This document shows positions 1 to 64,000 of a stretch of 64,000 nt of DNA, one piece after another. Both the position numbers and the translations under genes were made by a program. The notes under the pieces are model-generated. The model was not told the origin of the DNA. It ran no database searches and saw only the letters and a list, made by a program, of their open reading frames with translations. Numbering within the stretch: position 1 is the first letter of the stretch; each line of letters begins with the position of its first letter. Source of the DNA: Acholeplasma granularum ATCC 19168 (GTDB lineage Bacteria; Bacillota_I; Bacilli_A; Acholeplasmatales; Acholeplasmataceae); assembly GCF_000526235.1 (NCBI RefSeq), contig NZ_JAFR01000011.1:1-64000 (forward strand), written 5' to 3'.

Positions 1-1304
1 CCTGGATAAACTCAGAAATAGCAGTTCCACAAGATGAATTCTTCACACTAAAAGTTATAACTACAGTGATGTCAGGTACATTTGATATATATGTAAATGA
101 TGTTAACTATGGTAACTATTCACTAAGAACTAAAGGTGCTGCTGAAGCAAATGTAACAAGATATGCATCCCAAGGTATAGATTCAAGAATCAATCAAAAA
201 ATAGTATTTGATTATTTCAAAGTATACCAAGTGTCACCAGAATTATTTGTCGCACCAACAAATACAATTACATTAAATTTAGATAATACATTACCACTTG
301 AAGTGGGACAAGGGTTACCAATTAATTTGAGTTTAACTGCAAATATACAAACAGGTTGGACATTTGAAAATAATATCATTACATTTACAGATGAAGGTAC
401 GTATTTATTTACTGCAAATATTGAAAATGTATATGGCACATCGATAAAAACATTTGAAGTTCATGTGTTATTAGGTGATACGATGCCAGTAATTACTGCT
501 AATGAAGTAGAAGCAACAGTTGATTTATCAGGTGTGTCACATGATTATCAACTAGACTTTACAACAAACATTACAAGTCCAGCAAGTAATCTGATGATTA
601 CTGTAAACAGTTTAGATGGATACCAAATAAATAACACATTACTTTCATTTAGTAAAACTGGTGTTTATGAAATAACTTTAACATACGAAAACACAAATGG
701 ATCTGATACTGCAACTGTTACAGTTACAGTTATAAAATCAGCATTTACAAATACAATTATTCATGATGAATTTCTAACAACAGGTGATTTATCAAACTAT
801 ACTGTAACAACAACTGGATCTGGTCAGGTGAGTATTACTGGTTCAGCTATAGGCGCAGAAGATGGCGCGCTTCTATTATCTACAAGCGCAACAACCGGCC
901 AAGCATTTATAGAAATGCCATTTAACGCACCACTTTCAGGTATTGTCATTGCAGAAGCAAGAATAATGGTTGGATCAACTTCATTTTCTAACGTATTGTT
1001 TTTCTATACAAGTGGCACAACAATTGTTGCACCACTCGCATTTGATTCAGGACTCATTAGATATCATGATGGTTCTTGGAAATCAACAGGATTTAATTAT
1101 GATATCAATACATGGTACACAGTAAAAATGGTTGTTGATGTGGATAGTAAAAACTATGATTTATATGTTGACAACATAAAAATAGGTACATATGGATTTA
1201 GAACACCAGCATCGTCAAATGATATGATTAGATTTAGAAATGGATCAGACAAGGTAAATAGCAGTATATATTATGATTATATTGCGCTTTACGAAACCGA
1301 ATAA
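1..1304 (+). CDS. Ig-like / LamG-like surface protein, 3' part (5' end outside window)
   Basis: The reading frame is already open at base 3, so the gene begins upstream of the window and only its C-terminal part (about 434 residues) is visible. It opens with the end of one LamG/concanavalin-like module (FDIYVNDV, then VFDYFKVYQV). Two Ig-like beta repeats follow (nt ~260-750), then a complete LamG-like module to the stop (YHDGSWKSTG, YDLYVDNIKIG, YYDYIALYE). The same module recurs in the two large proteins downstream. No catalytic domain is visible in this part, so the enzyme activity, if any, lies upstream. The stop is 16 bases before the next ATG, so it probably shares an operon with the GH115 gene. 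The surface or glycan-binding role is inferred from domain type and neighbours. Confidence 0.75.
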   Translation, partial: WINSEIAVPQDEFFTLKVITTVMSGTFDIYVNDVNYGNYSLRTKGAAEANVTRYASQGIDSRINQKIVFDYFKVYQVSPELFVAPTNTITLNLDNTLPLEVGQGLPINLSLTANIQTGWTFENNIITFTDEGTYLFTANIENVYGTSIKTFEVHVLLGDTMPVITANEVEATVDLSGVSHDYQLDFTTNITSPASNLMITVNSLDGYQINNTLLSFSKTGVYEITLTYENTNGSDTATVTVTVIKSAFTNTIIHDEFLTTGDLSNYTVTTTGSGQVSITGSAIGAEDGALLLSTSATTGQAFIEMPFNAPLSGIVIAEARIMVGSTSFSNVLFFYTSGTTIVAPLAFDSGLIRYHDGSWKSTGFNYDINTWYTVKMVVDVDSKNYDLYVDNIKIGTYGFRTPASSNDMIRFRNGSDKVNSSIYYDYIALYETE

Positions 1305-1320
1305 AAAAAGGAATATTTAA

Positions 1321-4300
1321 ATGAAAAAAACACTAAAATCAATAGTATTAGGAGTTACATTAATTGCAACAGTCTTGATTTTATGGGGTTGTAGTGAGCA
1401 TATTATTGAAAACAATGATAAGTATTTATTAATTAATGAATTTGGGAGTGCTCCAATTTATGTAGAGGGCAAAGCTGAAGCGGGAAATCTTTCAGGAGAT
1501 TTCCCCGGCGTTGTCCGAGTTGCTCATGACTTAAAAAATGACATATTTGATACCACAGGACACAATTCAATTATTACAGACCAAAAAGGCGATTTACTAG
1601 GAAAAGAAAACGTCATCATCATTGGAACTATTGAAAAAAGCAATATGATTAAATCTTTAGCTCAAGAAGGTAAAATCGATACATCAAAATTAGAAGATAA
1701 ATGGGAATCCTATGTCATAGAAGTGGTAAAAGATCCATTTAATGATGGACGTATTAAACGTGCGCTTGTAATTTATGGATCTGATAAAAGAGGTGCAATT
1801 TTTGGCACCTATAAAGTATCTGAATTACTAGGCGTATCACCATTTAAGTTCTTTGCAGATAATGAACCAACACCAATTACTAATTTAGAACTACCAGGGG
1901 ATTACTACGTATTTAAAGATGAGCCTACTGTACAATATCGTGGGATATTTATTAATGATGAAGAAGAGTTAGCTGCATGGAGTCAACAATTTGATGAAGG
2001 AAAATCCATGGGGCCCAACATGTATCATTACATTTTTGAAATGTTATTAAGATTAAATGCAAACTACATATGGCCTGCTATGCATGGCGCATCTGATGCG
2101 TTTAACGATCATCCAGAAAATGCACAACTTGCAGATTACTATGGTATTGTTGTAGGGACATCACACGTTGATATGATGCTTAGAAACAATAACAACGAAT
2201 GGAATTCATTTGTTGCTCAATATAAAATTGAACATAATTATACAAAAGAAATTAAATATGATTATACAGTTAACCCAGAAATTATAAGAAAATATTGGAG
2301 AACAGCTGTTGAGTGGAATAAGGATTATGAAGTGCAATATACTTTAGGTATGCGTGCAGTTCATGATGAACCACTTCCAGCTGAAAACATTAACCAAGCA
2401 CCATGGTATGGTGACAGGGTTTTATTAATGGAAAACATTATCGAAGATCAACGTCAAATTTTACGTGAGGTATTAGATAATCCAACATTAGAAGATGTTT
2501 TTATGGTCTTTACGCCATATAAAGAAGTTCAAGAAATATATAATCAAGGTTTAAAACTACCTGATGATGTAACAATCATTTGGGTAAATGATAACCATGG
2601 ATATATTAGACAATTACCTAACGCAGAAGAACGTAAAAGACCTGGTGGTAATGGTTTATACTACCATAACTCATATTGGGGACCAGATAATGAATCATAC
2701 ATGTGGTTAAATTCTATGCCTCATGCATTTTTCAGACAAGAATTAAGTAAAGCAATCGCCTATAATACTACAAAAAATTGGATATTAAACGTAGGCGATA
2801 TTGTACCAGGTCAGACATCTATGGCATACTTTATTCAATATGCATATGATGCACCTAAATATGATGGTGAGAATGCTTATCAATATGCATATGACTTAGG
2901 TAAAAATGAATTTGGTGAAGCTTATGCAGCTGAAATTGAAGGTATTTTAAGAGATTACGGTTTATATACACATGTAAGAAAACTTGAAATGATGGCTGTT
3001 GATTTATATACAAACACCAACTATTCGGATGAATATGAAAAATTAATGAGTAAATATAAAGATTTACTTGATCGGGCAGAATCTGTTTATGAAAGACTAC
3101 CTGATCATAAGAAAAATGCATTCTACTTGCTCATTCTTTATCAAGTAAGAAGTGCCTACAATTATAATGCACAGTTTTATTATGCAACAAATGCAAATTC
3201 CGCTGTTATTGCAGGTAAACCAATTACCGCATACAATAGTTATCGTCAAACTTTAGATTATTATGATCTTCAAATGTATGAAAATAGTTATTTTAACAAT
3301 GTTGTATCAGGAGGTAAATGGGACGGTATTTTAGAACCAAACTATTATATTCCACCAGTTGCTGCTGGTATTGCTGAAGGTGGATTTGCTGTTGAGACAT
3401 ATCCTGATTTAGGTGGTGTCATTGTAGAAGGTGAAAAAACAGAACAAGATACATCTTTACTAACATTTGGAAACTACGCTCAAGGTAGAAAATTCATAGA
3501 TATATTTAGTAAAGGTGCAAGTGGCATTAACTATACAATCACAACATCAAAACCTTGGATCAAAGTGTCTAAAAACTCAGGACATACCTATGATAATGAA
3601 AGAATTTGGGTTGAAATTGATTATGCAGGATTAGCAAATGAATCTGAAACCGGAAAAATTACGATTGAATATGGCAATCACTCAAAAGATATTCATATTC
3701 AAGTAACCAATCAAAAACTCACACTTAATGAAAAAACATATGTTGAACAAGATGGTTATGTATCCATTGAAGCAGAACACTACTCAGATTTAAAAAACAA
3801 CCATGTACAAACCTGGGAAACACTTAAAGATTTAGGTCGTATAAGTGGAGATATGATGCGTACAGTATCACCAAATCTAGTAGGAACATCCGAGCTAGAG
3901 TATATTGAAAATGGTGCTTATTTATCATATGATGTTTATTTTAATCATACGGGTACATTTGATATGGAAGTATTTAGATTACCTACTTTAAATGCGAATG
4001 GACGCTTAAGATTTGCTGTTCAAGTAAATGATGAAGAACCAACTATATTAGAAGGACAACTAGATGCAGAAGTTGGTAACCTAGATTGGCAATATGGTAT
4101 ATTCAATCAAATATTTAGACATAAATTACCTGTAACTATATCTAAAATAGGTTTAAATACAATAAAAATTTATAGTATTGATCCATACTTAGTATTTGAT
4201 AAGTATGTGATATACACAAAAGGATTTGACCATTCAAACTTAGGTCCAGATGAGTCTTACAATACATATTATAATCAAGATGTTAAATCAAGTTACTATA

Positions 4301-6894
4301 AACCATATTATGAAACAAAGTACTTACCTGAAACTGATTTTAGTTTAATTGAACAATGGGGTAGTGGATATATTGTTGAACAAAACAATAAAGTATTAAT
4401 TGAAGCTGAATATGCTCATGAACAATCTGATAGTGCATATACATCAAATCCATTAAATGGTGGATGGTTATTAAGTTCATTCCAAGGTGGCATGGCAATG
4501 CGAACTAAGGAATTAAACTATAACTATACAGGATTACATACAATTGCACCAACCTTGAACTACAAAGTAGCATTCAATAATACAGGTCAATACCGTGTAT
4601 GGGTACGTGTAGATGCACCACATTACTCAGCCAATTCATTTGGATTTGGTATGAATGGTATTCAAATTTTTGAAGTCAATGGTGGCTTATATAGCTATCA
4701 AACTGAAGAAGCATATATTTGGAAACAAGTTGGTACAATGTCTGTAAGTCAAACAGGCGTTCAAACAGTTCAAATTTATGCAATGGCTGATGGATTAAGT
4801 ATCGATAAAATTTATCTAACAAAAACAAGTGAAAATCCAGAAAATGGTGTTCAAACATCACTTAGAATGCAAACATTTGATACATCTAATATGGTTGATA
4901 CAGTAGATGAAATCACATTAAGAAATCAATTAAAAACTGTAATCGATCAATTTGGTGGCTTATATACAATAGCAAGTACAAATGCTCTAGGAAGCTATTT
5001 AAAATCAGATGTTGAAGCATTTAGACAATCGCTAGATAATCTATATACACTATATAGTCAAACAACAAAATTAAATCCAACAGAAGTATCAAATCATGTA
5101 AATCTAGTTATTGAAACACATCAAACAATGGTTTTAAACAAAAACTTAACAGATGATACACAAAACTATATACTATATGAAGATTTTACTCAAATGACTC
5201 CAGGTTTAGTACCATTTGGCATCCATAAAGATCTATTAATTGGTGATAGTGGATATAGAATATATGAAACAGAAGATACAAAATACTTAAGTGTACGTAC
5301 TTTCCATGAAAATAGAGCAAGAACACAATCAGCATTATTATCATATGACTTTACTAAACTTGCAACAAGTGAACTGGTAATTGAAACTCGCGTACGTTAC
5401 AATGATGCAAGATGGGGCAATATGCTTTATGTATTAAATGAAAATGACCAAATAGCAATATCTATTGCATTTGAAAATTCTAATGGTCCTTCAAGAGATA
5501 TAGTTGCATATAATGGTCAAAACAAGGTCGTTATTGGTCGATTTGAATATGGTGAATGGGTTGATTTAAAAGTTACAACAAATGTTTTAACAAACACATT
5601 TAATATTGAAGTTAACGGGAACTTAGTAGAAACATTATTTGCATACAGAAATGATACTGTTTCATTAAACAAATATCAATTCGGTGTGCAAAATTCGGTG
5701 GATTCTAAATTAGATGTTCAATACATCAGAGCCTATCTAACAGCAGATAGAGTGATCAATGATATTGACGAACTATTACAACTCATATCATTTGATAATC
5801 CAACGAAATACCAAAGTCAAATTCAATTACCTCTCATACCAAATGATTATAAACTTGAAATCATGAGTAGTTCTAACACAAATGTAATAGATCTAGACGG
5901 TAATATTTATCCAAACTTCACAAATGAAAGTATCATACTAGAATTTAGAGTTACACAACTATCAACAAATGAAACTAGAACCATACCAAACGTCACATTT
6001 AATGTTCCAGGTGTAACGACTGAACAATCAAAACAAAGACTATTACTCTTAATTGGTCAAACAAATGAAATACTTCATACATTACCTATCGGTACAACAG
6101 TTGGTACATTTGATCAAGAAATTTATAATGAACTACAAACACACTTAACAAATGCAGACCAATTAAGTGGTGAAGCAACTGTTTACTATAAGGATGTTTT
6201 ACTACTAAATCAACAAATTACTCAAGAACTGGAATTACTATTAGATTCAAGAATTATGACTGAAAAAGTTTTAGATAAGAATTATATATACTATTTATAT
6301 GACAACTTTGATCATTACCTAACAAGTGGCTATCCTTATGGCTTTGAAAAAACAGGTACAGGTGAACATCAAGTTTCAATTCAAAAAGATGGAACAAATG
6401 GATACTTAAGTTATCAAACTGGAGCACCAGGAACTATAACAAATTACTTATCATTTAATGAAAAACTAAGTGGTACTGTACATATTGAAGTCAAAATCAA
6501 AGATTTAACTGTTTCAGCAAGTCAATTTACGAATCTAATTTATTTAATGAATGATAAAGATACAACTAAGTATGCAATTGCAGTTGCATTTGAAAGAAGT
6601 GGTGGTCAAACATACCTTCAATACCATGATGGTAGTGGTTGGAAACGTACAGGTAATGTCAGTTCAAATCTATATACTATTGGCACTGATGCGGTTATAA
6701 AAGTTGTATTAAATATTGATGCAGCAACTTATGATATATATATGAATGATAACTTAGTCTATGAAACAATAGGCTTTAGAGCACCGGATATTAGAACTAA
6801 CTTAACTCGTTTAATGTTTGGTACAAGTAGACAAAACCAAGATGTTATGTATGACTACATAAAGGTTTATAACATAGAACAAGCGGAGGTTTAA
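1321..6894 (+). CDS. GH115-type alpha-glucuronidase lipoprotein (multidomain, 1857 aa)
   Basis: Very large secreted glycoside hydrolase. The N-terminus is a signal peptide ending at an atypical lipobox (LILWGC), suggesting lipid anchoring. Residues ~60-800 look like GH115: YRGIFINDEEEL, an MYHYIFEMLLRLNANYIWPAMHG-type block, and YGIVVGTSHVDMMLRNN. GH115 enzymes remove (4-O-methyl-)glucuronic acid from xylan side chains. After it come a GH115 C-terminal-like beta domain (~806-970, SIEAEHYS), a CBM6/35-like domain (~1018-1180, LIEAEYAHEQ), and two LamG-like modules (~1282-1490 and ~1656-1857) separated by a short linker. An AAAGGA site precedes the ATG. The next gene starts 2 bases after the stop. 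At 1857 residues it is about twice the usual GH115 length because of the extra binding modules. Family call is confident; exact substrate is inferred. Confidence 0.85.
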   Translation: MKKTLKSIVLGVTLIATVLILWGCSEHIIENNDKYLLINEFGSAPIYVEGKAEAGNLSGDFPGVVRVAHDLKNDIFDTTGHNSIITDQKGDLLGKENVIIIGTIEKSNMIKSLAQEGKIDTSKLEDKWESYVIEVVKDPFNDGRIKRALVIYGSDKRGAIFGTYKVSELLGVSPFKFFADNEPTPITNLELPGDYYVFKDEPTVQYRGIFINDEEELAAWSQQFDEGKSMGPNMYHYIFEMLLRLNANYIWPAMHGASDAFNDHPENAQLADYYGIVVGTSHVDMMLRNNNNEWNSFVAQYKIEHNYTKEIKYDYTVNPEIIRKYWRTAVEWNKDYEVQYTLGMRAVHDEPLPAENINQAPWYGDRVLLMENIIEDQRQILREVLDNPTLEDVFMVFTPYKEVQEIYNQGLKLPDDVTIIWVNDNHGYIRQLPNAEERKRPGGNGLYYHNSYWGPDNESYMWLNSMPHAFFRQELSKAIAYNTTKNWILNVGDIVPGQTSMAYFIQYAYDAPKYDGENAYQYAYDLGKNEFGEAYAAEIEGILRDYGLYTHVRKLEMMAVDLYTNTNYSDEYEKLMSKYKDLLDRAESVYERLPDHKKNAFYLLILYQVRSAYNYNAQFYYATNANSAVIAGKPITAYNSYRQTLDYYDLQMYENSYFNNVVSGGKWDGILEPNYYIPPVAAGIAEGGFAVETYPDLGGVIVEGEKTEQDTSLLTFGNYAQGRKFIDIFSKGASGINYTITTSKPWIKVSKNSGHTYDNERIWVEIDYAGLANESETGKITIEYGNHSKDIHIQVTNQKLTLNEKTYVEQDGYVSIEAEHYSDLKNNHVQTWETLKDLGRISGDMMRTVSPNLVGTSELEYIENGAYLSYDVYFNHTGTFDMEVFRLPTLNANGRLRFAVQVNDEEPTILEGQLDAEVGNLDWQYGIFNQIFRHKLPVTISKIGLNTIKIYSIDPYLVFDKYVIYTKGFDHSNLGPDESYNTYYNQDVKSSYYKPYYETKYLPETDFSLIEQWGSGYIVEQNNKVLIEAEYAHEQSDSAYTSNPLNGGWLLSSFQGGMAMRTKELNYNYTGLHTIAPTLNYKVAFNNTGQYRVWVRVDAPHYSANSFGFGMNGIQIFEVNGGLYSYQTEEAYIWKQVGTMSVSQTGVQTVQIYAMADGLSIDKIYLTKTSENPENGVQTSLRMQTFDTSNMVDTVDEITLRNQLKTVIDQFGGLYTIASTNALGSYLKSDVEAFRQSLDNLYTLYSQTTKLNPTEVSNHVNLVIETHQTMVLNKNLTDDTQNYILYEDFTQMTPGLVPFGIHKDLLIGDSGYRIYETEDTKYLSVRTFHENRARTQSALLSYDFTKLATSELVIETRVRYNDARWGNMLYVLNENDQIAISIAFENSNGPSRDIVAYNGQNKVVIGRFEYGEWVDLKVTTNVLTNTFNIEVNGNLVETLFAYRNDTVSLNKYQFGVQNSVDSKLDVQYIRAYLTADRVINDIDELLQLISFDNPTKYQSQIQLPLIPNDYKLEIMSSSNTNVIDLDGNIYPNFTNESIILEFRVTQLSTNETRTIPNVTFNVPGVTTEQSKQRLLLLIGQTNEILHTLPIGTTVGTFDQEIYNELQTHLTNADQLSGEATVYYKDVLLLNQQITQELELLLDSRIMTEKVLDKNYIYYLYDNFDHYLTSGYPYGFEKTGTGEHQVSIQKDGTNGYLSYQTGAPGTITNYLSFNEKLSGTVHIEVKIKDLTVSASQFTNLIYLMNDKDTTKYAIAVAFERSGGQTYLQYHDGSGWKRTGNVSSNLYTIGTDAVIKVVLNIDAATYDIYMNDNLVYETIGFRAPDIRTNLTRLMFGTSRQNQDVMYDYIKVYNIEQAEV

Positions 6895-6896
6895 TC

Positions 6897-7853
6897 ATGA
6901 AAAAACTATTTAAATTTATTTTAATATTAAATGTTATATTGCTCCTATCTGCTTGTAATAATAAACCTAATGAAGAAATAAAAGCAGCATGGAAAATCGA
7001 ATCCAATGTAAATCAAACCTACATTTATGAAGAAGTATTCATCGGATCTAATCATAATATAGATGTTGATTGGTACTTAAAAGTTAATGATTCTGAATTT
7101 GAACTATATCAATCACAAAAATCAAATGTGTACTTTAAAACCGCAGTAGTTGGTACCTACACATTTAAAGCTGTAAATAATGATGTTGAATCCAATCTTG
7201 TAACCATAAAATATGAAGACTTATTTGGTGATGTTTTTGGACATTCACCATTAATGGAAAGACCTACAAGAGGTATCGACTATAGCAAAGATAAAGGTAA
7301 TTCGAAAGAATTAGTTCATGAATTTCAAAACAGAACAGCAGACTTATATACATATTTTAAAGATATTTATAGCACAAGATATATTATTTCGGCTGATATT
7401 GATATCTTAAGTGTAAACGGTCAAGAACCTTATCCCAAAGCTGGCTTATTAGCAGCCCAACTAAATGATAGAAAAATATTATTTGCATTCGATGCAAGAG
7501 CAAACTTTGATAATGATGATGTTATTGTTGTAAATCATACAGCTACACATGGTGGTACATGGGATTGGCCAGGTACAATCTATAGATTAAGAGATATTAA
7601 TTTTAGAACATCAACCGGTAGTCATATGACATATAAATTAACTGTTATTAGAGAAGATACAATGTTTTATTTCTTCTTGGATGGTAGTTTAATTATTCAA
7701 CAAGACTTCCCGGATTTAGACCAAGAAACAGTCGCAGGTACATATACTATGGGACAATCTGTAAAATACACGAACTACTACGCTTATCAAGATGATCCAA
7801 ATGATGAAAATGATGCATATAGTTTAGCTGTAAAAACAATGCTTAATAGATAA
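6897..7853 (+). CDS. small LamG-like lipoprotein
   Basis: 318-residue predicted lipoprotein with signal peptide and clear lipobox LLLSAC (Cys20). A short beta-rich segment (~25-100) precedes one concanavalin/LamG-like domain (~100-300) with KAGLLAAQL, GGTWDWPG and FFLDGSLIIQQD. That domain closely resembles the middle domain of the 910-residue esterase downstream (KAGIIVGQ, GQWDWLEPG). No catalytic motif is seen, so a glycan-binding role is more likely than an enzymatic one. A GGAGG ribosome site overlaps the end of the GH115 gene, showing tight coupling to it. Function is inferred from domain and operon context. Confidence 0.7.
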   Translation: MKKLFKFILILNVILLLSACNNKPNEEIKAAWKIESNVNQTYIYEEVFIGSNHNIDVDWYLKVNDSEFELYQSQKSNVYFKTAVVGTYTFKAVNNDVESNLVTIKYEDLFGDVFGHSPLMERPTRGIDYSKDKGNSKELVHEFQNRTADLYTYFKDIYSTRYIISADIDILSVNGQEPYPKAGLLAAQLNDRKILFAFDARANFDNDDVIVVNHTATHGGTWDWPGTIYRLRDINFRTSTGSHMTYKLTVIREDTMFYFFLDGSLIIQQDFPDLDQETVAGTYTMGQSVKYTNYYAYQDDPNDENDAYSLAVKTMLNR

Positions 7854-7860
7854 TTAAAAA

Positions 7861-7894
7861 ATATCATCCAAGGGTTAACCTCCTTGGATGATAT
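7861..7894 (+). terminator. hairpin between lipoprotein genes
   Basis: Perfect 13-bp inverted repeat (ATATCATCCAAGG / CCTTGGATGATAT) with an 8-base loop, just after the 318-residue lipoprotein gene. The sequence downstream is AT-rich but has no clean U-run, so it may be a weak terminator or an mRNA-stabilising hairpin that lowers expression of the next gene. A new AAAGGAG ribosome site follows. Confidence 0.55.
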
Positions 7895-7925
7895 ATAATT
7901 ATTTTAAAGGAGCAAGGATAAAAAA

Positions 7926-10658
7926 ATGAAAATAAACCAAATAAAAAAATACATACTCATACTCGTTTTTATAAGTTTACTCATACTTAGTGCTTGTCAA
8001 GAACATAAGCAAACTATAGATCCAACGAGTGTGTCATTTAATGAATCTTCAATCACTTTAGATGTGGGTGATGAATATTTATTAGATCCAATTATCTTAC
8101 CAAGTGATGCAACAAATAAAACATTAACTTATGCATCTGATTCTACACATTTTACAGTCACACCAGATGGATTAGTTAAAGCATTAACTCCTGGTAGTGG
8201 TACTGTAACAGTAAATACAATAAATGATTTAAAAGCAACCATTACAGTTACCGTTAAACTTGAAGAAGTTGATGAAATATTAGTATCTAATATTATTATA
8301 AGTATGAGCACATTAGAACTAGAAAAAGATGAAAACTTTCAAATAAATGCTACAATTATTCCCTCAAATGCAACAAATAAAACACTAAATTATGTATCAA
8401 GTGATGAAAGCATTATTGTTGTATCTAATTCAGGATTAGTTCAAGCTAAACAAACTGGTACGGCATCTGTAACTATTTCTAGTATAAATAATGTCAAAAC
8501 AACATTAAATGTCATTGTAAAAGAACAAATCGCACCAATTACAACAAGTACATTAGGTAACTCCTTATATGGTTATAGCCATACTTCAGGATTTGATCTG
8601 ACACATTTATCAGAAGAAAATCCATATATAGAATCAAGTGAATTAAATGAACAAAGAATATATTTTGAAGACTTTAATCGTTCAAACTATATAGTAAGTG
8701 CTAAAATCAAATCAAAAAACAAAACAACTGCAAATATTCCAAAAGCTGGTATTATTGTTGGTCAAAATGAAAGTGGCATTGCAGCTGTTTCAATTGATTT
8801 TAAAACAGGAATAGAAATATATGCAGGTTACCGTACAACTACGGGTCAATGGGATTGGCTCGAGCCGGGTGGAAATTCAAATGCCCCTGTAGCTGTATCA
8901 CCATTAATTGATTTAGTTCATGGTACAACACTGAATGTTGTAAGATTGGGTAACATGATGTATGTATTCATCAACAATACATATATATTTAAACGTGAAA
9001 TACCTAACTTTGGTTTAAATGAAGCCGTAGGGATCATATCATATGGCGCAGCAGCAGTCTTTAGTGACTATTATGTTTCAGATGATTCTACAAAAATCAA
9101 TCAGATGATGTCAAACATGGAAAATAGACAAGGAAAGTCTGTTTTAACCATAGGAGATAGTTTATTTGATTTTTATGATGATGCGATAAATGATACGATT
9201 CAATCATTTATCTATGAATCTGGATATACCCATTTTTATAAAGATAATGTTGGTGGATCTAAGATTACCCCTGAGGTGAATCTAACAGGTAGAAGTACTG
9301 TTAATCATATTGATGTAGGTACATATGAAGCTTATGATGATCTAGACTTAATTATTATTCAAAGAGGTACAAATGATGTAGCTAATTGGAGAACAAATAA
9401 CGTTATTAAAGGCGAAATTGGAGACGGCAACAAAAATACGACATTTGGTGCAATGGCTTATATTATGAACTATTTTAGAATAAAACATCCAAATGCACGC
9501 ATCATTTGGTCGACAATTATTTATCGTGCAGACACAGATTTTGTTCAAGATCATGAAACATATAACAATGCAGTTTATGAAATTGCACAATCATATAATG
9601 TTGAAGTCTTTGATTTAAGAACCGCTATTGGAATTAACCAATCAAACTATTCAACTTATTTATCAGGTGACAAATTACACTTATCTGCTCAAGGTGAAAT
9701 TAAAATGAAAAATGCATGGTTGAATTATTTAGATGATGTGTTACCTGAAAATAGAGTAAACATCACAGCATCAAAAACAAACTATGTTATCGATTTAGCA
9801 AGTACAAATAGTTTAGAGCTAACATATGACGTTACTGGAACACCAGCACCAAGTGTTACAATAAATACAAACAGTGACACAGGATTTACTGTTGATCCAT
9901 TAAATCCAAATACATTTATTTTTGATACTGTGGGTCAATATGTATTTGAAGTGTTTGCTGAAAATGAGTTCGACTCTGATCTAATAGTGTTTAATATTAC
10001 AATAATTGATTCATCTTCTCAAATAGAAACAATACTACTTCAAGATAATTATGAAACGGAAGTAAAATATTTACCTCCAAAAGTAACAAATTCTGGTAGT
10101 GTAAATGTAGTAGGCGATCAATTAGTATATCATGTTGGCGCTACAGGTGGCAGTGCATTTGTAGATTACTTATTTGATCATACATTACAAGGTGTGGTGG
10201 GTACTGAGATTACATTTAAATATGATGGTAGTGGTAATGCAAGTTTCATGAATCTACTTTACATGTATTCTGCTAATAACAATGCAACTGATATTGGAGG
10301 TTCTATTGCTTATTCATTTGCAGTAGGTGGTAGAAATGATCAATCAGATCATGTTGCTCATTTAAGAGTTAATAGAATGAATAATACAGCTGGAAGTGAT
10401 GCAATTAGTTATAATGGTAGTTATATTTATATTAATAAAAATCAAACATATACGATGCGTGTGATTACAGATTATACAAATAAAATAAATCATCTTTACT
10501 TTAAAGGTGGAGATTTCAATAATGGTGAATTTGAATTTATTGGTACTTTTGGTTTCAGAAATGAATCAACTGTAACTAGAGTCCTTAGAACGGGTTCTGA
10601 TAAAGCAAATTCAACTGGTTACATTGATCAAATTAAAGTTTACTCAGTAGAAAATTAA
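7926..10658 (+). CDS. Big_2 / LamG / SGNH-esterase lipoprotein
   Basis: 910-residue lipoprotein with lipobox LILSAC (Cys24). Domains in order: two bacterial Ig-like (Big_2) repeats (~33-110, ~120-195; both contain PSNATNKTL/PSDATNKTL-type motifs), a LamG-like domain (~200-395), an SGNH/GDSL hydrolase (~400-600), an Ig-like domain (~605-690) and a C-terminal LamG-like module (~700-910). The SGNH blocks are visible: GDSLFDF (Ser), VGGS (Gly), GTND (Asn) and DKLHLS (Asp/His). Such enzymes deacetylate polysaccharides. Next to a GH115 glucuronidase, an acetyl-xylan esterase role is plausible, but the substrate is inference. It ends at a strong bidirectional terminator facing the gal operon. Confidence 0.8.
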   Translation: MKINQIKKYILILVFISLLILSACQEHKQTIDPTSVSFNESSITLDVGDEYLLDPIILPSDATNKTLTYASDSTHFTVTPDGLVKALTPGSGTVTVNTINDLKATITVTVKLEEVDEILVSNIIISMSTLELEKDENFQINATIIPSNATNKTLNYVSSDESIIVVSNSGLVQAKQTGTASVTISSINNVKTTLNVIVKEQIAPITTSTLGNSLYGYSHTSGFDLTHLSEENPYIESSELNEQRIYFEDFNRSNYIVSAKIKSKNKTTANIPKAGIIVGQNESGIAAVSIDFKTGIEIYAGYRTTTGQWDWLEPGGNSNAPVAVSPLIDLVHGTTLNVVRLGNMMYVFINNTYIFKREIPNFGLNEAVGIISYGAAAVFSDYYVSDDSTKINQMMSNMENRQGKSVLTIGDSLFDFYDDAINDTIQSFIYESGYTHFYKDNVGGSKITPEVNLTGRSTVNHIDVGTYEAYDDLDLIIIQRGTNDVANWRTNNVIKGEIGDGNKNTTFGAMAYIMNYFRIKHPNARIIWSTIIYRADTDFVQDHETYNNAVYEIAQSYNVEVFDLRTAIGINQSNYSTYLSGDKLHLSAQGEIKMKNAWLNYLDDVLPENRVNITASKTNYVIDLASTNSLELTYDVTGTPAPSVTINTNSDTGFTVDPLNPNTFIFDTVGQYVFEVFAENEFDSDLIVFNITIIDSSSQIETILLQDNYETEVKYLPPKVTNSGSVNVVGDQLVYHVGATGGSAFVDYLFDHTLQGVVGTEITFKYDGSGNASFMNLLYMYSANNNATDIGGSIAYSFAVGGRNDQSDHVAHLRVNRMNNTAGSDAISYNGSYIYINKNQTYTMRVITDYTNKINHLYFKGGDFNNGEFEFIGTFGFRNESTVTRVLRTGSDKANSTGYIDQIKVYSVEN

Positions 10659-10663
10659 ATAGT

Positions 10664-10711
10664 AAAAGAAGGTATTCAATTCATTTATAGAATTAAATAC
10701 CTTCTTTTTTT
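10664..10711. terminator. bidirectional terminator between esterase gene and galK
   Basis: Long stem AAAAGAAGGTATT..AATACCTTCTTTTTTT with an inner AATTC/GAATT extension. It ends in a T-run on the plus strand and has a T-rich tract on the minus strand. It sits between convergent genes and can serve both. Confidence 0.8.
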
Positions 10712-10716
10712 ATGTA

Positions 10717-11865
10717 TTAAAACTTATGTGTACCATCACTTACTGATGTTTCAATAAATGATGGTTCATAACCAATAATTTCTTTGTATGATTCTAATAC
10801 CTTTAAAGTTAAATCTTTTACTAGGTCTTTATTAACAATCGCAACACAACTACCACCAAAACCTGCACCAGTCATACGAGCACCAAGGGCACCATGTTTC
10901 ATAAGAAGTGATTGTAGAGTATCAAGTTCAATACCTGTAACATCATAATCATTTTTTAAAGATTCATGAGATTGAATCATCAACTCTCCAAACATTTCTA
11001 AATTGTGGTTTATAAGTGCATTTGAAGCTTTAATTGTTCGGTCTTGTTCAGTAACAACATGTCGTACTCTTTTAAAAATTACATCGTCTAATAAATCTTT
11101 GATTTGTGGTAATATACTTGGTTTCAACTCACAAAGATTAGAAATTAAATAAATAGGTTTTAAGATACTTAATGCTTTTCTAGTTTCTTTATATCTTTCG
11201 TTATATTTTGAATCTGCCAAACCACGTTTTTTATTGGTATTTACAATAAGTAATCTATAGTCATTTAATTCTAAAGGTACATACTTATATTCTAAAGTGT
11301 TCGTATTTAACATAATGGCATGATTTTTTTTACCAGCAAGAACTGCAAATTGATCCATGATACCAGAATTTACACCAACAAAGTTATTCTCGGCATCTTG
11401 ACCGATTAAAGCTTTATCTTCTAAGGAAATATTTAGATTAAACATATCATCTAACATGACAACAATTAAACTTTCTAGACTTGCAGAGGAGGATAATCCA
11501 GCACCATAAGGCATATTACCATGAATATACAAATCAAAACCATGAGTAATTTTATAACCTCTTTTATGGAGTGCAACTATGACACCTTTAATATAATCTG
11601 CCCAACTTACTAAAGGATCACGTTCAAGATTATCTAAACTAAATTGATACATTTTTCCAAATGAATGGGATGAAACATTTATGATATTATCATTTCTTTT
11701 GCCAATTATACCGTAAGTACCAATAGATAATGCACATGGAAAAACATAACCACCGTTGTAGTCGATATGTTCACCAATTAAATTCACACGTGCTGGTGAA
11801 AAATAGGTTAAACCATCCGTTCGATTAAATAATTGATAAAAATTAGTTATAAGTTGTTGTTTCAT
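10717..11865 (-). CDS. galK: galactokinase
   Basis: GHMP-family kinase that phosphorylates alpha-D-galactose to galactose-1-phosphate in the Leloir pathway (cytoplasm). 382 residues, normal for GalK. The galactokinase signature is at the N-terminus (SPARVNLIGEHIDYNGG), the ATP-binding loop is PYGAGLSSSASLE, and the C-terminal GHMP motif is GARMTGAGFGGSC. Its ATG overlaps the TGA of galT by four bases (ATGA), and a GGAG ribosome site lies inside the galT 3' end, so the two are translationally coupled. It is the last gene of the galR-galT-galK operon. Confidence 0.95.
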   Translation of the reverse strand: MKQQLITNFYQLFNRTDGLTYFSPARVNLIGEHIDYNGGYVFPCALSIGTYGIIGKRNDNIINVSSHSFGKMYQFSLDNLERDPLVSWADYIKGVIVALHKRGYKITHGFDLYIHGNMPYGAGLSSSASLESLIVVMLDDMFNLNISLEDKALIGQDAENNFVGVNSGIMDQFAVLAGKKNHAIMLNTNTLEYKYVPLELNDYRLLIVNTNKKRGLADSKYNERYKETRKALSILKPIYLISNLCELKPSILPQIKDLLDDVIFKRVRHVVTEQDRTIKASNALINHNLEMFGELMIQSHESLKNDYDVTGIELDTLQSLLMKHGALGARMTGAGFGGSCVAIVNKDLVKDLTLKVLESYKEIIGYEPSFIETSVSDGTHKF

Positions 11866-13331
11866 AATTTTACTCCATTAATGAATTTTATAAATGCATC
11901 ATAATCTTTTTTTTTAAATACACCACAATCAATTAAAACATTTTCAAATACTTTACCGATTTCAAACTTTATGATTTCATCAAAATTATTTTGAGTAAAT
12001 TCATATTTTTTCAAAAGAGAATCGAACCAAGTTTTATGAACCATAGATTTTTCAGGTAGAGGTATGTGATTAAAGTAATAATTTCTTAAATCATAAATTT
12101 CTTCAACTAATCTTGCTGGAAGTATAGCAAGACCAATTGCTTCAATTAAACCAATATTTTCCTTTTTTATATGATGTTTATCTTCATGGGGATGAAATAT
12201 ACCATTTGGATACATATCAGTTGTACGGTTATTTCGTAATACCAAATCAAGTTCATATAAACCGTTTTTAAATCTAGCTATAGGTGTAATTGTATTATGA
12301 GGTGTATGAAGAGTATTTGAGTAAATATTTAATTCAGGATTAGAATATGTTTTCCATGATTCCAGTATTTTGGTAGATAAATGAATCATATTTGCTTTAT
12401 TTGTTGATTTTAATCTAATTGTTGATAATGGCCAATTAAGAAGATTAACATTTACATCACCATATTTTAATTCATATATGCTTTTTGCATCCTCAATTGG
12501 AAATTTATGACGCCCACCTTGATAATGTTCATGACTTAATATAGATCCACCAACAATGGGTAAATCAGCATTTGATCCAAAAAAATATGAATCAAATTGA
12601 TCAACTAGTGATAAAAGATTTATAAATGTATCCTTAGAAATACGCATGGGTTCATGTTTTTCACTTAATACAATAGCATGTTCATTGTAGTAAATATAAG
12701 GTGAGTATTGAAAATACCATTTTTTATTTTCTATATTAAGTTCTAAAAGTCTATGTTGGTCTCTAGAATCTCTATTCATGTTACCGGAAAAACCTTCGTT
12801 TTCTTTACATAAAACACAAGGTGGGTAGTTTGATTGAATTGCTTTTGCTTGAGCTATAATTTCTTTTGGATCTTTTTCAGGCTTAGATAAATTGATTGTG
12901 ATTTGAAGTTGTATATTTTTGGTCTTATAGTCAAAAGATATATTTTTTAATATACGATCAAAGCGAATATAATTTAATGATTTTGCATAGTTATATAAAA
13001 AGTTAGTTGCATCTTTACTAGATGTTTTTTTAATTAAATGAAACTTATTTTCTACAACGGATGGAAGTGATGCAAAAATGTTCATAATTTTTGCATCAAA
13101 CAAATCTCTATTCGTTTTAAAGTCTTCAATTACATTATCTGATACTAATTGGTCTAAAATTGGTTTAAGTGCTTCTGAAGGATGATCAATTTTTATATAA
13201 TCAATTTTATCCATACTTAAATCTAAATTAAGTAAATAATAAAGTTGGTTTTTTACATATGTATAATCTCTTTTTGAAATAACACCTTTTTTAATTTCAT
13301 ATTGGATTAAACTTTCAACGTTTGCTTTCAT
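11862..13331 (-). CDS. galT: UDP-glucose--hexose-1-phosphate uridylyltransferase, Firmicutes type 2
   Basis: Exchanges galactose-1-phosphate with UDP-glucose to give UDP-galactose and glucose-1-phosphate. The 489-residue length and motif set match the Gram-positive (type 2) GalT, not the ~350-residue E. coli type: SHEHYQGG active-site region, PPCVLCKENEGF and HTPHNTITPIARF. Start and stop both touch their neighbours: TGATG overlap with galR upstream and ATGA overlap with galK downstream. No galE is seen in the window. Confidence 0.93.
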   Translation of the reverse strand: MKANVESLIQYEIKKGVISKRDYTYVKNQLYYLLNLDLSMDKIDYIKIDHPSEALKPILDQLVSDNVIEDFKTNRDLFDAKIMNIFASLPSVVENKFHLIKKTSSKDATNFLYNYAKSLNYIRFDRILKNISFDYKTKNIQLQITINLSKPEKDPKEIIAQAKAIQSNYPPCVLCKENEGFSGNMNRDSRDQHRLLELNIENKKWYFQYSPYIYYNEHAIVLSEKHEPMRISKDTFINLLSLVDQFDSYFFGSNADLPIVGGSILSHEHYQGGRHKFPIEDAKSIYELKYGDVNVNLLNWPLSTIRLKSTNKANMIHLSTKILESWKTYSNPELNIYSNTLHTPHNTITPIARFKNGLYELDLVLRNNRTTDMYPNGIFHPHEDKHHIKKENIGLIEAIGLAILPARLVEEIYDLRNYYFNHIPLPEKSMVHKTWFDSLLKKYEFTQNNFDEIIKFEIGKVFENVLIDCGVFKKKDYDAFIKFINGVKL

Positions 13332-14305
13332 CAGTTAGGCTCCTTTGTTGATTTTCTAATAATTAATTTTGTTGGTATAACTACTTTTTGAGTGATATGT
13401 CTACCGTTTATTCGTTCTAAGAGTAGATTTAAAGCGGTTTTCCCCATGTGTTCTTGATAAACTTTGATTGTTGTTAGAGGGGGAATTGTATAAGCACTTT
13501 GAGTAATATCGTTGAAACCAATAATTGAAATATCATCAGGCACTTTTATACCACTTTCATATAAAGCATTTAAAACACCAATGGCCATTGCATCAGAAGC
13601 AACTAAATAAGCTTTTGCTAAATTCTTAGATTGTATTGCTGATTTCATAAGTTCGTATCCAGATTCAATACTAAATTTGCCAATATGAATTTTACTGTGA
13701 TCTTTGTAGTGATTCTTAAAATATTGTTCGCGACGTTCACCTACTAATTTATTCATCGCATGTGTGTATTCTCTACCACCAATATAGCCTACATCAAATA
13801 AATTTAGTTTTTCTAAATAATTGATTGCTGAAGCATAAGCATTCTCAAAATCAATCACAACACTATCAAATACATTTGGATCAGGAGAAGAATCGACAAA
13901 AACAATATATTTATAATAAGTTTTAAAGAGTTTAATTTCTTCATCATCGAACTTACCTATAGCTATTGCTCCATCAAGTGGCATAATATCTTTTTTGATA
14001 TCATCATAAAAAACTTTAACCAAAGTAATACCTAAATCATGTGCAGCTTTTTCAATACCTAATCTAATGGTTAAATAATATGTATCTTCTAATTCCTGGG
14101 TTCTTGTAAACCAGTGTAACATGGCTATTTTTAATGAATTATGTTTACGTTTACTTGTACCTTTATAATCTAATTTAGCTGCAGCTTCTATTACTGAACG
14201 TCTAGTTTCACTTGAAACTGAAAGTGTGGGATCTTGATTGATAATTCTTGATACTGTTGAAACGCTAACACCTGATACTTTAGCTACTTGTTTTAGTGTT
14301 GACAT
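13331..14305 (-). CDS. galR: LacI-family transcriptional regulator of gal genes
   Basis: LacI/GalR-type repressor. N-terminal HTH (TLKQVAKVSGVSVSTVSRIIN, residues ~2-22) and hinge, followed by a periplasmic-binding-protein-like effector domain (AIGKFDDEEIKLF, SDAMAIGVLNAL, ISIIGFNDI). I chose the ATG at 14305 over the in-frame GTG at 14314 because the AAGGAG site directly abuts the GTG but lies 8 bases from the ATG. It is the first gene of the galRTK operon and diverges from galM, so it most likely represses both from the 95-base intergenic region. Effector (galactose or a phosphorylated form) is inferred. Confidence 0.88.
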   Translation of the reverse strand: MSTLKQVAKVSGVSVSTVSRIINQDPTLSVSSETRRSVIEAAAKLDYKGTSKRKHNSLKIAMLHWFTRTQELEDTYYLTIRLGIEKAAHDLGITLVKVFYDDIKKDIMPLDGAIAIGKFDDEEIKLFKTYYKYIVFVDSSPDPNVFDSVVIDFENAYASAINYLEKLNLFDVGYIGGREYTHAMNKLVGERREQYFKNHYKDHSKIHIGKFSIESGYELMKSAIQSKNLAKAYLVASDAMAIGVLNALYESGIKVPDDISIIGFNDITQSAYTIPPLTTIKVYQEHMGKTALNLLLERINGRHITQKVVIPTKLIIRKSTKEPN

Positions 14306-14339
14306 AAAAATCACTCCTTAATCATATTATATAACATAA

Positions 14340-14367
14340 TACTAATTTTAGTAAAAGTTTAGTAAAA
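14340..14367. promoter_or_regulatory. candidate GalR operator
   Basis: In the divergent galR-galM intergenic region there is a near-perfect dyad TACTAA-TT-TTAGTA (14340-14353). It is immediately followed by a repeated AGTAAAA half-site (14350-14356 and 14361-14367). A palindromic, AT-rich site between a LacI-family gene and its divergent target is the expected operator position. Binding is inferred. Confidence 0.45.
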
Positions 14368-14399
14368 TATGATAAAATTAAATAAAGGAGTAAAATGAT

Positions 14400-15359
14400 A
14401 TGGAAATAATTAAATTAAAAAACGATTTTCAAGAACTAACAATTTTAACAACTGGTGCAACAATCCATGAATGGATTTGCTTTAAAGAGAAAATAAATAT
14501 CCTTATTTCTAATGAAGATTTATCAAACTATCAAATTACTGGTAAGGGATTTTTAAATCAAACAATTGGCAGAGTTGCAAATAGAATAAAAGATGGAAAA
14601 TTCACCTTAAATAATAAAACATACCAATTAGCAAGAAATTTTGATGGTGGTCATCATGGTCATGGTGGACCCACAGGCTTTTATTTACGTGAGTTTGAAA
14701 TAATTGAAAAAACAAATCATAAAGTTAAATTAAAATATGTTTCTAAACATTTAGAAGAAGGTTATCCTGGAACAGTAACACTATTTGTAACGTATGAAAT
14801 AAAAGATATTGAAATGATCATCACATATGATGCAACAACCAGTTTGGATACAATTATGAGTATTACTAATCATGCACATTTTAACTTATCTACTGAGGAT
14901 ACAATATTGAATCATGAAGTGTTAATTAGTTCAAATAAAGTACTTGTGATTGATCAATATTTAGTACCAACAGGAAATTACATTCATGTTGAAAATACAA
15001 GTTTTGACCTTAGAAATTTTAAGAAATTAAAAGAAGTTTTATCTAGCAAAGAAGTTTTAAATATAACAAATGGGCTTGACCATGCCTATATATTTGGTAA
15101 GGATAAAAAAGTACACTTAAAATATAAAAATAGAAATTTAATAATTAAAACAACTTATCCCGGTGTACAAGTGTATTCAATGAATCATAATCTTAGTCAA
15201 AAACTATTAAACAACAGGATATTTAAAAAACATGCAGGTATTGCATTTGAACCCCAATATGAACCAAATGCCATAAATATACCTCATTTTAACCAACCCA
15301 TCCTTAAAAGTAATGAGAAATATCACCATCAAATCATTTATAAAGTTTTTGAAGATTAG
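14400..15359 (+). CDS. galM: aldose 1-epimerase (galactose mutarotase)
   Basis: Interconverts beta- and alpha-D-galactose, supplying the alpha anomer to GalK. 319 residues, typical for the family. Visible motifs: NQTIGRVANRIKDGKF, HHGHGGPTGF, the catalytic-His region NHAHFNLS, GLDHAYIFG and the C-terminal GIAFEPQYEPNA with the conserved Glu. An AAAGGAG site lies upstream of the ATG. It is transcribed divergently from galRTK and is followed by a terminator-like hairpin. Confidence 0.92.
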   Translation: MEIIKLKNDFQELTILTTGATIHEWICFKEKINILISNEDLSNYQITGKGFLNQTIGRVANRIKDGKFTLNNKTYQLARNFDGGHHGHGGPTGFYLREFEIIEKTNHKVKLKYVSKHLEEGYPGTVTLFVTYEIKDIEMIITYDATTSLDTIMSITNHAHFNLSTEDTILNHEVLISSNKVLVIDQYLVPTGNYIHVENTSFDLRNFKKLKEVLSSKEVLNITNGLDHAYIFGKDKKVHLKYKNRNLIIKTTYPGVQVYSMNHNLSQKLLNNRIFKKHAGIAFEPQYEPNAINIPHFNQPILKSNEKYHHQIIYKVFED

Positions 15360-15429
15360 TAAGTACTGTCATCAATGTAATAATATATAAAAATATATAA
15401 GTGATTTTAATTAAGATAAGCCCCTAAAT

Positions 15430-15486
15430 AAGGAGGTCCCAATAAGCCACTTCAAAAAGCATATTGGAACCTTCTTTTCTTTTTAT
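15430..15486 (+). terminator. galM terminator
   Basis: Stem AAGGAGGTCCCAATA (15430-15444) with TATTGGAACCTTCTT (15462-15476), containing one G-U pair and one mismatch, followed by TTTTCTTTTT. It lies about 70 bases after the galM stop. Confidence 0.65.
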
Positions 15487-15802
15487 AATTATTAAGATAC
15501 ATTTGATATTTTATACTCTATATATTTATAAGGTTGTATAATTACGCATTCATTTTTTATTGTGTCCCACTATATTTGGTCAGATTCCGTTACTATTTCA
15601 ACACCCTTTATTCGTAACAACTTAAAAGCTTCATGTGTCATATTGATATTAAATTCATATATGTATATCATATATACATCAAAGGTATGATGGATGATTC
15701 AGAAAATCAAATATAAAATTATATATTAAAAGAAAAAATGAGGTTTATTACTGACTACTTAAGTACGCCAAAAAAATAGTAAAATAATCTAACTAAGGCA
15801 TA

Positions 15803-15846
15803 TGGGACAAATTTGTCATGTATAACGTCATAACTGATGTTATAAT
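15803..15846 (+). promoter_or_regulatory. ComR/Rgg-like box plus extended -10 promoter of capsule locus
   Basis: TGGGACAAATTTGTCA (15803-15818) contains the perfect 12-bp palindrome GACA-AATT-TGTC centred at 15811.5. About 30 bases downstream is an extended -10 (TG at 15838-15839, TATAAT at 15841-15846) with no good -35. The centre would sit near -41, the position of an activator site. The identical 16 bases occur at 39674-39689, also ahead of an extended -10. The half-site GGGACA and GACA-N4-TGTC core recall streptococcal ComR boxes (from memory). No protein-DNA evidence is available. Confidence 0.55.
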
Positions 15847-15953
15847 TTATAGGTTAATGAATGAATCTGATATATGTTTTACTTGTAAAATTATAATAAA
15901 TAGTATAAAATATGATTATTCATTAAACGAACAATAAGGGATAGGTATTTATT

Positions 15954-16574
15954 TTGGTAAAAAAAGATTTTTTTAAACCAACTATAATCTATAAAGAGTA
16001 CATGATTTTAAACTTAATAGAAAAAGATCCTAATATTACTCAAAGAGAAATCTCAACAGCAATTAACATTGCTGTTTCTATGGTTAATACATACATTGAT
16101 ATGTATGAAAAAGAAGGTTTGTTACAAAAAGAGCATATCTCAACTAAAACAGTAAGGTATCATATTACAAAAAAAGGTATTGAGCGAAGAAAGTTTTTGA
16201 ATATAGGATATCTAGATAATGCACAAACAATATATGATTCAGCAAAAGAAAACATTGACGCATTTCTTTATAACCTATCAAAAAAAGGTTATAAAGATAT
16301 TTTACTATATGGTGCAGGAGAAGTGGCTGAGATATTACTTCATACAATTACTTCTAAAAACTCACCAATTAATGTAATAGCAGTCATTGATGATAATCAT
16401 AAAAAACAGCAAAAATATTTAGTTAATAAACAAATTATTTCATTTAAAGAGGCTATGAATTATAAACATGATGCGATATTAATATCGAGTTACGCAAATA
16501 ATGAAATAATATATATGAACCTTGTTAATACGGGTTATGATAAAGATAAAATATTAAAATACTTTGATATCTAA
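15954..16574 (+). CDS. winged-helix regulator fused to a Rossmann (PglD/CapD-N-like) domain
   Basis: 206 residues. Residues ~10-80 form a winged helix-turn-helix (ITQREISTAINIAVSMVNTYID then a wing with KTVRYHITKKGIERR). Residues ~100-206 form a Rossmann-like fold with LLYGAGEVAEIL, VIAVIDD and HDAILISSY, like the nucleotide-binding N-terminal domain of polysaccharide dehydratases. As first gene of the capsule locus it is probably a local regulator that senses a nucleotide or sugar nucleotide; that role is inferred. The start is a TTG at 15954 with an AAGGG 13 bases upstream, which is weak. Gene ends 17 bases before the aminotransferase start and is probably cotranscribed. Confidence 0.65.
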   Translation: MVKKDFFKPTIIYKEYMILNLIEKDPNITQREISTAINIAVSMVNTYIDMYEKEGLLQKEHISTKTVRYHITKKGIERRKFLNIGYLDNAQTIYDSAKENIDAFLYNLSKKGYKDILLYGAGEVAEILLHTITSKNSPINVIAVIDDNHKKQQKYLVNKQIISFKEAMNYKHDAILISSYANNEIIYMNLVNTGYDKDKILKYFDI

Positions 16575-16591
16575 TCAAAAGGATGAAAAAC

Positions 16592-17704
16592 ATGAAAGAA
16601 AAAATATTACTAGCTTCACCTCATATGAGTAAAGAAGGTTATGAACAAGAATTTGTAAATGAGGCATTTAAAACAAACTGGATTGCACCACTTGGTCCTA
16701 ACGTTGATAATTTTGAAAAAGAACTAGCTACTTTAGTAGGCATAAACCATGCAGCAGCGCTTGTTTCTGGTACTTCTGCAATACACCTTGCACTAAAGGC
16801 AGCGGGTGTTAAAGATGGTGACATCGTATTATGTCAGTCACTGACCTTTTCAGCATCTGCAAACCCTATTATGTATGAACGTGCAATACCAGTCTTTATA
16901 GACAGTGATTTGGATTCATGGAACATGAGTCCAATACACTTAGAAGAGGCTTTAATTAAGTATCCTAATGCGAAGGCAGTTATTGTAGTTCACTTATACG
17001 GGCTACCTGCAAAAATGGATGAGATCGTAAGTATCTGTAAAAAGTATAATGTAACACTTATTGAAGATGCTGCTGAATCATTAGGAACCACTTATAAGGG
17101 CAAATATACTGGTACTTTTGGTGATTATGGTATCTTTAGCTTCAATGGTAATAAAATCATTACAACTTCTGGTGGCGGCATGCTAGTATCAAACTACGAA
17201 GAAAGAGTCCAAAAGGCAAGATTCTGGGCTACTCAAGCTAGAGATAAGGCTAGACACTATCAACATAGTGATATAGGATTTAACTACCGTATGAGTAATG
17301 TAGTAGCCGGTATTGGTAGAGGACAACTTAAAGTGCTTAATGAAAGAGTCTTAAAAAAACGTGAGATTTACTTTATGTATAAAGAAGCCTTTAAAGATAT
17401 CAAAGAAATTGAAATGATGCCATTAAACGATTTTGGATTTTCTAACTGCTGGTTATCTAGTATGACCATTAAGGGTACTATTACACCCTTAGATGTCATA
17501 GTAGCCTTAGAAAATGAAAATATAGAAGCAAGACCACTATGGAAGCCAATGCACTTACAACCTTTTTATGAAAAGTTTGATTATATTGGAGCAGCTGTTT
17601 CTGAAAAACTATTTAATACAGGGTTATGTTTACCAAGTGATACTAAAATGACAAAAGATCAGCAACAACGCGTAATTGATGTTATTAGGAGTTTATTTAA
17701 ATGA
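16592..17704 (+). CDS. DegT/DnrJ/EryC1-family nucleotide-sugar aminotransferase
   Basis: PLP-dependent aminotransferase that aminates a 4-keto (or 3-keto) nucleotide sugar. Motifs: ALVSGTSAIHLAL, IEDAAESLGTTYKG, and the PLP-lysine region FSFNGNKIITTSGGGML. It resembles PglE/LegC-type enzymes making UDP-4-amino-4,6-dideoxy-GlcNAc. Start set at 16592: AAAGGATG lies 6 bases before it, whereas the upstream in-frame ATG at 16583 abuts the ribosome site. Stop overlaps the next ATG (ATGA). No retaining 4,6-dehydratase to supply it is seen in the locus. Confidence 0.85.
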   Translation: MKEKILLASPHMSKEGYEQEFVNEAFKTNWIAPLGPNVDNFEKELATLVGINHAAALVSGTSAIHLALKAAGVKDGDIVLCQSLTFSASANPIMYERAIPVFIDSDLDSWNMSPIHLEEALIKYPNAKAVIVVHLYGLPAKMDEIVSICKKYNVTLIEDAAESLGTTYKGKYTGTFGDYGIFSFNGNKIITTSGGGMLVSNYEERVQKARFWATQARDKARHYQHSDIGFNYRMSNVVAGIGRGQLKVLNERVLKKREIYFMYKEAFKDIKEIEMMPLNDFGFSNCWLSSMTIKGTITPLDVIVALENENIEARPLWKPMHLQPFYEKFDYIGAAVSEKLFNTGLCLPSDTKMTKDQQQRVIDVIRSLFK

Positions 17705-18321
17705 AACGAAGAAGAACTTTTTATGAACTTATCATAAAAAGACCCATGGATTTTATATTAAGCTTGATTGCTATTATTGTACTATTACCAGTAATCATAA
17801 TAGTAGCAATTTTGGTAAGAATAAAACTGGGAGGCCCAGTATTATTTACACAAAATCGTCCAGGTAAGAACGAAAAAATATTTAAACTTTATAAGTTTAG
17901 AACGATGACATCAGAAAAAGACAAAGATGGTAATCTACTACCTGATGAAGTACGCCTAACTAAGTTTGGAAAGTTCTTAAGATCAACATCCTTAGATGAG
18001 TTACCTGGCTTATTCAATATACTTAAAGGACATATGAGTATAGTAGGACCAAGACCTTTATTAGTACAATATTTACCGCTTTATAATGAAGAACAAAAGA
18101 AAAGACATTTAGTTAGACCTGGTTTAACAGGACTTGCACAGGTAAATGGTAGAAATGCTATTTCTTGGGATGAGAAATTTAAATATGATGTCAAATATGT
18201 TGAAAAGATAACCTTTATTGGTGATATTAAGATCATAATATTAACCGTGTTTAAGGTGATTAGAAGAAAAGATATTAATTCAAACACTTCTGCAACTATG
18301 GAATTTTTTGAGGGAAATTAA
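17701..18321 (+). CDS. PglC-like initiating phosphoglycosyl transferase
   Basis: Membrane-associated sugar-1-phosphate transferase that loads the first sugar onto undecaprenyl phosphate. At 206 residues it is the short, single-reentrant-helix (PglC/WcaJ-C) form. One hydrophobic segment (~15-38), then the family motifs KLYKFRTM, LPDEVRLTKFGKFLR, TSLDELPGLFNILKG and MSIVGPRP, and RPGLTGLAQVNGR. It overlaps the aminotransferase by ATGA, so the aminosugar made by that enzyme may be the first sugar of the repeat unit. Confidence 0.9.
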   Translation: MKRRRTFYELIIKRPMDFILSLIAIIVLLPVIIIVAILVRIKLGGPVLFTQNRPGKNEKIFKLYKFRTMTSEKDKDGNLLPDEVRLTKFGKFLRSTSLDELPGLFNILKGHMSIVGPRPLLVQYLPLYNEEQKKRHLVRPGLTGLAQVNGRNAISWDEKFKYDVKYVEKITFIGDIKIIILTVFKVIRRKDINSNTSATMEFFEGN

Positions 18322-18322
18322 G

Positions 18323-19297
18323 ATGAATAACTATAATATATTGATTTTAAGTGCTGGAAGAAGAGTAGAACTTATTCAAGCATTTAAAAAAGCTGCAAAA
18401 AAATTAAATATTAATAGTTCTATAATAGCAGCAGATATGTCAGGTTTAGCTCCTGCGCTCTATTTTGCTGATAAACATAAGTTAATTCCTGCAATAAGTG
18501 ACATAAACTACATAGACAACTTGATTTCATTGTGTAACGAAGAAAATGTAAAACTTGTAGTACCCACAATAGACACAGAGTTATTAATTCTAGCTGAAAA
18601 TAAACAAAGAATAGAATCTGAAACAAATGCTAAAGTTATGATATCTGATCTTAAGTTAATTCAAATGTGTAGAGACAAGATTAAGACCTCAGATGATTTA
18701 TCCAATAATGGGTTCTTAGTACCTTACTTATACGGTGATCAGGATATCAAGCAAAATAAAGTTACATTTCCCTGCTTTATTAAACCAAAATCAGGTAGTT
18801 CAAGTATCAATGCGTTTAAAGTGAACAATGATAAGGAACTTGAACTATATAGAAAATTTATACCAGATTACATGTTACAAGAATATGTTGGAGGAGACGA
18901 GTACACTATTGATGTCTTTTTAGATTTTAACTCTAATCCAATTACTATAGTTCCAAGACTAAGGCTTGCAACTCGTTCCGGTGAAATATCTAAGGGATTG
19001 ATTGTAAAACATAGAATTATAATAGACACAATTAAAAATATGATGGATAAATTTAAGTTCATAGGACATATAACGGTACAATTAAAAATTGACAAAGATA
19101 TAAAATTTATCGAAATTAATCCTAGATTTGGTGGAGGTGCACCAATGAGCATAGCTGCTGGTGCAGACTCCTGTGAAAATCTGTATAGACTCTTAATGGG
19201 TGAACAACTGTCATATAATGAAGTTTATGAGGATGATGTATATTTCTTACGATATGATTCAAGCATTATGGTAAAAAAAGGCGAAATCATATTATGA
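18323..19297 (+). CDS. ATP-grasp ligase (CarB/PylC-like)
   Basis: ATP-grasp protein of about 324 residues: N-terminal Rossmann-like preATP-grasp domain (ILILSAGRRVELIQAF), middle ATP-binding lobe (FPCFIKPKSGSSSINAF, LQEYVGGDEYTIDVF), and the C-terminal metal-binding block FIEINPRFGGGAP. Such ligases join a carboxylate to an amine or thiol. Start chosen at ATG 18323, preceded by GAGGG. The substrate is unknown; in this locus it may acylate an aminosugar with an amino acid or other carboxylate, which is inference. It overlaps the HAD gene by ATGA. Confidence 0.8.
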   Translation: MNNYNILILSAGRRVELIQAFKKAAKKLNINSSIIAADMSGLAPALYFADKHKLIPAISDINYIDNLISLCNEENVKLVVPTIDTELLILAENKQRIESETNAKVMISDLKLIQMCRDKIKTSDDLSNNGFLVPYLYGDQDIKQNKVTFPCFIKPKSGSSSINAFKVNNDKELELYRKFIPDYMLQEYVGGDEYTIDVFLDFNSNPITIVPRLRLATRSGEISKGLIVKHRIIIDTIKNMMDKFKFIGHITVQLKIDKDIKFIEINPRFGGGAPMSIAAGADSCENLYRLLMGEQLSYNEVYEDDVYFLRYDSSIMVKKGEIIL

Positions 19298-19968
19298 TTA
19301 AAGTAGTTATATTTGATTTAGATGATACTTTGATTGATGAAAGATCATTTGCATTTAGTGCATTTGTTGAAATTTCAGATGAACTTTCAAGAATAATAAA
19401 TAAAACATCTAACAACATATATAAAGAATTAGTACAATTATATGAAGAGTACCCCAATCTAATATTCAATAGGATATTAGATGATAATAGTATTACTTAT
19501 AATGAAGAATTAATAAGTGATTTAATATTAAAATATAGAAATCATAAACCAAATATTGAACTAAGTAGTGATGTGAAAGAGTTATTAGTGGATTTAAGAA
19601 ATAAAGGTATCAAATTAGGTTTAATTACTGACGGATTTAAGACAACGCAACGCAATAAAGTTATAAGTTTAGAACTGGAAAAATACATTGATAAAATAGT
19701 TATTACTGATGAACTAGGTCCTAACAGAGAATTTTGGAAACCTAGTGAGAAACCGTATACTATTATTAAAGAATACTTTAATGTGGAGTATAACGAGATG
19801 GTTTATATTGGTGATAATATAAATAAAGACTTTATTGCACCCATTAAACTTGGAATGAAATATACACTGTATATTAATGAAAATAGTCATTATCAGAAGT
19901 TAGAGCAAAATAAATATTTAGGACAATCAATTAATGATTTAAATGAAGTGTTAAAATTAATTAGATAA
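19294..19968 (+). CDS. HAD-family hydrolase
   Basis: Haloacid-dehalogenase-superfamily phosphatase, 224 residues. Motif I is FDLDDTLIDE, motif II is LGLITDG, the motif III Lys is around KPSEKPY, and motif IV is YIGDNINKDFIAP. It overlaps the ATP-grasp gene by four bases, a pairing that suggests the two act in one step, e.g. on a phosphorylated intermediate. Substrate unknown. Confidence 0.8.
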   Translation: MIKVVIFDLDDTLIDERSFAFSAFVEISDELSRIINKTSNNIYKELVQLYEEYPNLIFNRILDDNSITYNEELISDLILKYRNHKPNIELSSDVKELLVDLRNKGIKLGLITDGFKTTQRNKVISLELEKYIDKIVITDELGPNREFWKPSEKPYTIIKEYFNVEYNEMVYIGDNINKDFIAPIKLGMKYTLYINENSHYQKLEQNKYLGQSINDLNEVLKLIR

Positions 19969-19972
19969 GGAT

Positions 19973-21181
19973 ATGAAGACGATGTTTGATAAAACAATAT
20001 TAGTCTTAACAATATTAAATATAGATTTCAATGTAAATAAATCATTATACAGTGATCTTTACTTTGAACTATCTAAAAATGCTAATGTTATTGTGTTGAG
20101 CTTAACTGACAATGACAATAAGGTTACAAAGTACTCTGAAAGCCTAGAAGTTCATAATATAAAAGTTAGTTCAACGTTTCAAAATTCAAAGATTAAAAAG
20201 GCAATAAATCTATTAAGATTAAATACTAAGTTACTTAGTTATATAAAGAAAAATTTGAAAGATAAGATTATTAATTTGGTCCTTTACAGTACACCACCAA
20301 TTACATTAAATAAGTCTATAAAGTATATAAAGAACTACTACCATGCAAAGACTTACCTACTGCTAAAAGACATATTTCCTCAAAATGCAGTAGATTTGGG
20401 AATGTTCAGTAAAAAAGGACTTATACATAAGTACTTTAGATTAAAAGAAAAGAATGTATATAATCTATCAGACAATATCGGATGTATGTCAGAGGCAAAT
20501 GTAAAGTATATATTAAATAACAACAATATTGATAAACAGAAAATAGAAATCAATCCAAACAGTATAGAAATCAAGCATATCCCTGAGATGAGTTCTCATC
20601 AAAAACAAGAAGTTTTGGATACTTATGGTATAGCAAAAGATAAATTTAAGATGATTTATGGTGGTAATCTAGGAGAACCACAAGGAATAGAATATATTCT
20701 CAAGGTTATTTTAGAAAATGAGAAATACAATAACTTTATTATCATTGTCGGTTCTGGTACACAAAGTAATAGAATCAAACAATTTATTGTTGATAATAAT
20801 TTGCAGAATACAGTTTTTATTGATAAGTTGTCAAAAGATAAATTTGATCTTTTGCTTTCTGCTTGTGATGCGGGATTAATATTTTTGGATTCTAGATTTA
20901 CGATTCCAAATTTCCCATCTAGGTTATTATCTTATCTTGAGTATTCTAAACCAGTAATTGCAGCTACAGATCTTAATACGGATGTTGGTAAAACAATCAA
21001 AAATGGTGGATTTGGGTATTGGTGTGAAAGTAATAAAACCGATGATTTCTTTAAGTTAATTAATAAAATTCAAGAAGAAAATTCAAATAATCAGCTTGGC
21101 AAAATAGGACGTGTTTTTTTAGAAAATCATTATAGCGTTAATAGCTCGGCTAAGTTAATTATAGAAAAAATTGAGGTGTAA
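19973..21181 (+). CDS. glycosyltransferase family 4 (WbuB-like)
   Basis: 402-residue GT-B glycosyltransferase. The C-terminal half has the nucleotide-sugar fold: MIYGGNLGEPQGIEYILK, FIIIVGSGTQSNRI, and the acceptor-side block FPSRLLSYLEYSKPVIA. WbuB-type enzymes transfer N-acetyl-fucosamine, and the CapE/F/G genes that make UDP-L-FucNAc lie directly downstream, so that donor is plausible but inferred. AAGG lies only two bases before the first ATG; the second in-frame ATG (19982) may be the real start. Confidence 0.8.
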   Translation: MKTMFDKTILVLTILNIDFNVNKSLYSDLYFELSKNANVIVLSLTDNDNKVTKYSESLEVHNIKVSSTFQNSKIKKAINLLRLNTKLLSYIKKNLKDKIINLVLYSTPPITLNKSIKYIKNYYHAKTYLLLKDIFPQNAVDLGMFSKKGLIHKYFRLKEKNVYNLSDNIGCMSEANVKYILNNNNIDKQKIEINPNSIEIKHIPEMSSHQKQEVLDTYGIAKDKFKMIYGGNLGEPQGIEYILKVILENEKYNNFIIIVGSGTQSNRIKQFIVDNNLQNTVFIDKLSKDKFDLLLSACDAGLIFLDSRFTIPNFPSRLLSYLEYSKPVIAATDLNTDVGKTIKNGGFGYWCESNKTDDFFKLINKIQEENSNNQLGKIGRVFLENHYSVNSSAKLIIEKIEV

Positions 21182-21182
21182 A

Positions 21183-22196
21183 ATGAGTGGTTTTAGTAAG
21201 AGTTTTAAGGGGAATATTTTGTTAGTGACTGGTGGAACTGGATCTTTTGGTAACGCAGTAGTTTCAAGATTTTTAAGTAGTGATATAAAAGAAATTAGAA
21301 TTTTATCTCGTGATGAAAAAAAGCAAGAAGACATGAGAAAATTTTACAATAATGATAAACTTAAATTTTATATTGGAGATGTAAGAGACTACAACTCTAT
21401 TGAAGGTGCTTTTATTGGTGTTGATTACGTATTTCACGCAGCAGCACTTAAACAAGTTCCTTCCTGTGAGTTTTATCCGATGGAGGCAGTAAAAACTAAC
21501 GTTGTAGGCAGTGATAATGTTATTACTGCTGCAGTTAAAAATGGTGTAAAAAAAGCTATTTTCTTATCAACAGATAAAGCAGCATATCCAATTAACGCAA
21601 TGGGTATGAGTAAAGCTATGATGGAAAAAAATGTTGTAGCAAGATCACGTCAATTAAGAGAAAACGATACTGTATTATGTCTTACAAGATATGGTAATGT
21701 TATGGCATCACGTGGTTCAGTAATTCCTTTGTTTTTAGATCAAATTGAACATAATAGACCGATTACCATTACAAACCCTGAAATGACTAGATTTATGATG
21801 ACTTTAGAAGATGCTGTTGATCTAGTGCTTTACGCATTCAAACATGGTGAACAAGGAGATTTATTTGTTCAAAAGGCACCTGCAGCTACTATTGATGTAC
21901 TAGCAAAAGCAGTATTAGATTTAAAGCAAAGTAATTTAGAACCAGTTTACATTGGTACACGACATGGAGAAAAACTCTATGAGGTATTAGTCACTAAAGA
22001 AGAGATGCAAAAAGCAATAGACCTTGAAGGCTTCTACAAGATACCAGCAGACAACAGAAATCTCAATTACGACAAGTTCACAGAAAAAGGTTCAAAAGCA
22101 CTAGAACTAGCTGATTCATATCATTCACATAATACTGCTAGACTTGATGTTGAAGGTATGAAAAAATTACTATTAAAATTAGATTTATTTAAGTAG
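21183..22196 (+). CDS. capE: UDP-N-acetylglucosamine 4,6-dehydratase/5-epimerase (CapE-type)
   Basis: Short-chain dehydrogenase/reductase that starts UDP-N-acetyl-L-fucosamine synthesis from UDP-GlcNAc. NAD site VTGGTGSFGNAV, then FHAAALKQVPSCE, the CapE-type active-site region FLSTDKAAYPINAMGMSK, and LTRYGNVMASRGSVIP. Length (338) fits the soluble CapE/WbjB class rather than membrane PglF. Start set at ATG 21183 after a GAGGTG site; the upstream TTG extension overlaps the glycosyltransferase end. Followed by capF after 7 bases. Confidence 0.92.
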   Translation: MSGFSKSFKGNILLVTGGTGSFGNAVVSRFLSSDIKEIRILSRDEKKQEDMRKFYNNDKLKFYIGDVRDYNSIEGAFIGVDYVFHAAALKQVPSCEFYPMEAVKTNVVGSDNVITAAVKNGVKKAIFLSTDKAAYPINAMGMSKAMMEKNVVARSRQLRENDTVLCLTRYGNVMASRGSVIPLFLDQIEHNRPITITNPEMTRFMMTLEDAVDLVLYAFKHGEQGDLFVQKAPAATIDVLAKAVLDLKQSNLEPVYIGTRHGEKLYEVLVTKEEMQKAIDLEGFYKIPADNRNLNYDKFTEKGSKALELADSYHSHNTARLDVEGMKKLLLKLDLFK

Positions 22197-22203
22197 GATA
22201 AAA

Positions 22204-23313
22204 ATGAACATATTAGTAACTGGGGCTAAAGGCTTCATCGGTAAAAACTTAATAGTTGAACTAAAAAACCAAAAATATGAGAACATCTATCTATACGATA
22301 TAGATTCAACTGAATCAGAACTTGACCTATATTGTCAATCTGCTGATTTCATTTTTCATCTTGCTGGTGTCAATAGACCAAAAGATGAAAAAGAATTTGA
22401 ATTAGGTAATTTTGGTTTTACTTCAACTTTACTAGATAAATTGAAGAAATATAATAATAAAGCACCAATCATGATATCTTCATCTATTCAAGCAGATTTA
22501 GATAATCCATATGGGAAAAGCAAAAAAGCAGGCGAAGAGTTATTATTTCAATATGGTAAAGAGACTGGTGCATCTGTTTTCGTTTACAGATTTCCAAATG
22601 TATTTGGTAAATGGTGTAGACCAAACTATAATAGTGCAGTAGCAACATTTTCTCATAATATTGCTAATAATCTTCCGATCACTGTAAATAACCCAGAACA
22701 CTTAATGAATTTAATTTATATTGATGATGTGGTTAAAGAACTCATAAGTTGCTTAGAAAATAAACCTACAATAGAAGGTAAATACTGCAAAGTTTTACCA
22801 GTTTATGAAGTTAAACTTGGTAAAATTGCAGAACTTCTTTATGAATTTAAAGAATCAAGAATCAACAAATCTATACCAAATATGATGGATGGATTTACTA
22901 AGAAACTCTATTCTAATTACTTAAGTTACTTACCTAAAGATCAGTTTAGTTATGAACTTAAAATGAATAAGGATCACAGAGGATCCTTTACTGAATTTAT
23001 TAAGACTATAGATAGAGGACAAGTATCTATTAATATATCTAAACCTGGAATAACCAAGGGAAACCATTGGCATCATACTAAAAATGAGAAATTTTTAGTA
23101 GTAAGTGGCCAAGGTGTGATTAGATTTAGAGATATAAACACTACTGAAGTTATAGAATATTTTGTAAGCGGTGATAAATTAGAGGTTGTGGATATCCCTC
23201 CTGGATATACACACAATATTGAAAATTTAGGAACTAGTGATATGGTGACAGTGATGTGGGCAAACGAAAAGTTTGACCCAAATAATCCTGATACCATTTT
23301 TGTGGAGGTTTAA
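22204..23313 (+). CDS. capF: CapF-type bifunctional epimerase/reductase
   Basis: Second step of UDP-N-acetyl-L-fucosamine synthesis: C3 epimerisation and C4 reduction to UDP-N-acetyl-L-talosamine. N-terminal SDR domain (ILVTGAKGFIGKNL, FHLAGVNRP, NPYGKSKKAGEEL with Tyr/Lys) and C-terminal cupin domain (~250-369; HWHHTKNEKFLVVSG with metal-type histidines, then PPGYTHNIEN). This two-domain layout is diagnostic of CapF/FnlB/WbjC. Sits between CapE and, after one inserted glycosyltransferase gene, CapG. Confidence 0.93.
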   Translation: MNILVTGAKGFIGKNLIVELKNQKYENIYLYDIDSTESELDLYCQSADFIFHLAGVNRPKDEKEFELGNFGFTSTLLDKLKKYNNKAPIMISSSIQADLDNPYGKSKKAGEELLFQYGKETGASVFVYRFPNVFGKWCRPNYNSAVATFSHNIANNLPITVNNPEHLMNLIYIDDVVKELISCLENKPTIEGKYCKVLPVYEVKLGKIAELLYEFKESRINKSIPNMMDGFTKKLYSNYLSYLPKDQFSYELKMNKDHRGSFTEFIKTIDRGQVSINISKPGITKGNHWHHTKNEKFLVVSGQGVIRFRDINTTEVIEYFVSGDKLEVVDIPPGYTHNIENLGTSDMVTVMWANEKFDPNNPDTIFVEV

Positions 23314-23314
23314 C

Positions 23315-24511
23315 ATGAAGGTCTTACAAATAAATTCTGTATGCGGAACAGGTAGCACAGGACGTATAGTAACAGATTTGCACCATAAACTTATTGAACA
23401 GGGACATGAGAGTATAGTTGCATTTGGCCGTGGTGATGCTAAAAATATAGATGTTAAGAAAACAATTAAGATAGGTAATTCAATAAGTACTGCATTACAC
23501 TTGATTAAATCAAGAATATTTGATAGTCATGGATTAGGATCTAAAATTTCAACATTCAACTTTATTAGAAAAATAAAAAAAGAAAAGTTTGATGTTATTC
23601 ATTTACACAATGTTCATGGTTATTACCTAAACATAATAATACTATTCAAATTTTTATCTAAATTTAAGGGAAAAGTCATTTGGACATTTCATGATGCCTG
23701 GCCTTTTACTGGACATTCTGCATATTTTGATTACCCGCCAATAACTAGCTGGCGTGATGGCATTCATGATTGTATTGGTAAGTCAAATTATCCAAAGAGT
23801 ATTTTTCTTGACAGAAGAATCCGCAATGGTAAAATTAAAAAAAAATATTTTAGTAGTGTGGATAGCATGACAATTGTTACTCCATCTAATTGGCTAAAAG
23901 AACTTGCTTCAAAATCGTTTTTTAATAAGTATGAAATCAAAGTGATTAATAATGGAATCAACCTATCAAGTTATAATTATAATAATAATGATGATGATTT
24001 AAATAAATCAAAAAATAGAAGGATTCTATTAGGTGTAGCATCTCCCTGGAGTAAGCGGAAAGGACTTGAAGTATTTTTAGAATTGAACAAATTAATTTCT
24101 GAAAAGTATCAAATTTTGTTGATAGGTTTATCTAAAAAACAAATAAAAAAAATACCTGATAATATTATTGCACTCCGAAAAACGAATAATATTCAAGAAC
24201 TTGTCAGTCTCTATAATAAAGCATTTATATATATTAATCCCACATTTGAAGATAATTTTCCGACAACAAATATTGAGTCTATATCATGCGGTACTCCTGT
24301 GATAACTTTCAATACTGGAGGCAGTCCCGAAATTATTGATCAAAGTTGTGGTGTAATAACAAAGGAAAAGAATGCTGAGTCAATTCTAGAATCTATAAGA
24401 ATTATTGAAAATATGGATTATGAAATAGTACAGAAAAATTCGATCATGAGGGCACAAAAACTATATTCTAAAGATGATAGATTTGCCGACTACATAAGGT
24501 TATACGAGTAA
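23315..24511 (+). CDS. glycosyltransferase family 4
   Basis: GT-B glycosyltransferase of about 399 residues. N-terminal VLQINSVCGTGSTGRIV, DVIHLHNVHGYYLN and WTFHDAWPFTGH; C-terminal INPTFEDNFPTTNIESISCGTPVI with the EX7E-type glutamate region. The HxNxHGYYLN / HDxWxFTGH pattern is typical of colanic/exopolysaccharide transferases of the WcaC/WcaA-like set. Start at ATG 23315 behind GGAGG, which overlaps the 3' end of capF; the longer upstream frame is not supported. It interrupts the capE-F-G order. Donor and acceptor unknown. Confidence 0.82.
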   Translation: MKVLQINSVCGTGSTGRIVTDLHHKLIEQGHESIVAFGRGDAKNIDVKKTIKIGNSISTALHLIKSRIFDSHGLGSKISTFNFIRKIKKEKFDVIHLHNVHGYYLNIIILFKFLSKFKGKVIWTFHDAWPFTGHSAYFDYPPITSWRDGIHDCIGKSNYPKSIFLDRRIRNGKIKKKYFSSVDSMTIVTPSNWLKELASKSFFNKYEIKVINNGINLSSYNYNNNDDDLNKSKNRRILLGVASPWSKRKGLEVFLELNKLISEKYQILLIGLSKKQIKKIPDNIIALRKTNNIQELVSLYNKAFIYINPTFEDNFPTTNIESISCGTPVITFNTGGSPEIIDQSCGVITKEKNAESILESIRIIENMDYEIVQKNSIMRAQKLYSKDDRFADYIRLYE

Positions 24512-24524
24512 GAGGAAAATTAAT

Positions 24525-25655
24525 ATGAAAAAATTAAAAGTTATGACTGTTGTAGGCACTAGACCTGAAATCATTAGACTATCAGCTGTCATTAAAAAAT
24601 TAAATGAATCAGAAGCTGTAGAACATGTACTAGTTCATACGGGTCAAAACTATGACTATGAACTTAACGAAGTGTTTTTTAAGGATTTCAATCTTAAAAA
24701 ACCTGATTTCTTTTTAAATGCTGCAACTGGTACTGCAATTGAAACAATAGGTAACATTTTAATTAAAATGGATCCTATTTTAGAAGAAGTTAAACCGGAT
24801 GCATTTTTAGTATTAGGAGATACTAATAGTTGCCTAACAGCTATTGCTGCAAAACGTCGTAAGATACCAATATTCCATATGGAAGCTGGTAATAGATGTT
24901 TTGATCAAAGAGTACCTGAAGAAACTAACAGAAAAATAGTAGACCATATTGCAGACATTAATTTACCTTATAGTTCAATTGCTAGAGAATACTTACTTAA
25001 AGAAGGAATACCTGCAGATAGAATCATTAAAACTGGTAGTCCTATGTTTGAAGTGTTAATGAGTAAGATAGATGAAATTAACAGTTCTGATGTATTGTCT
25101 AGATTAAATCTTGAAAAGGGTAAATACTTTTTAGTTTCTGCGCATAGAGAAGAAAATATCAATTCTAGTAATTTTGAAAAATTAGTTGATACCTTAAACA
25201 CTATAGCAGAAACTTATAAACTGCCTGTTATTATTTCAACGCATCCTAGAACAAGAAAAATGATTGAATCAAAAGGTGTTACATTCCATCCTTTAGTACA
25301 AGCACTAAAACCATTAGGATTTATTGATTATAATAAACTTCAAATTGAGTCAAAAGCAGTTTTAAGTGACAGTGGAACAATTAGTGAAGAATCTTCAATA
25401 CTAAAGTTTAGAGCACTAAATATTAGAGAAGCACATGAAAGACCTGAAGCTATGGAAGAAGGTGCGGTAATGATGGTAGGACTAAATAAAGATAGAATTA
25501 TGCAAGGTTTAGTAGTACTTGAAAATCAATTTAATGATACCATTCGATATGTTGACGACTATTCTATGCCAAATGTATCAGAGAAAGTAATGAGAATTAT
25601 TCTAGGTTATACTGATTATATTAATCAAAATGTATGGTATAGTGTGTCGGTGTGA
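24525..25655 (+). CDS. capG: UDP-N-acetylglucosamine 2-epimerase-family (CapG-type)
   Basis: 376-residue non-hydrolysing 2-epimerase. Motifs: VVGTRPEIIRLSAV at the N-terminus, HTGQNYDYELNEVFF, LGDTNSCL, HMEAGNRCFDQRVPEETNR, SAHREENI and SDSGTISEESSI. With CapE and CapF upstream, the likely reaction is the last step to UDP-N-acetyl-L-fucosamine (CapG/FnlC/WbjD) rather than ManNAc synthesis. The ENxN/CF-type motif (EAGNRCFDQRVPEE) is typical of that subgroup. Ends with TGA. Confidence 0.9.
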   Translation: MKKLKVMTVVGTRPEIIRLSAVIKKLNESEAVEHVLVHTGQNYDYELNEVFFKDFNLKKPDFFLNAATGTAIETIGNILIKMDPILEEVKPDAFLVLGDTNSCLTAIAAKRRKIPIFHMEAGNRCFDQRVPEETNRKIVDHIADINLPYSSIAREYLLKEGIPADRIIKTGSPMFEVLMSKIDEINSSDVLSRLNLEKGKYFLVSAHREENINSSNFEKLVDTLNTIAETYKLPVIISTHPRTRKMIESKGVTFHPLVQALKPLGFIDYNKLQIESKAVLSDSGTISEESSILKFRALNIREAHERPEAMEEGAVMMVGLNKDRIMQGLVVLENQFNDTIRYVDDYSMPNVSEKVMRIILGYTDYINQNVWYSVSV

Positions 25656-25767
25656 AAGCATTACCTAAATATCTTATGCTTATATTAATTCATAATCAAA
25701 ATAAAATATAGTAAAAAATGAAAGGATTCATAACTAGTTGATATTAATTAGTTAAGAATAGATTAAG

Positions 25768-26976
25768 ATGACAAGGATAAAATTAAAAGACAAATTGATC
25801 ATTTCAATTATCATATTATTTATGATTATTGTTAACACTCCCTATCTATACAGACAGTTACCAAGTGAAATTTTTGTCTTTATGACGTTTTTTGTTACTG
25901 TTATAATTATATTAAATAACATTAAACAAAAAATACCTCTAAAAATTATCTATCTAATCTTTCTCACTTCTGCTTGGATTTTATATCAATTATCGTATAA
26001 AGCAATAGGGCTATCTACAGCGAATATAGGAAACTATATTGATGTTATTGTATTTTATCTGTATCTTTTTTGGTATCTGTTATATATAAAGCTACTACCA
26101 AATTTTACTAAAAAGAAAATATTTACAATTTACTCTATAGTTATATTTATAAATTTAATTAGTAATATATATTTATCTTTTCAGCATCCAATAGGTAGCC
26201 TTCTAATCGATACTCCTGATGGAAACTACTTAAAACTTACAAACATAGGTGGTTTATCTTTTGCAACGAATATTATGATATTTAGTCTAGTTTATTTCGA
26301 CAGGTTAATTAAACAAAGAGGAACCCTATTAATCAATTTAGGAGTCTATTTAGTATCTATATATTACCTTCTATTTGTTTCACAGCGAGCCACTCAGATG
26401 ATATTTAGTTTACTCTATGTTGCTTTAATCACAAGTATATTTTTGATAAAAAAGAAAAATATCATGGTTTTTTTGATCACATTCCTAACGGTGATAATAT
26501 TTGCGACTATATTTAACTCCTTTATACCACCGGAAAGATTATTATTAAGATTTGAAGATCTTATTGAATTTATTCAATCAGGATTTAAAGTCGAAAAAGA
26601 TTCTACTTTTTACTTCCGGCTGTATTTAATACAAAATAGTCTTATAAATTACACTAGTACCATTAAAAATGTTATATTAGGCACAGGATTGCATTATTTC
26701 ACAACTTGGGAAGAACAAGTCAATGCTGGGCTTGGATTACATTCTGAAGTGATTGACACACTGACAGTGTATGGGATTATCGGTTTCACATTATGCTTTA
26801 CAATTGTTAAAAACTATTATAAAAAAATCTTAGATAATAAGAGCAAAGTTTTATTTCTATTCATAGTGTTTTATGCTATTTTTAACAAAATAGTATTTAG
26901 CATTATAGGAATGTCTATTTTTATAGTTATAAATATTTCCCAAAGTGAGGATTTAAATGAAGAAAACAGAACGTAA
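25768..26976 (+). CDS. O-antigen/capsule polymerase (Wzy-like)
   Basis: 402-residue integral membrane protein with about ten hydrophobic segments and a larger loop between about 250 and 320. Such sequences are poorly conserved; the topology, the locus position between glycosyltransferases and flippase, and the C-terminal block LHSEVIDTLTVYGIIGF support the polymerase that joins repeat units on the outer face. No good ribosome site precedes the ATG, and the 112-base gap after capG has no clear promoter. Its end overlaps the acyltransferase gene by 20 bases. Confidence 0.72.
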   Translation: MTRIKLKDKLIISIIILFMIIVNTPYLYRQLPSEIFVFMTFFVTVIIILNNIKQKIPLKIIYLIFLTSAWILYQLSYKAIGLSTANIGNYIDVIVFYLYLFWYLLYIKLLPNFTKKKIFTIYSIVIFINLISNIYLSFQHPIGSLLIDTPDGNYLKLTNIGGLSFATNIMIFSLVYFDRLIKQRGTLLINLGVYLVSIYYLLFVSQRATQMIFSLLYVALITSIFLIKKKNIMVFLITFLTVIIFATIFNSFIPPERLLLRFEDLIEFIQSGFKVEKDSTFYFRLYLIQNSLINYTSTIKNVILGTGLHYFTTWEEQVNAGLGLHSEVIDTLTVYGIIGFTLCFTIVKNYYKKILDNKSKVLFLFIVFYAIFNKIVFSIIGMSIFIVINISQSEDLNEENRT

Positions 26977-28069
26977 AATCGGGCTAGATCTACTAAAGGT
27001 TTTAGCAATGTTTTTTGTAACCATATTACATTATTTGTCTCATAGTGGGCTTCTAACTATTTTAGAATTTTCTGATTATAAGTATCATATATTTTGGTTT
27101 ATTGAAGCAATGTCATATGTATCTGTGAATTTATTCATAATTGTTACATGTTATTTTTTCAAAGAAAATAAATTCAATTTCTATAAAACCCTAAGACTTA
27201 TAATAGAAATGATTATGATATCTATATCAATCTCACTAATTTTAATTGTAATAGGCGTAGTTAAATTAGATATAAATGTAGTTGTAAAAAGTGTATTCCC
27301 ATTTTTATCAAGGTCATATGGATTTATGACAAATTATATATTTTTTACAGTTATAGCTCCTTCAATAATCATGGGTATCGAGAGATTAAGTAGATACCAA
27401 CATAAATTATTAATAATTATTGCCTTGTTTTTTTCAATAATTATACCAAGTATTGGAAATTTCGTCGATCCTCTTAGAGTATTATCTGGAGACTCTGTAG
27501 TTTGGTTCGCAATTATTTTAGTTTGTGTTAAATATATAGAAAAATATGATATAGAATTTTTTAATAAAAATTCTAAATATTTATTAGGTTTTATATTATT
27601 TTCAGTATTAACATATTTAACAAAAGTTATAATCCACTTATTGACAAGTTATTATTTTGGTATATCTATTGGTACATCTATATTTTACGGGAACAATAAA
27701 ATCTTTATATTCTTAGCTTCGTTTTCATTATTTATGTATTTTAAAAATATATATATTGACTCCAAAGCAATTATTAAGTTAAGTAATCTCTCCACTATTG
27801 TATTGGGAGTATATCTAATTCAAGAACATTTTTTATTTAGGGATATTTTATGGATTGAAATAGTAAAACCCGTCTCTTATTATCAAGAACCGATAATTTA
27901 TTTACACTTTATATTTTCAGTTTTAACAATCTTTATATTATCATGTGGGGTTTATTTTTTAGTAAAAATAATATCCAAGAGGGTAATAGATATAGTTTCA
28001 AAATCAAATATTATCAATGAGTTTAGTGAAAACATAAACCAAATAATCAATTATAGAGAGGAAAGATAG
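26957..28069 (+). CDS. acyltransferase 3 family membrane protein
   Basis: 370-residue membrane protein with about ten transmembrane segments. It starts KKTERKIGLDLLKVLAMFFV and then LHYLSHSG, the N-terminal signature with catalytic-type His of the acyltransferase-3 (OafA/WecH-like) family. It probably O-acetylates a sugar of the repeat unit. A GAGG ribosome site lies inside the polymerase 3' end, and the next gene starts one base after its stop, so the genes are cotranslated. Confidence 0.78.
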   Translation: MKKTERKIGLDLLKVLAMFFVTILHYLSHSGLLTILEFSDYKYHIFWFIEAMSYVSVNLFIIVTCYFFKENKFNFYKTLRLIIEMIMISISISLILIVIGVVKLDINVVVKSVFPFLSRSYGFMTNYIFFTVIAPSIIMGIERLSRYQHKLLIIIALFFSIIIPSIGNFVDPLRVLSGDSVVWFAIILVCVKYIEKYDIEFFNKNSKYLLGFILFSVLTYLTKVIIHLLTSYYFGISIGTSIFYGNNKIFIFLASFSLFMYFKNIYIDSKAIIKLSNLSTIVLGVYLIQEHFLFRDILWIEIVKPVSYYQEPIIYLHFIFSVLTIFILSCGVYFLVKIISKRVIDIVSKSNIINEFSENINQIINYREER

Positions 28070-28070
28070 A

Positions 28071-28982
28071 ATGTCAAAAATAACTATTGTAACAGGATTT
28101 TTTAATATAAAGAGAGATAATTGGCAGGGATTTGAACGCTCATCTGAAAAGTATGTTCAATATTTTTCTATGTGGGCGAGGATTAAAAATGACTTAATTG
28201 TGTATGTAGACTCAAGTGAGATTGCAGGAAGGGTTATGAATATAAGGGAAAGTTATGGCCTTCTTGATAGGACAAAAGTAGTAGTTATTGAAGATATTTG
28301 GTCAATTGATTCTATATTATATAATTCGATTAAGTTAGCTACAAATAACGATACACAAATCAAATTTAGGCTTAGGGCTAAAAATCCAGAATCTTGGAAT
28401 GCTGATTATAATTATGTTATGTTGTTAAAGGAATGGACTGTTGTAAATGCAGTCGATAAATTTTCTATTAATGGAACAGTAGCATGGTTAGATTTTGGTT
28501 TCAATCATGGGGGAGCTCTGTTTACTAATGATGAGGAGTTTTCATTTGAATGGAGTCATGATTTTGAGGATAAAATCTACCTCTTTAATATTAAAGATTT
28601 AGATTCTCGACCTATTTTCGATATTATCAGATCTATGGATACATATATTATGGGACCAATCATTATAGCACCAGCAAAATTATGGGCAAAATTATGGGAA
28701 ATGGTTAGATATAATATGATATGTTTAAATAATACTGGCTTAGTTGATGATGATCAGTCTATATTGTTGATGAGTTATAGATCTAATCCCAACCTATTTA
28801 AAGTAGTAAAATCAAATTGGTTTCTCCCTTTAAAGGAATTTGGAGGCTCACATTTAACTTGTAAGCCATCAATGAAAAAGAAGAAATTAATATCTAGAAT
28901 AGGTCGATATATTAAAAAAACATTAAGGAATATTACTTATAGTTTTAAGCAATTTCTTGAAATGCAGAAAACTGATTTGTGA
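28071..28982 (+). CDS. HtrL/YibB-WlaTC family probable glycosyltransferase
   Basis: 303 residues, resembling the HtrL/YibB (WlaTC) family often found in surface-polysaccharide loci: KITIVTGFFNIKRDNWQGF, YFSMWARIKNDLIVYVDS, VAWLDFGFNHGG and an acidic DDDQS near residue 225. Members are regarded as putative glycosyltransferases. No signal peptide or membrane segment is seen; the C-terminal 40 residues are Lys-rich. Lies in tight operon order between the acyltransferase and the flippase. Confidence 0.65.
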   Translation: MSKITIVTGFFNIKRDNWQGFERSSEKYVQYFSMWARIKNDLIVYVDSSEIAGRVMNIRESYGLLDRTKVVVIEDIWSIDSILYNSIKLATNNDTQIKFRLRAKNPESWNADYNYVMLLKEWTVVNAVDKFSINGTVAWLDFGFNHGGALFTNDEEFSFEWSHDFEDKIYLFNIKDLDSRPIFDIIRSMDTYIMGPIIIAPAKLWAKLWEMVRYNMICLNNTGLVDDDQSILLMSYRSNPNLFKVVKSNWFLPLKEFGGSHLTCKPSMKKKKLISRIGRYIKKTLRNITYSFKQFLEMQKTDL

Positions 28983-28994
28983 GGTTGAATTACA

Positions 28995-30515
28995 ATGAGT
29001 AGATTAGATTATTCAATAAAAAACACAAAATACGCATTAATTGGACAAATAATCAGTCTATTGGTAAGTTTTATTACTAGAACTGTCTTTATCCAGTATT
29101 TAGGTAATGAATATTTAGGTGTCAGTGGAATATTATCAAACATAATGTCTATTATGTCTTTAGCTGAATTGGGGATAGGTGCTTCTATTATATATGGTTT
29201 ATATTTACCTTTAAAGGAAAATGATCATGAAAAGATCAAGAGTTTAATAAAATTATATAAAATTACCTATAGAATTATTGCGATATTTATATTGTTACTA
29301 GGAATAGTCTTACTCCCTTTCATAAATCTGATTGTAAATGTTGACCAATCATTTGACAACCTTTCTTTCTACTTTATGCTATTTGTACTAAATACTAGTT
29401 TTTCATACTTATTAGCAGCAAAAAAGTCTCTGATCATGGCAGATCAAAAAAAGTATATAACAACTCTATATAAATATTCTTTTTACATTATTCTTAATCT
29501 AGTTCAAATTTTTATACTTGTAACATTTAAAGATTTTACACTATTTTTAGTTATGCAAATTTTATTTACGTTATTAGAAAATTACGTTGTATCAAAGAAA
29601 GCAAATAAACTATACCCCTATCTGCTTGATAGTGATGTTGATAAACTTAGCAATGAAGAAACTAAATTGATTTACAAAAATTCATTAGCTATGTTTGGTC
29701 ATAAATTGGGGGGGATTGTAGTTGGTGCTACTGACAATTTATTAATCACACAATTCATAGGCATCACTCTAGTTGGAGTTTATTCTAACTACTTACTTGT
29801 TATTTCAGCATTTAATGTTTTTGGATCCTTATTTTTTACTTCTGTTATCTCAAGTATAGGCAATTTAGGAGCCGAAGAAAATAAGGAAAAATTGTTAAAA
29901 GTATTTTATAGGCTACTTTTTATTAATTTTATATATTATTCAATTAGTGCATTAGGTTTATTTTTACTTTTTAATGAGTTTATATTATTATGGATAGGTC
30001 CTGAATTTCTTATGAATAGATTTACAGTTTCTATTATTATTATCATATATTTTGTGAATGGTATGAGGAAAACCACTTTGTCATTTAGAGATGCCCTTGG
30101 TCTTTTTTGGCAAGATCGTTATAAACCTATTATAGAATCAATTATCAATTTATTAGCTTCTTTATTGCTAGTCTATTATATAGGGATAGATGGAATTTTT
30201 CTAGGCACACTGATATCACTATTAACAACATGTTTTTGGATTGAACCTTTGGTGTTATATAAATATTTCAATGTTAGTATAATTAATTATTTCAAAGTTT
30301 ATTTTAAGTACGTTATCTTTCTCGTAATTAATGCATCTATACTTCTATTTGTAACCATGCTTTATCAAGATTTTAGTCAAATTTGGTATTTTATTATTTC
30401 ATTCATAACAATCTTGTTTATCTATGCATGTAGCTTACTCATCATATTTAGAAAAAACGATAATTTTTTATTTTATTATAAAATTATTAAAGAGAAAATA
30501 CTAAAAATAAAATGA
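28995..30515 (+). CDS. polysaccharide flippase (Wzx-like)
   Basis: 506-residue MATE/MOP-superfamily transporter with 12-14 predicted membrane helices. N-terminal block KYALIGQIISLLVSFITRTVFI, followed by YLGVSGILSNIMSIMSLAELGIG, the typical start of a Wzx flippase. It should move the lipid-linked repeat unit across the membrane for polymerisation by the Wzy-like protein two genes upstream. GAGG precedes the ATG. Nearly 200 bases of structured, gene-free DNA follow. Confidence 0.85.
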   Translation: MSRLDYSIKNTKYALIGQIISLLVSFITRTVFIQYLGNEYLGVSGILSNIMSIMSLAELGIGASIIYGLYLPLKENDHEKIKSLIKLYKITYRIIAIFILLLGIVLLPFINLIVNVDQSFDNLSFYFMLFVLNTSFSYLLAAKKSLIMADQKKYITTLYKYSFYIILNLVQIFILVTFKDFTLFLVMQILFTLLENYVVSKKANKLYPYLLDSDVDKLSNEETKLIYKNSLAMFGHKLGGIVVGATDNLLITQFIGITLVGVYSNYLLVISAFNVFGSLFFTSVISSIGNLGAEENKEKLLKVFYRLLFINFIYYSISALGLFLLFNEFILLWIGPEFLMNRFTVSIIIIIYFVNGMRKTTLSFRDALGLFWQDRYKPIIESIINLLASLLLVYYIGIDGIFLGTLISLLTTCFWIEPLVLYKYFNVSIINYFKVYFKYVIFLVINASILLFVTMLYQDFSQIWYFIISFITILFIYACSLLIIFRKNDNFLFYYKIIKEKILKIK

Positions 30516-30712
30516 ACTAATTTAAGAATTAATTATATAACACATAGAAAGATCAATTGGTTATAAAACACCAATTGAAGTGTATTACTCAAAGTAAGAA
30601 ATTCTTACTTAATGTGTCCACTTTAATGTACCAAAAGCCGACTTATAAAACATAATATGTAGATGAGTCTTAAACTCAAATCTACACTACATATTATACG
30701 AGAGGGATTATT
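30516..30712. other. structured 197-base gap inside the capsule locus
   Basis: Holds three perfect hairpins: CAATTGGT/ACCAATTG (30554-30577), AAGTAAGAA/TTCTTACTT with one loop base (30592-30610), and ATAATATGTAG/CTACATATTAT (30652-30697). The last contains a competing inner stem GTAGAT/ATCTAC (30659-30685). No U-run follows any of them. A GAGAGGG ribosome site precedes the next gene. It could be a leader/attenuator or the remnant of a small transposon-like element. Confidence 0.5.
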
Positions 30713-31981
30713 ATGAATAATATAAAAAAAGTAAAGATTTTAGTTGCGCATCCTGCCCAGCAGCATTCATATAAAACAGCAGAAGCCCTAAAAATCAAGG
30801 GATATGATGTGAAATATGCCACTACCGTTTATAATAAGAAAAGATCCTGGACAAAATTTTTTATGAACTACATCAAAGGTGAAAATAAAATAAGAGCATA
30901 TAATAGAAGGAGTTCAATATTGGATGATGACGATGTAATCCAATTTAGTGAAATTAACTCGTTATTATTGCTTTTACTTAGAAGGGTCGATAAAAAGAAA
31001 AAAATATATCATAAATACTATGGTAGAGTTGTAGATAATTTTAATAAGAAATTGGCAAGGTATATAATCAGGAATAAGTATGATATTGTTATTTCGTTTG
31101 ACATTAACTCAGAAAAATTATTTACTATATTAGAAAAAAAAGCACCTAATATTATAAGAATCCTTGATATGTCAGCGCCAAATTTAGTTTTTATGGATTC
31201 TATTTTTAGGGAAGAATTAAATAGTAATCCTTTATCTTCTGCTGATTTATTAAGAGATTTCAATAGGAGAGATTACAAGACAAACATTGAAAAATCTAAA
31301 AAAGAGATAGATTTGGCACACTACTTTTTAGTCGCCTCTAAATTTACAAATGAATCACTAATGTTTAGTGGTGTTAAGGAATCTAAAATATATCAATGTA
31401 CATATGGTATTGATGTTAACAAATTTACACCTGGGAAATTACAAAATACTGATCGACTAAGGTGTACGTTTATGGGGGCAATTACTGCTAAGAAGGGTTG
31501 CAGCTACCTTTTTGAAGCGATTACTATGTTAAAAGAGGAATCGATTCAGTTTAATATAATTGGTGGCTATAATAAAAATGACTATTACTACAAGAATTTT
31601 CAAGATATATGCAATTTTACAGGACACATTCTTAAAGATAAAGTTATAGAGTATTTACAAGATACTGACGTATTTATTTTCCCATCCTTAGCAGATGGAT
31701 TTGGATTTGCCGCCTTAGAAGCTCTGTCATGCGGTGTTCCTGTAATTGTATCAAGTAATGCTGGCATTAGTGACATTATTATTGATGAATTTAATGGTTT
31801 TAAAATTGAAAGTCGAAGTTCTAAGGAAATAGAAAAAAAAATACGATGGTTTAATAAAAACTTAGATAAATTACCTCAAATGAAAATTAATGCTCGGAAA
31901 TCAGCAATTGAAATGACCTGGGAAAAGTATGGAAAAGACATAGATAATGCAATCAACGATATCTTATCTAAAAAAATATAA
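30713..31981 (+). CDS. glycosyltransferase family 4
   Basis: 422-residue GT-B glycosyltransferase. Motifs: LVAHPAQQHSYKTAEAL at the N-terminus; CTFMGAITAKKGCSYLFEAI, VFIFPSLADGFGFAALEALSCGVPVIVS (the EX7E glutamates) in the C-terminal half. The AHPAQQHS start resembles sugar transferases of the capsule-type GT4 set. It restarts transcription or translation after the structured gap, with a good GAGAGGG site. Donor and acceptor unknown. Confidence 0.82.
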   Translation: MNNIKKVKILVAHPAQQHSYKTAEALKIKGYDVKYATTVYNKKRSWTKFFMNYIKGENKIRAYNRRSSILDDDDVIQFSEINSLLLLLLRRVDKKKKIYHKYYGRVVDNFNKKLARYIIRNKYDIVISFDINSEKLFTILEKKAPNIIRILDMSAPNLVFMDSIFREELNSNPLSSADLLRDFNRRDYKTNIEKSKKEIDLAHYFLVASKFTNESLMFSGVKESKIYQCTYGIDVNKFTPGKLQNTDRLRCTFMGAITAKKGCSYLFEAITMLKEESIQFNIIGGYNKNDYYYKNFQDICNFTGHILKDKVIEYLQDTDVFIFPSLADGFGFAALEALSCGVPVIVSSNAGISDIIIDEFNGFKIESRSSKEIEKKIRWFNKNLDKLPQMKINARKSAIEMTWEKYGKDIDNAINDILSKKI

Positions 31982-32001
31982 AAGGGGGCAGGGAGGTTAA
32001 G

Positions 32002-32883
32002 ATGGATTTTGAACTTAGACGAATTCAATTATGTCAACTTGATTTAGCATTAGAAGTAAAAAGAATATGTGAAAAATATGAAATTAAATATTTTCTAATT
32101 GGAGGCACATTACTTGGTGCTGTTCGTCACGGAGGTTTTATACCGTGGGATGATGATTTAGACATAGGGATGCTTAGGAATGATTATGATAGATTTATTA
32201 ATATTGCTAAAGAAGAATTAAATAAAGAATATTTCTTACAGACTAATCAAACTGATAGGCATTATGGTTTTGGATTTGCAAAAATTAAAATAAATAACAC
32301 TATTTTTCTGGAAGAAATTACAAGAAAAAATAATACACACAAAGGAATATTTATTGATATATTCCCATTTGATAATATGCCAGATAATATAAAACAACAA
32401 AAGTGGCATAGCATCAAAGTGAGGTTATACAGGCACTTATTACTAATTAAATGTCGTTATTTGTCTTCTGATAAGAACAAAAAGTATAAACAAATTATAA
32501 TGAATATAGTTAGTGTACCACTATTATTTATTACCAAGAAATTTTTAGTGAGAAAGTTGGTTCGTGAGGAAACAAGATATAATAATAAAAAGACTATAAA
32601 CAAAATTAATCTTGAAGGATCATATAAATATAGAGAGCATATTGCTGCTAAACTGTTAGATAACAACCTGAGTACTATTAATTTTGAAAACATTTCTTTT
32701 TATACACCTAATTCTCCTGAATTATATCTTAAAAATTTGTATGGTGACTATCTAAAGTTACCACCTATTGATAAAAGACAAAATAGACATGGGATAGTAA
32801 AAATCGATTTTGGTAATTATGTAATTCGAAATAAAAATCTTAAAAGTAGTGATTACATTCTAGAAGATTCAACTAAAATTTAG
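32002..32883 (+). CDS. LicD-family phosphotransferase
   Basis: 293-residue LicD/FKRP-type protein, a nucleotidyltransferase-fold enzyme that transfers phosphocholine, phosphoglycerol or similar from a CDP donor to a glycan. Diagnostic motifs: YFLIGGTLLGAVRHGGFIPWDDDLDIGM with the DDD metal site, GIFIDIFPFDN, and the C-terminal YGDYLKLPP. The very next gene is a TagD-like CTP:glycerol-3-phosphate cytidylyltransferase, so phosphoglycerol from CDP-glycerol is the best-supported donor; this is inference from context. Confidence 0.87.
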   Translation: MDFELRRIQLCQLDLALEVKRICEKYEIKYFLIGGTLLGAVRHGGFIPWDDDLDIGMLRNDYDRFINIAKEELNKEYFLQTNQTDRHYGFGFAKIKINNTIFLEEITRKNNTHKGIFIDIFPFDNMPDNIKQQKWHSIKVRLYRHLLLIKCRYLSSDKNKKYKQIIMNIVSVPLLFITKKFLVRKLVREETRYNNKKTINKINLEGSYKYREHIAAKLLDNNLSTINFENISFYTPNSPELYLKNLYGDYLKLPPIDKRQNRHGIVKIDFGNYVIRNKNLKSSDYILEDSTKI

Positions 32884-32905
32884 ATAAAGGAAAAAGGTCA
32901 TAAAA

Positions 32906-33295
32906 TTGAAAAAAGTATTAACCTATGGAACATTTGATTTGCTTCATGTTGGTCACATCAACTTATTAAGACGTGCAAGTGAATTAGGAGATTATTTAGT
33001 TGTAGGAATCTCAACGGATGAGTTTAATATAAAAAAAGGAAAGAAGAGTATATACACTTTTAATGAAAGAAAAACCATACTTGAATCTATTAAATATGTC
33101 AATGAGATAATAGCCGAAACAACTTGGGAGCAAAAGGTAAATGATGTAAAAAAGCACAGTATAGATATTTTTGTAATTGGTGATGATTGGACTGGAAAAT
33201 TTGATTTTTTAAAAGAATATTGTGAAGTTATTTATTTAGCACGAACTCCAGATATATCTACTACTGAAACTAAAGAGAATATAAAAAAACCATAG
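32906..33295 (+). CDS. tagD: glycerol-3-phosphate cytidylyltransferase (TagD/GCT-like)
   Basis: 129 residues, the normal length of this soluble enzyme that makes CDP-glycerol. Motifs: TYGTFDLLHVGHINLLRRA (HxGH nucleotidyl-transfer motif), ERKTILESIKYV, FVIGDDWTGKFDFL and the C-terminal RTPDISTTE (RTxGISTT-type). The start is TTG at 32906 with an AAAGG/AGG stretch upstream. Neighbouring LicD would use the CDP-glycerol to decorate the glycan. Confidence 0.9.
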   Translation: MKKVLTYGTFDLLHVGHINLLRRASELGDYLVVGISTDEFNIKKGKKSIYTFNERKTILESIKYVNEIIAETTWEQKVNDVKKHSIDIFVIGDDWTGKFDFLKEYCEVIYLARTPDISTTETKENIKKP

Positions 33296-33331
33296 TTATG
33301 CCTTATCAATACTTAGATATTTGGAGGAAGA

Positions 33332-34645
33332 ATGAAAAAATACTTTGGAACAGACGGAATACGCGGTATCGCATTTGAAAAATTAAATTCAAAAGTAGCA
33401 TTTAAATTAGGTCAAGCCATTGCTAAGAAGTTTAATCCTAATGAAATCATAATTGGTCAAGACACTAGACTATCTTCAAACATGCTTGCTTATGGTGTTG
33501 CATATGGTGCAGCACTAGCTGGAGTAAATGTAAAAATAGCAGGTGTTGTTTCAACACCTATGATTGCTTATTACTCTAAAGTCAAAGATATCATAGGAGT
33601 TATGATCACTGCATCTCATAACCCTTATACTGATAATGGGATTAAGGTCATCAAATCAGGATATAAGATGCTTGATGAAGAAGAACTTAATTTAGAAACC
33701 TATATTGATGATAATGAGGTTTTATCTTCATCTAAACTGGGTGCAATTGAAATTACTCACGATGTAGAAGATATTTATATAAGTGTCTATGAAGATTTAA
33801 ATATTCCTAAAACATCAATGAAAATTACCTACGACTCTGCAAATGGTGCTAACTATCTTATATCTAAAAAGGTTATAGAGTCTTTTGCATCACATACTTA
33901 TCAAATAGGCAATACACCAGATGGCTTAAATATAAACCTAAATGTTGGCTCAACTCATTTAGATGCTATTATAAATGCTGTTAAAAATAACGGGTCAGAT
34001 ATTGGACTATCTTTTGATGGTGATGGAGATCGTATACTAGTCATAGATAAAGATGGCATAACCTATGATGGAGACTATATAGTCTACATCATAGCTAAGT
34101 ATTTAAAATCTAAAGGAAAACTAAAAAAAGATACAGTAGTCTTAACTCAAATGAGTAATCCTGGAATGTTAAATGCATTTAAAACACTAGGTATCAAAGT
34201 ACTTCAAACTCCAGTAGGAGATAAATATGTATCTGAAGAAATTATGAATCACGATTTAAGTATTGGTGGAGAAAATTCAGGTCATATCATCATAAATGAC
34301 TTACTACCTTCTGGGGATGGTTTATTTGCTGGTGTTTATATACTAAAAATCTTAGAAGAGCATAAAACATCACTAAAAGATTATACAAAAGAAGTAGTGA
34401 TGTATCCTCAAAAGATGGTTAATATTAAAAATGTCAATAAAGAAGTCTTAAAGGATCAAAGAATCATTGATTTAGTTTCTATGGTAAGAAATAAATTACC
34501 AGAAGGATCACTTCTTTTAGTTCGTCCTAGTGGCACGGAACCCCTAATACGTGTTACAATAAGTTGCCAAGATTTATCAGAGTTAGATAAATATATGAGC
34601 CTTTTAGTAAATGAAATAGAAATCTTAGGGAGATTAGTAGAATGA
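33332..34645 (+). CDS. glmM: phosphoglucosamine mutase
   Basis: Interconverts glucosamine-6-phosphate and glucosamine-1-phosphate. 437 residues. Motifs: KYFGTDGIRGIA, the phosphoserine loop MITASHNPYTDNGIKV, the Mg site FDGDGDRILVID, the sugar loop GGENSGHII, and VRPSGTEPLIRV. It is coupled to glmU by an ATGA overlap. Feeds UDP-GlcNAc to CapE and probably to other pathways. Confidence 0.95.
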   Translation: MKKYFGTDGIRGIAFEKLNSKVAFKLGQAIAKKFNPNEIIIGQDTRLSSNMLAYGVAYGAALAGVNVKIAGVVSTPMIAYYSKVKDIIGVMITASHNPYTDNGIKVIKSGYKMLDEEELNLETYIDDNEVLSSSKLGAIEITHDVEDIYISVYEDLNIPKTSMKITYDSANGANYLISKKVIESFASHTYQIGNTPDGLNINLNVGSTHLDAIINAVKNNGSDIGLSFDGDGDRILVIDKDGITYDGDYIVYIIAKYLKSKGKLKKDTVVLTQMSNPGMLNAFKTLGIKVLQTPVGDKYVSEEIMNHDLSIGGENSGHIIINDLLPSGDGLFAGVYILKILEEHKTSLKDYTKEVVMYPQKMVNIKNVNKEVLKDQRIIDLVSMVRNKLPEGSLLLVRPSGTEPLIRVTISCQDLSELDKYMSLLVNEIEILGRLVE

Positions 34646-36024
34646 AAAAATATGCACTTGTTCTTGCTGCTGGTAAGGGCACAAGAATGAAAACAGATAT
34701 ACCGAAAGTTGCGTTTCCTATTTTAAGAAAACCAATGATTGAGTATATTGTAGAAAACATTGAAAAATCAGTTGTTGATGACATATACCTTGTTTTAGGC
34801 TACAAACGCGAAGTTGTAGAAGATATTCTTAAAAACAGAGCTAAATATGTCTACCAGGAAGAACAACTAGGTACAGGACATGCTGCCATGCAAGCATCTG
34901 CTGTTCTAGAAAAACTAGACGGTAATACATTTATTATGCCAGGAGATGTTCCTTTAATATGGTATAAATCAATTAATCGAATGTTTACTCTACATGAAGA
35001 AAGTAATAATGACCTAACTGTAGTTACAGCTCATTATGATGATCCAGAAGGATACGGCAGAATCATACGTAATGAACATGGTATGATTGAGCGTATTATA
35101 GAAGAACGTGATGCAACAGATGAACAAAAAGAGATTAAAGAAGTAAATACTGGAATTTATATTGTAAACAATAAAAAGTTCTTTTCACTACTTAAAAAAT
35201 TAGGTAATAAGAACGCTAAAGGTGAATACTATATTACTGATATGGTAGAACTTATGAATAAGAAATACAAAGTAGGTTCTTACTTAATTAAAAATAACTC
35301 TATAGCAATGGGTGTCAATGATTTATATGGAATATCTAAAGCTGAAAAATATTTAAGAGAATATATTAATAAAGAACATATGATCAATGGGGTATCCATG
35401 ATTAACCCTGAAACAATTACAATTGGACATAACGTCATCATTGAACCAGGGGTTACAATTAACCCAAATACTACTATCACAGGTAAAACCTACATTAGAA
35501 CAGGGGCAATCATTGGACCAAATACTGAAGTACATAACTCTCAAATATTTGAAAATGTCGTCATAAAACATAGTTTAATATACGATAGTATCGTTCGTGA
35601 AGAAACAACTGTTGGACCATTTGCCCACCTAAGAGATCATGCAGATATTGGAAGTCATAACCGTATTGGTAACTTTGTTGAAGTTAAAAAATCTAGTACA
35701 GGTCATGATACTAAAGCCAGTCATCTTGCATATATTGGTGATGCTACAATTGGTAGTGGTGTTAACTTTGGTTGTGGATCTATTACTGTAAACTATGATG
35801 GTATAAATAAACATCCTACAATTATTGGTGATAATGTATTTATTGGATGTAATACAAATATGGTAGCACCACTTAAAATTGGAAATAATGTCTTTATTGC
35901 TGCAGGATCTACAGTAACTAAAGATATTCCTGAAAATGGATTTGCTATTGCAAGATCTCGTCAAGTAACTAAAGAAGATTATTCAAAATATTTAATTAAA
36001 CCAAAAGAAAAGAAAACTGAATAA
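34642..36024 (+). CDS. glmU: bifunctional GlmU (GlcN-1-P acetyltransferase / GlcNAc-1-P uridyltransferase)
   Basis: 460 residues, two domains. The N-terminal pyrophosphorylase has LAAGKGTRMKTDIPKV, QLGTGHAAM and MPGDVPLI; the C-terminal left-handed beta-helix has hexapeptide repeats (VIIEPGVTINPNTTITGKT) and the acetyltransferase blocks FAHLRDHADIG, VEVKKSSTG, HLAYIGDATIG and NYDGINKHPTIIGD. It makes UDP-GlcNAc, the precursor for the FucNAc branch. Last gene of the capsule-related block and followed by a terminator. Confidence 0.96.
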   Translation: MKKYALVLAAGKGTRMKTDIPKVAFPILRKPMIEYIVENIEKSVVDDIYLVLGYKREVVEDILKNRAKYVYQEEQLGTGHAAMQASAVLEKLDGNTFIMPGDVPLIWYKSINRMFTLHEESNNDLTVVTAHYDDPEGYGRIIRNEHGMIERIIEERDATDEQKEIKEVNTGIYIVNNKKFFSLLKKLGNKNAKGEYYITDMVELMNKKYKVGSYLIKNNSIAMGVNDLYGISKAEKYLREYINKEHMINGVSMINPETITIGHNVIIEPGVTINPNTTITGKTYIRTGAIIGPNTEVHNSQIFENVVIKHSLIYDSIVREETTVGPFAHLRDHADIGSHNRIGNFVEVKKSSTGHDTKASHLAYIGDATIGSGVNFGCGSITVNYDGINKHPTIIGDNVFIGCNTNMVAPLKIGNNVFIAAGSTVTKDIPENGFAIARSRQVTKEDYSKYLIKPKEKKTE

Positions 36025-36040
36025 TTTTATAAATTAAAAC

Positions 36041-36090
36041 AAACATCGTTCAATTAGCTTTATGTACATTATTGAACGATGTTTCTTTAT
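36041..36090 (+). terminator. glmU terminator
   Basis: Perfect 14-bp stem AAACATCGTTCAAT / ATTGAACGATGTTT followed by CTTTAT. Closes the glmMU/capsule block. Confidence 0.8.
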
Positions 36091-36177
36091 AAAATTTGAA
36101 GTTTATATTGAAACATAAAGTATTTATAAATTTAGCTTTATTTACTGTCAATGTTAAAAATAGAAAGAGACAAGATT

Positions 36178-36903
36178 ATGAAAACATTTAAGAAAATATT
36201 TAAAATTTCATTTTATATTTTATCAGCAATTATTTTTATTATATTCATAACTTTAAGTCTTTTTGCATGGAATGCATCTAAACCATTAAGTGAAATGTAT
36301 GATGAAATAGATAGACTAAATAAAGAATCTATATATATTACTGAAGCATATGATAGTCATAATTTAGTTGTTAATAATCCTAAAGCCCAAATTATAATCA
36401 TTCCAGGTGGATTAGTCACATCTGAAAGTTATTTATATTTAGCTTATAGCCTTGCTATAGAAGGCTATAATGTAACGGTATCTAAAGCATTGTTTCATCT
36501 TGCAATACTAACTCCTAATTATGCATCAAGATTCTTATCAAATACATTACCTAATATTATAATCGGTCACTCACTTGGTGGTACGGTAGGTGGCTTTATA
36601 GCATCTAGTCATCATAAAGTAGATCATCTTATATTACTTGCAAGTTATACAACAAAACCAATTAATAATGCATCTGTTTTATTAATTACAGCAGAAAATG
36701 ATCTTGTAATTAATCAGGATGCATTTAATAATAGTTTAAGCAATTATGAAAATTATGAAAGAGTTGACATAGATGGTGGTAACCACGCTGGGTTTGGTTA
36801 TTATGGAAAACAATCTGGTGATGGGATAGCACTTATTACAATTAATGCACAACAAAATCAAACGCTACAAATTATCAAAGATTATTTAGAAAATCATTTA
36901 TAG
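36178..36903 (+). CDS. membrane-anchored alpha/beta hydrolase
   Basis: About 241 residues. N-terminal signal-anchor helix (~10-35, FYILSAIIFIIFITLSLFAW), then an alpha/beta hydrolase fold with nucleophile elbow IIIGHSLGGTVGG, a possible acid in TAENDLV and catalytic His in DGGNHAGFG. It is therefore likely extracytoplasmic and membrane-bound. Start chosen at 36178 because the AAAGAGACAAG stretch fits it; the upstream ATG at 36151 lacks a ribosome site. Substrate unknown. Confidence 0.75.
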   Translation: MKTFKKIFKISFYILSAIIFIIFITLSLFAWNASKPLSEMYDEIDRLNKESIYITEAYDSHNLVVNNPKAQIIIIPGGLVTSESYLYLAYSLAIEGYNVTVSKALFHLAILTPNYASRFLSNTLPNIIIGHSLGGTVGGFIASSHHKVDHLILLASYTTKPINNASVLLITAENDLVINQDAFNNSLSNYENYERVDIDGGNHAGFGYYGKQSGDGIALITINAQQNQTLQIIKDYLENHL

Positions 36904-36940
36904 AAATTAATAACTTTAGTTATAAAAATTCTATAAAATA

Positions 36941-36976
36941 AAAAAAGATGGTCGCTCTAAAGTAGAACAACCATCT
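36941..36976 (-). terminator. terminator for the minus-strand P-loop gene
   Basis: Read on the minus strand: AGATGGT stem, 17-base loop, ACCATCT, then TTTTT. It lies about 80 bases beyond the stop of the HPrK/PEPCK-like gene. Confidence 0.6.
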
Positions 36977-37057
36977 AATCATATATTAAATTTAACTTAA
37001 AACACACCTTTTATAAATTAGGGTACAGATTAAATTCAGATGTTTTATAATATATAT

Positions 37058-38758
37058 CTATTTTAGTAGATAATCTAGTAGTTTTCTTGCAGCCTCTTGT
37101 GGTCCTTTTTGTTCATAACCATCAATTGCTAATTTTGTATATATTACCCCAACTGGAATATTATTTTCTTTTAGTTTTCTAAAGTAGTAATCAATTAATG
37201 GTTTAGTTTCATTTTCATGTTGAACAGGTCCAAATGGGTTTGCAAAAAATGTTTTAGTCATACCTACTTCACTTGTAGTACCTTTAGCTTTTCTTTTACC
37301 TTCTTCAAATACTAAGGCAGCATTATCAATAGTATCAAAAATTTCTAGTCCTGATTTTTCCTCATCATAGTTATTGGCATATAATAATAAATCTACTTTA
37401 TGATCTTTCATGATAAATCCATAATCAGCAGCAGGTAGTACAACTCTAGCATTTGTTTTATTTGGGTTTAAAAATACAGCTCTATCGATTTGTTTATAGG
37501 CATAGCCTTGATCTAAATCATCTAATCTTACAAAAGCTCCAATTTCTGTACCATATGAAATGACTTTATTATCAATGATTTCAAAGGTGCCCATATCATC
37601 ATAAATAATTTCAATAGATGTGACTTTTCCTTCGCCAACAACTCTTAATGATTCTATGGTTTCAGACTTACCAGCACCACTATCGCCAATTATAACAACA
37701 TTTTTTGATTTACCACCTTTAAGTTGAAGTTTAAACATAGCTCCATGAATTGGTAGTTTCTTTTCATGTATCATTTTTACGTTGTGTAATGTTAAAAGCA
37801 TTTTTTTAACATAACCAAAGTAATCATTCTTATCATTTAAACTCACAAACCCGGCATATATATCATTTTCTTTATCATGATAGTATGTGCCATCATATAT
37901 TTCTTCACTAATACCATAAACATAGATTAGATCAGGCTTTTTATCTTTATATTCTTCAAAGGATGCCATTTCAAAAAGGGATCCTAATGTGACTGCATAT
38001 TTCATAAACTTATTATGAATATAAGCATAAGTAAGGTAAGGTCCAACTTTAATTGCAACAACAACAAAATCATTTTTATTAATTGAAATATTTTTAAGTG
38101 GGTTTTCATTAACAGGTTTAAATAAACCCGTTCTTGTATTAGATTTAGAATAAATCATTAAAGGTGGTGTAATTACTATACCGGTTGCAAATCTATTATC
38201 AGTAAGTTTTGTATAAGGACTATTAAATGTCCACGGATTACTTACTAATGAAATGTTTGCTTGAGTACCTGCAGGTAATTGTCTAATCAAATGATAATTT
38301 CTATCCATAATCTTTTCAGTAATTGTTCTATATAAATTAAGTACTAAGTTAGAAAAACCTTCGGTTGTATTAATCAGTCTTTTATTCATTGATTTATCAT
38401 CATCATGTCTTGTACGACTTAAAAAACCGTAACGCTCTAATCTTCTCCAGTAGTTATAAAAATCTTCTGTAAATAAGAAGAAGTGGTATCTGTTTAGTTT
38501 ATGGCTTAAAGCATCAAGTAAATTGACAACTTCCTCATATGGCCATACAAGTAGTGCTTTATAAATACGGATTAAATCCGGTTGTTTAATTCGTAAAATC
38601 CATTTATAATCAGGATTTTCTAATCTTTTAACAGAGTTTAAATAACGTCTTAATATTAATTGAAAAGGTTTTGAAGATAATATGTCTGCTTCAGAATTAC
38701 AAGGAATTCGGTTAAATTGTAAAATAAATGAATTGTCATCAAAAAAATAATTTTTCAT
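37058..38758 (-). CDS. HPr-kinase/PEPCK-like P-loop protein
   Basis: 566 residues. Residues ~345-566 contain a phosphate-binding loop IIGDSGAGKSET, an IIYDDMGTF segment and a conserved-looking region with GTTSEVGMTKTFFANPFGPVQ. This resembles the kinase core shared by HPr kinase and ATP-type PEP carboxykinase. The N-terminal ~330 residues show no family I recognise, with no signal peptide and no membrane helices. AAGGAGG precedes the ATG; the gene is monocistronic and diverges from the SGNH hydrolase gene. Enzymatic role unknown: protein kinase or carboxykinase-like activity are both possible. Confidence 0.6.
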   Translation of the reverse strand: MKNYFFDDNSFILQFNRIPCNSEADILSSKPFQLILRRYLNSVKRLENPDYKWILRIKQPDLIRIYKALLVWPYEEVVNLLDALSHKLNRYHFFLFTEDFYNYWRRLERYGFLSRTRHDDDKSMNKRLINTTEGFSNLVLNLYRTITEKIMDRNYHLIRQLPAGTQANISLVSNPWTFNSPYTKLTDNRFATGIVITPPLMIYSKSNTRTGLFKPVNENPLKNISINKNDFVVVAIKVGPYLTYAYIHNKFMKYAVTLGSLFEMASFEEYKDKKPDLIYVYGISEEIYDGTYYHDKENDIYAGFVSLNDKNDYFGYVKKMLLTLHNVKMIHEKKLPIHGAMFKLQLKGGKSKNVVIIGDSGAGKSETIESLRVVGEGKVTSIEIIYDDMGTFEIIDNKVISYGTEIGAFVRLDDLDQGYAYKQIDRAVFLNPNKTNARVVLPAADYGFIMKDHKVDLLLYANNYDEEKSGLEIFDTIDNAALVFEEGKRKAKGTTSEVGMTKTFFANPFGPVQHENETKPLIDYYFRKLKENNIPVGVIYTKLAIDGYEQKGPQEAARKLLDYLLK

Positions 38759-38820
38759 GAAGTACCTCCTTAAATAGGTATCTATCTTATTTCTAAATTA
38801 TAACATATTTGGGCATAATA

Positions 38821-38849
38821 TTAGTAATATAGGACTGAAATGTTATAAT
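38821..38849 (+). promoter_or_regulatory. promoter of SGNH hydrolase gene
   Basis: -35 TTAGTA (38821-38826), 17-base spacer, extended -10 TGTTATAATG (TATAAT at 38844-38849). The ATG lies 31 bases downstream behind AAAGGA. Confidence 0.6.
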
Positions 38850-38879
38850 GGTTAAAGTATAAATAAAGGATTTGAGTAT

Positions 38880-39536
38880 ATGAAATTAACTTTGCAAGAA
38901 CTAACTGGCTTAAGACAAATGATTGTAGAAACATCTAATAAAGTATTAAATAAATATAAACTTGATAATCAAAATTTGTTACCAAATTTTGATTCTATCT
39001 TTATTGGCGATTCTATGATTGAATACTTTGATTTAAATAAGTATTTACATGAATTAAATGCAATTAATAGAGGTATTGCTGGTGCAACCACAAAACTTAT
39101 TAAAGATAATTTAGATACGATATTTGGACCAATAGAACCTAAATATATTTATATATCAATCGGATCAAATGATCTTGTATTATTAAATGCAAGCGTTGAT
39201 GAGGCATACCAAAACATCACGGAATTAATTGAAATAATAAATAAAAAATATCCTAATGCTTTAATCAATTACTTATCAACTACACCAGTTGTAAGTATAG
39301 ATCATAAATTATATAAAAAAATATACATTGGTGGTAGAACCAATGGTCAGTTAAAAGCACTTAATTATAAAGTAAGTACTTATGCAACATTAAATAATAT
39401 AAACTATCTACATATGTTTGATGAATTATTAGATGAAGATAAGTTTTTATCATCAGAATTTACTATGGATGGTATTCATTTAAATCATCAAGGATATCAG
39501 ATATACTCAAAAATAATACAAAAATACTTAAAATAA
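38880..39536 (+). CDS. SGNH/GDSL-family hydrolase
   Basis: 218-residue intracellular-type esterase (no signal peptide). All four SGNH blocks are visible: block I SIFIGDSMIEYF (Ser), block II NRGIAGATT (Gly), block III SIGSNDLVL (Asn), and block V MDGIHLNHQGYQ (Asp/His). Such enzymes act as lysophospholipases, thioesterases or acetyl esterases; the substrate is not predictable. Monocistronic with its own extended -10 promoter. Confidence 0.82.
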   Translation: MKLTLQELTGLRQMIVETSNKVLNKYKLDNQNLLPNFDSIFIGDSMIEYFDLNKYLHELNAINRGIAGATTKLIKDNLDTIFGPIEPKYIYISIGSNDLVLLNASVDEAYQNITELIEIINKKYPNALINYLSTTPVVSIDHKLYKKIYIGGRTNGQLKALNYKVSTYATLNNINYLHMFDELLDEDKFLSSEFTMDGIHLNHQGYQIYSKIIQKYLK

Positions 39537-39550
39537 ATAAAAGTCATTTT

Positions 39551-39648
39551 AAAAAAAGTGTACAAGACAATAATTATAATGAAATATTAATTATTAGTTA
39601 GAGATGTGCACTTTTTTCTTTTATAGTGATTTTTTTGAAAAAAGTGCA
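39551..39648 (+). terminator. three-arm terminator/anti-terminator region
   Basis: Arm A AAAAAAAGTGTACA (39551-39564), arm B TGTGCACTTTTTTC (39605-39618), arm C GAAAAAAGTGCA (39637-39648). B can pair with A (G-U allowed), giving a hairpin ending in a T-run after the SGNH gene, or with C as a perfect 12-bp stem. The two pairings are mutually exclusive. Confidence 0.5.
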
Positions 39649-39673
39649 ACTTATCAACCTATATGACGGTATT

Positions 39674-39718
39674 TGGGACAAATTTGTCACATATATTAGT
39701 AAATGTTAGTGCTATCAT
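39674..39718 (+). promoter_or_regulatory. ComR/Rgg-like box plus extended -10 promoter
   Basis: TGGGACAAATTTGTCA (39674-39689), identical to the capsule-locus site, with palindrome GACA-AATT-TGTC centred at 39682.5. An extended -10 follows (TG at 39710-39711, TATCAT at 39713-39718), again about 30 bases from the centre. It precedes the small ORF and the two Rgg-like genes, the expected place for autoregulation. Confidence 0.55.
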
Positions 39719-39829
39719 AAACTTAAAGAGTCTAGTATTTTTTAAGATTCTTTAGAAAAATTTAACATTTTGTTATTTATGGGGATAAGTAGCACACAAA
39801 AGATTTTCATATTTGAGTGAAAACATTCA

Positions 39830-39910
39830 ATGGAAGCTAATATCTTCCTTAATTGCTTAATTTATAGCTATCTTTGTATCATAGCTATGAATATTGGGGG
39901 AAGCATTTAA
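39830..39910 (+). CDS. candidate short hydrophobic peptide (26 aa)
   Basis: ATG-started ORF of 26 codons downstream of the palindromic promoter and upstream of the Rgg-like genes. It encodes a strongly hydrophobic peptide starting MEANIFLN and ending CIIAMNIGGSI. Short hydrophobic peptides with an Ile-rich C-terminus near an Rgg gene are typical pheromone precursors (SHP type). Against it: the ribosome site is weak (GAGTG 12 bases upstream) and the length could be chance in AT-rich DNA. Treat as a hypothesis. Confidence 0.25.
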   Translation: MEANIFLNCLIYSYLCIIAMNIGGSI

Positions 39911-40081
39911 GGGAGATACTAGGTTTTTTTATTTATATAAAGTAAATATATAAACTTTTTACTTAAGTATAACCTATATATTTTAAAATATAATAGTTTT
40001 TATATGATAAGATAAATTATACTAGATGAGCTATTTAAACCTAATAAATTCATACTTTAATGAGATTGAGGTAAATGTCTT

Positions 40082-41053
40082 ATGTATTCAAGTATTGATA
40101 TAATAAAGGCGCTAGATAAAATTAGAACTAAAAATAAATTGACAATTCAAGAATTTGTATCTGGCGTTATGTCCCGTAAAAAATATACTAGAATTTCTAA
40201 TAATGAAGCAGATATTACATTATTAGAAGTATCTAAACTTTTATCAAAGGTTGGTATTCCTTTACAAGAGTTTGCTATATTTACTGCAAATATTATAGAA
40301 ACAGCAAACCATAATGAGACCTCTTTTTATATGTCATGCATCCATGGTAATTACGAGACTGCCTATAAACAACACCTTCCTAATTTTAATTTAAATAACT
40401 TAAAAACTACCTTAGGTAATAAAGCCGTACATGCAATTTATGAACTTATGCAATATAAACTAAACTTTCAAAGTCTACAAGAATCAAGTCATAAATTAAG
40501 AATGAAAATGGATTTGAAAGAGTTAATAAAAGATAAAATTTTAACAGATAGTACAATTGGTGCCTTATATGCTTATGTACATTTAGGAACCGATATAGAA
40601 AGAAGACAAATTTCAAAATATTTATATGATGCTATTTTTGATAGTTCATATAAATACTATCTACTATTTAATGAAATATCTAGAAGTATCTTGCAAATAA
40701 CTGCAATTTTATCATTAACTTTACTTAGTGATATTAAAAAAGAAGAAATAAAAACATTAGAGTCTATTATTAAATATACATTTGAGTTTCATACAAGATC
40801 GAGATTATCAATTATGGACTATAACATTTTTAAAGTATTAAATGATTTTCAAAATAAAAACAATTTATTAAATGAGTATATTGTTTATTACTATATAAGT
40901 TCATATATTACAATCTATCAAAAAGAAGATGTTGAACCATTTATAATGGTCAAAGAAGATGACTTAAATATTTATAAAAAGTATTTAAAAGATTCATCCT
41001 TTACAAGTGGAAGAATGTATGAAAGGTTGTTGTCTGATGATAAAATATGGTAG
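40082..41053 (+). CDS. Rgg/MutR-like helix-turn-helix regulator
   Basis: 323 residues. Residues ~8-66 form an XRE/Rgg-type HTH (ALDKIRTKNKLTIQEFVSGVMSRKKYTRI then LLEVSKLLSKVGIPLQEF). The remaining ~250 residues are helical, with no enzyme motif, and fit the TPR-like peptide-binding part of RRNPP regulators. This is a fold-level assignment; identity to known Rgg proteins looks low. A GAGG site lies upstream of the ATG. It overlaps the following homologous gene. Likely controls its own leader and possibly the capsule locus through the shared palindrome. Confidence 0.55.
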   Translation: MYSSIDIIKALDKIRTKNKLTIQEFVSGVMSRKKYTRISNNEADITLLEVSKLLSKVGIPLQEFAIFTANIIETANHNETSFYMSCIHGNYETAYKQHLPNFNLNNLKTTLGNKAVHAIYELMQYKLNFQSLQESSHKLRMKMDLKELIKDKILTDSTIGALYAYVHLGTDIERRQISKYLYDAIFDSSYKYYLLFNEISRSILQITAILSLTLLSDIKKEEIKTLESIIKYTFEFHTRSRLSIMDYNIFKVLNDFQNKNNLLNEYIVYYYISSYITIYQKEDVEPFIMVKEDDLNIYKKYLKDSSFTSGRMYERLLSDDKIW

Positions 41054-41960
41054 TTTTTATAAAGTATTAGATGAATTAAGAATTGCTAAAAATATGACAA
41101 TTTCTGAGATTACAGACGGTATTATTTCTGAAAGAACCTACCTTAGACTTATGAAAGATGATAGTAAGGTAAACTTTACCACATTAAGTAAATTACTTTC
41201 TAAACTTGATATCAACGTTCCACAATTTCTACAATTTTTAATTCACCATAATAAAAAAGATAATGGCATCGCTCGTTTCCTTATCCGTGTACATGTTGGA
41301 CATTTCACAGATATAAAACCGATTTATGAAGAGATGAAATCATTTAAATCTGATAGTGAAATTGAAATGTGTGTAGTAAGTGCAATGATGCTTATTTATT
41401 TATTTATGATAGATGAATTAAGCTTAGAAAATCTACAAGCCGAATATAAGAAGATATTAAAAATACTTGATACGTATAATCAAAATAATATGATTATTAT
41501 ATATTTAAAACTGCTTTATCAAGTACATTTTAAAGATGATTTAATCATTGATATTAAAACCTATACTCAAATACTTTCTGAATATAAATCTACACTTTCA
41601 ATTCTTTATTATATTTTAAGTTTAGATATTATGCTACTTTATGTATCTGAGAATAAATTACTTGAATTACCAGATTATGAAAAGTTACTTAATATTTATA
41701 AATTATATTATCCATCATTTAATATGAAAAATTTAGAATTTAATCTAGAAAGCTATACAGCTTATTATTATCAACTTAAAAATGATTATAAAATGAGGGA
41801 TGATTACTTATTTAAAAGTATTAATAATGCTTTTGTAGTTATGAGTCCACATTTACATAGTAAATATAAAAGTGTTATCGAAACGACATTTAACATAAAA
41901 ATAGATGAATTTTTAGATAGTTATCTTGAAAAAATGACTACAAAAATAGAAATTAAATAA
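41037..41960 (+). CDS. second Rgg/MutR-like helix-turn-helix regulator
   Basis: 308 residues, paralogous to the protein just upstream: HTH VLDELRIAKNMTISEITDGIISERTYLRL followed by FTTLSKLLSKLDINVPQFLQFL, then a helical, Tyr/Leu-rich effector region. The N-terminal pattern (HTH, then 'LLxKLxIxxxxF') matches the Rgg family. Start taken as ATG 41037 (AAAGG ten bases upstream), giving a 17-base overlap with the first regulator; the longer upstream frame encodes an unconvincing extension. Ends at a strong terminator. Confidence 0.58.
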   Translation: MIKYGSFYKVLDELRIAKNMTISEITDGIISERTYLRLMKDDSKVNFTTLSKLLSKLDINVPQFLQFLIHHNKKDNGIARFLIRVHVGHFTDIKPIYEEMKSFKSDSEIEMCVVSAMMLIYLFMIDELSLENLQAEYKKILKILDTYNQNNMIIIYLKLLYQVHFKDDLIIDIKTYTQILSEYKSTLSILYYILSLDIMLLYVSENKLLELPDYEKLLNIYKLYYPSFNMKNLEFNLESYTAYYYQLKNDYKMRDDYLFKSINNAFVVMSPHLHSKYKSVIETTFNIKIDEFLDSYLEKMTTKIEIK

Positions 41961-41968
41961 ATATAAAT

Positions 41969-42007
41969 AAAAGCTCACACTTTATCAAATGAAGTGTGAG
42001 CTTTTTT
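41969..42007 (+). terminator. terminator after Rgg-like genes
   Basis: Perfect 13-14 bp stem AAAGCTCACACTT / AAGTGTGAGCTTT with a short loop and TTTTTT tail. Confidence 0.9.
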
Positions 42008-42056
42008 AAAGATTATAAATAATAGTGACTTCGTTTTATTAACTATACTTCTAATA

Positions 42057-42896
42057 TTATTTTTTTCTATTGAGTAAAGATTTTATTTGTTCATCAAATA
42101 AGGTGTTATTAAGTTTGAGTTCACTAAATAATTCACTTAATAAATTTGAATAACTCATCAATAATTCTTTTGATTTATCAAGACCAATTAATGAAACATA
42201 AGTAGGTTTATTTCTAATATCATCGGATTTAGATTTACCAAATTCTTCTATAGTTAAAGTGTGTTCTAATATATCATCTTGGATTTGATAAATTAGACCA
42301 ATATAGTAACCTAACTGTTCAAATTTATCAATTTTGCTTGGAGCTGCAATAGCTGAGGCAATCATTAAAGATGCTTGAATGAGGTTAGATGTTTTAAGTT
42401 CATACATCTTATTTAAGTGATTAATATCAATTTGTTTATTTTCAGATTCGATATCATAGATTTGTCCTAGAACCATACCTGTGCTTCCGGATTTTTTAGA
42501 AAGTATTTCTATAATTTTTGATTTTAGATCTCCTGATAAAACTTTTGAGTTCGCTACAAGATAAAAACTATCAGTTAATAATGCATCACCTGCTAAAATT
42601 GCTGTTGCCTCATCAAATTTGATATGAACTGTTGGTTTACCACGTCTTAAGGTATCATCATCCATAGCCGGTAAATCATCATGTATGAGTGAATAGGTAT
42701 GAATAAGTTCAACCGCACATAATACATCTAAATAAGGTGTTGGATCGATGTTTTTTGATTGAAGTAGTGAAATAGCAAGTAGTGGACGAACTCTTTTACC
42801 ATCACCTAATAAAGCATAGAAGATAGCCTCTTTTAGTTTTCCTTCAGGTAAGGTGTTTATATAGTCATTTAATGTTTTATTAATAAGTGATGTCAT
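42057..42896 (-). CDS. ispA: polyprenyl (farnesyl/geranylgeranyl) diphosphate synthase
   Basis: 279-residue trans-isoprenyl diphosphate synthase. First aspartate-rich motif HDDLPAMDDDTLRRGKPTVH, second motif YQIQDDILE, with LLGDGKRVRPLLA near the N-terminus. The pattern fits the IspA-type farnesyl diphosphate synthase of bacteria, whose product feeds undecaprenyl phosphate, the carrier for the capsule repeat unit. Last gene of the minus-strand block that starts with the amino-acid ABC transporter; 38 bases follow yerC. Confidence 0.9.
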   Translation of the reverse strand: MTSLINKTLNDYINTLPEGKLKEAIFYALLGDGKRVRPLLAISLLQSKNIDPTPYLDVLCAVELIHTYSLIHDDLPAMDDDTLRRGKPTVHIKFDEATAILAGDALLTDSFYLVANSKVLSGDLKSKIIEILSKKSGSTGMVLGQIYDIESENKQIDINHLNKMYELKTSNLIQASLMIASAIAAPSKIDKFEQLGYYIGLIYQIQDDILEHTLTIEEFGKSKSDDIRNKPTYVSLIGLDKSKELLMSYSNLLSELFSELKLNNTLFDEQIKSLLNRKK

Positions 42897-42934
42897 AAAT
42901 TATTTTAAACCTTTCAATTATTATTGTTTTACTC

Positions 42935-43210
42935 CTATTTATCTAAAACTTTTTTATATCCACCACTACCATAATGTACACAAGTAGATACCCTACTTAA
43001 TGTAGTTGAACTAATTTTAGTTAATTCGGTAATTTGTTCATAGGTTTTACCTTCTAATAGAAGTTTTGCAGCACTTAATCTTTGAGCCATTGCCTCAAGT
43101 TCTTTAATTGTACAAAGATCTTCGAAAAATGCATAAGCATCTTCAAGTGTTTCTAGTTTTAAAATTGATTCAAATAACATATCATTTTGTTTACTTTTTA
43201 ATTTAGACAT
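42935..43210 (-). CDS. yerC: YerC/TrpR-like repressor family protein
   Basis: 91-residue TrpR-superfamily DNA-binding protein (YerC/YecD type). Helical, with FFEDLCTIKELEAMAQRLSAAKLLLEG and the HTH TYEQITELTKISSTTLSRVSTCV, ending in YGSGGYKKVL. Start set at 43210, with GAGGT nine bases upstream; the longer TTG form includes that ribosome site. It sits between the ABC transporter ATPase and ispA, so it might regulate this operon, though its effector is unknown. Confidence 0.85.
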   Translation of the reverse strand: MSKLKSKQNDMLFESILKLETLEDAYAFFEDLCTIKELEAMAQRLSAAKLLLEGKTYEQITELTKISSTTLSRVSTCVHYGSGGYKKVLDK

Positions 43211-43225
43211 TTTAATTAACCTCAA

Positions 43226-43936
43226 CTATTCGTTTCTATCAAATATTTCTTCAATTTCCTTAATATCTTTGATATCTTTATCTAGAATGATACTTGAATT
43301 TCTCATAAAAAGCAATCTATCCGATACGAGTCTAGCAAATCTTAAGTCATGGGTTACAATTAAAATGCCTATTTTACTTTTTTTAAGTTTTAAGATGATG
43401 TCTACTAAATCATTTACTGAAATTAAATCGAGTGCAGATGTTGGTTCATCAAATAACAATATTTTAGGATTTGTTGCAAGCGCACGTGCAATAGCAACCC
43501 TTTGACGTTGTCCACCTGATAATGTAATCGGGTAACTTTCTATTTTATCTTCCAAATTAACTAACTTTAATAAATAATTTGTTTGTCGTTCTAAAAAATA
43601 TTTATTTTTTTTATGAACAAGTTTAGGTGCAAGTTCAAGATTTTGTTTCACATTTAAATTATCAAATAAAGCAAAATCTTGAAATATAAAACCAATTTTA
43701 CTTAATAGATTTTGTTTAACTTTTTTGTTTTGTTTAAATAAAGATACATCATCTATAAAAACCTCACCAGAATCAAGAGACTCTAAACCATTAATTAATT
43801 TAAGTAAAGTACTTTTACCAGAACCAGAAGGTCCAATTATACTTAATACCTCACCCTTATCTAGATTAAAGGATACATCATTTACAGCATGCATTTGATT
43901 ATATTTTTTATTTAAGTTTTTAGTAGTAAGTAACAT
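43226..43936 (-). CDS. polar amino-acid ABC transporter ATP-binding protein
   Basis: 236-residue ATPase of the GlnQ/HisP type. Walker A GPSGSGKSTLL, Q-loop FIFQDFALF, signature LSGGQRQRVAIARAL, Walker B ILLFDEPTSALD and switch His THD. Energises uptake by the adjacent permease and binding protein. Its ATG follows the permease stop directly. Confidence 0.93.
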   Translation of the reverse strand: MLLTTKNLNKKYNQMHAVNDVSFNLDKGEVLSIIGPSGSGKSTLLKLINGLESLDSGEVFIDDVSLFKQNKKVKQNLLSKIGFIFQDFALFDNLNVKQNLELAPKLVHKKNKYFLERQTNYLLKLVNLEDKIESYPITLSGGQRQRVAIARALATNPKILLFDEPTSALDLISVNDLVDIILKLKKSKIGILIVTHDLRFARLVSDRLLFMRNSSIILDKDIKDIKEIEEIFDRNE

Positions 43937-44590
43937 TTATTTAACCCCATAATATTTAGCATATTTCTTTTCTAACTTTTTAAAAATTAAAACAATGATA
44001 TAAGTCAATAATAAATAAATAGCTGCAGCAACAAAGTAAGCATCCACTCTAAAATCTCTATTAACTAGCTCTCTGGTATTTCTTAGAATATCAGAAATTG
44101 CTACAGCACTTAAAAGTGCTGTATCTTTAATTAAAGTAATCAGTTCATTGACAACACTTGGTAGTGTCTTATGAAGTGTTTGAGGTATGATAATATGTCT
44201 ATATCTTTGATAAGGACTGAGTGATAATGAAATAGATGCATCATATTGATTTTTAGATATTGAATCCATGCCACCTCTAAATATTTCTATAAAGTAGGCT
44301 GTGTAATTAATTATAAATGTGAATATTGCACCATATAACTCATCAAATAAAAAGAGGCTTCCAAACATAATAGGTAAACCGTATATAACAAAAAAAAGTT
44401 GTAGTAGAAGTGGAGTTCCTCGAATAATCCATGTATAAAAATTGATTGTACGTTTAACTATCTTTATACTAGATCTTCTAATGACTGCAAAAAGTAATCC
44501 TAATGGTATAGAAAGTAGAGTAAAACTAAAGACTAGAAGGGTTGTTTTAGACCCTTCTAGTATATATTTTAAAATATCTATATAATTCAT
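43937..44590 (-). CDS. polar amino-acid ABC transporter permease
   Basis: 217 residues, HisM/GlnP family, five membrane segments. Contains FYTWIIRGTPLLLQLFFV and the EAA loop region FRGGMDSISKNQYDASISLSLSPYQRYRHIIIPQTL. TAATG overlap with the binding-protein gene upstream. Acts in the cytoplasmic membrane. Confidence 0.92.
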   Translation of the reverse strand: MNYIDILKYILEGSKTTLLVFSFTLLSIPLGLLFAVIRRSSIKIVKRTINFYTWIIRGTPLLLQLFFVIYGLPIMFGSLFLFDELYGAIFTFIINYTAYFIEIFRGGMDSISKNQYDASISLSLSPYQRYRHIIIPQTLHKTLPSVVNELITLIKDTALLSAVAISDILRNTRELVNRDFRVDAYFVAAAIYLLLTYIIVLIFKKLEKKYAKYYGVK

Positions 44591-45378
44591 TAGCCTCTAA
44601 TAAATAGATCCACACCAAAGTATTTAATAGATATTGGTTGAATCAATCCTTCTTCATATAGTTCATCTAAAATAGAATCAATTTTTTCTTGAAGTTTAAC
44701 ATCGCCTTTTCTAAAACCTATACCATAAGTTTCATTACCAATTTTTTCATCACTAATTTGGTAGGTGTTATTTGTATCTTTCATGACAACATATCTTGCA
44801 TAAATCTCATCAACAATGACAGCATCTACTTGACCTGCATTTAATGATAGGACTGCATCATTTGAAGTTGTATATTTTTTAATTTCTTTAACAGTTGATG
44901 TAATTGCTTCATTTTTAGATGTTGCAATATCAGCAGAAGAACTATTTTCTAATCCAATATTTTTATTCTCTAGATCACTAATAGAATTAATTCCAGAATT
45001 GAGTTTAGATAAAATAATTAAGTTATTATCAAAATATGGTTTAGAAAATTGCATTTCTAATTTTCTTTCATCGGTAATAGTTAAACCATTCCATATGGCA
45101 TCAATACGTCTAGAATCAAGTTCTACGACCTTTGCATCCCAGTCGATATATTTAAACTTTAATTTTATATCCATACGTTCAAAGACCAATTTTGCAACCT
45201 CTATGTCAAATCCACTAGGATTACCATCTAAATTATAGCCCATCGGTGGAAAATCAGTAAAACCCAAGATAAACTCATCTTGGGTTTCAATATATTCTAA
45301 ATCTGTTAGGGTATTGCCACAAGCACTTAAGATTATGCTTGTAAGTATGACTGATGCAATTATAATTATTTTTTTCAT
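44590..45378 (-). CDS. amino-acid ABC transporter substrate-binding lipoprotein
   Basis: About 262-residue bacterial extracellular solute-binding protein family 3. Signal peptide with lipobox ILSACG (start at 45378, GGAAG upstream; the 37-residue upstream extension is rejected). Domain motifs: GFTDFPPMGY, GFDIEVAKLVFERM, DAIWNGLTITDERK and the C-terminal AVIVDEIYARYVV. Delivers a polar amino acid to the permease; the precise ligand is not predictable. Confidence 0.9.
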   Translation of the reverse strand: MKKIIIIASVILTSIILSACGNTLTDLEYIETQDEFILGFTDFPPMGYNLDGNPSGFDIEVAKLVFERMDIKLKFKYIDWDAKVVELDSRRIDAIWNGLTITDERKLEMQFSKPYFDNNLIILSKLNSGINSISDLENKNIGLENSSSADIATSKNEAITSTVKEIKKYTTSNDAVLSLNAGQVDAVIVDEIYARYVVMKDTNNTYQISDEKIGNETYGIGFRKGDVKLQEKIDSILDELYEEGLIQPISIKYFGVDLFIRG

Positions 45379-45480
45379 TGTTAAATACTTCCTTTTTTTA
45401 ATAAATTTATAATCATTATACTTTAATACTCTAGTGTAGTAAAGTATCAAGTATATGAAAATGTTTTCATACATAGAAAA

Positions 45481-45510
45481 AAAGTTCACTTTATATATTA
45501 AGTGAACTTT
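45481..45510 (-). terminator. terminator for the YwaF-like gene
   Basis: Stem AAAGTTCACTT / AAGTGAACTTT. On the minus strand it ends in TTTTTTT just past the stop of the YwaF-like gene, separating it from the ABC transporter operon. Confidence 0.85.
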
Positions 45511-45521
45511 AAATGAATGCT

Positions 45522-46331
45522 TTATGCAAATATTTCCGATATATTTATTTTTTCTTTATAAAGAGATTTTTTAATTAGTAAACCAATAACCCAGATTAGT
45601 GCTGCAACAAAACTAAAACCTATAAAATATATCATAAGGAAAGTGATACTGTTAACGTGAGGTTCAATTAATGAAAGTATAGGTATATGATTACCAAATC
45701 TTTCATTAATAAAGAACATATTAAATGTTTGATCAATTGTTGAAAGGTTAAATAATAAATTCATTGATAATGCTACAACTAATAAAATTAAAAATACAAG
45801 TGAACCTTTTAAAAAACCTTTAAATTTAAACTCAATTTTAGTAATTAAAAGTGATATGCCAATACTTGCCATTAATCCATGATGGATCATCGTTTGAATA
45901 TTGATACCAATTGTTGGGATAAATACATCGGCCGGATAAAGCATAACAGCAATCCCTGCAAATGTACTATAAGTTGCTAAAAAAGATAGAAGATAAGTAT
46001 CTATTTTTTTATTTTTACTTATGCCATAAATTGTAAATAAATACATTGGTGTTGAACAAAACTGAAATGGAAATGCATACCACTGATAATGTCCTGCTTG
46101 ATATGTAAAAATTACTTGTTTATAGATTTCTAAAAAAATCATAAGAAGACCACTCATTAATAATATTTTTTTAGTTTGTGGTACTGTACTTGTTTTAAAT
46201 TTTTTAGCGAAAAAATATGTTGATATGACAAGTATAAGTAAAGATAAATAATGAAACCAGCTTTCTAAAAAACTTGCATATGCTTTAGGTGTTTGCATAC
46301 TAGAATTAAGTAGCTCTAATAAAAAGTTCAT
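45522..46331 (-). CDS. YwaF/TIGR02206-family membrane protein
   Basis: About 269 residues with six to seven membrane helices. WYAFPFQFCSTPMYLF and the glycine/histidine-poor, aromatic-rich core match the YwaF (TIGR02206) family of unknown function found in Bacilli and Mollicutes. Start set at 46331, with AAAGGGG ten bases upstream; the eight-residue upstream extension is not needed. Monocistronic, with its own terminator. Confidence 0.75.
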   Translation of the reverse strand: MNFLLELLNSSMQTPKAYASFLESWFHYLSLLILVISTYFFAKKFKTSTVPQTKKILLMSGLLMIFLEIYKQVIFTYQAGHYQWYAFPFQFCSTPMYLFTIYGISKNKKIDTYLLSFLATYSTFAGIAVMLYPADVFIPTIGINIQTMIHHGLMASIGISLLITKIEFKFKGFLKGSLVFLILLVVALSMNLLFNLSTIDQTFNMFFINERFGNHIPILSLIEPHVNSITFLMIYFIGFSFVAALIWVIGLLIKKSLYKEKINISEIFA

Positions 46332-46469
46332 AAAGTAAGTGCCCCTTTGAGTCATTAGATAATAACAATCATAAATTATATACTATTATGTTTTAAAAAG
46401 GTATAAATTTAACTTAATATACATAAAAATGATAGTAACTTACATGTGATAGATTAAAAAGGATAATAC

Positions 46470-46498
46470 TTGACTATCTATTCGTAAAAGCTTAAAAT
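46470..46498 (+). promoter_or_regulatory. sigma-A promoter driving the riboswitch transcript
   Basis: -35 TTGACT (46470-46475), exact 17-base spacer, -10 TAAAAT (46493-46498). Predicted start at about 46504-46506, exactly at the 5' strand of the riboswitch P1 helix. Confidence 0.75.
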
Positions 46499-46503
46499 GA
46501 AAT

Positions 46504-46650
46504 TACCATAAAGAGAAGGCAAGAGACAAGCTCTATGACCCTTCAGCAACCTAGTATAATATATACCAAGGTGCTAAAGCTTGAATGATGGCATAGAATA
46601 TTTGATTAATATGTCTAAATGCCATCAAACAATGGCATTTTTCTTTTTTG
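46504..46650 (+). ncRNA. SAM-I (S-box) riboswitch with transcription attenuator
   Basis: Aptamer core matches the S-box: AUAAAGAGAAGGC, then GACCCUUCAGCAACC and AAGGUGCUAA. P1 is UACCAU (46504-46509) with AUGGCA (46588-46593). Expression platform: antiterminator GATGGCAT (46587-46594) with ATGCCATC (46619-46626); terminator ATGCCAT (46619-46625) with ATGGCAT (46632-46638) followed by a U-run. SAM binding would hold the P1 3' strand, free 46619-46625 and terminate: an OFF switch. SAM binding itself is from family knowledge. Confidence 0.88.
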
Positions 46651-46666
46651 GATAAGGAGGAAAAAA

Positions 46667-46987
46667 ATGGAATTAATAGAAAAATGGCTACTTAGATTAG
46701 AAGATGATAAACTAGTGATTACATCAAAAAAGACAAGTAAACATGCACCGATTAACAGAGTTTTAGATGAAGTCGGGTTATATGACTTTGAACCAATAAA
46801 AATAGATAATAAAACATATATTGTTGTATCAGATTTTAAAGAAATACACAAAACAAGAGTGTTGGTAATGAAAACACTAGAAACACCTATATTTAGTGGT
46901 GTAGTTGATTTAGAAGAAATTGATAAAACAAATATGGAATTAATTGCCGATAAATTTTTAAGAACAAAATCAAATATCGTTTCATAA
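46667..46987 (+). CDS. unrecognised 106-residue protein under SAM riboswitch control
   Basis: Start at ATG 46667 behind a strong AAGGAGG site; the longer upstream frame runs into the terminator and is rejected. 106 residues, about 30% charged, no signal peptide and no membrane helix. Predicted alternating beta/alpha elements (KLVITSKKTS, NKTYIVVSDF, RVLVMKTL). I do not recognise the family. The riboswitch ties its expression to low SAM, so a role in methionine or SAM supply, transport or sensing is likely, but this is inference. It stands alone; the next gene on this strand is the AbiE pair. Confidence 0.7.
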   Translation: MELIEKWLLRLEDDKLVITSKKTSKHAPINRVLDEVGLYDFEPIKIDNKTYIVVSDFKEIHKTRVLVMKTLETPIFSGVVDLEEIDKTNMELIADKFLRTKSNIVS

Positions 46988-46991
46988 ATAA

Positions 46992-47031
46992 CTAACCATG
47001 CAGGAAAAGGGGTCATTTCCTGCATGGTTAG
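46992..47031. other. perfect 16-bp hairpin without U-run
   Basis: CTAACCATGCAGGAAA / TTTCCTGCATGGTTAG with an 8-base loop, right after the riboswitch-controlled gene. No U-run on either strand, so it is not a standard terminator; it may be an mRNA-processing or a mobile-element end structure. Confidence 0.6.
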
Positions 47032-47140
47032 ATATATGAATGATAAAATTAATTAATTTATATCGTTTGCTAGGATTCCATATGATTATATTTCTTTTGA
47101 AGTAATTACTGTATATAGTGTAAATTTTTTAATATATCAA

Positions 47141-47179
47141 TTGCTATTTCGTCACGAAAACTATATAATAAACGTGACG
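47141..47179 (+). promoter_or_regulatory. AbiE promoter with palindromic operator
   Basis: -35 TTGCTA (47141-47146), 17-base spacer, -10 TATAAT (47164-47169). A perfect 7-bp inverted repeat CGTCACG (47150-47156) / CGTGACG (47173-47179) flanks the -10 and touches the GAGGTG ribosome site. This is the classic layout for antitoxin autorepression. Confidence 0.65.
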
Positions 47180-47189
47180 AGGTGATTAT

Positions 47190-47816
47190 ATGCAAAGACC
47201 AGACTATCAAGGGCAAGTATTAAATCAAATTGAAAGTAAACCGGCAGGCACACTATTTATTTATAGTGATTTTTTTGAAATTGCAGAGGCAACAGCAATT
47301 AGGCAAATTTTAAGAAGACTTTCAAATGAAAAAAAGGTGACAAAAATTATGGATGGTATGTATGTCAAATTGGAATATAGTCATGTATTAAAAAAATATA
47401 TATATCCATCAACGATTAATGTTGCACAGACACTTGCAAGAAAATTCAACTGGAATATATATCCGTCTAAACATACAGCATTGAATATTGTAGGATTATC
47501 TACTCAAATATCAAATACGTATGAATTCTTAAGTGATGGACCATATAGAAAATATATATACTTAAGTAATGAAATTAGTTTTAAAAAATCAGCTAATAAA
47601 AAAATAAAGATAAACTCAGATGTTTTGATTAATCTTATCATTGCATTAGATGCATATGGTAAAGATACAATAAAAGATAATGAAGTGCAAATAATAAGTA
47701 AGTACATAGAAAATAATAAACTGACAGAAGAACTATTAGATCAAAATAAAACAATCCCTGAGTGGATGTACTTAGTCATAAAAAACATTCTAAAGAAAGG
47801 ACAGAAAAATGATTGA
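47190..47816 (+). CDS. AbiEi-like antitoxin (DUF6088 family)
   Basis: 208 residues. An N-terminal winged-helix part (~1-70, FIYSDFFEIAEATAIRQILRRLSNEKKV and MDGMYVKLEY) and a C-terminal regulatory half, like AbiEi-type antitoxins of type IV toxin-antitoxin systems. Such proteins repress their own promoter and counteract the nucleotidyltransferase toxin without binding it directly. An inverted repeat spans its promoter. Overlaps the toxin gene by 8 bases. Confidence 0.78.
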   Translation: MQRPDYQGQVLNQIESKPAGTLFIYSDFFEIAEATAIRQILRRLSNEKKVTKIMDGMYVKLEYSHVLKKYIYPSTINVAQTLARKFNWNIYPSKHTALNIVGLSTQISNTYEFLSDGPYRKYIYLSNEISFKKSANKKIKINSDVLINLIIALDAYGKDTIKDNEVQIISKYIENNKLTEELLDQNKTIPEWMYLVIKNILKKGQKND

Positions 47817-48816
47817 TATTGCTTTGATGGATATAAAAGAAAGAGAATTACTGTTTAGAGAAACTGCACGAGTTAGTGGATTAAGTGAAGCTATTATTGA
47901 AAAAGATTTTTGGGTATGTTTTATGCTTAAACATCTATTTGTAAGTTCTAAATTTAAAAATGATATATATTTTAAAGGTGGTACGAGTTTATCTAAATGC
48001 TATGGTCTTATTCAAAGATTCTCAGAGGACATTGATATCATACTGAATTGGACTTTTCTTGGTTATACAGAAGGTGGACCTTGGCAAGATAGATCAAATA
48101 CAGCACAGGAAAAGTTAAACGAAGAAATCAATCGTAAGACAAGTGAATTTTTAGAATCTATATTCGTTCCAACGTTAAAAGATGAACTTGAAAAACAAGG
48201 GTTTGATGCGTTTAAAATTGAAATTGATGAAAATGATGGATTGACAGTCCTATTCACATATCCAGCAATTTATGATGATAAGTATATTGTTCCAAGAATT
48301 AGGTTGGAGATAGGTGCTCTAGCAGCTAGACTACCAATAGAAGAAAAAGTAGTAACTCCCTACATTGAAGACTACCTAAAAGAATCAATTAATGGTTATG
48401 GATTTAAGGTGAACGTCATTAGTGCAGTACGCACTTTATTTGAGAAAATAACGATATTACATGGTGAAGCAAATAGAATATCAAATCATCCAATCAGATA
48501 TGCAAGACATTATTACGATGTATATAAGATGGTAAATACACTGTTATTAAATGAAGCGCTAGCAAATATTGAATTACTAAAAGATGTTGTAGAGTTTAAG
48601 ATGAAATTCTATAGGTCACCAAGATCAAAATATGAAGAAATACTAGAAGGGAATTTGAGACTAGTTCCGAGTAATGATGCAATCAAGGTGTTTGAAAAAG
48701 ACTATGAAGAAATGAAACAAATGTTTTTTGGAGATATTCCAGAGTTTAATGATATTATTAAAAAAATTAGTGATGTTCAAGCTATTTTTAATAAACAAAT
48801 ACTAATTAGATACTAA
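47809..48816 (+). CDS. AbiEii-type nucleotidyltransferase toxin
   Basis: 335 residues. Nucleotidyltransferase motif FKGGTSLSKCYGLIQRFSEDIDIILNW (GGTSLS and S-DID), matching AbiEii/type IV toxins. The pair gives abortive phage defence or plasmid/island maintenance. Second gene of the abiE operon; downstream DNA is transposon debris, so the pair marks the accessory island. Confidence 0.85.
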   Translation: MIDIALMDIKERELLFRETARVSGLSEAIIEKDFWVCFMLKHLFVSSKFKNDIYFKGGTSLSKCYGLIQRFSEDIDIILNWTFLGYTEGGPWQDRSNTAQEKLNEEINRKTSEFLESIFVPTLKDELEKQGFDAFKIEIDENDGLTVLFTYPAIYDDKYIVPRIRLEIGALAARLPIEEKVVTPYIEDYLKESINGYGFKVNVISAVRTLFEKITILHGEANRISNHPIRYARHYYDVYKMVNTLLLNEALANIELLKDVVEFKMKFYRSPRSKYEEILEGNLRLVPSNDAIKVFEKDYEEMKQMFFGDIPEFNDIIKKISDVQAIFNKQILIRY

Positions 48817-48899
48817 AAAACGAATAATACGAAAAAAACAAAGGATAAGGGATAAATATATGATGATAGATGAAGAACTTAAATTTTTAGGTAAAAAAT

Positions 48900-49166
48900 T
48901 TAGATCGATTGAATGATGGTGAGATTAAAGCTGTTTATGAAAAAATCTAAAATGACACAGGCATATTTATATTTATTCATTTTATTGGTAAAGACTTCGT
49001 CAATAGAGATAACTTCGCCTAATTTTCTAGGGTGGGTATCGATGTGCTTATCAAATATATTAATCACACTTTGACTAGATACATTAAATAACTTTGCTGT
49101 ATCAGCGAAGTTATGATGGATATCTTTTAAGTGATTTAAGATAGATAGTTTGGTGTTTAAACTCAT
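48900..49166 (-). pseudogene. ISL3-family transposase fragment
   Basis: An 88-codon internal piece of an ISL3-type transposase: HTH-like segment with ADTAKLFNVSSQSVINIF followed by the first DDE block VISIDEVFTNKMNKYKYACVILDF. The C-terminal residues after ILDF diverge, suggesting a frameshift or deletion. Ends and inverted repeats are missing; a remnant. Confidence 0.75.
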
Positions 49167-51396
49167 ACGTTCATATGATTGGTTAAATATAAATATAATT
49201 GGTGAAGATTACCACATCGATAGATACCATTTAAATGGCATCACAATCGATCATGGAATTAGCTATGATAAGTATAACAGACTTAGACAAATTACAAATA
49301 TGGGTAAAGCTGTTGTATATAGATATCAAGATGACGGCAATCCATATCATGTAGACGATCCGAGATACAACATATATCAATTTGAAGAAAGCCCATTAAC
49401 TGCAGGGCTTACTCAAATCATAGATCCTTACGAAAATACTAAATATACGTATCACTATGATAGAAATAGTAACTTATATGGTTATGATAATGGCAATAGT
49501 ATAGTACCCATAGAAGTAATGCGTATAAATGGTACTGATCTGTCATATACATATGGTCCAGATAAAAACCACACAAGACTAGCAAGCGTTATACATGATG
49601 AGAGCCATCAAACCCCATATGTCATGGAAACTAATGATAGTTTCAATGAAGAAAATATCAGAAGAGATTTTAAATTTAAATACACTTATACAAATGAAAC
49701 TGGATCAGTTGGTATCTTAGACCGCATTAAGACAGTAGAAGCTAATTTCAAACATAATGAAGATCAGGCAGCACAGCTTACAGCGTATGACTATAAAAAT
49801 GCCAATCAGATATTAGATAAAGTAACTACCACACTCATACAACAACAAGCACAGCATCAAAAAACAGTTATAACAACAAATTACCATACCGAAAACAACG
49901 AGATAACTATTGAAGAATCTATTGTAAAATATGCTAAAAATGCGTATAATGAATATGAACAAATTGGGCAGGAAGATAAAGACATCACCTTTTCATATGA
50001 TAAACTTGGACGTATATCCTATGAAGTCAAAGGTGATGGTACCAGACTAGATTATACATATTTAGGATCTACAAATAAACTCTTAAAAATTCATAAAAAT
50101 CAAGTACTATATAAGAACTACACATATGATCAAGATAAACTAACCCATATTAATAGTCATAGTGTCGTATACGATAGTGATGGATATATGATAAGTTTTA
50201 AAGGGATGCCCATTGTTTATGATACTAGAGGTTTTATTGTCGAATATGGATCAGACACATACTACTATAACCATAAGGGGATAAGGTATAAAAAAGAAAC
50301 ACCAAATGGTTATAGCTTATATTATTATGATGATACTAGATTACTAGCAGAAGCAATATATGAATTAGATAATAATACATATAAATTAAAAGATACAATG
50401 CATTTCTTCTATAATGCATTGGGCATAGCCGGTATATCATATAAGGGCATAAAGTATAACTATGTATTAGATGCATATGGCCATGTAAGTCAGATACATA
50501 AAGATGGTAGACTCATTGGTGCCTATAGTTATGATGCATTTGGTAACCATGAGATTGTATATTATACAACAGATACTGAAGAAATAGCATTACTCAATAA
50601 CAATCCATTTAGATGGAAAGGTTATTATCAAGATGTTGATACACAGATCATCTGGATTGGAAAAGTGCCTTATAATAAAAAGTTGGGTGAATGGTTATCA
50701 GAAGCATTCATTCAAGGTATGGATAGCCAGATGATGAGGGGGATATCATTATATCCTTACATGGGGATTGATCCAGTCGTGTACCTGGATAGTAGCGGGA
50801 ATTCATGGGAGTCATATTGGAAAACGGGTATAGGATTTGTCGCCGCAACTGCATTGCTTGCAGTTACTGCTGTAGCAGTTGTAGCTTTTGGAGGAACTCT
50901 CCTAATTCCAGCATTAATTGGTGCAGGAATTGGTGCCGGGACAAGCGTTATTGGTCAAGGCGTAGGTAATATGATGTCTGGAAAAGGATTTTTTGATGAT
51001 TTTAGTCTAGAGTCTGTTTTCTTTGGTACCATTGCTGGGGCAGCTTTTGCAACTGGTGTTGGAGGTCTTTTTGGAGCGATAGGTATAGGAGCAGTTTCTA
51101 ATGGGGGATTATCTGCTATGCAACAACAAAGTTGGACGAACATTGGAATTGGTGCTCTAGTTGGAGGAGCGGCAGCAGGAGTTGGTTATGGATTAGGTAA
51201 GTTGGTGTCTACCCAAGTATTCAAGAATAGTGATGTGGTATTCAGTGACATCTATCAGATGACTTTAATGGATACTAATAAATTCAATGCCGTAATGATT
51301 GCATTTGCATCCACGTACTATACTTTTATTCCGTCTGCAACAAACGGTGCTGCAAGAGCTGTAATAAATTACTTAAATAAATTAAGAGGTGAGTAA
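49150..51396 (+). pseudogene. RHS/YD-repeat protein, N-terminally truncated, with variable C-terminus
   Basis: 748 codons of RHS protein. YD repeats occupy ~1-480 (ISYDKYNRLRQI, YSYDAFGNHEIV). The RHS core end NPFRWKGYY then a degraded LYPYMGIDPVVYLDSSGN follows. After it comes a Gly/Ala-rich hydrophobic stretch (~550-690, IGAGIGAGTS, GALVGGAAAGVGYG) and a short C-terminal tail of unknown fold. The 5' end is cut at the ISL3 remnant (the first ~10 codons read through it); no signal peptide, so it is probably an orphan or dead toxin-delivery cassette. The C-terminal tail shows no nuclease motif. Confidence 0.7.
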
Positions 51397-51397
51397 T

Positions 51398-51754
51398 GTG
51401 AATAATAAAAAAAAACAAAATAAAGCAACTTTATTTATTGTAGTAATAACAAGTCTAATCATCTATGTGTTATTAATGATTTTATGCATAAATAAACTTG
51501 TTATTTCTTATAACCCCTTAAGTCTTACACTTATGAGTATTTCATTTGGGTTTTACATGATTGGTTTTCTAATCATGGCTACCCCTAAAAGATTTTACAA
51601 TCTTATATATAAATTGTTTCACAAAAGTCTCGAAGAAGGATATTACCAGATTACTATGGCAACATATGAAAATAATAAATTCTATATACAATCAGAACGA
51701 GTTCTTTTGAACTTATCATATATTATATTAATTATCATTTTACTTATAGGCTGA
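51398..51754 (+). CDS. small membrane protein, possible RHS-linked immunity protein
   Basis: About 118 residues with three hydrophobic helices (~13-33, ~45-64 and the C-terminal ~18). Start at GTG 51398, eight bases after GAGG; the GTG at 51389 is too close to it. Immediately follows the RHS C-terminal cassette, where immunity genes normally sit, so a membrane immunity role is plausible. No family recognised; the assignment rests on position and topology only. Confidence 0.5.
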   Translation: MNNKKKQNKATLFIVVITSLIIYVLLMILCINKLVISYNPLSLTLMSISFGFYMIGFLIMATPKRFYNLIYKLFHKSLEEGYYQITMATYENNKFYIQSERVLLNLSYIILIIILLIG

Positions 51755-51777
51755 TTTATATCTAGATTACAAACTTT

Positions 51778-51838
51778 AGTTTAGCTTTTAATGCCGCAAC
51801 GTAGTTATGTTTATAGTTAAGTTGCGGTATACTAAACT
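51778..51838. other. inverted repeat after the RHS cassette
   Basis: GCCGCAAC / GTTGCGGT arms with a 20-base loop, flanked by short TTTAGT/ACTAAA arms. No poly-U. Could be a transposon end or a processing hairpin; function not known. Confidence 0.35.
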
Positions 51839-51905
51839 GAGTATAAAAAGAATGATTGGAAAATTTGTCTTACTTGTAGATTCAGTTGAACTAATTCTTT
51901 TATTG

Positions 51906-51929
51906 CCACATGTAATCATGTGGTTTTTT
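51906..51929 (+). terminator. terminator upstream of the second RHS fragment
   Basis: CCACATG / CATGTGG stem with a 4-base loop and a run of six T. Confidence 0.75.
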
Positions 51930-51965
51930 GTACTTCAGTGAAGATGATGATAAAATGATTTTAGT

Positions 51966-52496
51966 ATGAATCAAGGGATATCCAATTTTAATATTTATAG
52001 TAGAGTAAGCCAAGGTGAAAACACATTCTTGCTGAGTAAAAAGGCATATACATTTAAAGAAACACACTATGAAATTCATGAGATAAAAGATACCGTTATT
52101 GGACATGATAACTTTAATATATCATCAAATACTAGCAATTTTGTTAAAATTTATTATAATGGATTGATCAAAGCATCATGTAGTAATGGACTGGTTACCG
52201 AATATCTTTATGATGCTTATGGCAATATTGAAAAGGAAATTATACATGAACAAGCAGAACCAAGTAATATCATTAATGAAATTACTTATGCATATGATAA
52301 TGTTATCCCTTTAGGAAGAGAAAATCCAATATATATAGTCCAAAATGATGAAAGAATTGATTTTGAATATCACCCTATAAGTAAAAGAATCATTTCAGAA
52401 ACAACTAGTCATATTCAAAAAACATATAGTTATGATTTGTTTCAAAACCATGTGATTGATGAATCTGGTACTATGTCAATAAATCGGACAATATAA
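51966..52496 (+). pseudogene. second RHS/YD-repeat fragment, interrupted by IS3
   Basis: YD-repeat type sequence (LYDAYGNIEKEI, EYHPISKRIISETT, YSYDLFQNHVIDESG). The frame runs into the left end of the IS3-type element and ends at a stop inside it (the last three codons are IS sequence), so insertion truncated it. Upstream start uncertain (ATG 51966, no strong ribosome site). It is a different part of the RHS core from the preceding cassette and lies downstream of it, so the locus is rearranged. Confidence 0.65.
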
Positions 52497-52506
52497 AATT
52501 AGAGAA

Positions 52507-53346
52507 TCATGCTTTTAGTGATAACTTTGCTGTTTCACTGAGTTCATATTGTCTTTCGAATGCTTCCGGACTAATATAATCTAGTGTTCCATGAATTCTG
52601 TGATTGTTGTAAAATGTTTCAATGTATTCAAATACGAGTGATTTTGCGTGAGGTAGATTTAGAATGTCATACCGATTTAACCATTCACGCTTTATAAGAG
52701 CGTGAAATGATTCAATACAGGCGTTGTCCCAGGGATCTCCCTTCTTAGAATAACTTGGTGTCATATTTGAATTAAATAATTTTAAATATTCTTTGGAAAT
52801 ATAATGACTACCACGGTCATTATGAATAATAAGTGGCTCATCTATTTTTCTTAATTGCTTAGCTTTTTTAACACATTCAGTTACACAGATAACCTCTAGT
52901 GTATCTGTTAATTTCCAAGCGATAATCTTTCTTGAAAACAGATCCATTACGCTTGTTAAATAAACGAACTTATCATATCTTGTCCAAATATAAGTGATAT
53001 CAGTAACCCACACAGTATTTGGTTTATCAACCTTGAAGTTACGCTAAACATGATTAACCAATGTAGAACTTAAATCACTGTTTATCGTCGTTTTAGTTGT
53101 TTTCTTAACATAATGCGCTTTAATGCCCATTTGCTTCATATACACACTTACAGTGCGTAATGAAGCCTTAATACCGCGTTTCTTTAGTCGTTTATAAATC
53201 TTAGGTGCACCATAGATTTCCTTAGATTCTGTATGAATCGCTTTAATTGCTTTTTTAATACGTTTTCTTTGAAGTTCGGTTTTACTAGTTGTTCGCTTCA
53301 AAAAGTTATAATATCCGGATTTTGAAACACCTAATATTGCCAGCAC
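52507..53346 (-). pseudogene. IS3 transposase orfB, broken by an in-frame amber codon
   Basis: Integrase-core transposase. The DDE residues are in place: WVTDITYI (D), IIHNDRGSHY (D), NACIESFHALIKRE (E). A TAG follows NHV at 53044-53046 and the reading continues in the same frame (RNFKVDKPNT...), so a single nonsense change splits the gene. Upstream, the orfA-orfB junction also carries stops and an apparent frameshift. The element is therefore inactive. Confidence 0.8.
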
Positions 53347-53411
53347 CCTGAAAACTTAAAATACGGTGTTTCTCTTCTTTAACCAATTGATAAATTATTT
53401 GGGTTCTTCGC

Positions 53412-53690
53412 TTAAGACATGCCGATAGCTTTTTTTAAGATTCTTAGTGCGTCCTCTTTTGATTGTAATTCACGCTTTAATCTAGCATTTTCTTTTTCTA
53501 AGTCACTTGAGTAATTTCCACTTCCTCGAACCTCAATTGTATTGGTTGTTTCAAATTCTTTTGCCCACTTGTAGTATGATGCTGCTGTAATACCTAGATT
53601 CCTACATACTGCTGCAACGTTTAACTCTGGGTGATCTTTTCGATATTGAAGTGCGTTTAACTTAAATTCTTTATCGTAATGTTTTGCCAT
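53412..53690 (-). CDS. IS3-family orfA
   Basis: 92-residue HTH protein of the IS3 type: KEFKLNALQYRKDHPELNVAAVCRNLGITAASYYKWAKEF (HTH, ~10-50) and a leucine-zipper-like coiled coil (SDLEKENARLKRELQSKEDALRILKKA). A 3' slippery heptamer AAAAAAG (minus strand, around 53428-53437) is the usual programmed -1 frameshift site, but the shifted frame soon meets a stop. Confidence 0.8.
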   Translation of the reverse strand: MAKHYDKEFKLNALQYRKDHPELNVAAVCRNLGITAASYYKWAKEFETTNTIEVRGSGNYSSDLEKENARLKRELQSKEDALRILKKAIGMS

Positions 53691-53795
53691 AGAAAGTTCA
53701 TCTCCTTATCTTGTTTTATTTTATCATGAACTCTCTATTCTTAACTTGTCCTATTTATATGCTAACATCAATTAGGAAGTAAGCATAATATTGAT

Positions 53796-54341
53796 TTGAA
53801 TAGTGTTAGTAAGAGCATGATAAATAAACAAGAAATAAAAGTAAAAACATTTTCAAGTAATAGATTATTAGAAATTCCCGACATTTTATTTGATGCAATT
53901 TTGGTCGAAAGAAAAAAATATGAGAAAAACAGAAGCAGAAGAATTAATGATAAGACTACACCATTTAAAGATTTAGGATATATATGTTGCACTACATATG
54001 GAAATCCTAGATCTTCAGGATTCCTTTTCAATCACTATAAAAAACTTCTTAAAGAAGCAAAATTGCCAGATATTAGATTCCATGATTTAAGAGCTACTTA
54101 TTGCACGATTTTAGTAGGTGAAAATTTTAGTCCAAAAGCAATATCAAAATTGATGGGCCACGCCTCAGAAATCATATCAATTGATGTTTATACAGATAAC
54201 TCTAAAATCATCGAAGATTGCTTATTAGAACTTGAACCATTTATTGAATCAGTAAGACCTAAATTATCAGAAAGTACTGCAGATGATGAAATAGAAGATT
54301 CGATAGAGATGGATACATATATTAATAGTTTGTTAAATTAA
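53796..54341 (+). pseudogene. tyrosine recombinase (integrase), C-terminal part only
   Basis: 181 codons covering the C-terminal catalytic domain of a phage/ICE-type integrase: FHDLRATYCTIL (His-x-x-Arg), KLMGHASEIISIDVYT (His and catalytic Tyr). The N-terminal arm-binding and core-binding domains and the first catalytic Arg region are incomplete, and the visible start lies just past the IS3 end, so the 5' part was lost. It marks an old integration event at the edge of the island. Confidence 0.8.
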
Positions 54342-54392
54342 AATAACAAGTATGAATACATGAACATAACATGAATTTCTTGTTATTTTTCT
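54340..54392 (+). terminator. integrase terminator
   Basis: AAAATAACAAG / CTTGTTATTTTT stem with a ~28-base loop and T-rich tail, directly after the integrase stop. Confidence 0.7.
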
Positions 54393-54474
54393 TTATAAAT
54401 GTTAAAATTGATTAGATAATTTCAAGTAAAATTATTTAGCACTATTTAGTTGGGAAACGGAATTTTTGTGACTT

Positions 54475-54544
54475 AATTTCGTCCCCAACAAAAAAAATTC
54501 ATTTTATGCATCAAAAAGTAGTCTTTGGAGACGAATTTGGGGAC
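54475..54544. other. inverted repeat downstream of integrase, possible att region
   Basis: GTCCCCAA (54481-54488) and TTGGGGAC (54537-54544) form an 8-bp inverted repeat with related TTTCGTCCCC / GACGAATTTGGGGAC context. It lies between the integrase remnant and uvrB, where an attachment site would be expected. No second copy was found in the window. Confidence 0.35.
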
Positions 54545-54624
54545 TAAATAAAGGAATTTACACACTAAATTTTGGCTGTATATGACTATAGTAATTATTT
54601 TAAAAATCTAAAGGAGGCGTTATC

Positions 54625-56580
54625 ATGTTCAAATTAGTATCACCTTTTAAACCGAGTGGTGATCAACCAGAAGCTATCGAAAAACTAATGAAAAACTTTA
54701 ATGACGGCCTTACTGAGCAAATATTACTGGGTGCTACAGGTACTGGTAAGACCTTTACGATTGCTAATATCATCCAAAAATTAGGTAAGAAAACACTCGT
54801 TTTAGCTCATAATAAGACATTAGCTGGTCAATTATATGGGGAACTCAAGAGCATATTCCCTGCTAATCGAGTGGAGTATTTTATATCTTACTATGATTAT
54901 TTTCAACCAGAAGCATATGTAGTTTCATCTGATACATATATAGAAAAGGATTCATCAATTAATGATGAAATTGATGAACTGCGCCACTCTGCAGTGGCAT
55001 CATTACTTACTAGAGAAGATGTGATTGTTGTTGCATCTGTTTCATGTATATATGGTATTGGAGATCCAGATGATTATAAAAATGCAACTATCTTTTTAAG
55101 AGTTGGTGAAGAATATGGTAGAAATCAACTACTTAATAGATTAATCGACTTAACCTATGAAAGAAACGATATTGATTTTAAAAGAGGAACATTTAGAGTA
55201 AGAGGGGATTCAGTAGAAATTATTCCAGCCAATGAAGCAAACCAAGGGATACGTGTTTCTTTTTTTGGTGATGAAATTGATGATATTATCTTATTTGATC
55301 CATTAACGGGTGTTTCTAAAGAGCGCACAACATTTATATCTATTTTCCCTGCAACGCTATTTATGGCTAATAAAGATAAAATGAAAGAAAGTATCCGTAG
55401 AATTAAAAATGAACTAGCTGAACAAATTCATTTTTTTCAAGGAGAAAATAAGTTACTTGAAGCTCAAAGAATTGAGATGCGTACGAAATACGATATTGAA
55501 ATGCTTGAAGAGATAGGTTTTACATCAGGTATTGAAAACTATTCAAGACACATCGCACTTCGAGAAGCTGGTGAAACACCTGCAACATTAATTGACTTTT
55601 TTGGTGACGATTATTTAATGATTATTGATGAATCTCACGTAACGATTCCTCAAATTAGAGGTATGTACTTTGGAGACCGTTCTAGAAAAGAAAACTTAGT
55701 TAATTTCGGTTTTAGATTACCAAGTGCTCTAGATAATAGACCTCTTAAATTTGATGAATTCCAAAAAAGACAAGATAAAGTCATTTATCTATCTGCAACA
55801 CCTGGTCCATATGAATTAGATAAAATGCTACCTATTGTAGAACAAATCATACGTCCTACTTATTTACTAGATCCTCTAATAGAAATTAGACCAACTAAAT
55901 CTCAAATAGACGATTTATACTTTGAAATTAAAAAACGTATAGAAAAAAATCAAAGAGTACTTGTTACAACACTTACAATCAAGATGAGTGAAGATTTAAC
56001 AAGACACTTTAAAGAATTAGGACTTAAAGTAGCATATTTACACAGTGAAGTTAAATCCTTAGAAAGAACAACGATTCTAAGAGCACTTCGAATGGGTAAA
56101 TATGATGTATTAATTGGTATAAACCTCTTACGTGAAGGACTAGACTTACCCGAGGTTGGATTAGTAGCAATCCTTGATGCGGATAAACAAGGTTTTCTTA
56201 GAAGTGAACGTTCATTAATTCAAACAATTGGACGTGCTGCAAGAAATATTGATGGTAGAGTCATAATGTATGCTGATACAATTTCAGAGTCAATGCAAAA
56301 AGCAATGGATGAAACCAATAGACGACGTAGTATTCAACAAAAATATAATGAACTATATGGTAAAACACCAACTCAAGTGGTAAAAGAAATTAGAGATGAT
56401 ATATCTATTAAAGGTGTTATCACCGATAAAGATTTAGATAATCTAAAACTCGATCAGAAACAAAAAGAAAAAGAAATTAAACGACTAGATACTTTAATGC
56501 GACAAGCAGCTAAAGATTTAGACTTTGAAAAAGCAATGGAAATTAGAGACTTAATATTCGAACTAAAGGCGGAAAAATAA
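54625..56580 (+). CDS. uvrB: excinuclease ABC subunit B
   Basis: 651-residue helicase-like subunit of nucleotide-excision repair that loads onto damaged DNA with UvrA and recruits UvrC. Walker [15 protein letters not shown], beta-hairpin region [15 protein letters not shown] variant [16 protein letters not shown], motif [11 protein letters not shown], and a C-terminal UVR domain ([17 protein letters not shown]). AAAGGAGG precedes the ATG. First gene of the core segment right of the island; pepF follows one base later. Confidence 0.97.
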
Positions 56581-56581
56581 A

Positions 56582-58336
56582 ATGAAACAAATTAATTGGG
56601 ACTTAAATGACTTATACAAAGGTTTTGATGAAACCTTTAAAAATGATTTAAATAAATTAGATAAACTGGTTAAAGAAATGGCAAACCATTTATCAAATAA
56701 AACAACAGATGATATAACATACATAGAAAAAGCTTTAAAGTACGATGAAGAAATTACAATTCTTGGTCGTACAATCGGTAGTTTTGCTAGTCTATCATCT
56801 GCAACTGATGTATCTAATAATGAAGCATTAGGTTATTTATCTAAATTATCAGCAATCTATAGACAACTGACTAAACCAAATGTCATATTTAGTAGATATC
56901 TTACAACAATTAATTTAGATGAACTTGCAAAATCATCTAAATTAATTAATCTATATGTATATAATCTAAAAAAAGATCAAGATAATGCAAAACATTTATT
57001 AACTGAACAAGAAGAAGACTTATATGCAAAATTAAGTGAATTAGGATCACGTTCTTGGACACAAGTACAAACACTTGCAACAGCAAACCTAATGATTGAA
57101 GTAGATGGTAAAGAACTAACATTTTCAGATGTTAGAAATCTTGCTTATGACAATGATCAAAATGTTCGTAGAACAGCTTATAAAAAAGAATTAGAAGCTT
57201 ATGAAAAGGTTGATGATTTTGTTGCACTAGCACTTACTAACATTAAACGTGAAGTCAATACTATAAATGAATTAAAAGGATATGAATCAGCACTTGATAA
57301 AACATTAAAACAATCTAATATGAGAAAAGAAACATTAGATGCAATGTTAAGCGCAATGCATGATTTCAGACCTAATTTTGCAAACTACTTAAAAGCAAAA
57401 GCAAACTACCTAGGGCATAAAGATGGTCTTCCTTGGTATGATTTATTTGCACCTGTTGGGAATTTAAGTAAAACTTATACATATGATGAGGCAAAAGACT
57501 TAGTCTTTAATGCTTTTACATCTTATACACCAGCACTAGGAAATTTTGCTAAAAAAGCATTTGACAAAAACTGGATAGATGTATACCCTAAAAAAGGAAA
57601 ACGTGGCGGCGCATTTTGTTCAAACCAACCACAAATCGGTCAATCCAGAATACTATTAAACTTTACTGGTGCACTTGATAATGTATCAACCCTTGCACAT
57701 GAACTAGGTCATGCATATCACGGAGAGATGATTAAAGATAACCATCCACTACACTGGAGTTATTCTATGCCTTTAGCAGAAACTGCATCGATATTTTGTG
57801 AAGCGATTATGAATGATTACCTACTTACTCAAGTAAATGATAAAAAAGAAAGATTATCTATATTAGAAATGGGTCTACAAGGTGATACTCAAGTAATTAT
57901 TGATATCTTATCACGCTTTAAATTCGAATCTAAATTACTAGAAAATGCAAACCGTCCGATTTCTAAACATGAAATGAATACATGGATGTTAGAAGCTCAA
58001 AAAGAAAGTTACCTAGACGGGCTTGATCCAAAACAATTACACCCATATATGTGGTTAGTTAAAGGACATTATTATAGTGCTGGACTAAACTTTTATAACT
58101 TCCCATATGCATTTGGTCTACTATTTGGAAAAGGCCTATATGCACAGTATTTAAAAGATAAAGAAAGTTTTATTAAAAACTACGATAAATTACTTAAATT
58201 AACAACTCAGGCAGATGCTGAGGATGTTGCTTTAAGTATGGGTATTGATATTACAAAAAAATCATTCTGGATGGATTCCCTATCTATGATAGATCTAAAT
58301 ATTCAAGAAGTAATTGAATTGTTACAAAAGAATTAA
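56582..58336 (+). CDS. pepF: M3-family oligoendopeptidase (PepF-like)
   Basis: 584-residue zinc metallopeptidase that hydrolyses short peptides in the cytoplasm. Zinc motif TLAHELGHAYHGEM (HExxH) with the downstream Glu in SMPLAETASIFCEA. N-terminal helical region and SNQPQIGQSRILLNFTG block fit the PepF/M3B clan. Starts directly after uvrB and is probably cotranscribed with it. The start ATG has AGGCGGA-type ribosome signal in the uvrB 3' end. Confidence 0.93.
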   Translation: MKQINWDLNDLYKGFDETFKNDLNKLDKLVKEMANHLSNKTTDDITYIEKALKYDEEITILGRTIGSFASLSSATDVSNNEALGYLSKLSAIYRQLTKPNVIFSRYLTTINLDELAKSSKLINLYVYNLKKDQDNAKHLLTEQEEDLYAKLSELGSRSWTQVQTLATANLMIEVDGKELTFSDVRNLAYDNDQNVRRTAYKKELEAYEKVDDFVALALTNIKREVNTINELKGYESALDKTLKQSNMRKETLDAMLSAMHDFRPNFANYLKAKANYLGHKDGLPWYDLFAPVGNLSKTYTYDEAKDLVFNAFTSYTPALGNFAKKAFDKNWIDVYPKKGKRGGAFCSNQPQIGQSRILLNFTGALDNVSTLAHELGHAYHGEMIKDNHPLHWSYSMPLAETASIFCEAIMNDYLLTQVNDKKERLSILEMGLQGDTQVIIDILSRFKFESKLLENANRPISKHEMNTWMLEAQKESYLDGLDPKQLHPYMWLVKGHYYSAGLNFYNFPYAFGLLFGKGLYAQYLKDKESFIKNYDKLLKLTTQADAEDVALSMGIDITKKSFWMDSLSMIDLNIQEVIELLQKN

Positions 58337-58350
58337 ACGTGTGTTATAAT
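58322..58350 (+). promoter_or_regulatory. promoter of the cpsCDB-like operon
   Basis: -35 TTACAA (58322-58327), 17-base spacer, extended -10 TGTTATAAT (TATAAT 58345-58350). The first ATG of the operon follows 41 bases later behind AAGGGAG. Confidence 0.7.
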
Positions 58351-58390
58351 AAAGTAACTATTAAAAAGCATAAAAAAGGGAGATTTTAAT

Positions 58391-59122
58391 ATGGATTTAG
58401 AGCAAACTAATCAAGAATCCGGACTAAGCCTACAAGATATATTTACAATTATGATGAGAAACTGGATATTGATTTTATCTTTTACATTGTTATTAGGGGT
58501 AGTAACTTTCGGCTATGTAACAAGATTCGTATCTGATCAGTACAAATCAACATCAGAAGTACTTGTACAAGTACCACTTACAGGAACAAGTGTTGATACT
58601 AATACACTACTAAACTCACAAAGATTAATTGATACAGTACCACAACTTGTAAAAAGTGATTACATCATCGATAAAGCAAGAGTATCTAACCTTTTTACTA
58701 ATAATTCACACCAAGAAATACTAGCAGGATTATCTAATGAACAAATTAAATCAAAATTAAGTGTTGAATCATCAAATACATCATTTATTATAAGAATTAG
58801 TTATCGCCATAGTAATGAAGACTTCACGCAAGTTATGACTCAAGTAATTACAACCGTTTTAATTGAAAATGATGTCGATTTATTTAAAGACTCATTTACA
58901 CAACTATCAGCAGCAAGTTCACCAATTGATGATTCTCCAAATCGTATTTTATATATGATTATTGGTTTAATGGGTGGGGCAATTATTGGTACAGGTTTAG
59001 CATTTGTTAAACACTTATTTAGTAATACCTATATGACTAAAGAACAACTAGAACAGGGTACAGGTATGCAAGTAATTGGAGTCATTCCTGAGTTTGAAGT
59101 GAAAGAAGGTAAAAGAAAATGA
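58391..59122 (+). CDS. CpsC/Wzz-like chain-length determinant (BY-kinase activator)
   Basis: 243 residues with two membrane helices (~24-46 and ~183-205) flanking an extracytoplasmic Wzz domain (~50-180). N-terminal LQDIFTIMMRNWILILSF and the C-terminal cytoplasmic tail are typical of the CpsC/YveK/CapA co-polymerase of Gram-positives. It activates the tyrosine kinase encoded next (ATGA overlap). It controls polymer length together with a Wzy system, here the locus at 16-33 kb. Confidence 0.87.
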   Translation: MDLEQTNQESGLSLQDIFTIMMRNWILILSFTLLLGVVTFGYVTRFVSDQYKSTSEVLVQVPLTGTSVDTNTLLNSQRLIDTVPQLVKSDYIIDKARVSNLFTNNSHQEILAGLSNEQIKSKLSVESSNTSFIIRISYRHSNEDFTQVMTQVITTVLIENDVDLFKDSFTQLSAASSPIDDSPNRILYMIIGLMGGAIIGTGLAFVKHLFSNTYMTKEQLEQGTGMQVIGVIPEFEVKEGKRK

Positions 59123-59862
59123 GAAGAAAACGTTTATTCCAAAAAGAGCGTATTATGGACTATCATTACCTAGTAACAAAAGAACAACCTTCCTCATTTA
59201 CAACAGAAGCTTTCCAAAAAACTTTAGTCAATTTAGAATATATAAATGTTGATGGTAATTTTAAAGTGTTACAATTTACATCAAGCCTTGCTGGTGCAGG
59301 AAAAACTACATTTGTTGCAAATCTATCTTACCTAGTGGGTCAAAAAAATAAAAAAGTAGTCATTGTCGATCTCGATTTAAGAAAATCTAAAATACATAGA
59401 GTATTTCAAGTAGCTAATGAAAATGGGTTAACTGATTATTTATCAGGTAAAATACCTTATGAAAAAGTTGTTAGATTCGATGAAAATCTAAACATATCAT
59501 ATATTGTTTCAGGTGAGAAAACCAATGCGGTCGTAAACGTCTTAGAAGCTCAAAAATTAAAAGATTTGATTGCAAAGTTAAGACAAGACTTTGATTATGT
59601 CATCTTAGATTCACCACCTGTTGTTGCAGTATCTGATGCATTATATATTTCAAGAATTGCAGATGGTGTTGTCTTTGTTGTTGCACAAAATGAAGCAAAA
59701 CGCACCACTATTAACGAAGCAATTCAAACTTTAAAACAAAACAATGTCAATATCTTAGGTACCGTATTTACCCAAGTTGACCTTAAAAATTCAGGCCTTT
59801 ATTCATATGCATATGGTTATAACTACGGGTATAATGACCTAGAAGATGACATTAAAAATTAA
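59119..59862 (+). CDS. capsular tyrosine-protein kinase (CpsD/CapB-like BY-kinase)
   Basis: 247-residue BY-kinase ATPase. Walker A SSLAGAGKTTFVANLSY, Walker A' KKVVIVDLDLRKSK, Walker B DYVILDSPPVV. The C-terminus carries a tyrosine-rich autophosphorylation tail (YSYAYGYNYGYNDLEDD). It works with the CpsC-like activator and is dephosphorylated by the PHP phosphatase downstream. Confidence 0.93.
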   Translation: MRRKRLFQKERIMDYHYLVTKEQPSSFTTEAFQKTLVNLEYINVDGNFKVLQFTSSLAGAGKTTFVANLSYLVGQKNKKVVIVDLDLRKSKIHRVFQVANENGLTDYLSGKIPYEKVVRFDENLNISYIVSGEKTNAVVNVLEAQKLKDLIAKLRQDFDYVILDSPPVVAVSDALYISRIADGVVFVVAQNEAKRTTINEAIQTLKQNNVNILGTVFTQVDLKNSGLYSYAYGYNYGYNDLEDDIKN

Positions 59863-59868
59863 TTTTCT

Positions 59869-60528
59869 ATGATGGATATACATACACATATCCTACCAGG
59901 TGTTGATGACGGTGCAAAAACAAAAGAAGAAGCACTAGAGATGTTAAAACTACAAATAAAAAGTGGTATCACCAAAGTAGTTTTAACACCACATGTAAAC
60001 AATAATGTTCAGAAAGTATCGTCTAAACGCTATGAGGATCTGTTTAATGAATTTAGTAAATATGTTTATGATAATTTAGAAGGTATAAAACTATATTTAG
60101 GCTATGAAGTCAAATATAATCCAATGCGTCATACAAATTATGAAGAATATATTTTTAAAGGATTTAAACATAAGTATATATTAATAGAATTTTCAACAAA
60201 TCATGAAGAACCAATTACTGAGGTTGTTTATAATTTACTTAGAAAAGGATTTATACCAATCGTTGCCCACGCAGAAAGATATCTGTATTTAAAATTTGAT
60301 GATGTAAAGCAACTTAAAGAAGATGGTGCACTCATTCAAATTAATAGTGGCGCACTACTTGGTAATGATGGTAGAGTATATAAAAAACAAGCTTATAAAT
60401 TTTTAAAACATCAATTTATAGACTTTATTGCAAGTGATACACATAACATGCATGATCGCAAACCTAATTTAGCTTTAGCACTAAAAAAGTTTGCCAAAAA
60501 TTTCCAAATGAAAACATTGGAGGAATAA
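59869..60528 (+). CDS. CpsB/CapC-like tyrosine phosphatase (PHP family)
   Basis: 219 residues. Metal-binding PHP motifs DIHTHILPGVDDGAK (N-terminus), LTPHVNN, HAERY and ASDTHNM. Manganese-dependent phosphatase that removes phosphate from the BY-kinase tail. Weak ribosome signal, six bases after the kinase stop, so translation is probably coupled to the kinase gene. ATG at 59869 or 59872. Confidence 0.9.
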   Translation: MMDIHTHILPGVDDGAKTKEEALEMLKLQIKSGITKVVLTPHVNNNVQKVSSKRYEDLFNEFSKYVYDNLEGIKLYLGYEVKYNPMRHTNYEEYIFKGFKHKYILIEFSTNHEEPITEVVYNLLRKGFIPIVAHAERYLYLKFDDVKQLKEDGALIQINSGALLGNDGRVYKKQAYKFLKHQFIDFIASDTHNMHDRKPNLALALKKFAKNFQMKTLEE

Positions 60529-60530
60529 TT

Positions 60531-61403
60531 ATGTCGAAATTTATCATATTAACAGATTCAACAACAGACCTACCAAATAGTATTGCTCAAGACTTTAATC
60601 TTCACGTATTACCTTTAAAATTCTTTATTGAAGGAAAGGAATACGTAAACTACCTAGATAACCGTGAACTAGATAGTAAAACATTTTATGATATGGTAAA
60701 GTCAGGATCAAAACCAACCACATCACAAATTAACCCTGAAGATTACCTAGAATATTTAGAACCGATTTTAAAAGAAGGTACTGATGTATTAATTCTTTCA
60801 TTTTCAAGTGCACTATCAGGTACCTTTAATTCAGCTAGAATTGCAACTGATGAATTAAAGACTAAATATCCAGAAAGAAAAATACACTTACTTGATACAA
60901 AGTCTGCATCTCTTGGTGAAGGTTTATTAGTTTATTTAACTGCTAAAAAAATAAAGTTAGATAATCTAAATATAGATGAAGCACATACATATGCCAAAAA
61001 TCTAATACCTCAAATAGCACACTGGTTTACAGTAGATGATGTGGGACACCTTGTTCGTGGAGGGCGTGTATCAAAAGTTGCAGGACTTGTTGCTAAAATT
61101 GCAAATATAAAACCTGTAATGCACACAAACGATGAAGGAAAACTCATTCCTCGAGCTAAAGTATCTGGTCGTAAACGTGCAATTAAAGCATTATTTGAAC
61201 AAATGGAAAAAACAGCAAAACCAGGAAAACAAATTGTTTTCATTGGTCATGGTAATGATATTGAATCAGCTAATTATTTAGCTAATTTAGTTAAAGAAAA
61301 ATTTGAAGTAGAAGAATTAGTGATACATATGATTGGACCAGTAATTGGTGCGCATACCGGTCAAGGCGTACTTGCTCTCTTTTTCTTAGCAGATAACAGA
61401 TGA
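60531..61403 (+). CDS. DegV-family fatty-acid-binding protein
   Basis: 290 residues; DegV domain N-terminal half IILTDSTTDLP and DVLILSFSSALSGTFNSARIA, C-terminal half with VARGGRVSK-type block (HLVRGGRVSKVAGL) and GPVIGAHTGQGVL. DegV/FakB proteins bind fatty acids for incorporation into phospholipids. A GGAGG site precedes the ATG; overlaps the next gene by four bases. The DNA between the phosphatase gene and this one is only two bases. Confidence 0.9.
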   Translation: MSKFIILTDSTTDLPNSIAQDFNLHVLPLKFFIEGKEYVNYLDNRELDSKTFYDMVKSGSKPTTSQINPEDYLEYLEPILKEGTDVLILSFSSALSGTFNSARIATDELKTKYPERKIHLLDTKSASLGEGLLVYLTAKKIKLDNLNIDEAHTYAKNLIPQIAHWFTVDDVGHLVRGGRVSKVAGLVAKIANIKPVMHTNDEGKLIPRAKVSGRKRAIKALFEQMEKTAKPGKQIVFIGHGNDIESANYLANLVKEKFEVEELVIHMIGPVIGAHTGQGVLALFFLADNR

Positions 61404-62122
61404 GAAGTGACAGAGACTATACAATTGCTTTATTAATTGATGCAGATAACATTTCACCAGTTTATCTAGATATCATCATAAATGAGGCAAACAAACACGG
61501 TAAAATAACAACTGCACGTATATACGGTGATTGGAGCCAAGAAAGACTAAAATCATGGAAAGCCAAAGCTGAAAAATTTAGTCTAACCTTTGTACAACAA
61601 TATGCAAACCTTTCTAATAAAGGTAATGCATCAGACTTTACTCTCGTTATTGATGCAATGGATCTTTTATATTCAAATAAGGTTAATGCTTTTGCAATCG
61701 TTTCAAGTGATTCAGACTTTACAAAACTCATCATCCGATTAAAAGAAGATAACATGTATCTAATTGGTATGGGAGAATCTAAAACTCCAGAAGTTTTAGT
61801 AAATTCTTACGAAAGATTTTATTATATCGATCAAATCTTAGAAGCACTTGAACCTAAAAAAGAAAGAAAAGATTTAAACGGTAAATCTCAAATACCTAAA
61901 AAAGAAGTCATCATAAAGCAGTTAAAGAAAATTATTGAAGACAACCTAGAAGATGATGGTTGGGCATACTGGTCAATCGTTGCTGACCAATTAAGGAAAA
62001 AAAGTCCTGGATTTGACCCTGTTAACTACGGATCTAAACTAAAAGCTCTTAATTTCTTTAAAACATTTAAAGACTTCGAAATTAAAAACGAAGATAAAGT
62101 TGCATATATTCGAGTAAGATAA
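61400..62122 (+). CDS. NYN-domain RNase with C-terminal OST-HTH/LOTUS domain
   Basis: 240 residues. NYN (LabA-like PIN fold) with LLIDADNISP, ASDFTLVIDAMDLL and IVSSDSDFTKLI carrying the conserved aspartates (residues ~10-150). The C-terminal ~70 residues (KKIIEDNLEDDGWAYWSIVADQLRKKSPGF) form the OST-HTH/LOTUS fold, a proposed RNA-binding domain. Overlaps degV by ATGA. Ends at a strong terminator. Substrate RNA unknown. Confidence 0.85.
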   Translation: MRSDRDYTIALLIDADNISPVYLDIIINEANKHGKITTARIYGDWSQERLKSWKAKAEKFSLTFVQQYANLSNKGNASDFTLVIDAMDLLYSNKVNAFAIVSSDSDFTKLIIRLKEDNMYLIGMGESKTPEVLVNSYERFYYIDQILEALEPKKERKDLNGKSQIPKKEVIIKQLKKIIEDNLEDDGWAYWSIVADQLRKKSPGFDPVNYGSKLKALNFFKTFKDFEIKNEDKVAYIRVR

Positions 62123-62128
62123 AGACTT

Positions 62129-62166
62129 ATCCATCAAAACTAAAACAAGTTTTGATGGATTTTTTT
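62129..62166 (+). terminator. terminator of the cps-degV-NYN operon
   Basis: Perfect 13-bp stem ATCCATCAAAACT / AGTTTTGATGGAT with a 6-base loop and T-run. Confidence 0.92.
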
Positions 62167-62264
62167 AAAGTATTATATATGCATTTCTTATTAGACAATA
62201 TTTTTTTAAATTATCATGTATAATTAAGTTAAATGAAAATTTAAAATATTTTAGAGGTATAAAA

Positions 62265-64000
62265 TTGACAAAATCAACTAAAAACCATTTATTAAGACTA
62301 TTTATTATACTAGGTTTTTTACTTACTACTTTTGTCTTGTTTTATATCTTTTTACTTGATACAACACTAAAAAATGAATCAAGTAAACTAAGCTTTGAAA
62401 AACATTTACTAGATCATGAAGTATTAAATGACAGACTAAATACATTACTTATAAGTTATCAAAATGATGAAATTACTTGGCCTACTAAAGACTATGATGA
62501 TTCGATATTAATTATTCAAAACTTTGAAAATATTGAAATTGGAAAATTATCCAGTTTATTTAATGATGAAATATCAAACGAAATCTATTTAATTTTAAAA
62601 CATGAAACGTTAAATCAAGTAGCCTATCTACCATTTAAAGAGGTCTTATCAACTACCGGTTTAAGTTTAAAACCTCATGATGCTATTTTAAATAAAGATG
62701 GATTTATTGTATATCATGAAGACATTTTAAAAATTGGTGAAAACTTTTTTACATCAGATTTATTACCAAGTAATTTATATAATGAACTAGATCAATTGAT
62801 GTCAAATGAGGAAAGTCATTACATCAATTATAAATCAAATAATGAGCATCATATATTAAGTTATACAACATTAACTAACAACTATAAATATGTTACAACT
62901 CAGTTAAGAAGTGATTACTTAGTCTTGTTTTATCCTGTCATATGGAGTTATCTTGCATTAAGTGTTTTAACGCTTATATTATTTTTAGTATTTTCACTAC
63001 TTACAATCAAAAGAAGATTTGATGATGATGTGGTATTTACCAAACTTTCAAAAACAAAAGAATCCAATCTCTTTATTTTAGAAGTGGGTGGATTAGGACA
63101 AATTAGAAATTCAAATAGTTATTTTAATAAGTCTATATCAGATTTTAATGCAAAACTCATTACAGATTTAACAAGCCAATACTTAGATATAAAAACTTTA
63201 CTTAAAAATAAAATACCTTTTTATCTAAATTTAGATAAATTAAACCAACCCTTAAAGGCTAGATTTTTTATTAATAAACACGGTAGAAACTATCAACTTA
63301 TTGGTGAAGTTATAAATGAACAAAGTAATGTATTAGATAAATATAAGGACTTAGCTATTTTAAATAGAGATACAGGATTAAAAAATAGACTCGGATTAGA
63401 AGAAAAATTAAATGAACTGGATAGACGCTCGAAATTTAGTTTAGCTATATTTACTATTAAAGATATTGATAAAATTAAAGAGTCAATTGGTAAAGCGCGT
63501 ACCAATGAAGTTATTAACTCGTTTTTAAATATCATTCAATCAAATATCTATCAAGATATGGAAATTTTTCATACAGACAGATCAGAGTTTACTATATTAT
63601 ATACGAAGGATAGTCATTATGATGTGACTGTTTCTTGGGCAAGAAACTTAATTATTGCTGTAGATAAAACCGTATTAATACCAGATTTACCAGTAAAACC
63701 AATTATTGATTGTGGTATTTTACATAATCAAGGTAATGTTAGCAATATGTCTTCAAAAGAAATTATCGATGCACTAGACATCACACTTGAACGTGCAAAC
63801 GTTTCATCATCATCTAATCTTCAAATTTATACAGAAAGATTTTTAGACTTTAGAAATCAAACCAATCAACTAGAACAAGATATACGTAAGGGCATTTTAA
63901 AAGATGAATTTGAAATGTATATGCAGCCTCAATACGACTTAAGCTTGCATCGTATCAAAGGTTTTGAATTACTCCTTCGTTGGAATAATCCAAAATATCA
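62265..64000 (+). CDS. GGDEF/EAL protein with degenerate GGDEF (3' end outside window)
   Basis: Start is TTG at 62265, preceded by GAGG; the frame is open to the end of the window (about 578 codons). One membrane helix (~10-32), an extracytoplasmic sensor part to a second helix (~220-245), then a GGDEF-fold domain (TGLKNRLGLEEKL) whose signature is TDRSEF instead of GGDEF, so cyclase activity is unlikely. The start of an EAL domain follows (MYMQPQYDL, GFELLLRW). It may be a c-di-GMP phosphodiesterase with an inactive GGDEF; the EAL catalytic residues lie beyond the window. Confidence 0.82.
   Translation, partial: MTKSTKNHLLRLFIILGFLLTTFVLFYIFLLDTTLKNESSKLSFEKHLLDHEVLNDRLNTLLISYQNDEITWPTKDYDDSILIIQNFENIEIGKLSSLFNDEISNEIYLILKHETLNQVAYLPFKEVLSTTGLSLKPHDAILNKDGFIVYHEDILKIGENFFTSDLLPSNLYNELDQLMSNEESHYINYKSNNEHHILSYTTLTNNYKYVTTQLRSDYLVLFYPVIWSYLALSVLTLILFLVFSLLTIKRRFDDDVVFTKLSKTKESNLFILEVGGLGQIRNSNSYFNKSISDFNAKLITDLTSQYLDIKTLLKNKIPFYLNLDKLNQPLKARFFINKHGRNYQLIGEVINEQSNVLDKYKDLAILNRDTGLKNRLGLEEKLNELDRRSKFSLAIFTIKDIDKIKESIGKARTNEVINSFLNIIQSNIYQDMEIFHTDRSEFTILYTKDSHYDVTVSWARNLIIAVDKTVLIPDLPVKPIIDCGILHNQGNVSNMSSKEIIDALDITLERANVSSSSNLQIYTERFLDFRNQTNQLEQDIRKGILKDEFEMYMQPQYDLSLHRIKGFELLLRWNNPKY

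Follow-up and report, generated by a model that had tools for sequence, protein, structure and literature searches.

Cell-to-cell control by peptides through Rgg and ComR regulators is a type of signalling known from streptococci. In the ComR box, a pseudo-palindrome, the inner repeat is GACA/TGTC, and its GACA is read by residues R35 and R39 of the regulator; GACATATATGTC is the core of the Streptococcus thermophilus comX box in the crystal structure (PMC5131891). In S. suis, promoters of this kind, which have no -35 element, were found by the pattern GACA-N4-TGTCCTG-N20-TA, that is, with 23 bases between TGTC and the -10, and the comS and shp genes next to such boxes are often unannotated (PMC4072589). 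Two other described systems are close enough to be compared: the Rgg/SHP quorum sensing that acts on capsule in S. zooepidemicus (PMC6482233) and S. pneumoniae (PMC5913232), and the PlcR-PapR type, in which the likeness lies outside the DNA studied here.

That DNA, the window, is the whole stretch of 64,000 nucleotides that was analysed, and it belongs to an Acholeplasma genome of 1,453,539 bases in 14 contigs. It carries the 16-mer TGGGACAAATTTGTCA, whose core GACAAATTTGTC is a perfect 12-bp palindrome, in two copies (Table 1). With the streptococcal comS and comX promoters these copies share the GACA-N4-TGTC core, the 23-24 nt to the -10 and the lack of a -35, as well as a box adjoining the locus of an Rgg-family regulator with R-x3-R in its recognition helix. 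In contrast to ComRS, the Acholeplasma boxes have asymmetric TTTGGGACA/TGTCA flanks, which differ from those of the ComR box and presumably set specificity, and they go with two tandem regulators; the adjacent target would be a structured RNA rather than comS, and the second target a capsule locus rather than comX. The Rgg/SHP systems have in common with the window an Rgg-type regulator near an inverted repeat and capsule as the proposed output. Unlike in those systems, no SHP gene was found by RggA-RggB, the capsule promoter itself carries the box, and the arrangement is known here from sequence alone.

Table 1. Positions of the features discussed, in window coordinates unless a contig is named. 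G000 is the genome of the window; G002 (Acholeplasma laidlawii), G003 and G004 (Acholeplasmataceae bacterium UBA4853) belong to its genus group, and G019 (Acholeplasma sp.) to another genus.
Feature	Position	Strand	Description and basis
Box copy 1, TGGGACAAATTTGTCA	15803-15818	+	core GACA-AATT-TGTC; sequence match and genome-wide pattern scan
Extended -10 of promoter P1	15838-15846	+	TGtTATAAT; TGTC-N23-TATAAT, without -35
EPS promoter P2	15883-15911	+	TTGTAA-17-TAAAAT; aligned with promoters of seven genus mates
Conserved repeat after P2	15916-15937	+	ATTGTTCR..AAACGAACA type; promoter alignment
EPS/capsule biosynthesis locus	15954-36903	+	LegC-like aminotransferase, EPS sugar transferase, FnlA, WbcJ, glycosyltransferases, NTP transferase, others
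First EPS/capsule gene	15954-16574	+	winged-HTH (MarR_EPS-like, below cut-off) and sugar-nucleotide-type domain
Box copy 2	39674-39689	+	identical to copy 1; kept beside RggA-RggB in G002 and G003, near the pair in G004 and G019
Extended -10 after copy 2	39710-39718	+	TGcTATCAT; TGTC-N24-TATCAT
Predicted structured RNA	39722-39930	+	5' hairpin, GGGGA motif, terminator; z = -6.3
Hairpin with GGGG loop	39771-39794	+	TGTTATTTAT-GGGG-ATAAGTAGCA; fold prediction
Long hairpin and U-tract	39838-39930	+	intrinsic-terminator-like; fold prediction
RggA	40082-41053	+	323 aa, Rgg/RRNPP-like regulator; orthologues, profile, fold
RggB	41037-41960	+	about 307 aa from the start shared by orthologues; overlaps rggA; orthologues, profile, fold
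Divergent receptor-propeptide locus	G000:C6:249357-250558 (L167)		counterparts L081, L128, L129, L168-L171

The main reading, to which we give a probability of about 0.72, is that TGGGACAAATTTGTCA is the operator of an Rgg/ComR-type (RRNPP) activator encoded at 40082-41960, with the promoter of its own locus as the ancestral target and the capsule recruited in this lineage. The box would most likely be read by RggB or by an RggA/RggB dimer, and the regulator would contact the GACA/TGTC half-sites and so replace the missing -35 at the extended -10. The conserved ancestral target would be the promoter beside the regulator genes, from which this species and two relatives may make a structured, terminated RNA. 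An identical box, added upstream of the normal EPS/capsule promoter, would then place the capsule under the same regulator. Binding, activation, the choice of regulator and control by a ligand are what we infer from the sequence in this scheme.

The original prediction had described an identical palindromic box occurring twice in 64 kb, about 30 bases from the palindrome centre to an extended -10 without a good -35, with the centre near -41/-42, as for a class-II-like activator. These claims were borne out. Both copies are exact, and the palindrome centre lies 29.5 bases upstream of the first base of the hexamer at copy 1 (15841-15846) and 30.5 bases upstream at copy 2 (39713-39718). The two spacings are one base apart, and the centres are at about -41.5 and -42.5, respectively, which supports the activator position. 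The nearest -35-like word is TTGTCA within the box itself, which at 22-23 nt from the -10 is too far away, so neither box has a usable -35.

Chance identity of the two boxes had been judged unlikely, and the counts agree. Repeated 16-mers are generally common: the window has 39 and a shuffle about 13. One in the window combines at least six G/C with a palindromic core of 10 bp or longer, and none does so in 200 dinucleotide shuffles of it. The expectation for further copies of TGGGACAAATTTGTCA is 4e-5 for the window and 1e-3 for the genome, and the search of the 1.45-Mb genome with one mismatch allowed returned the two exact promoter copies and no independent further site.

The tandem regulators can be called Rgg-like at the family level, as judged from their profile matches and predicted folds to Rgg/RRNPP structures. 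In Pfam, the HTH domains of RggA and RggB are weak and below the cut-off. Profiles built from five orthologues of each and searched against the PDB gave credible matches to Rgg-family structures only: the S. salivarius regulator 9lth, Rgg2 (4yv6, 5w4m), the MutR-family 10lg and Listeria Lmo0325 (4ryk). By fold, the RggB model (mean pLDDT 81) matches ComR, PlcR, Rgg3, PrgX and Rgg2 best; for the RggA model (pLDDT 77, with a low-confidence HTH at 42-50) the matches, to PlcR, Rgg2, PrgX and the 9lth regulator, were weaker. With TM values of 0.35-0.47, all of these are matches at the family level only. Both models have an N-terminal XRE-type HTH and an all-helical, TPR-like C-terminal domain, which is the RRNPP fold, less clearly in RggA. 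At the positions of ComR R35/R39 in the recognition helix, RggB has R-x3-R in five of five orthologues and RggA has K/R-x3-R. When named genomes were scanned for RggA, a single-protein search found none and an alignment search found three.

The distribution of the box across genomes follows that of the regulator pair. The pattern GGACANNNNTGTCN{22,26}TANNNT was scanned over 88 Acholeplasmataceae genomes. The genome of the window has two matches only, which are the two sites studied, and there is one match each in G002, G003, G004 and G019, the others with clear RggA-RggB orthologues. This means that all five genomes with the pair (two genera) have the pattern, either beside the pair or within about 11 kb of it, and none of the four genus mates without the pair has a match. 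Among the remaining genomes it occurs in 11 of 83, at sites that lack the TTTGGGACA..TGTCA flanks (p ~1e-4 for the difference, a figure in which closeness to the pair is not yet counted). The number of independent lineages is about four, because G002 and G003 are close relatives.

The copies linked to rgg all have exactly 24 bases from TGTC to the -10. In G002 and G003 the box precedes rggA by about 400 bp and borders a block conserved between the two genomes; there the box is 97% and the -10 region 80% identical, against 27-43% for most of the upstream sequence. In G004 it lies 10.4 kb upstream of the pair on the same strand and precedes a zinc-ribbon membrane protein and an InlB-repeat lipoprotein of 2,623 aa, with the rgg pair next in line after these two genes. 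The G019 box comes directly after the pair and precedes a zinc-ribbon protein of 99 aa. From these sequences, the box appears to be inherited together with its regulator pair. Two candidates that match with two mismatches in G002 and G003, TTGGACAAAATTGTCA and TGGGACAAATCTATCA, were dropped because they lie in uninterrupted coding sequence and have no -10. As a side observation, the genes that the G004 box would drive (L074:6584-16841) encode the zinc-ribbon/DUF898-like protein, of 749 aa, and the large lipoprotein, with about 20 Listeria-Bacteroides repeats, and surface proteins would be alternative box targets in that genome.

Copy 2 had been placed before the Rgg-like genes, at their leader. 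It is indeed upstream of them, but what it directly precedes is a predicted terminated RNA, and rgg begins only beyond the terminator. The segment folds far better than its shuffles, and its counterpart in G003 does so as well (z = -7.2). Between G002 and G003 the RNA is about 95% identical over 174 bases; the first 30 bases are unlike in sequence, yet the hairpin is kept, and beyond the terminator the sequence diverges. The string TATGGGGxTAAGTAGCA follows the box in G004 too. When three sequences, which are too few for covariation proof, were folded to a consensus, covariation added no net gain (term +0.69); support for the fold therefore comes from the single-sequence z-scores and the G002/G003 conservation. 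Rfam returned no credible match for the copy 2 leader, and a scan for RNA targets among the start regions within the window gave unspecific matches. We infer that copy 2 directly serves a small structured RNA of about 210 nt, whose existence and role are read from these fold predictions.

The alternative with the most in its favour, though on balance a doubtful one, is that copy 2 is an autoregulatory promoter of rggA-rggB and the terminator hairpin an attenuator in the rgg leader. The box is on the same strand, 393 nt upstream of rggA, the terminator-like fold is strong, and in G004 the box, two genes and the rgg pair follow one another on one strand. Against this, conservation falls after the terminator, a separate TGnTAnnAT-like element precedes rgg in G002 and G003, and the box of G019 comes after the pair. 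Clearly less probable is that the box-driven transcript by rggAB encodes a very short unannotated pheromone instead of a functional RNA. This is the position in which comS and shp genes lie, and a hydrophobic ORF of 26 codons is present at 39830-39910, but no such ORF is conserved among the window, G003 and G002, and the changes between them preserve base pairs. No recognisable pheromone or propeptide gene adjoins the RggA-RggB pair, and therefore the pair of the window is not filed as a complete RRNPP quorum-sensing system.

On the operator reading, copy 1 would connect the capsule to this regulator. Orthologues of the gene that opens the EPS/capsule locus are present in each of the eight genus genomes, and all eight loci have a TTGnnn-TATAAT-like promoter with the ATTGTTCR..AAACGAACA repeat after it. 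In the window, the box promoter P1 is additional and stands about 70 bases upstream of the retained P2. None of the seven genus mates, three of which have RggA-RggB and the box, carries a box upstream of the orthologous gene. By this comparison, P2 is the ancestral EPS promoter and P1 with its box an addition, seen in this species only. The repeat, present in 8/8 genomes, is possibly the operator of the winged-HTH regulator encoded at 15954. The original prediction was correct that copy 1 precedes the capsule locus, and the tie of the box to the Rgg-like genes is upheld by comparative genomics and by the match of box and HTH to those of ComR. The proposed capsule link is narrower than put forward: it is additional to a conserved promoter, and since the box is missing at all seven other EPS promoters, the link is a gain in this lineage. 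The gain is statistically hard to dismiss, without conservation behind it.

The occurrence of the capsule copy in one species only, with its -10 one base closer, does count against the operator reading. Another reading is that copy 2 is a real operator and copy 1 a functionless chance match, not kept in seven genus mates, where the conserved downstream promoter suffices. However, only 1e-3 copies are expected per genome, and copy 1 is intergenic, in the correct orientation and at ComR-type spacing from an extended -10, all of which makes a chance match quite improbable. Least probable of all is that the box is bound by some other regulator, such as the 15954 winged-HTH protein, and lies near Rgg by coincidence: the gene adjoins copy 1, but it is found in all eight genus genomes, seven of which have the different shared repeat and no box there, and the box tracks the Rgg pair instead.

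The reading of the boxes as RRNPP operators is made much more likely by a paralogous circuit elsewhere in the genome. All eight genus genomes have a second Rgg-like regulator (G000:C6:249357-250292 in the genome of the window, where it shares 58% identity with the A. laidlawii protein). A gene divergent from it encodes a peptide of 55-60 aa. This peptide carries a Sec-type signal and the conserved motif (D/G)F(E/D/K)D, and in most species its C-terminus is of a kind exemplified by PYGPVHP, PYGPVNP and IAGVVHP. The promoter of the propeptide has GACAnATATGTCGTG, of the GACA-N4-TGTC type, exactly 24 bases before the -10. The pattern GACANNNNTGTCGTGN{20,22}TANNNT has one site per genome in 8/8, always at the propeptide gene, and its reversed control has no site in the eight genomes. 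A component of an oligopeptide importer, an SBP_bac_5 protein, is likewise encoded in all eight.

This locus is apparently a peptide-pheromone (RRNPP) system in Acholeplasma, a Mollicute. A profile of the receptor found no relative in the PDB, and its family membership rests on homology to the pair, on the HTH and on the gene arrangement. A receptor with a Sec-type propeptide and a short conserved C-terminus resembles the PlcR-PapR type, from which the Acholeplasma locus differs in the divergent orientation of receptor and propeptide. Further Rgg-like receptors with divergent secreted peptides of 53-81 aa were also seen (L172-L178, in G001, G005, G007, G004 and G020), with other inverted repeats at the same position, for example GGACAGTTTTGCCC and GGACTAAATTGTCC. 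Of the 88 genomes of the family, 43 have related receptors, and none was found in the small-genome genus g8.

One could tentatively consider an Acholeplasma RRNPP network, for which we would give somewhat less than even odds. It would consist of the genus-wide receptor-propeptide circuit and the tandem RggA-RggB, which might read the asymmetric TTTGGGACA-N4-TGTCA as a heterodimer. The pair would have a structured regulatory RNA as its conserved target in several species and would newly have captured the capsule in this one. In the open full-text literature, no link between RRNPP and Mollicutes and no Rgg regulators in Acholeplasma were found, and three surveys of RRNPP leave Mollicutes unmentioned in their main text. 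If the operator reading is true, signalling between cells by peptides, as in the Rgg/ComR systems, extends into the Mollicutes, and one box predicts capsule production in an Acholeplasma. It would also be a clear example from nature of a new operator placed before an ancestral promoter, and of a regulator with an RNA as its conserved target.

Some other features of the window were recorded along the way. A protein of 1,857 aa with glycosyl hydrolase family 115 domains is encoded at 1321-6894, and its gene is adjoined by one for a GDSL protein with Big_2 domains (7926-10658). A SAM riboswitch lies at 46503-46594 (RF00162, 55.9 bits).
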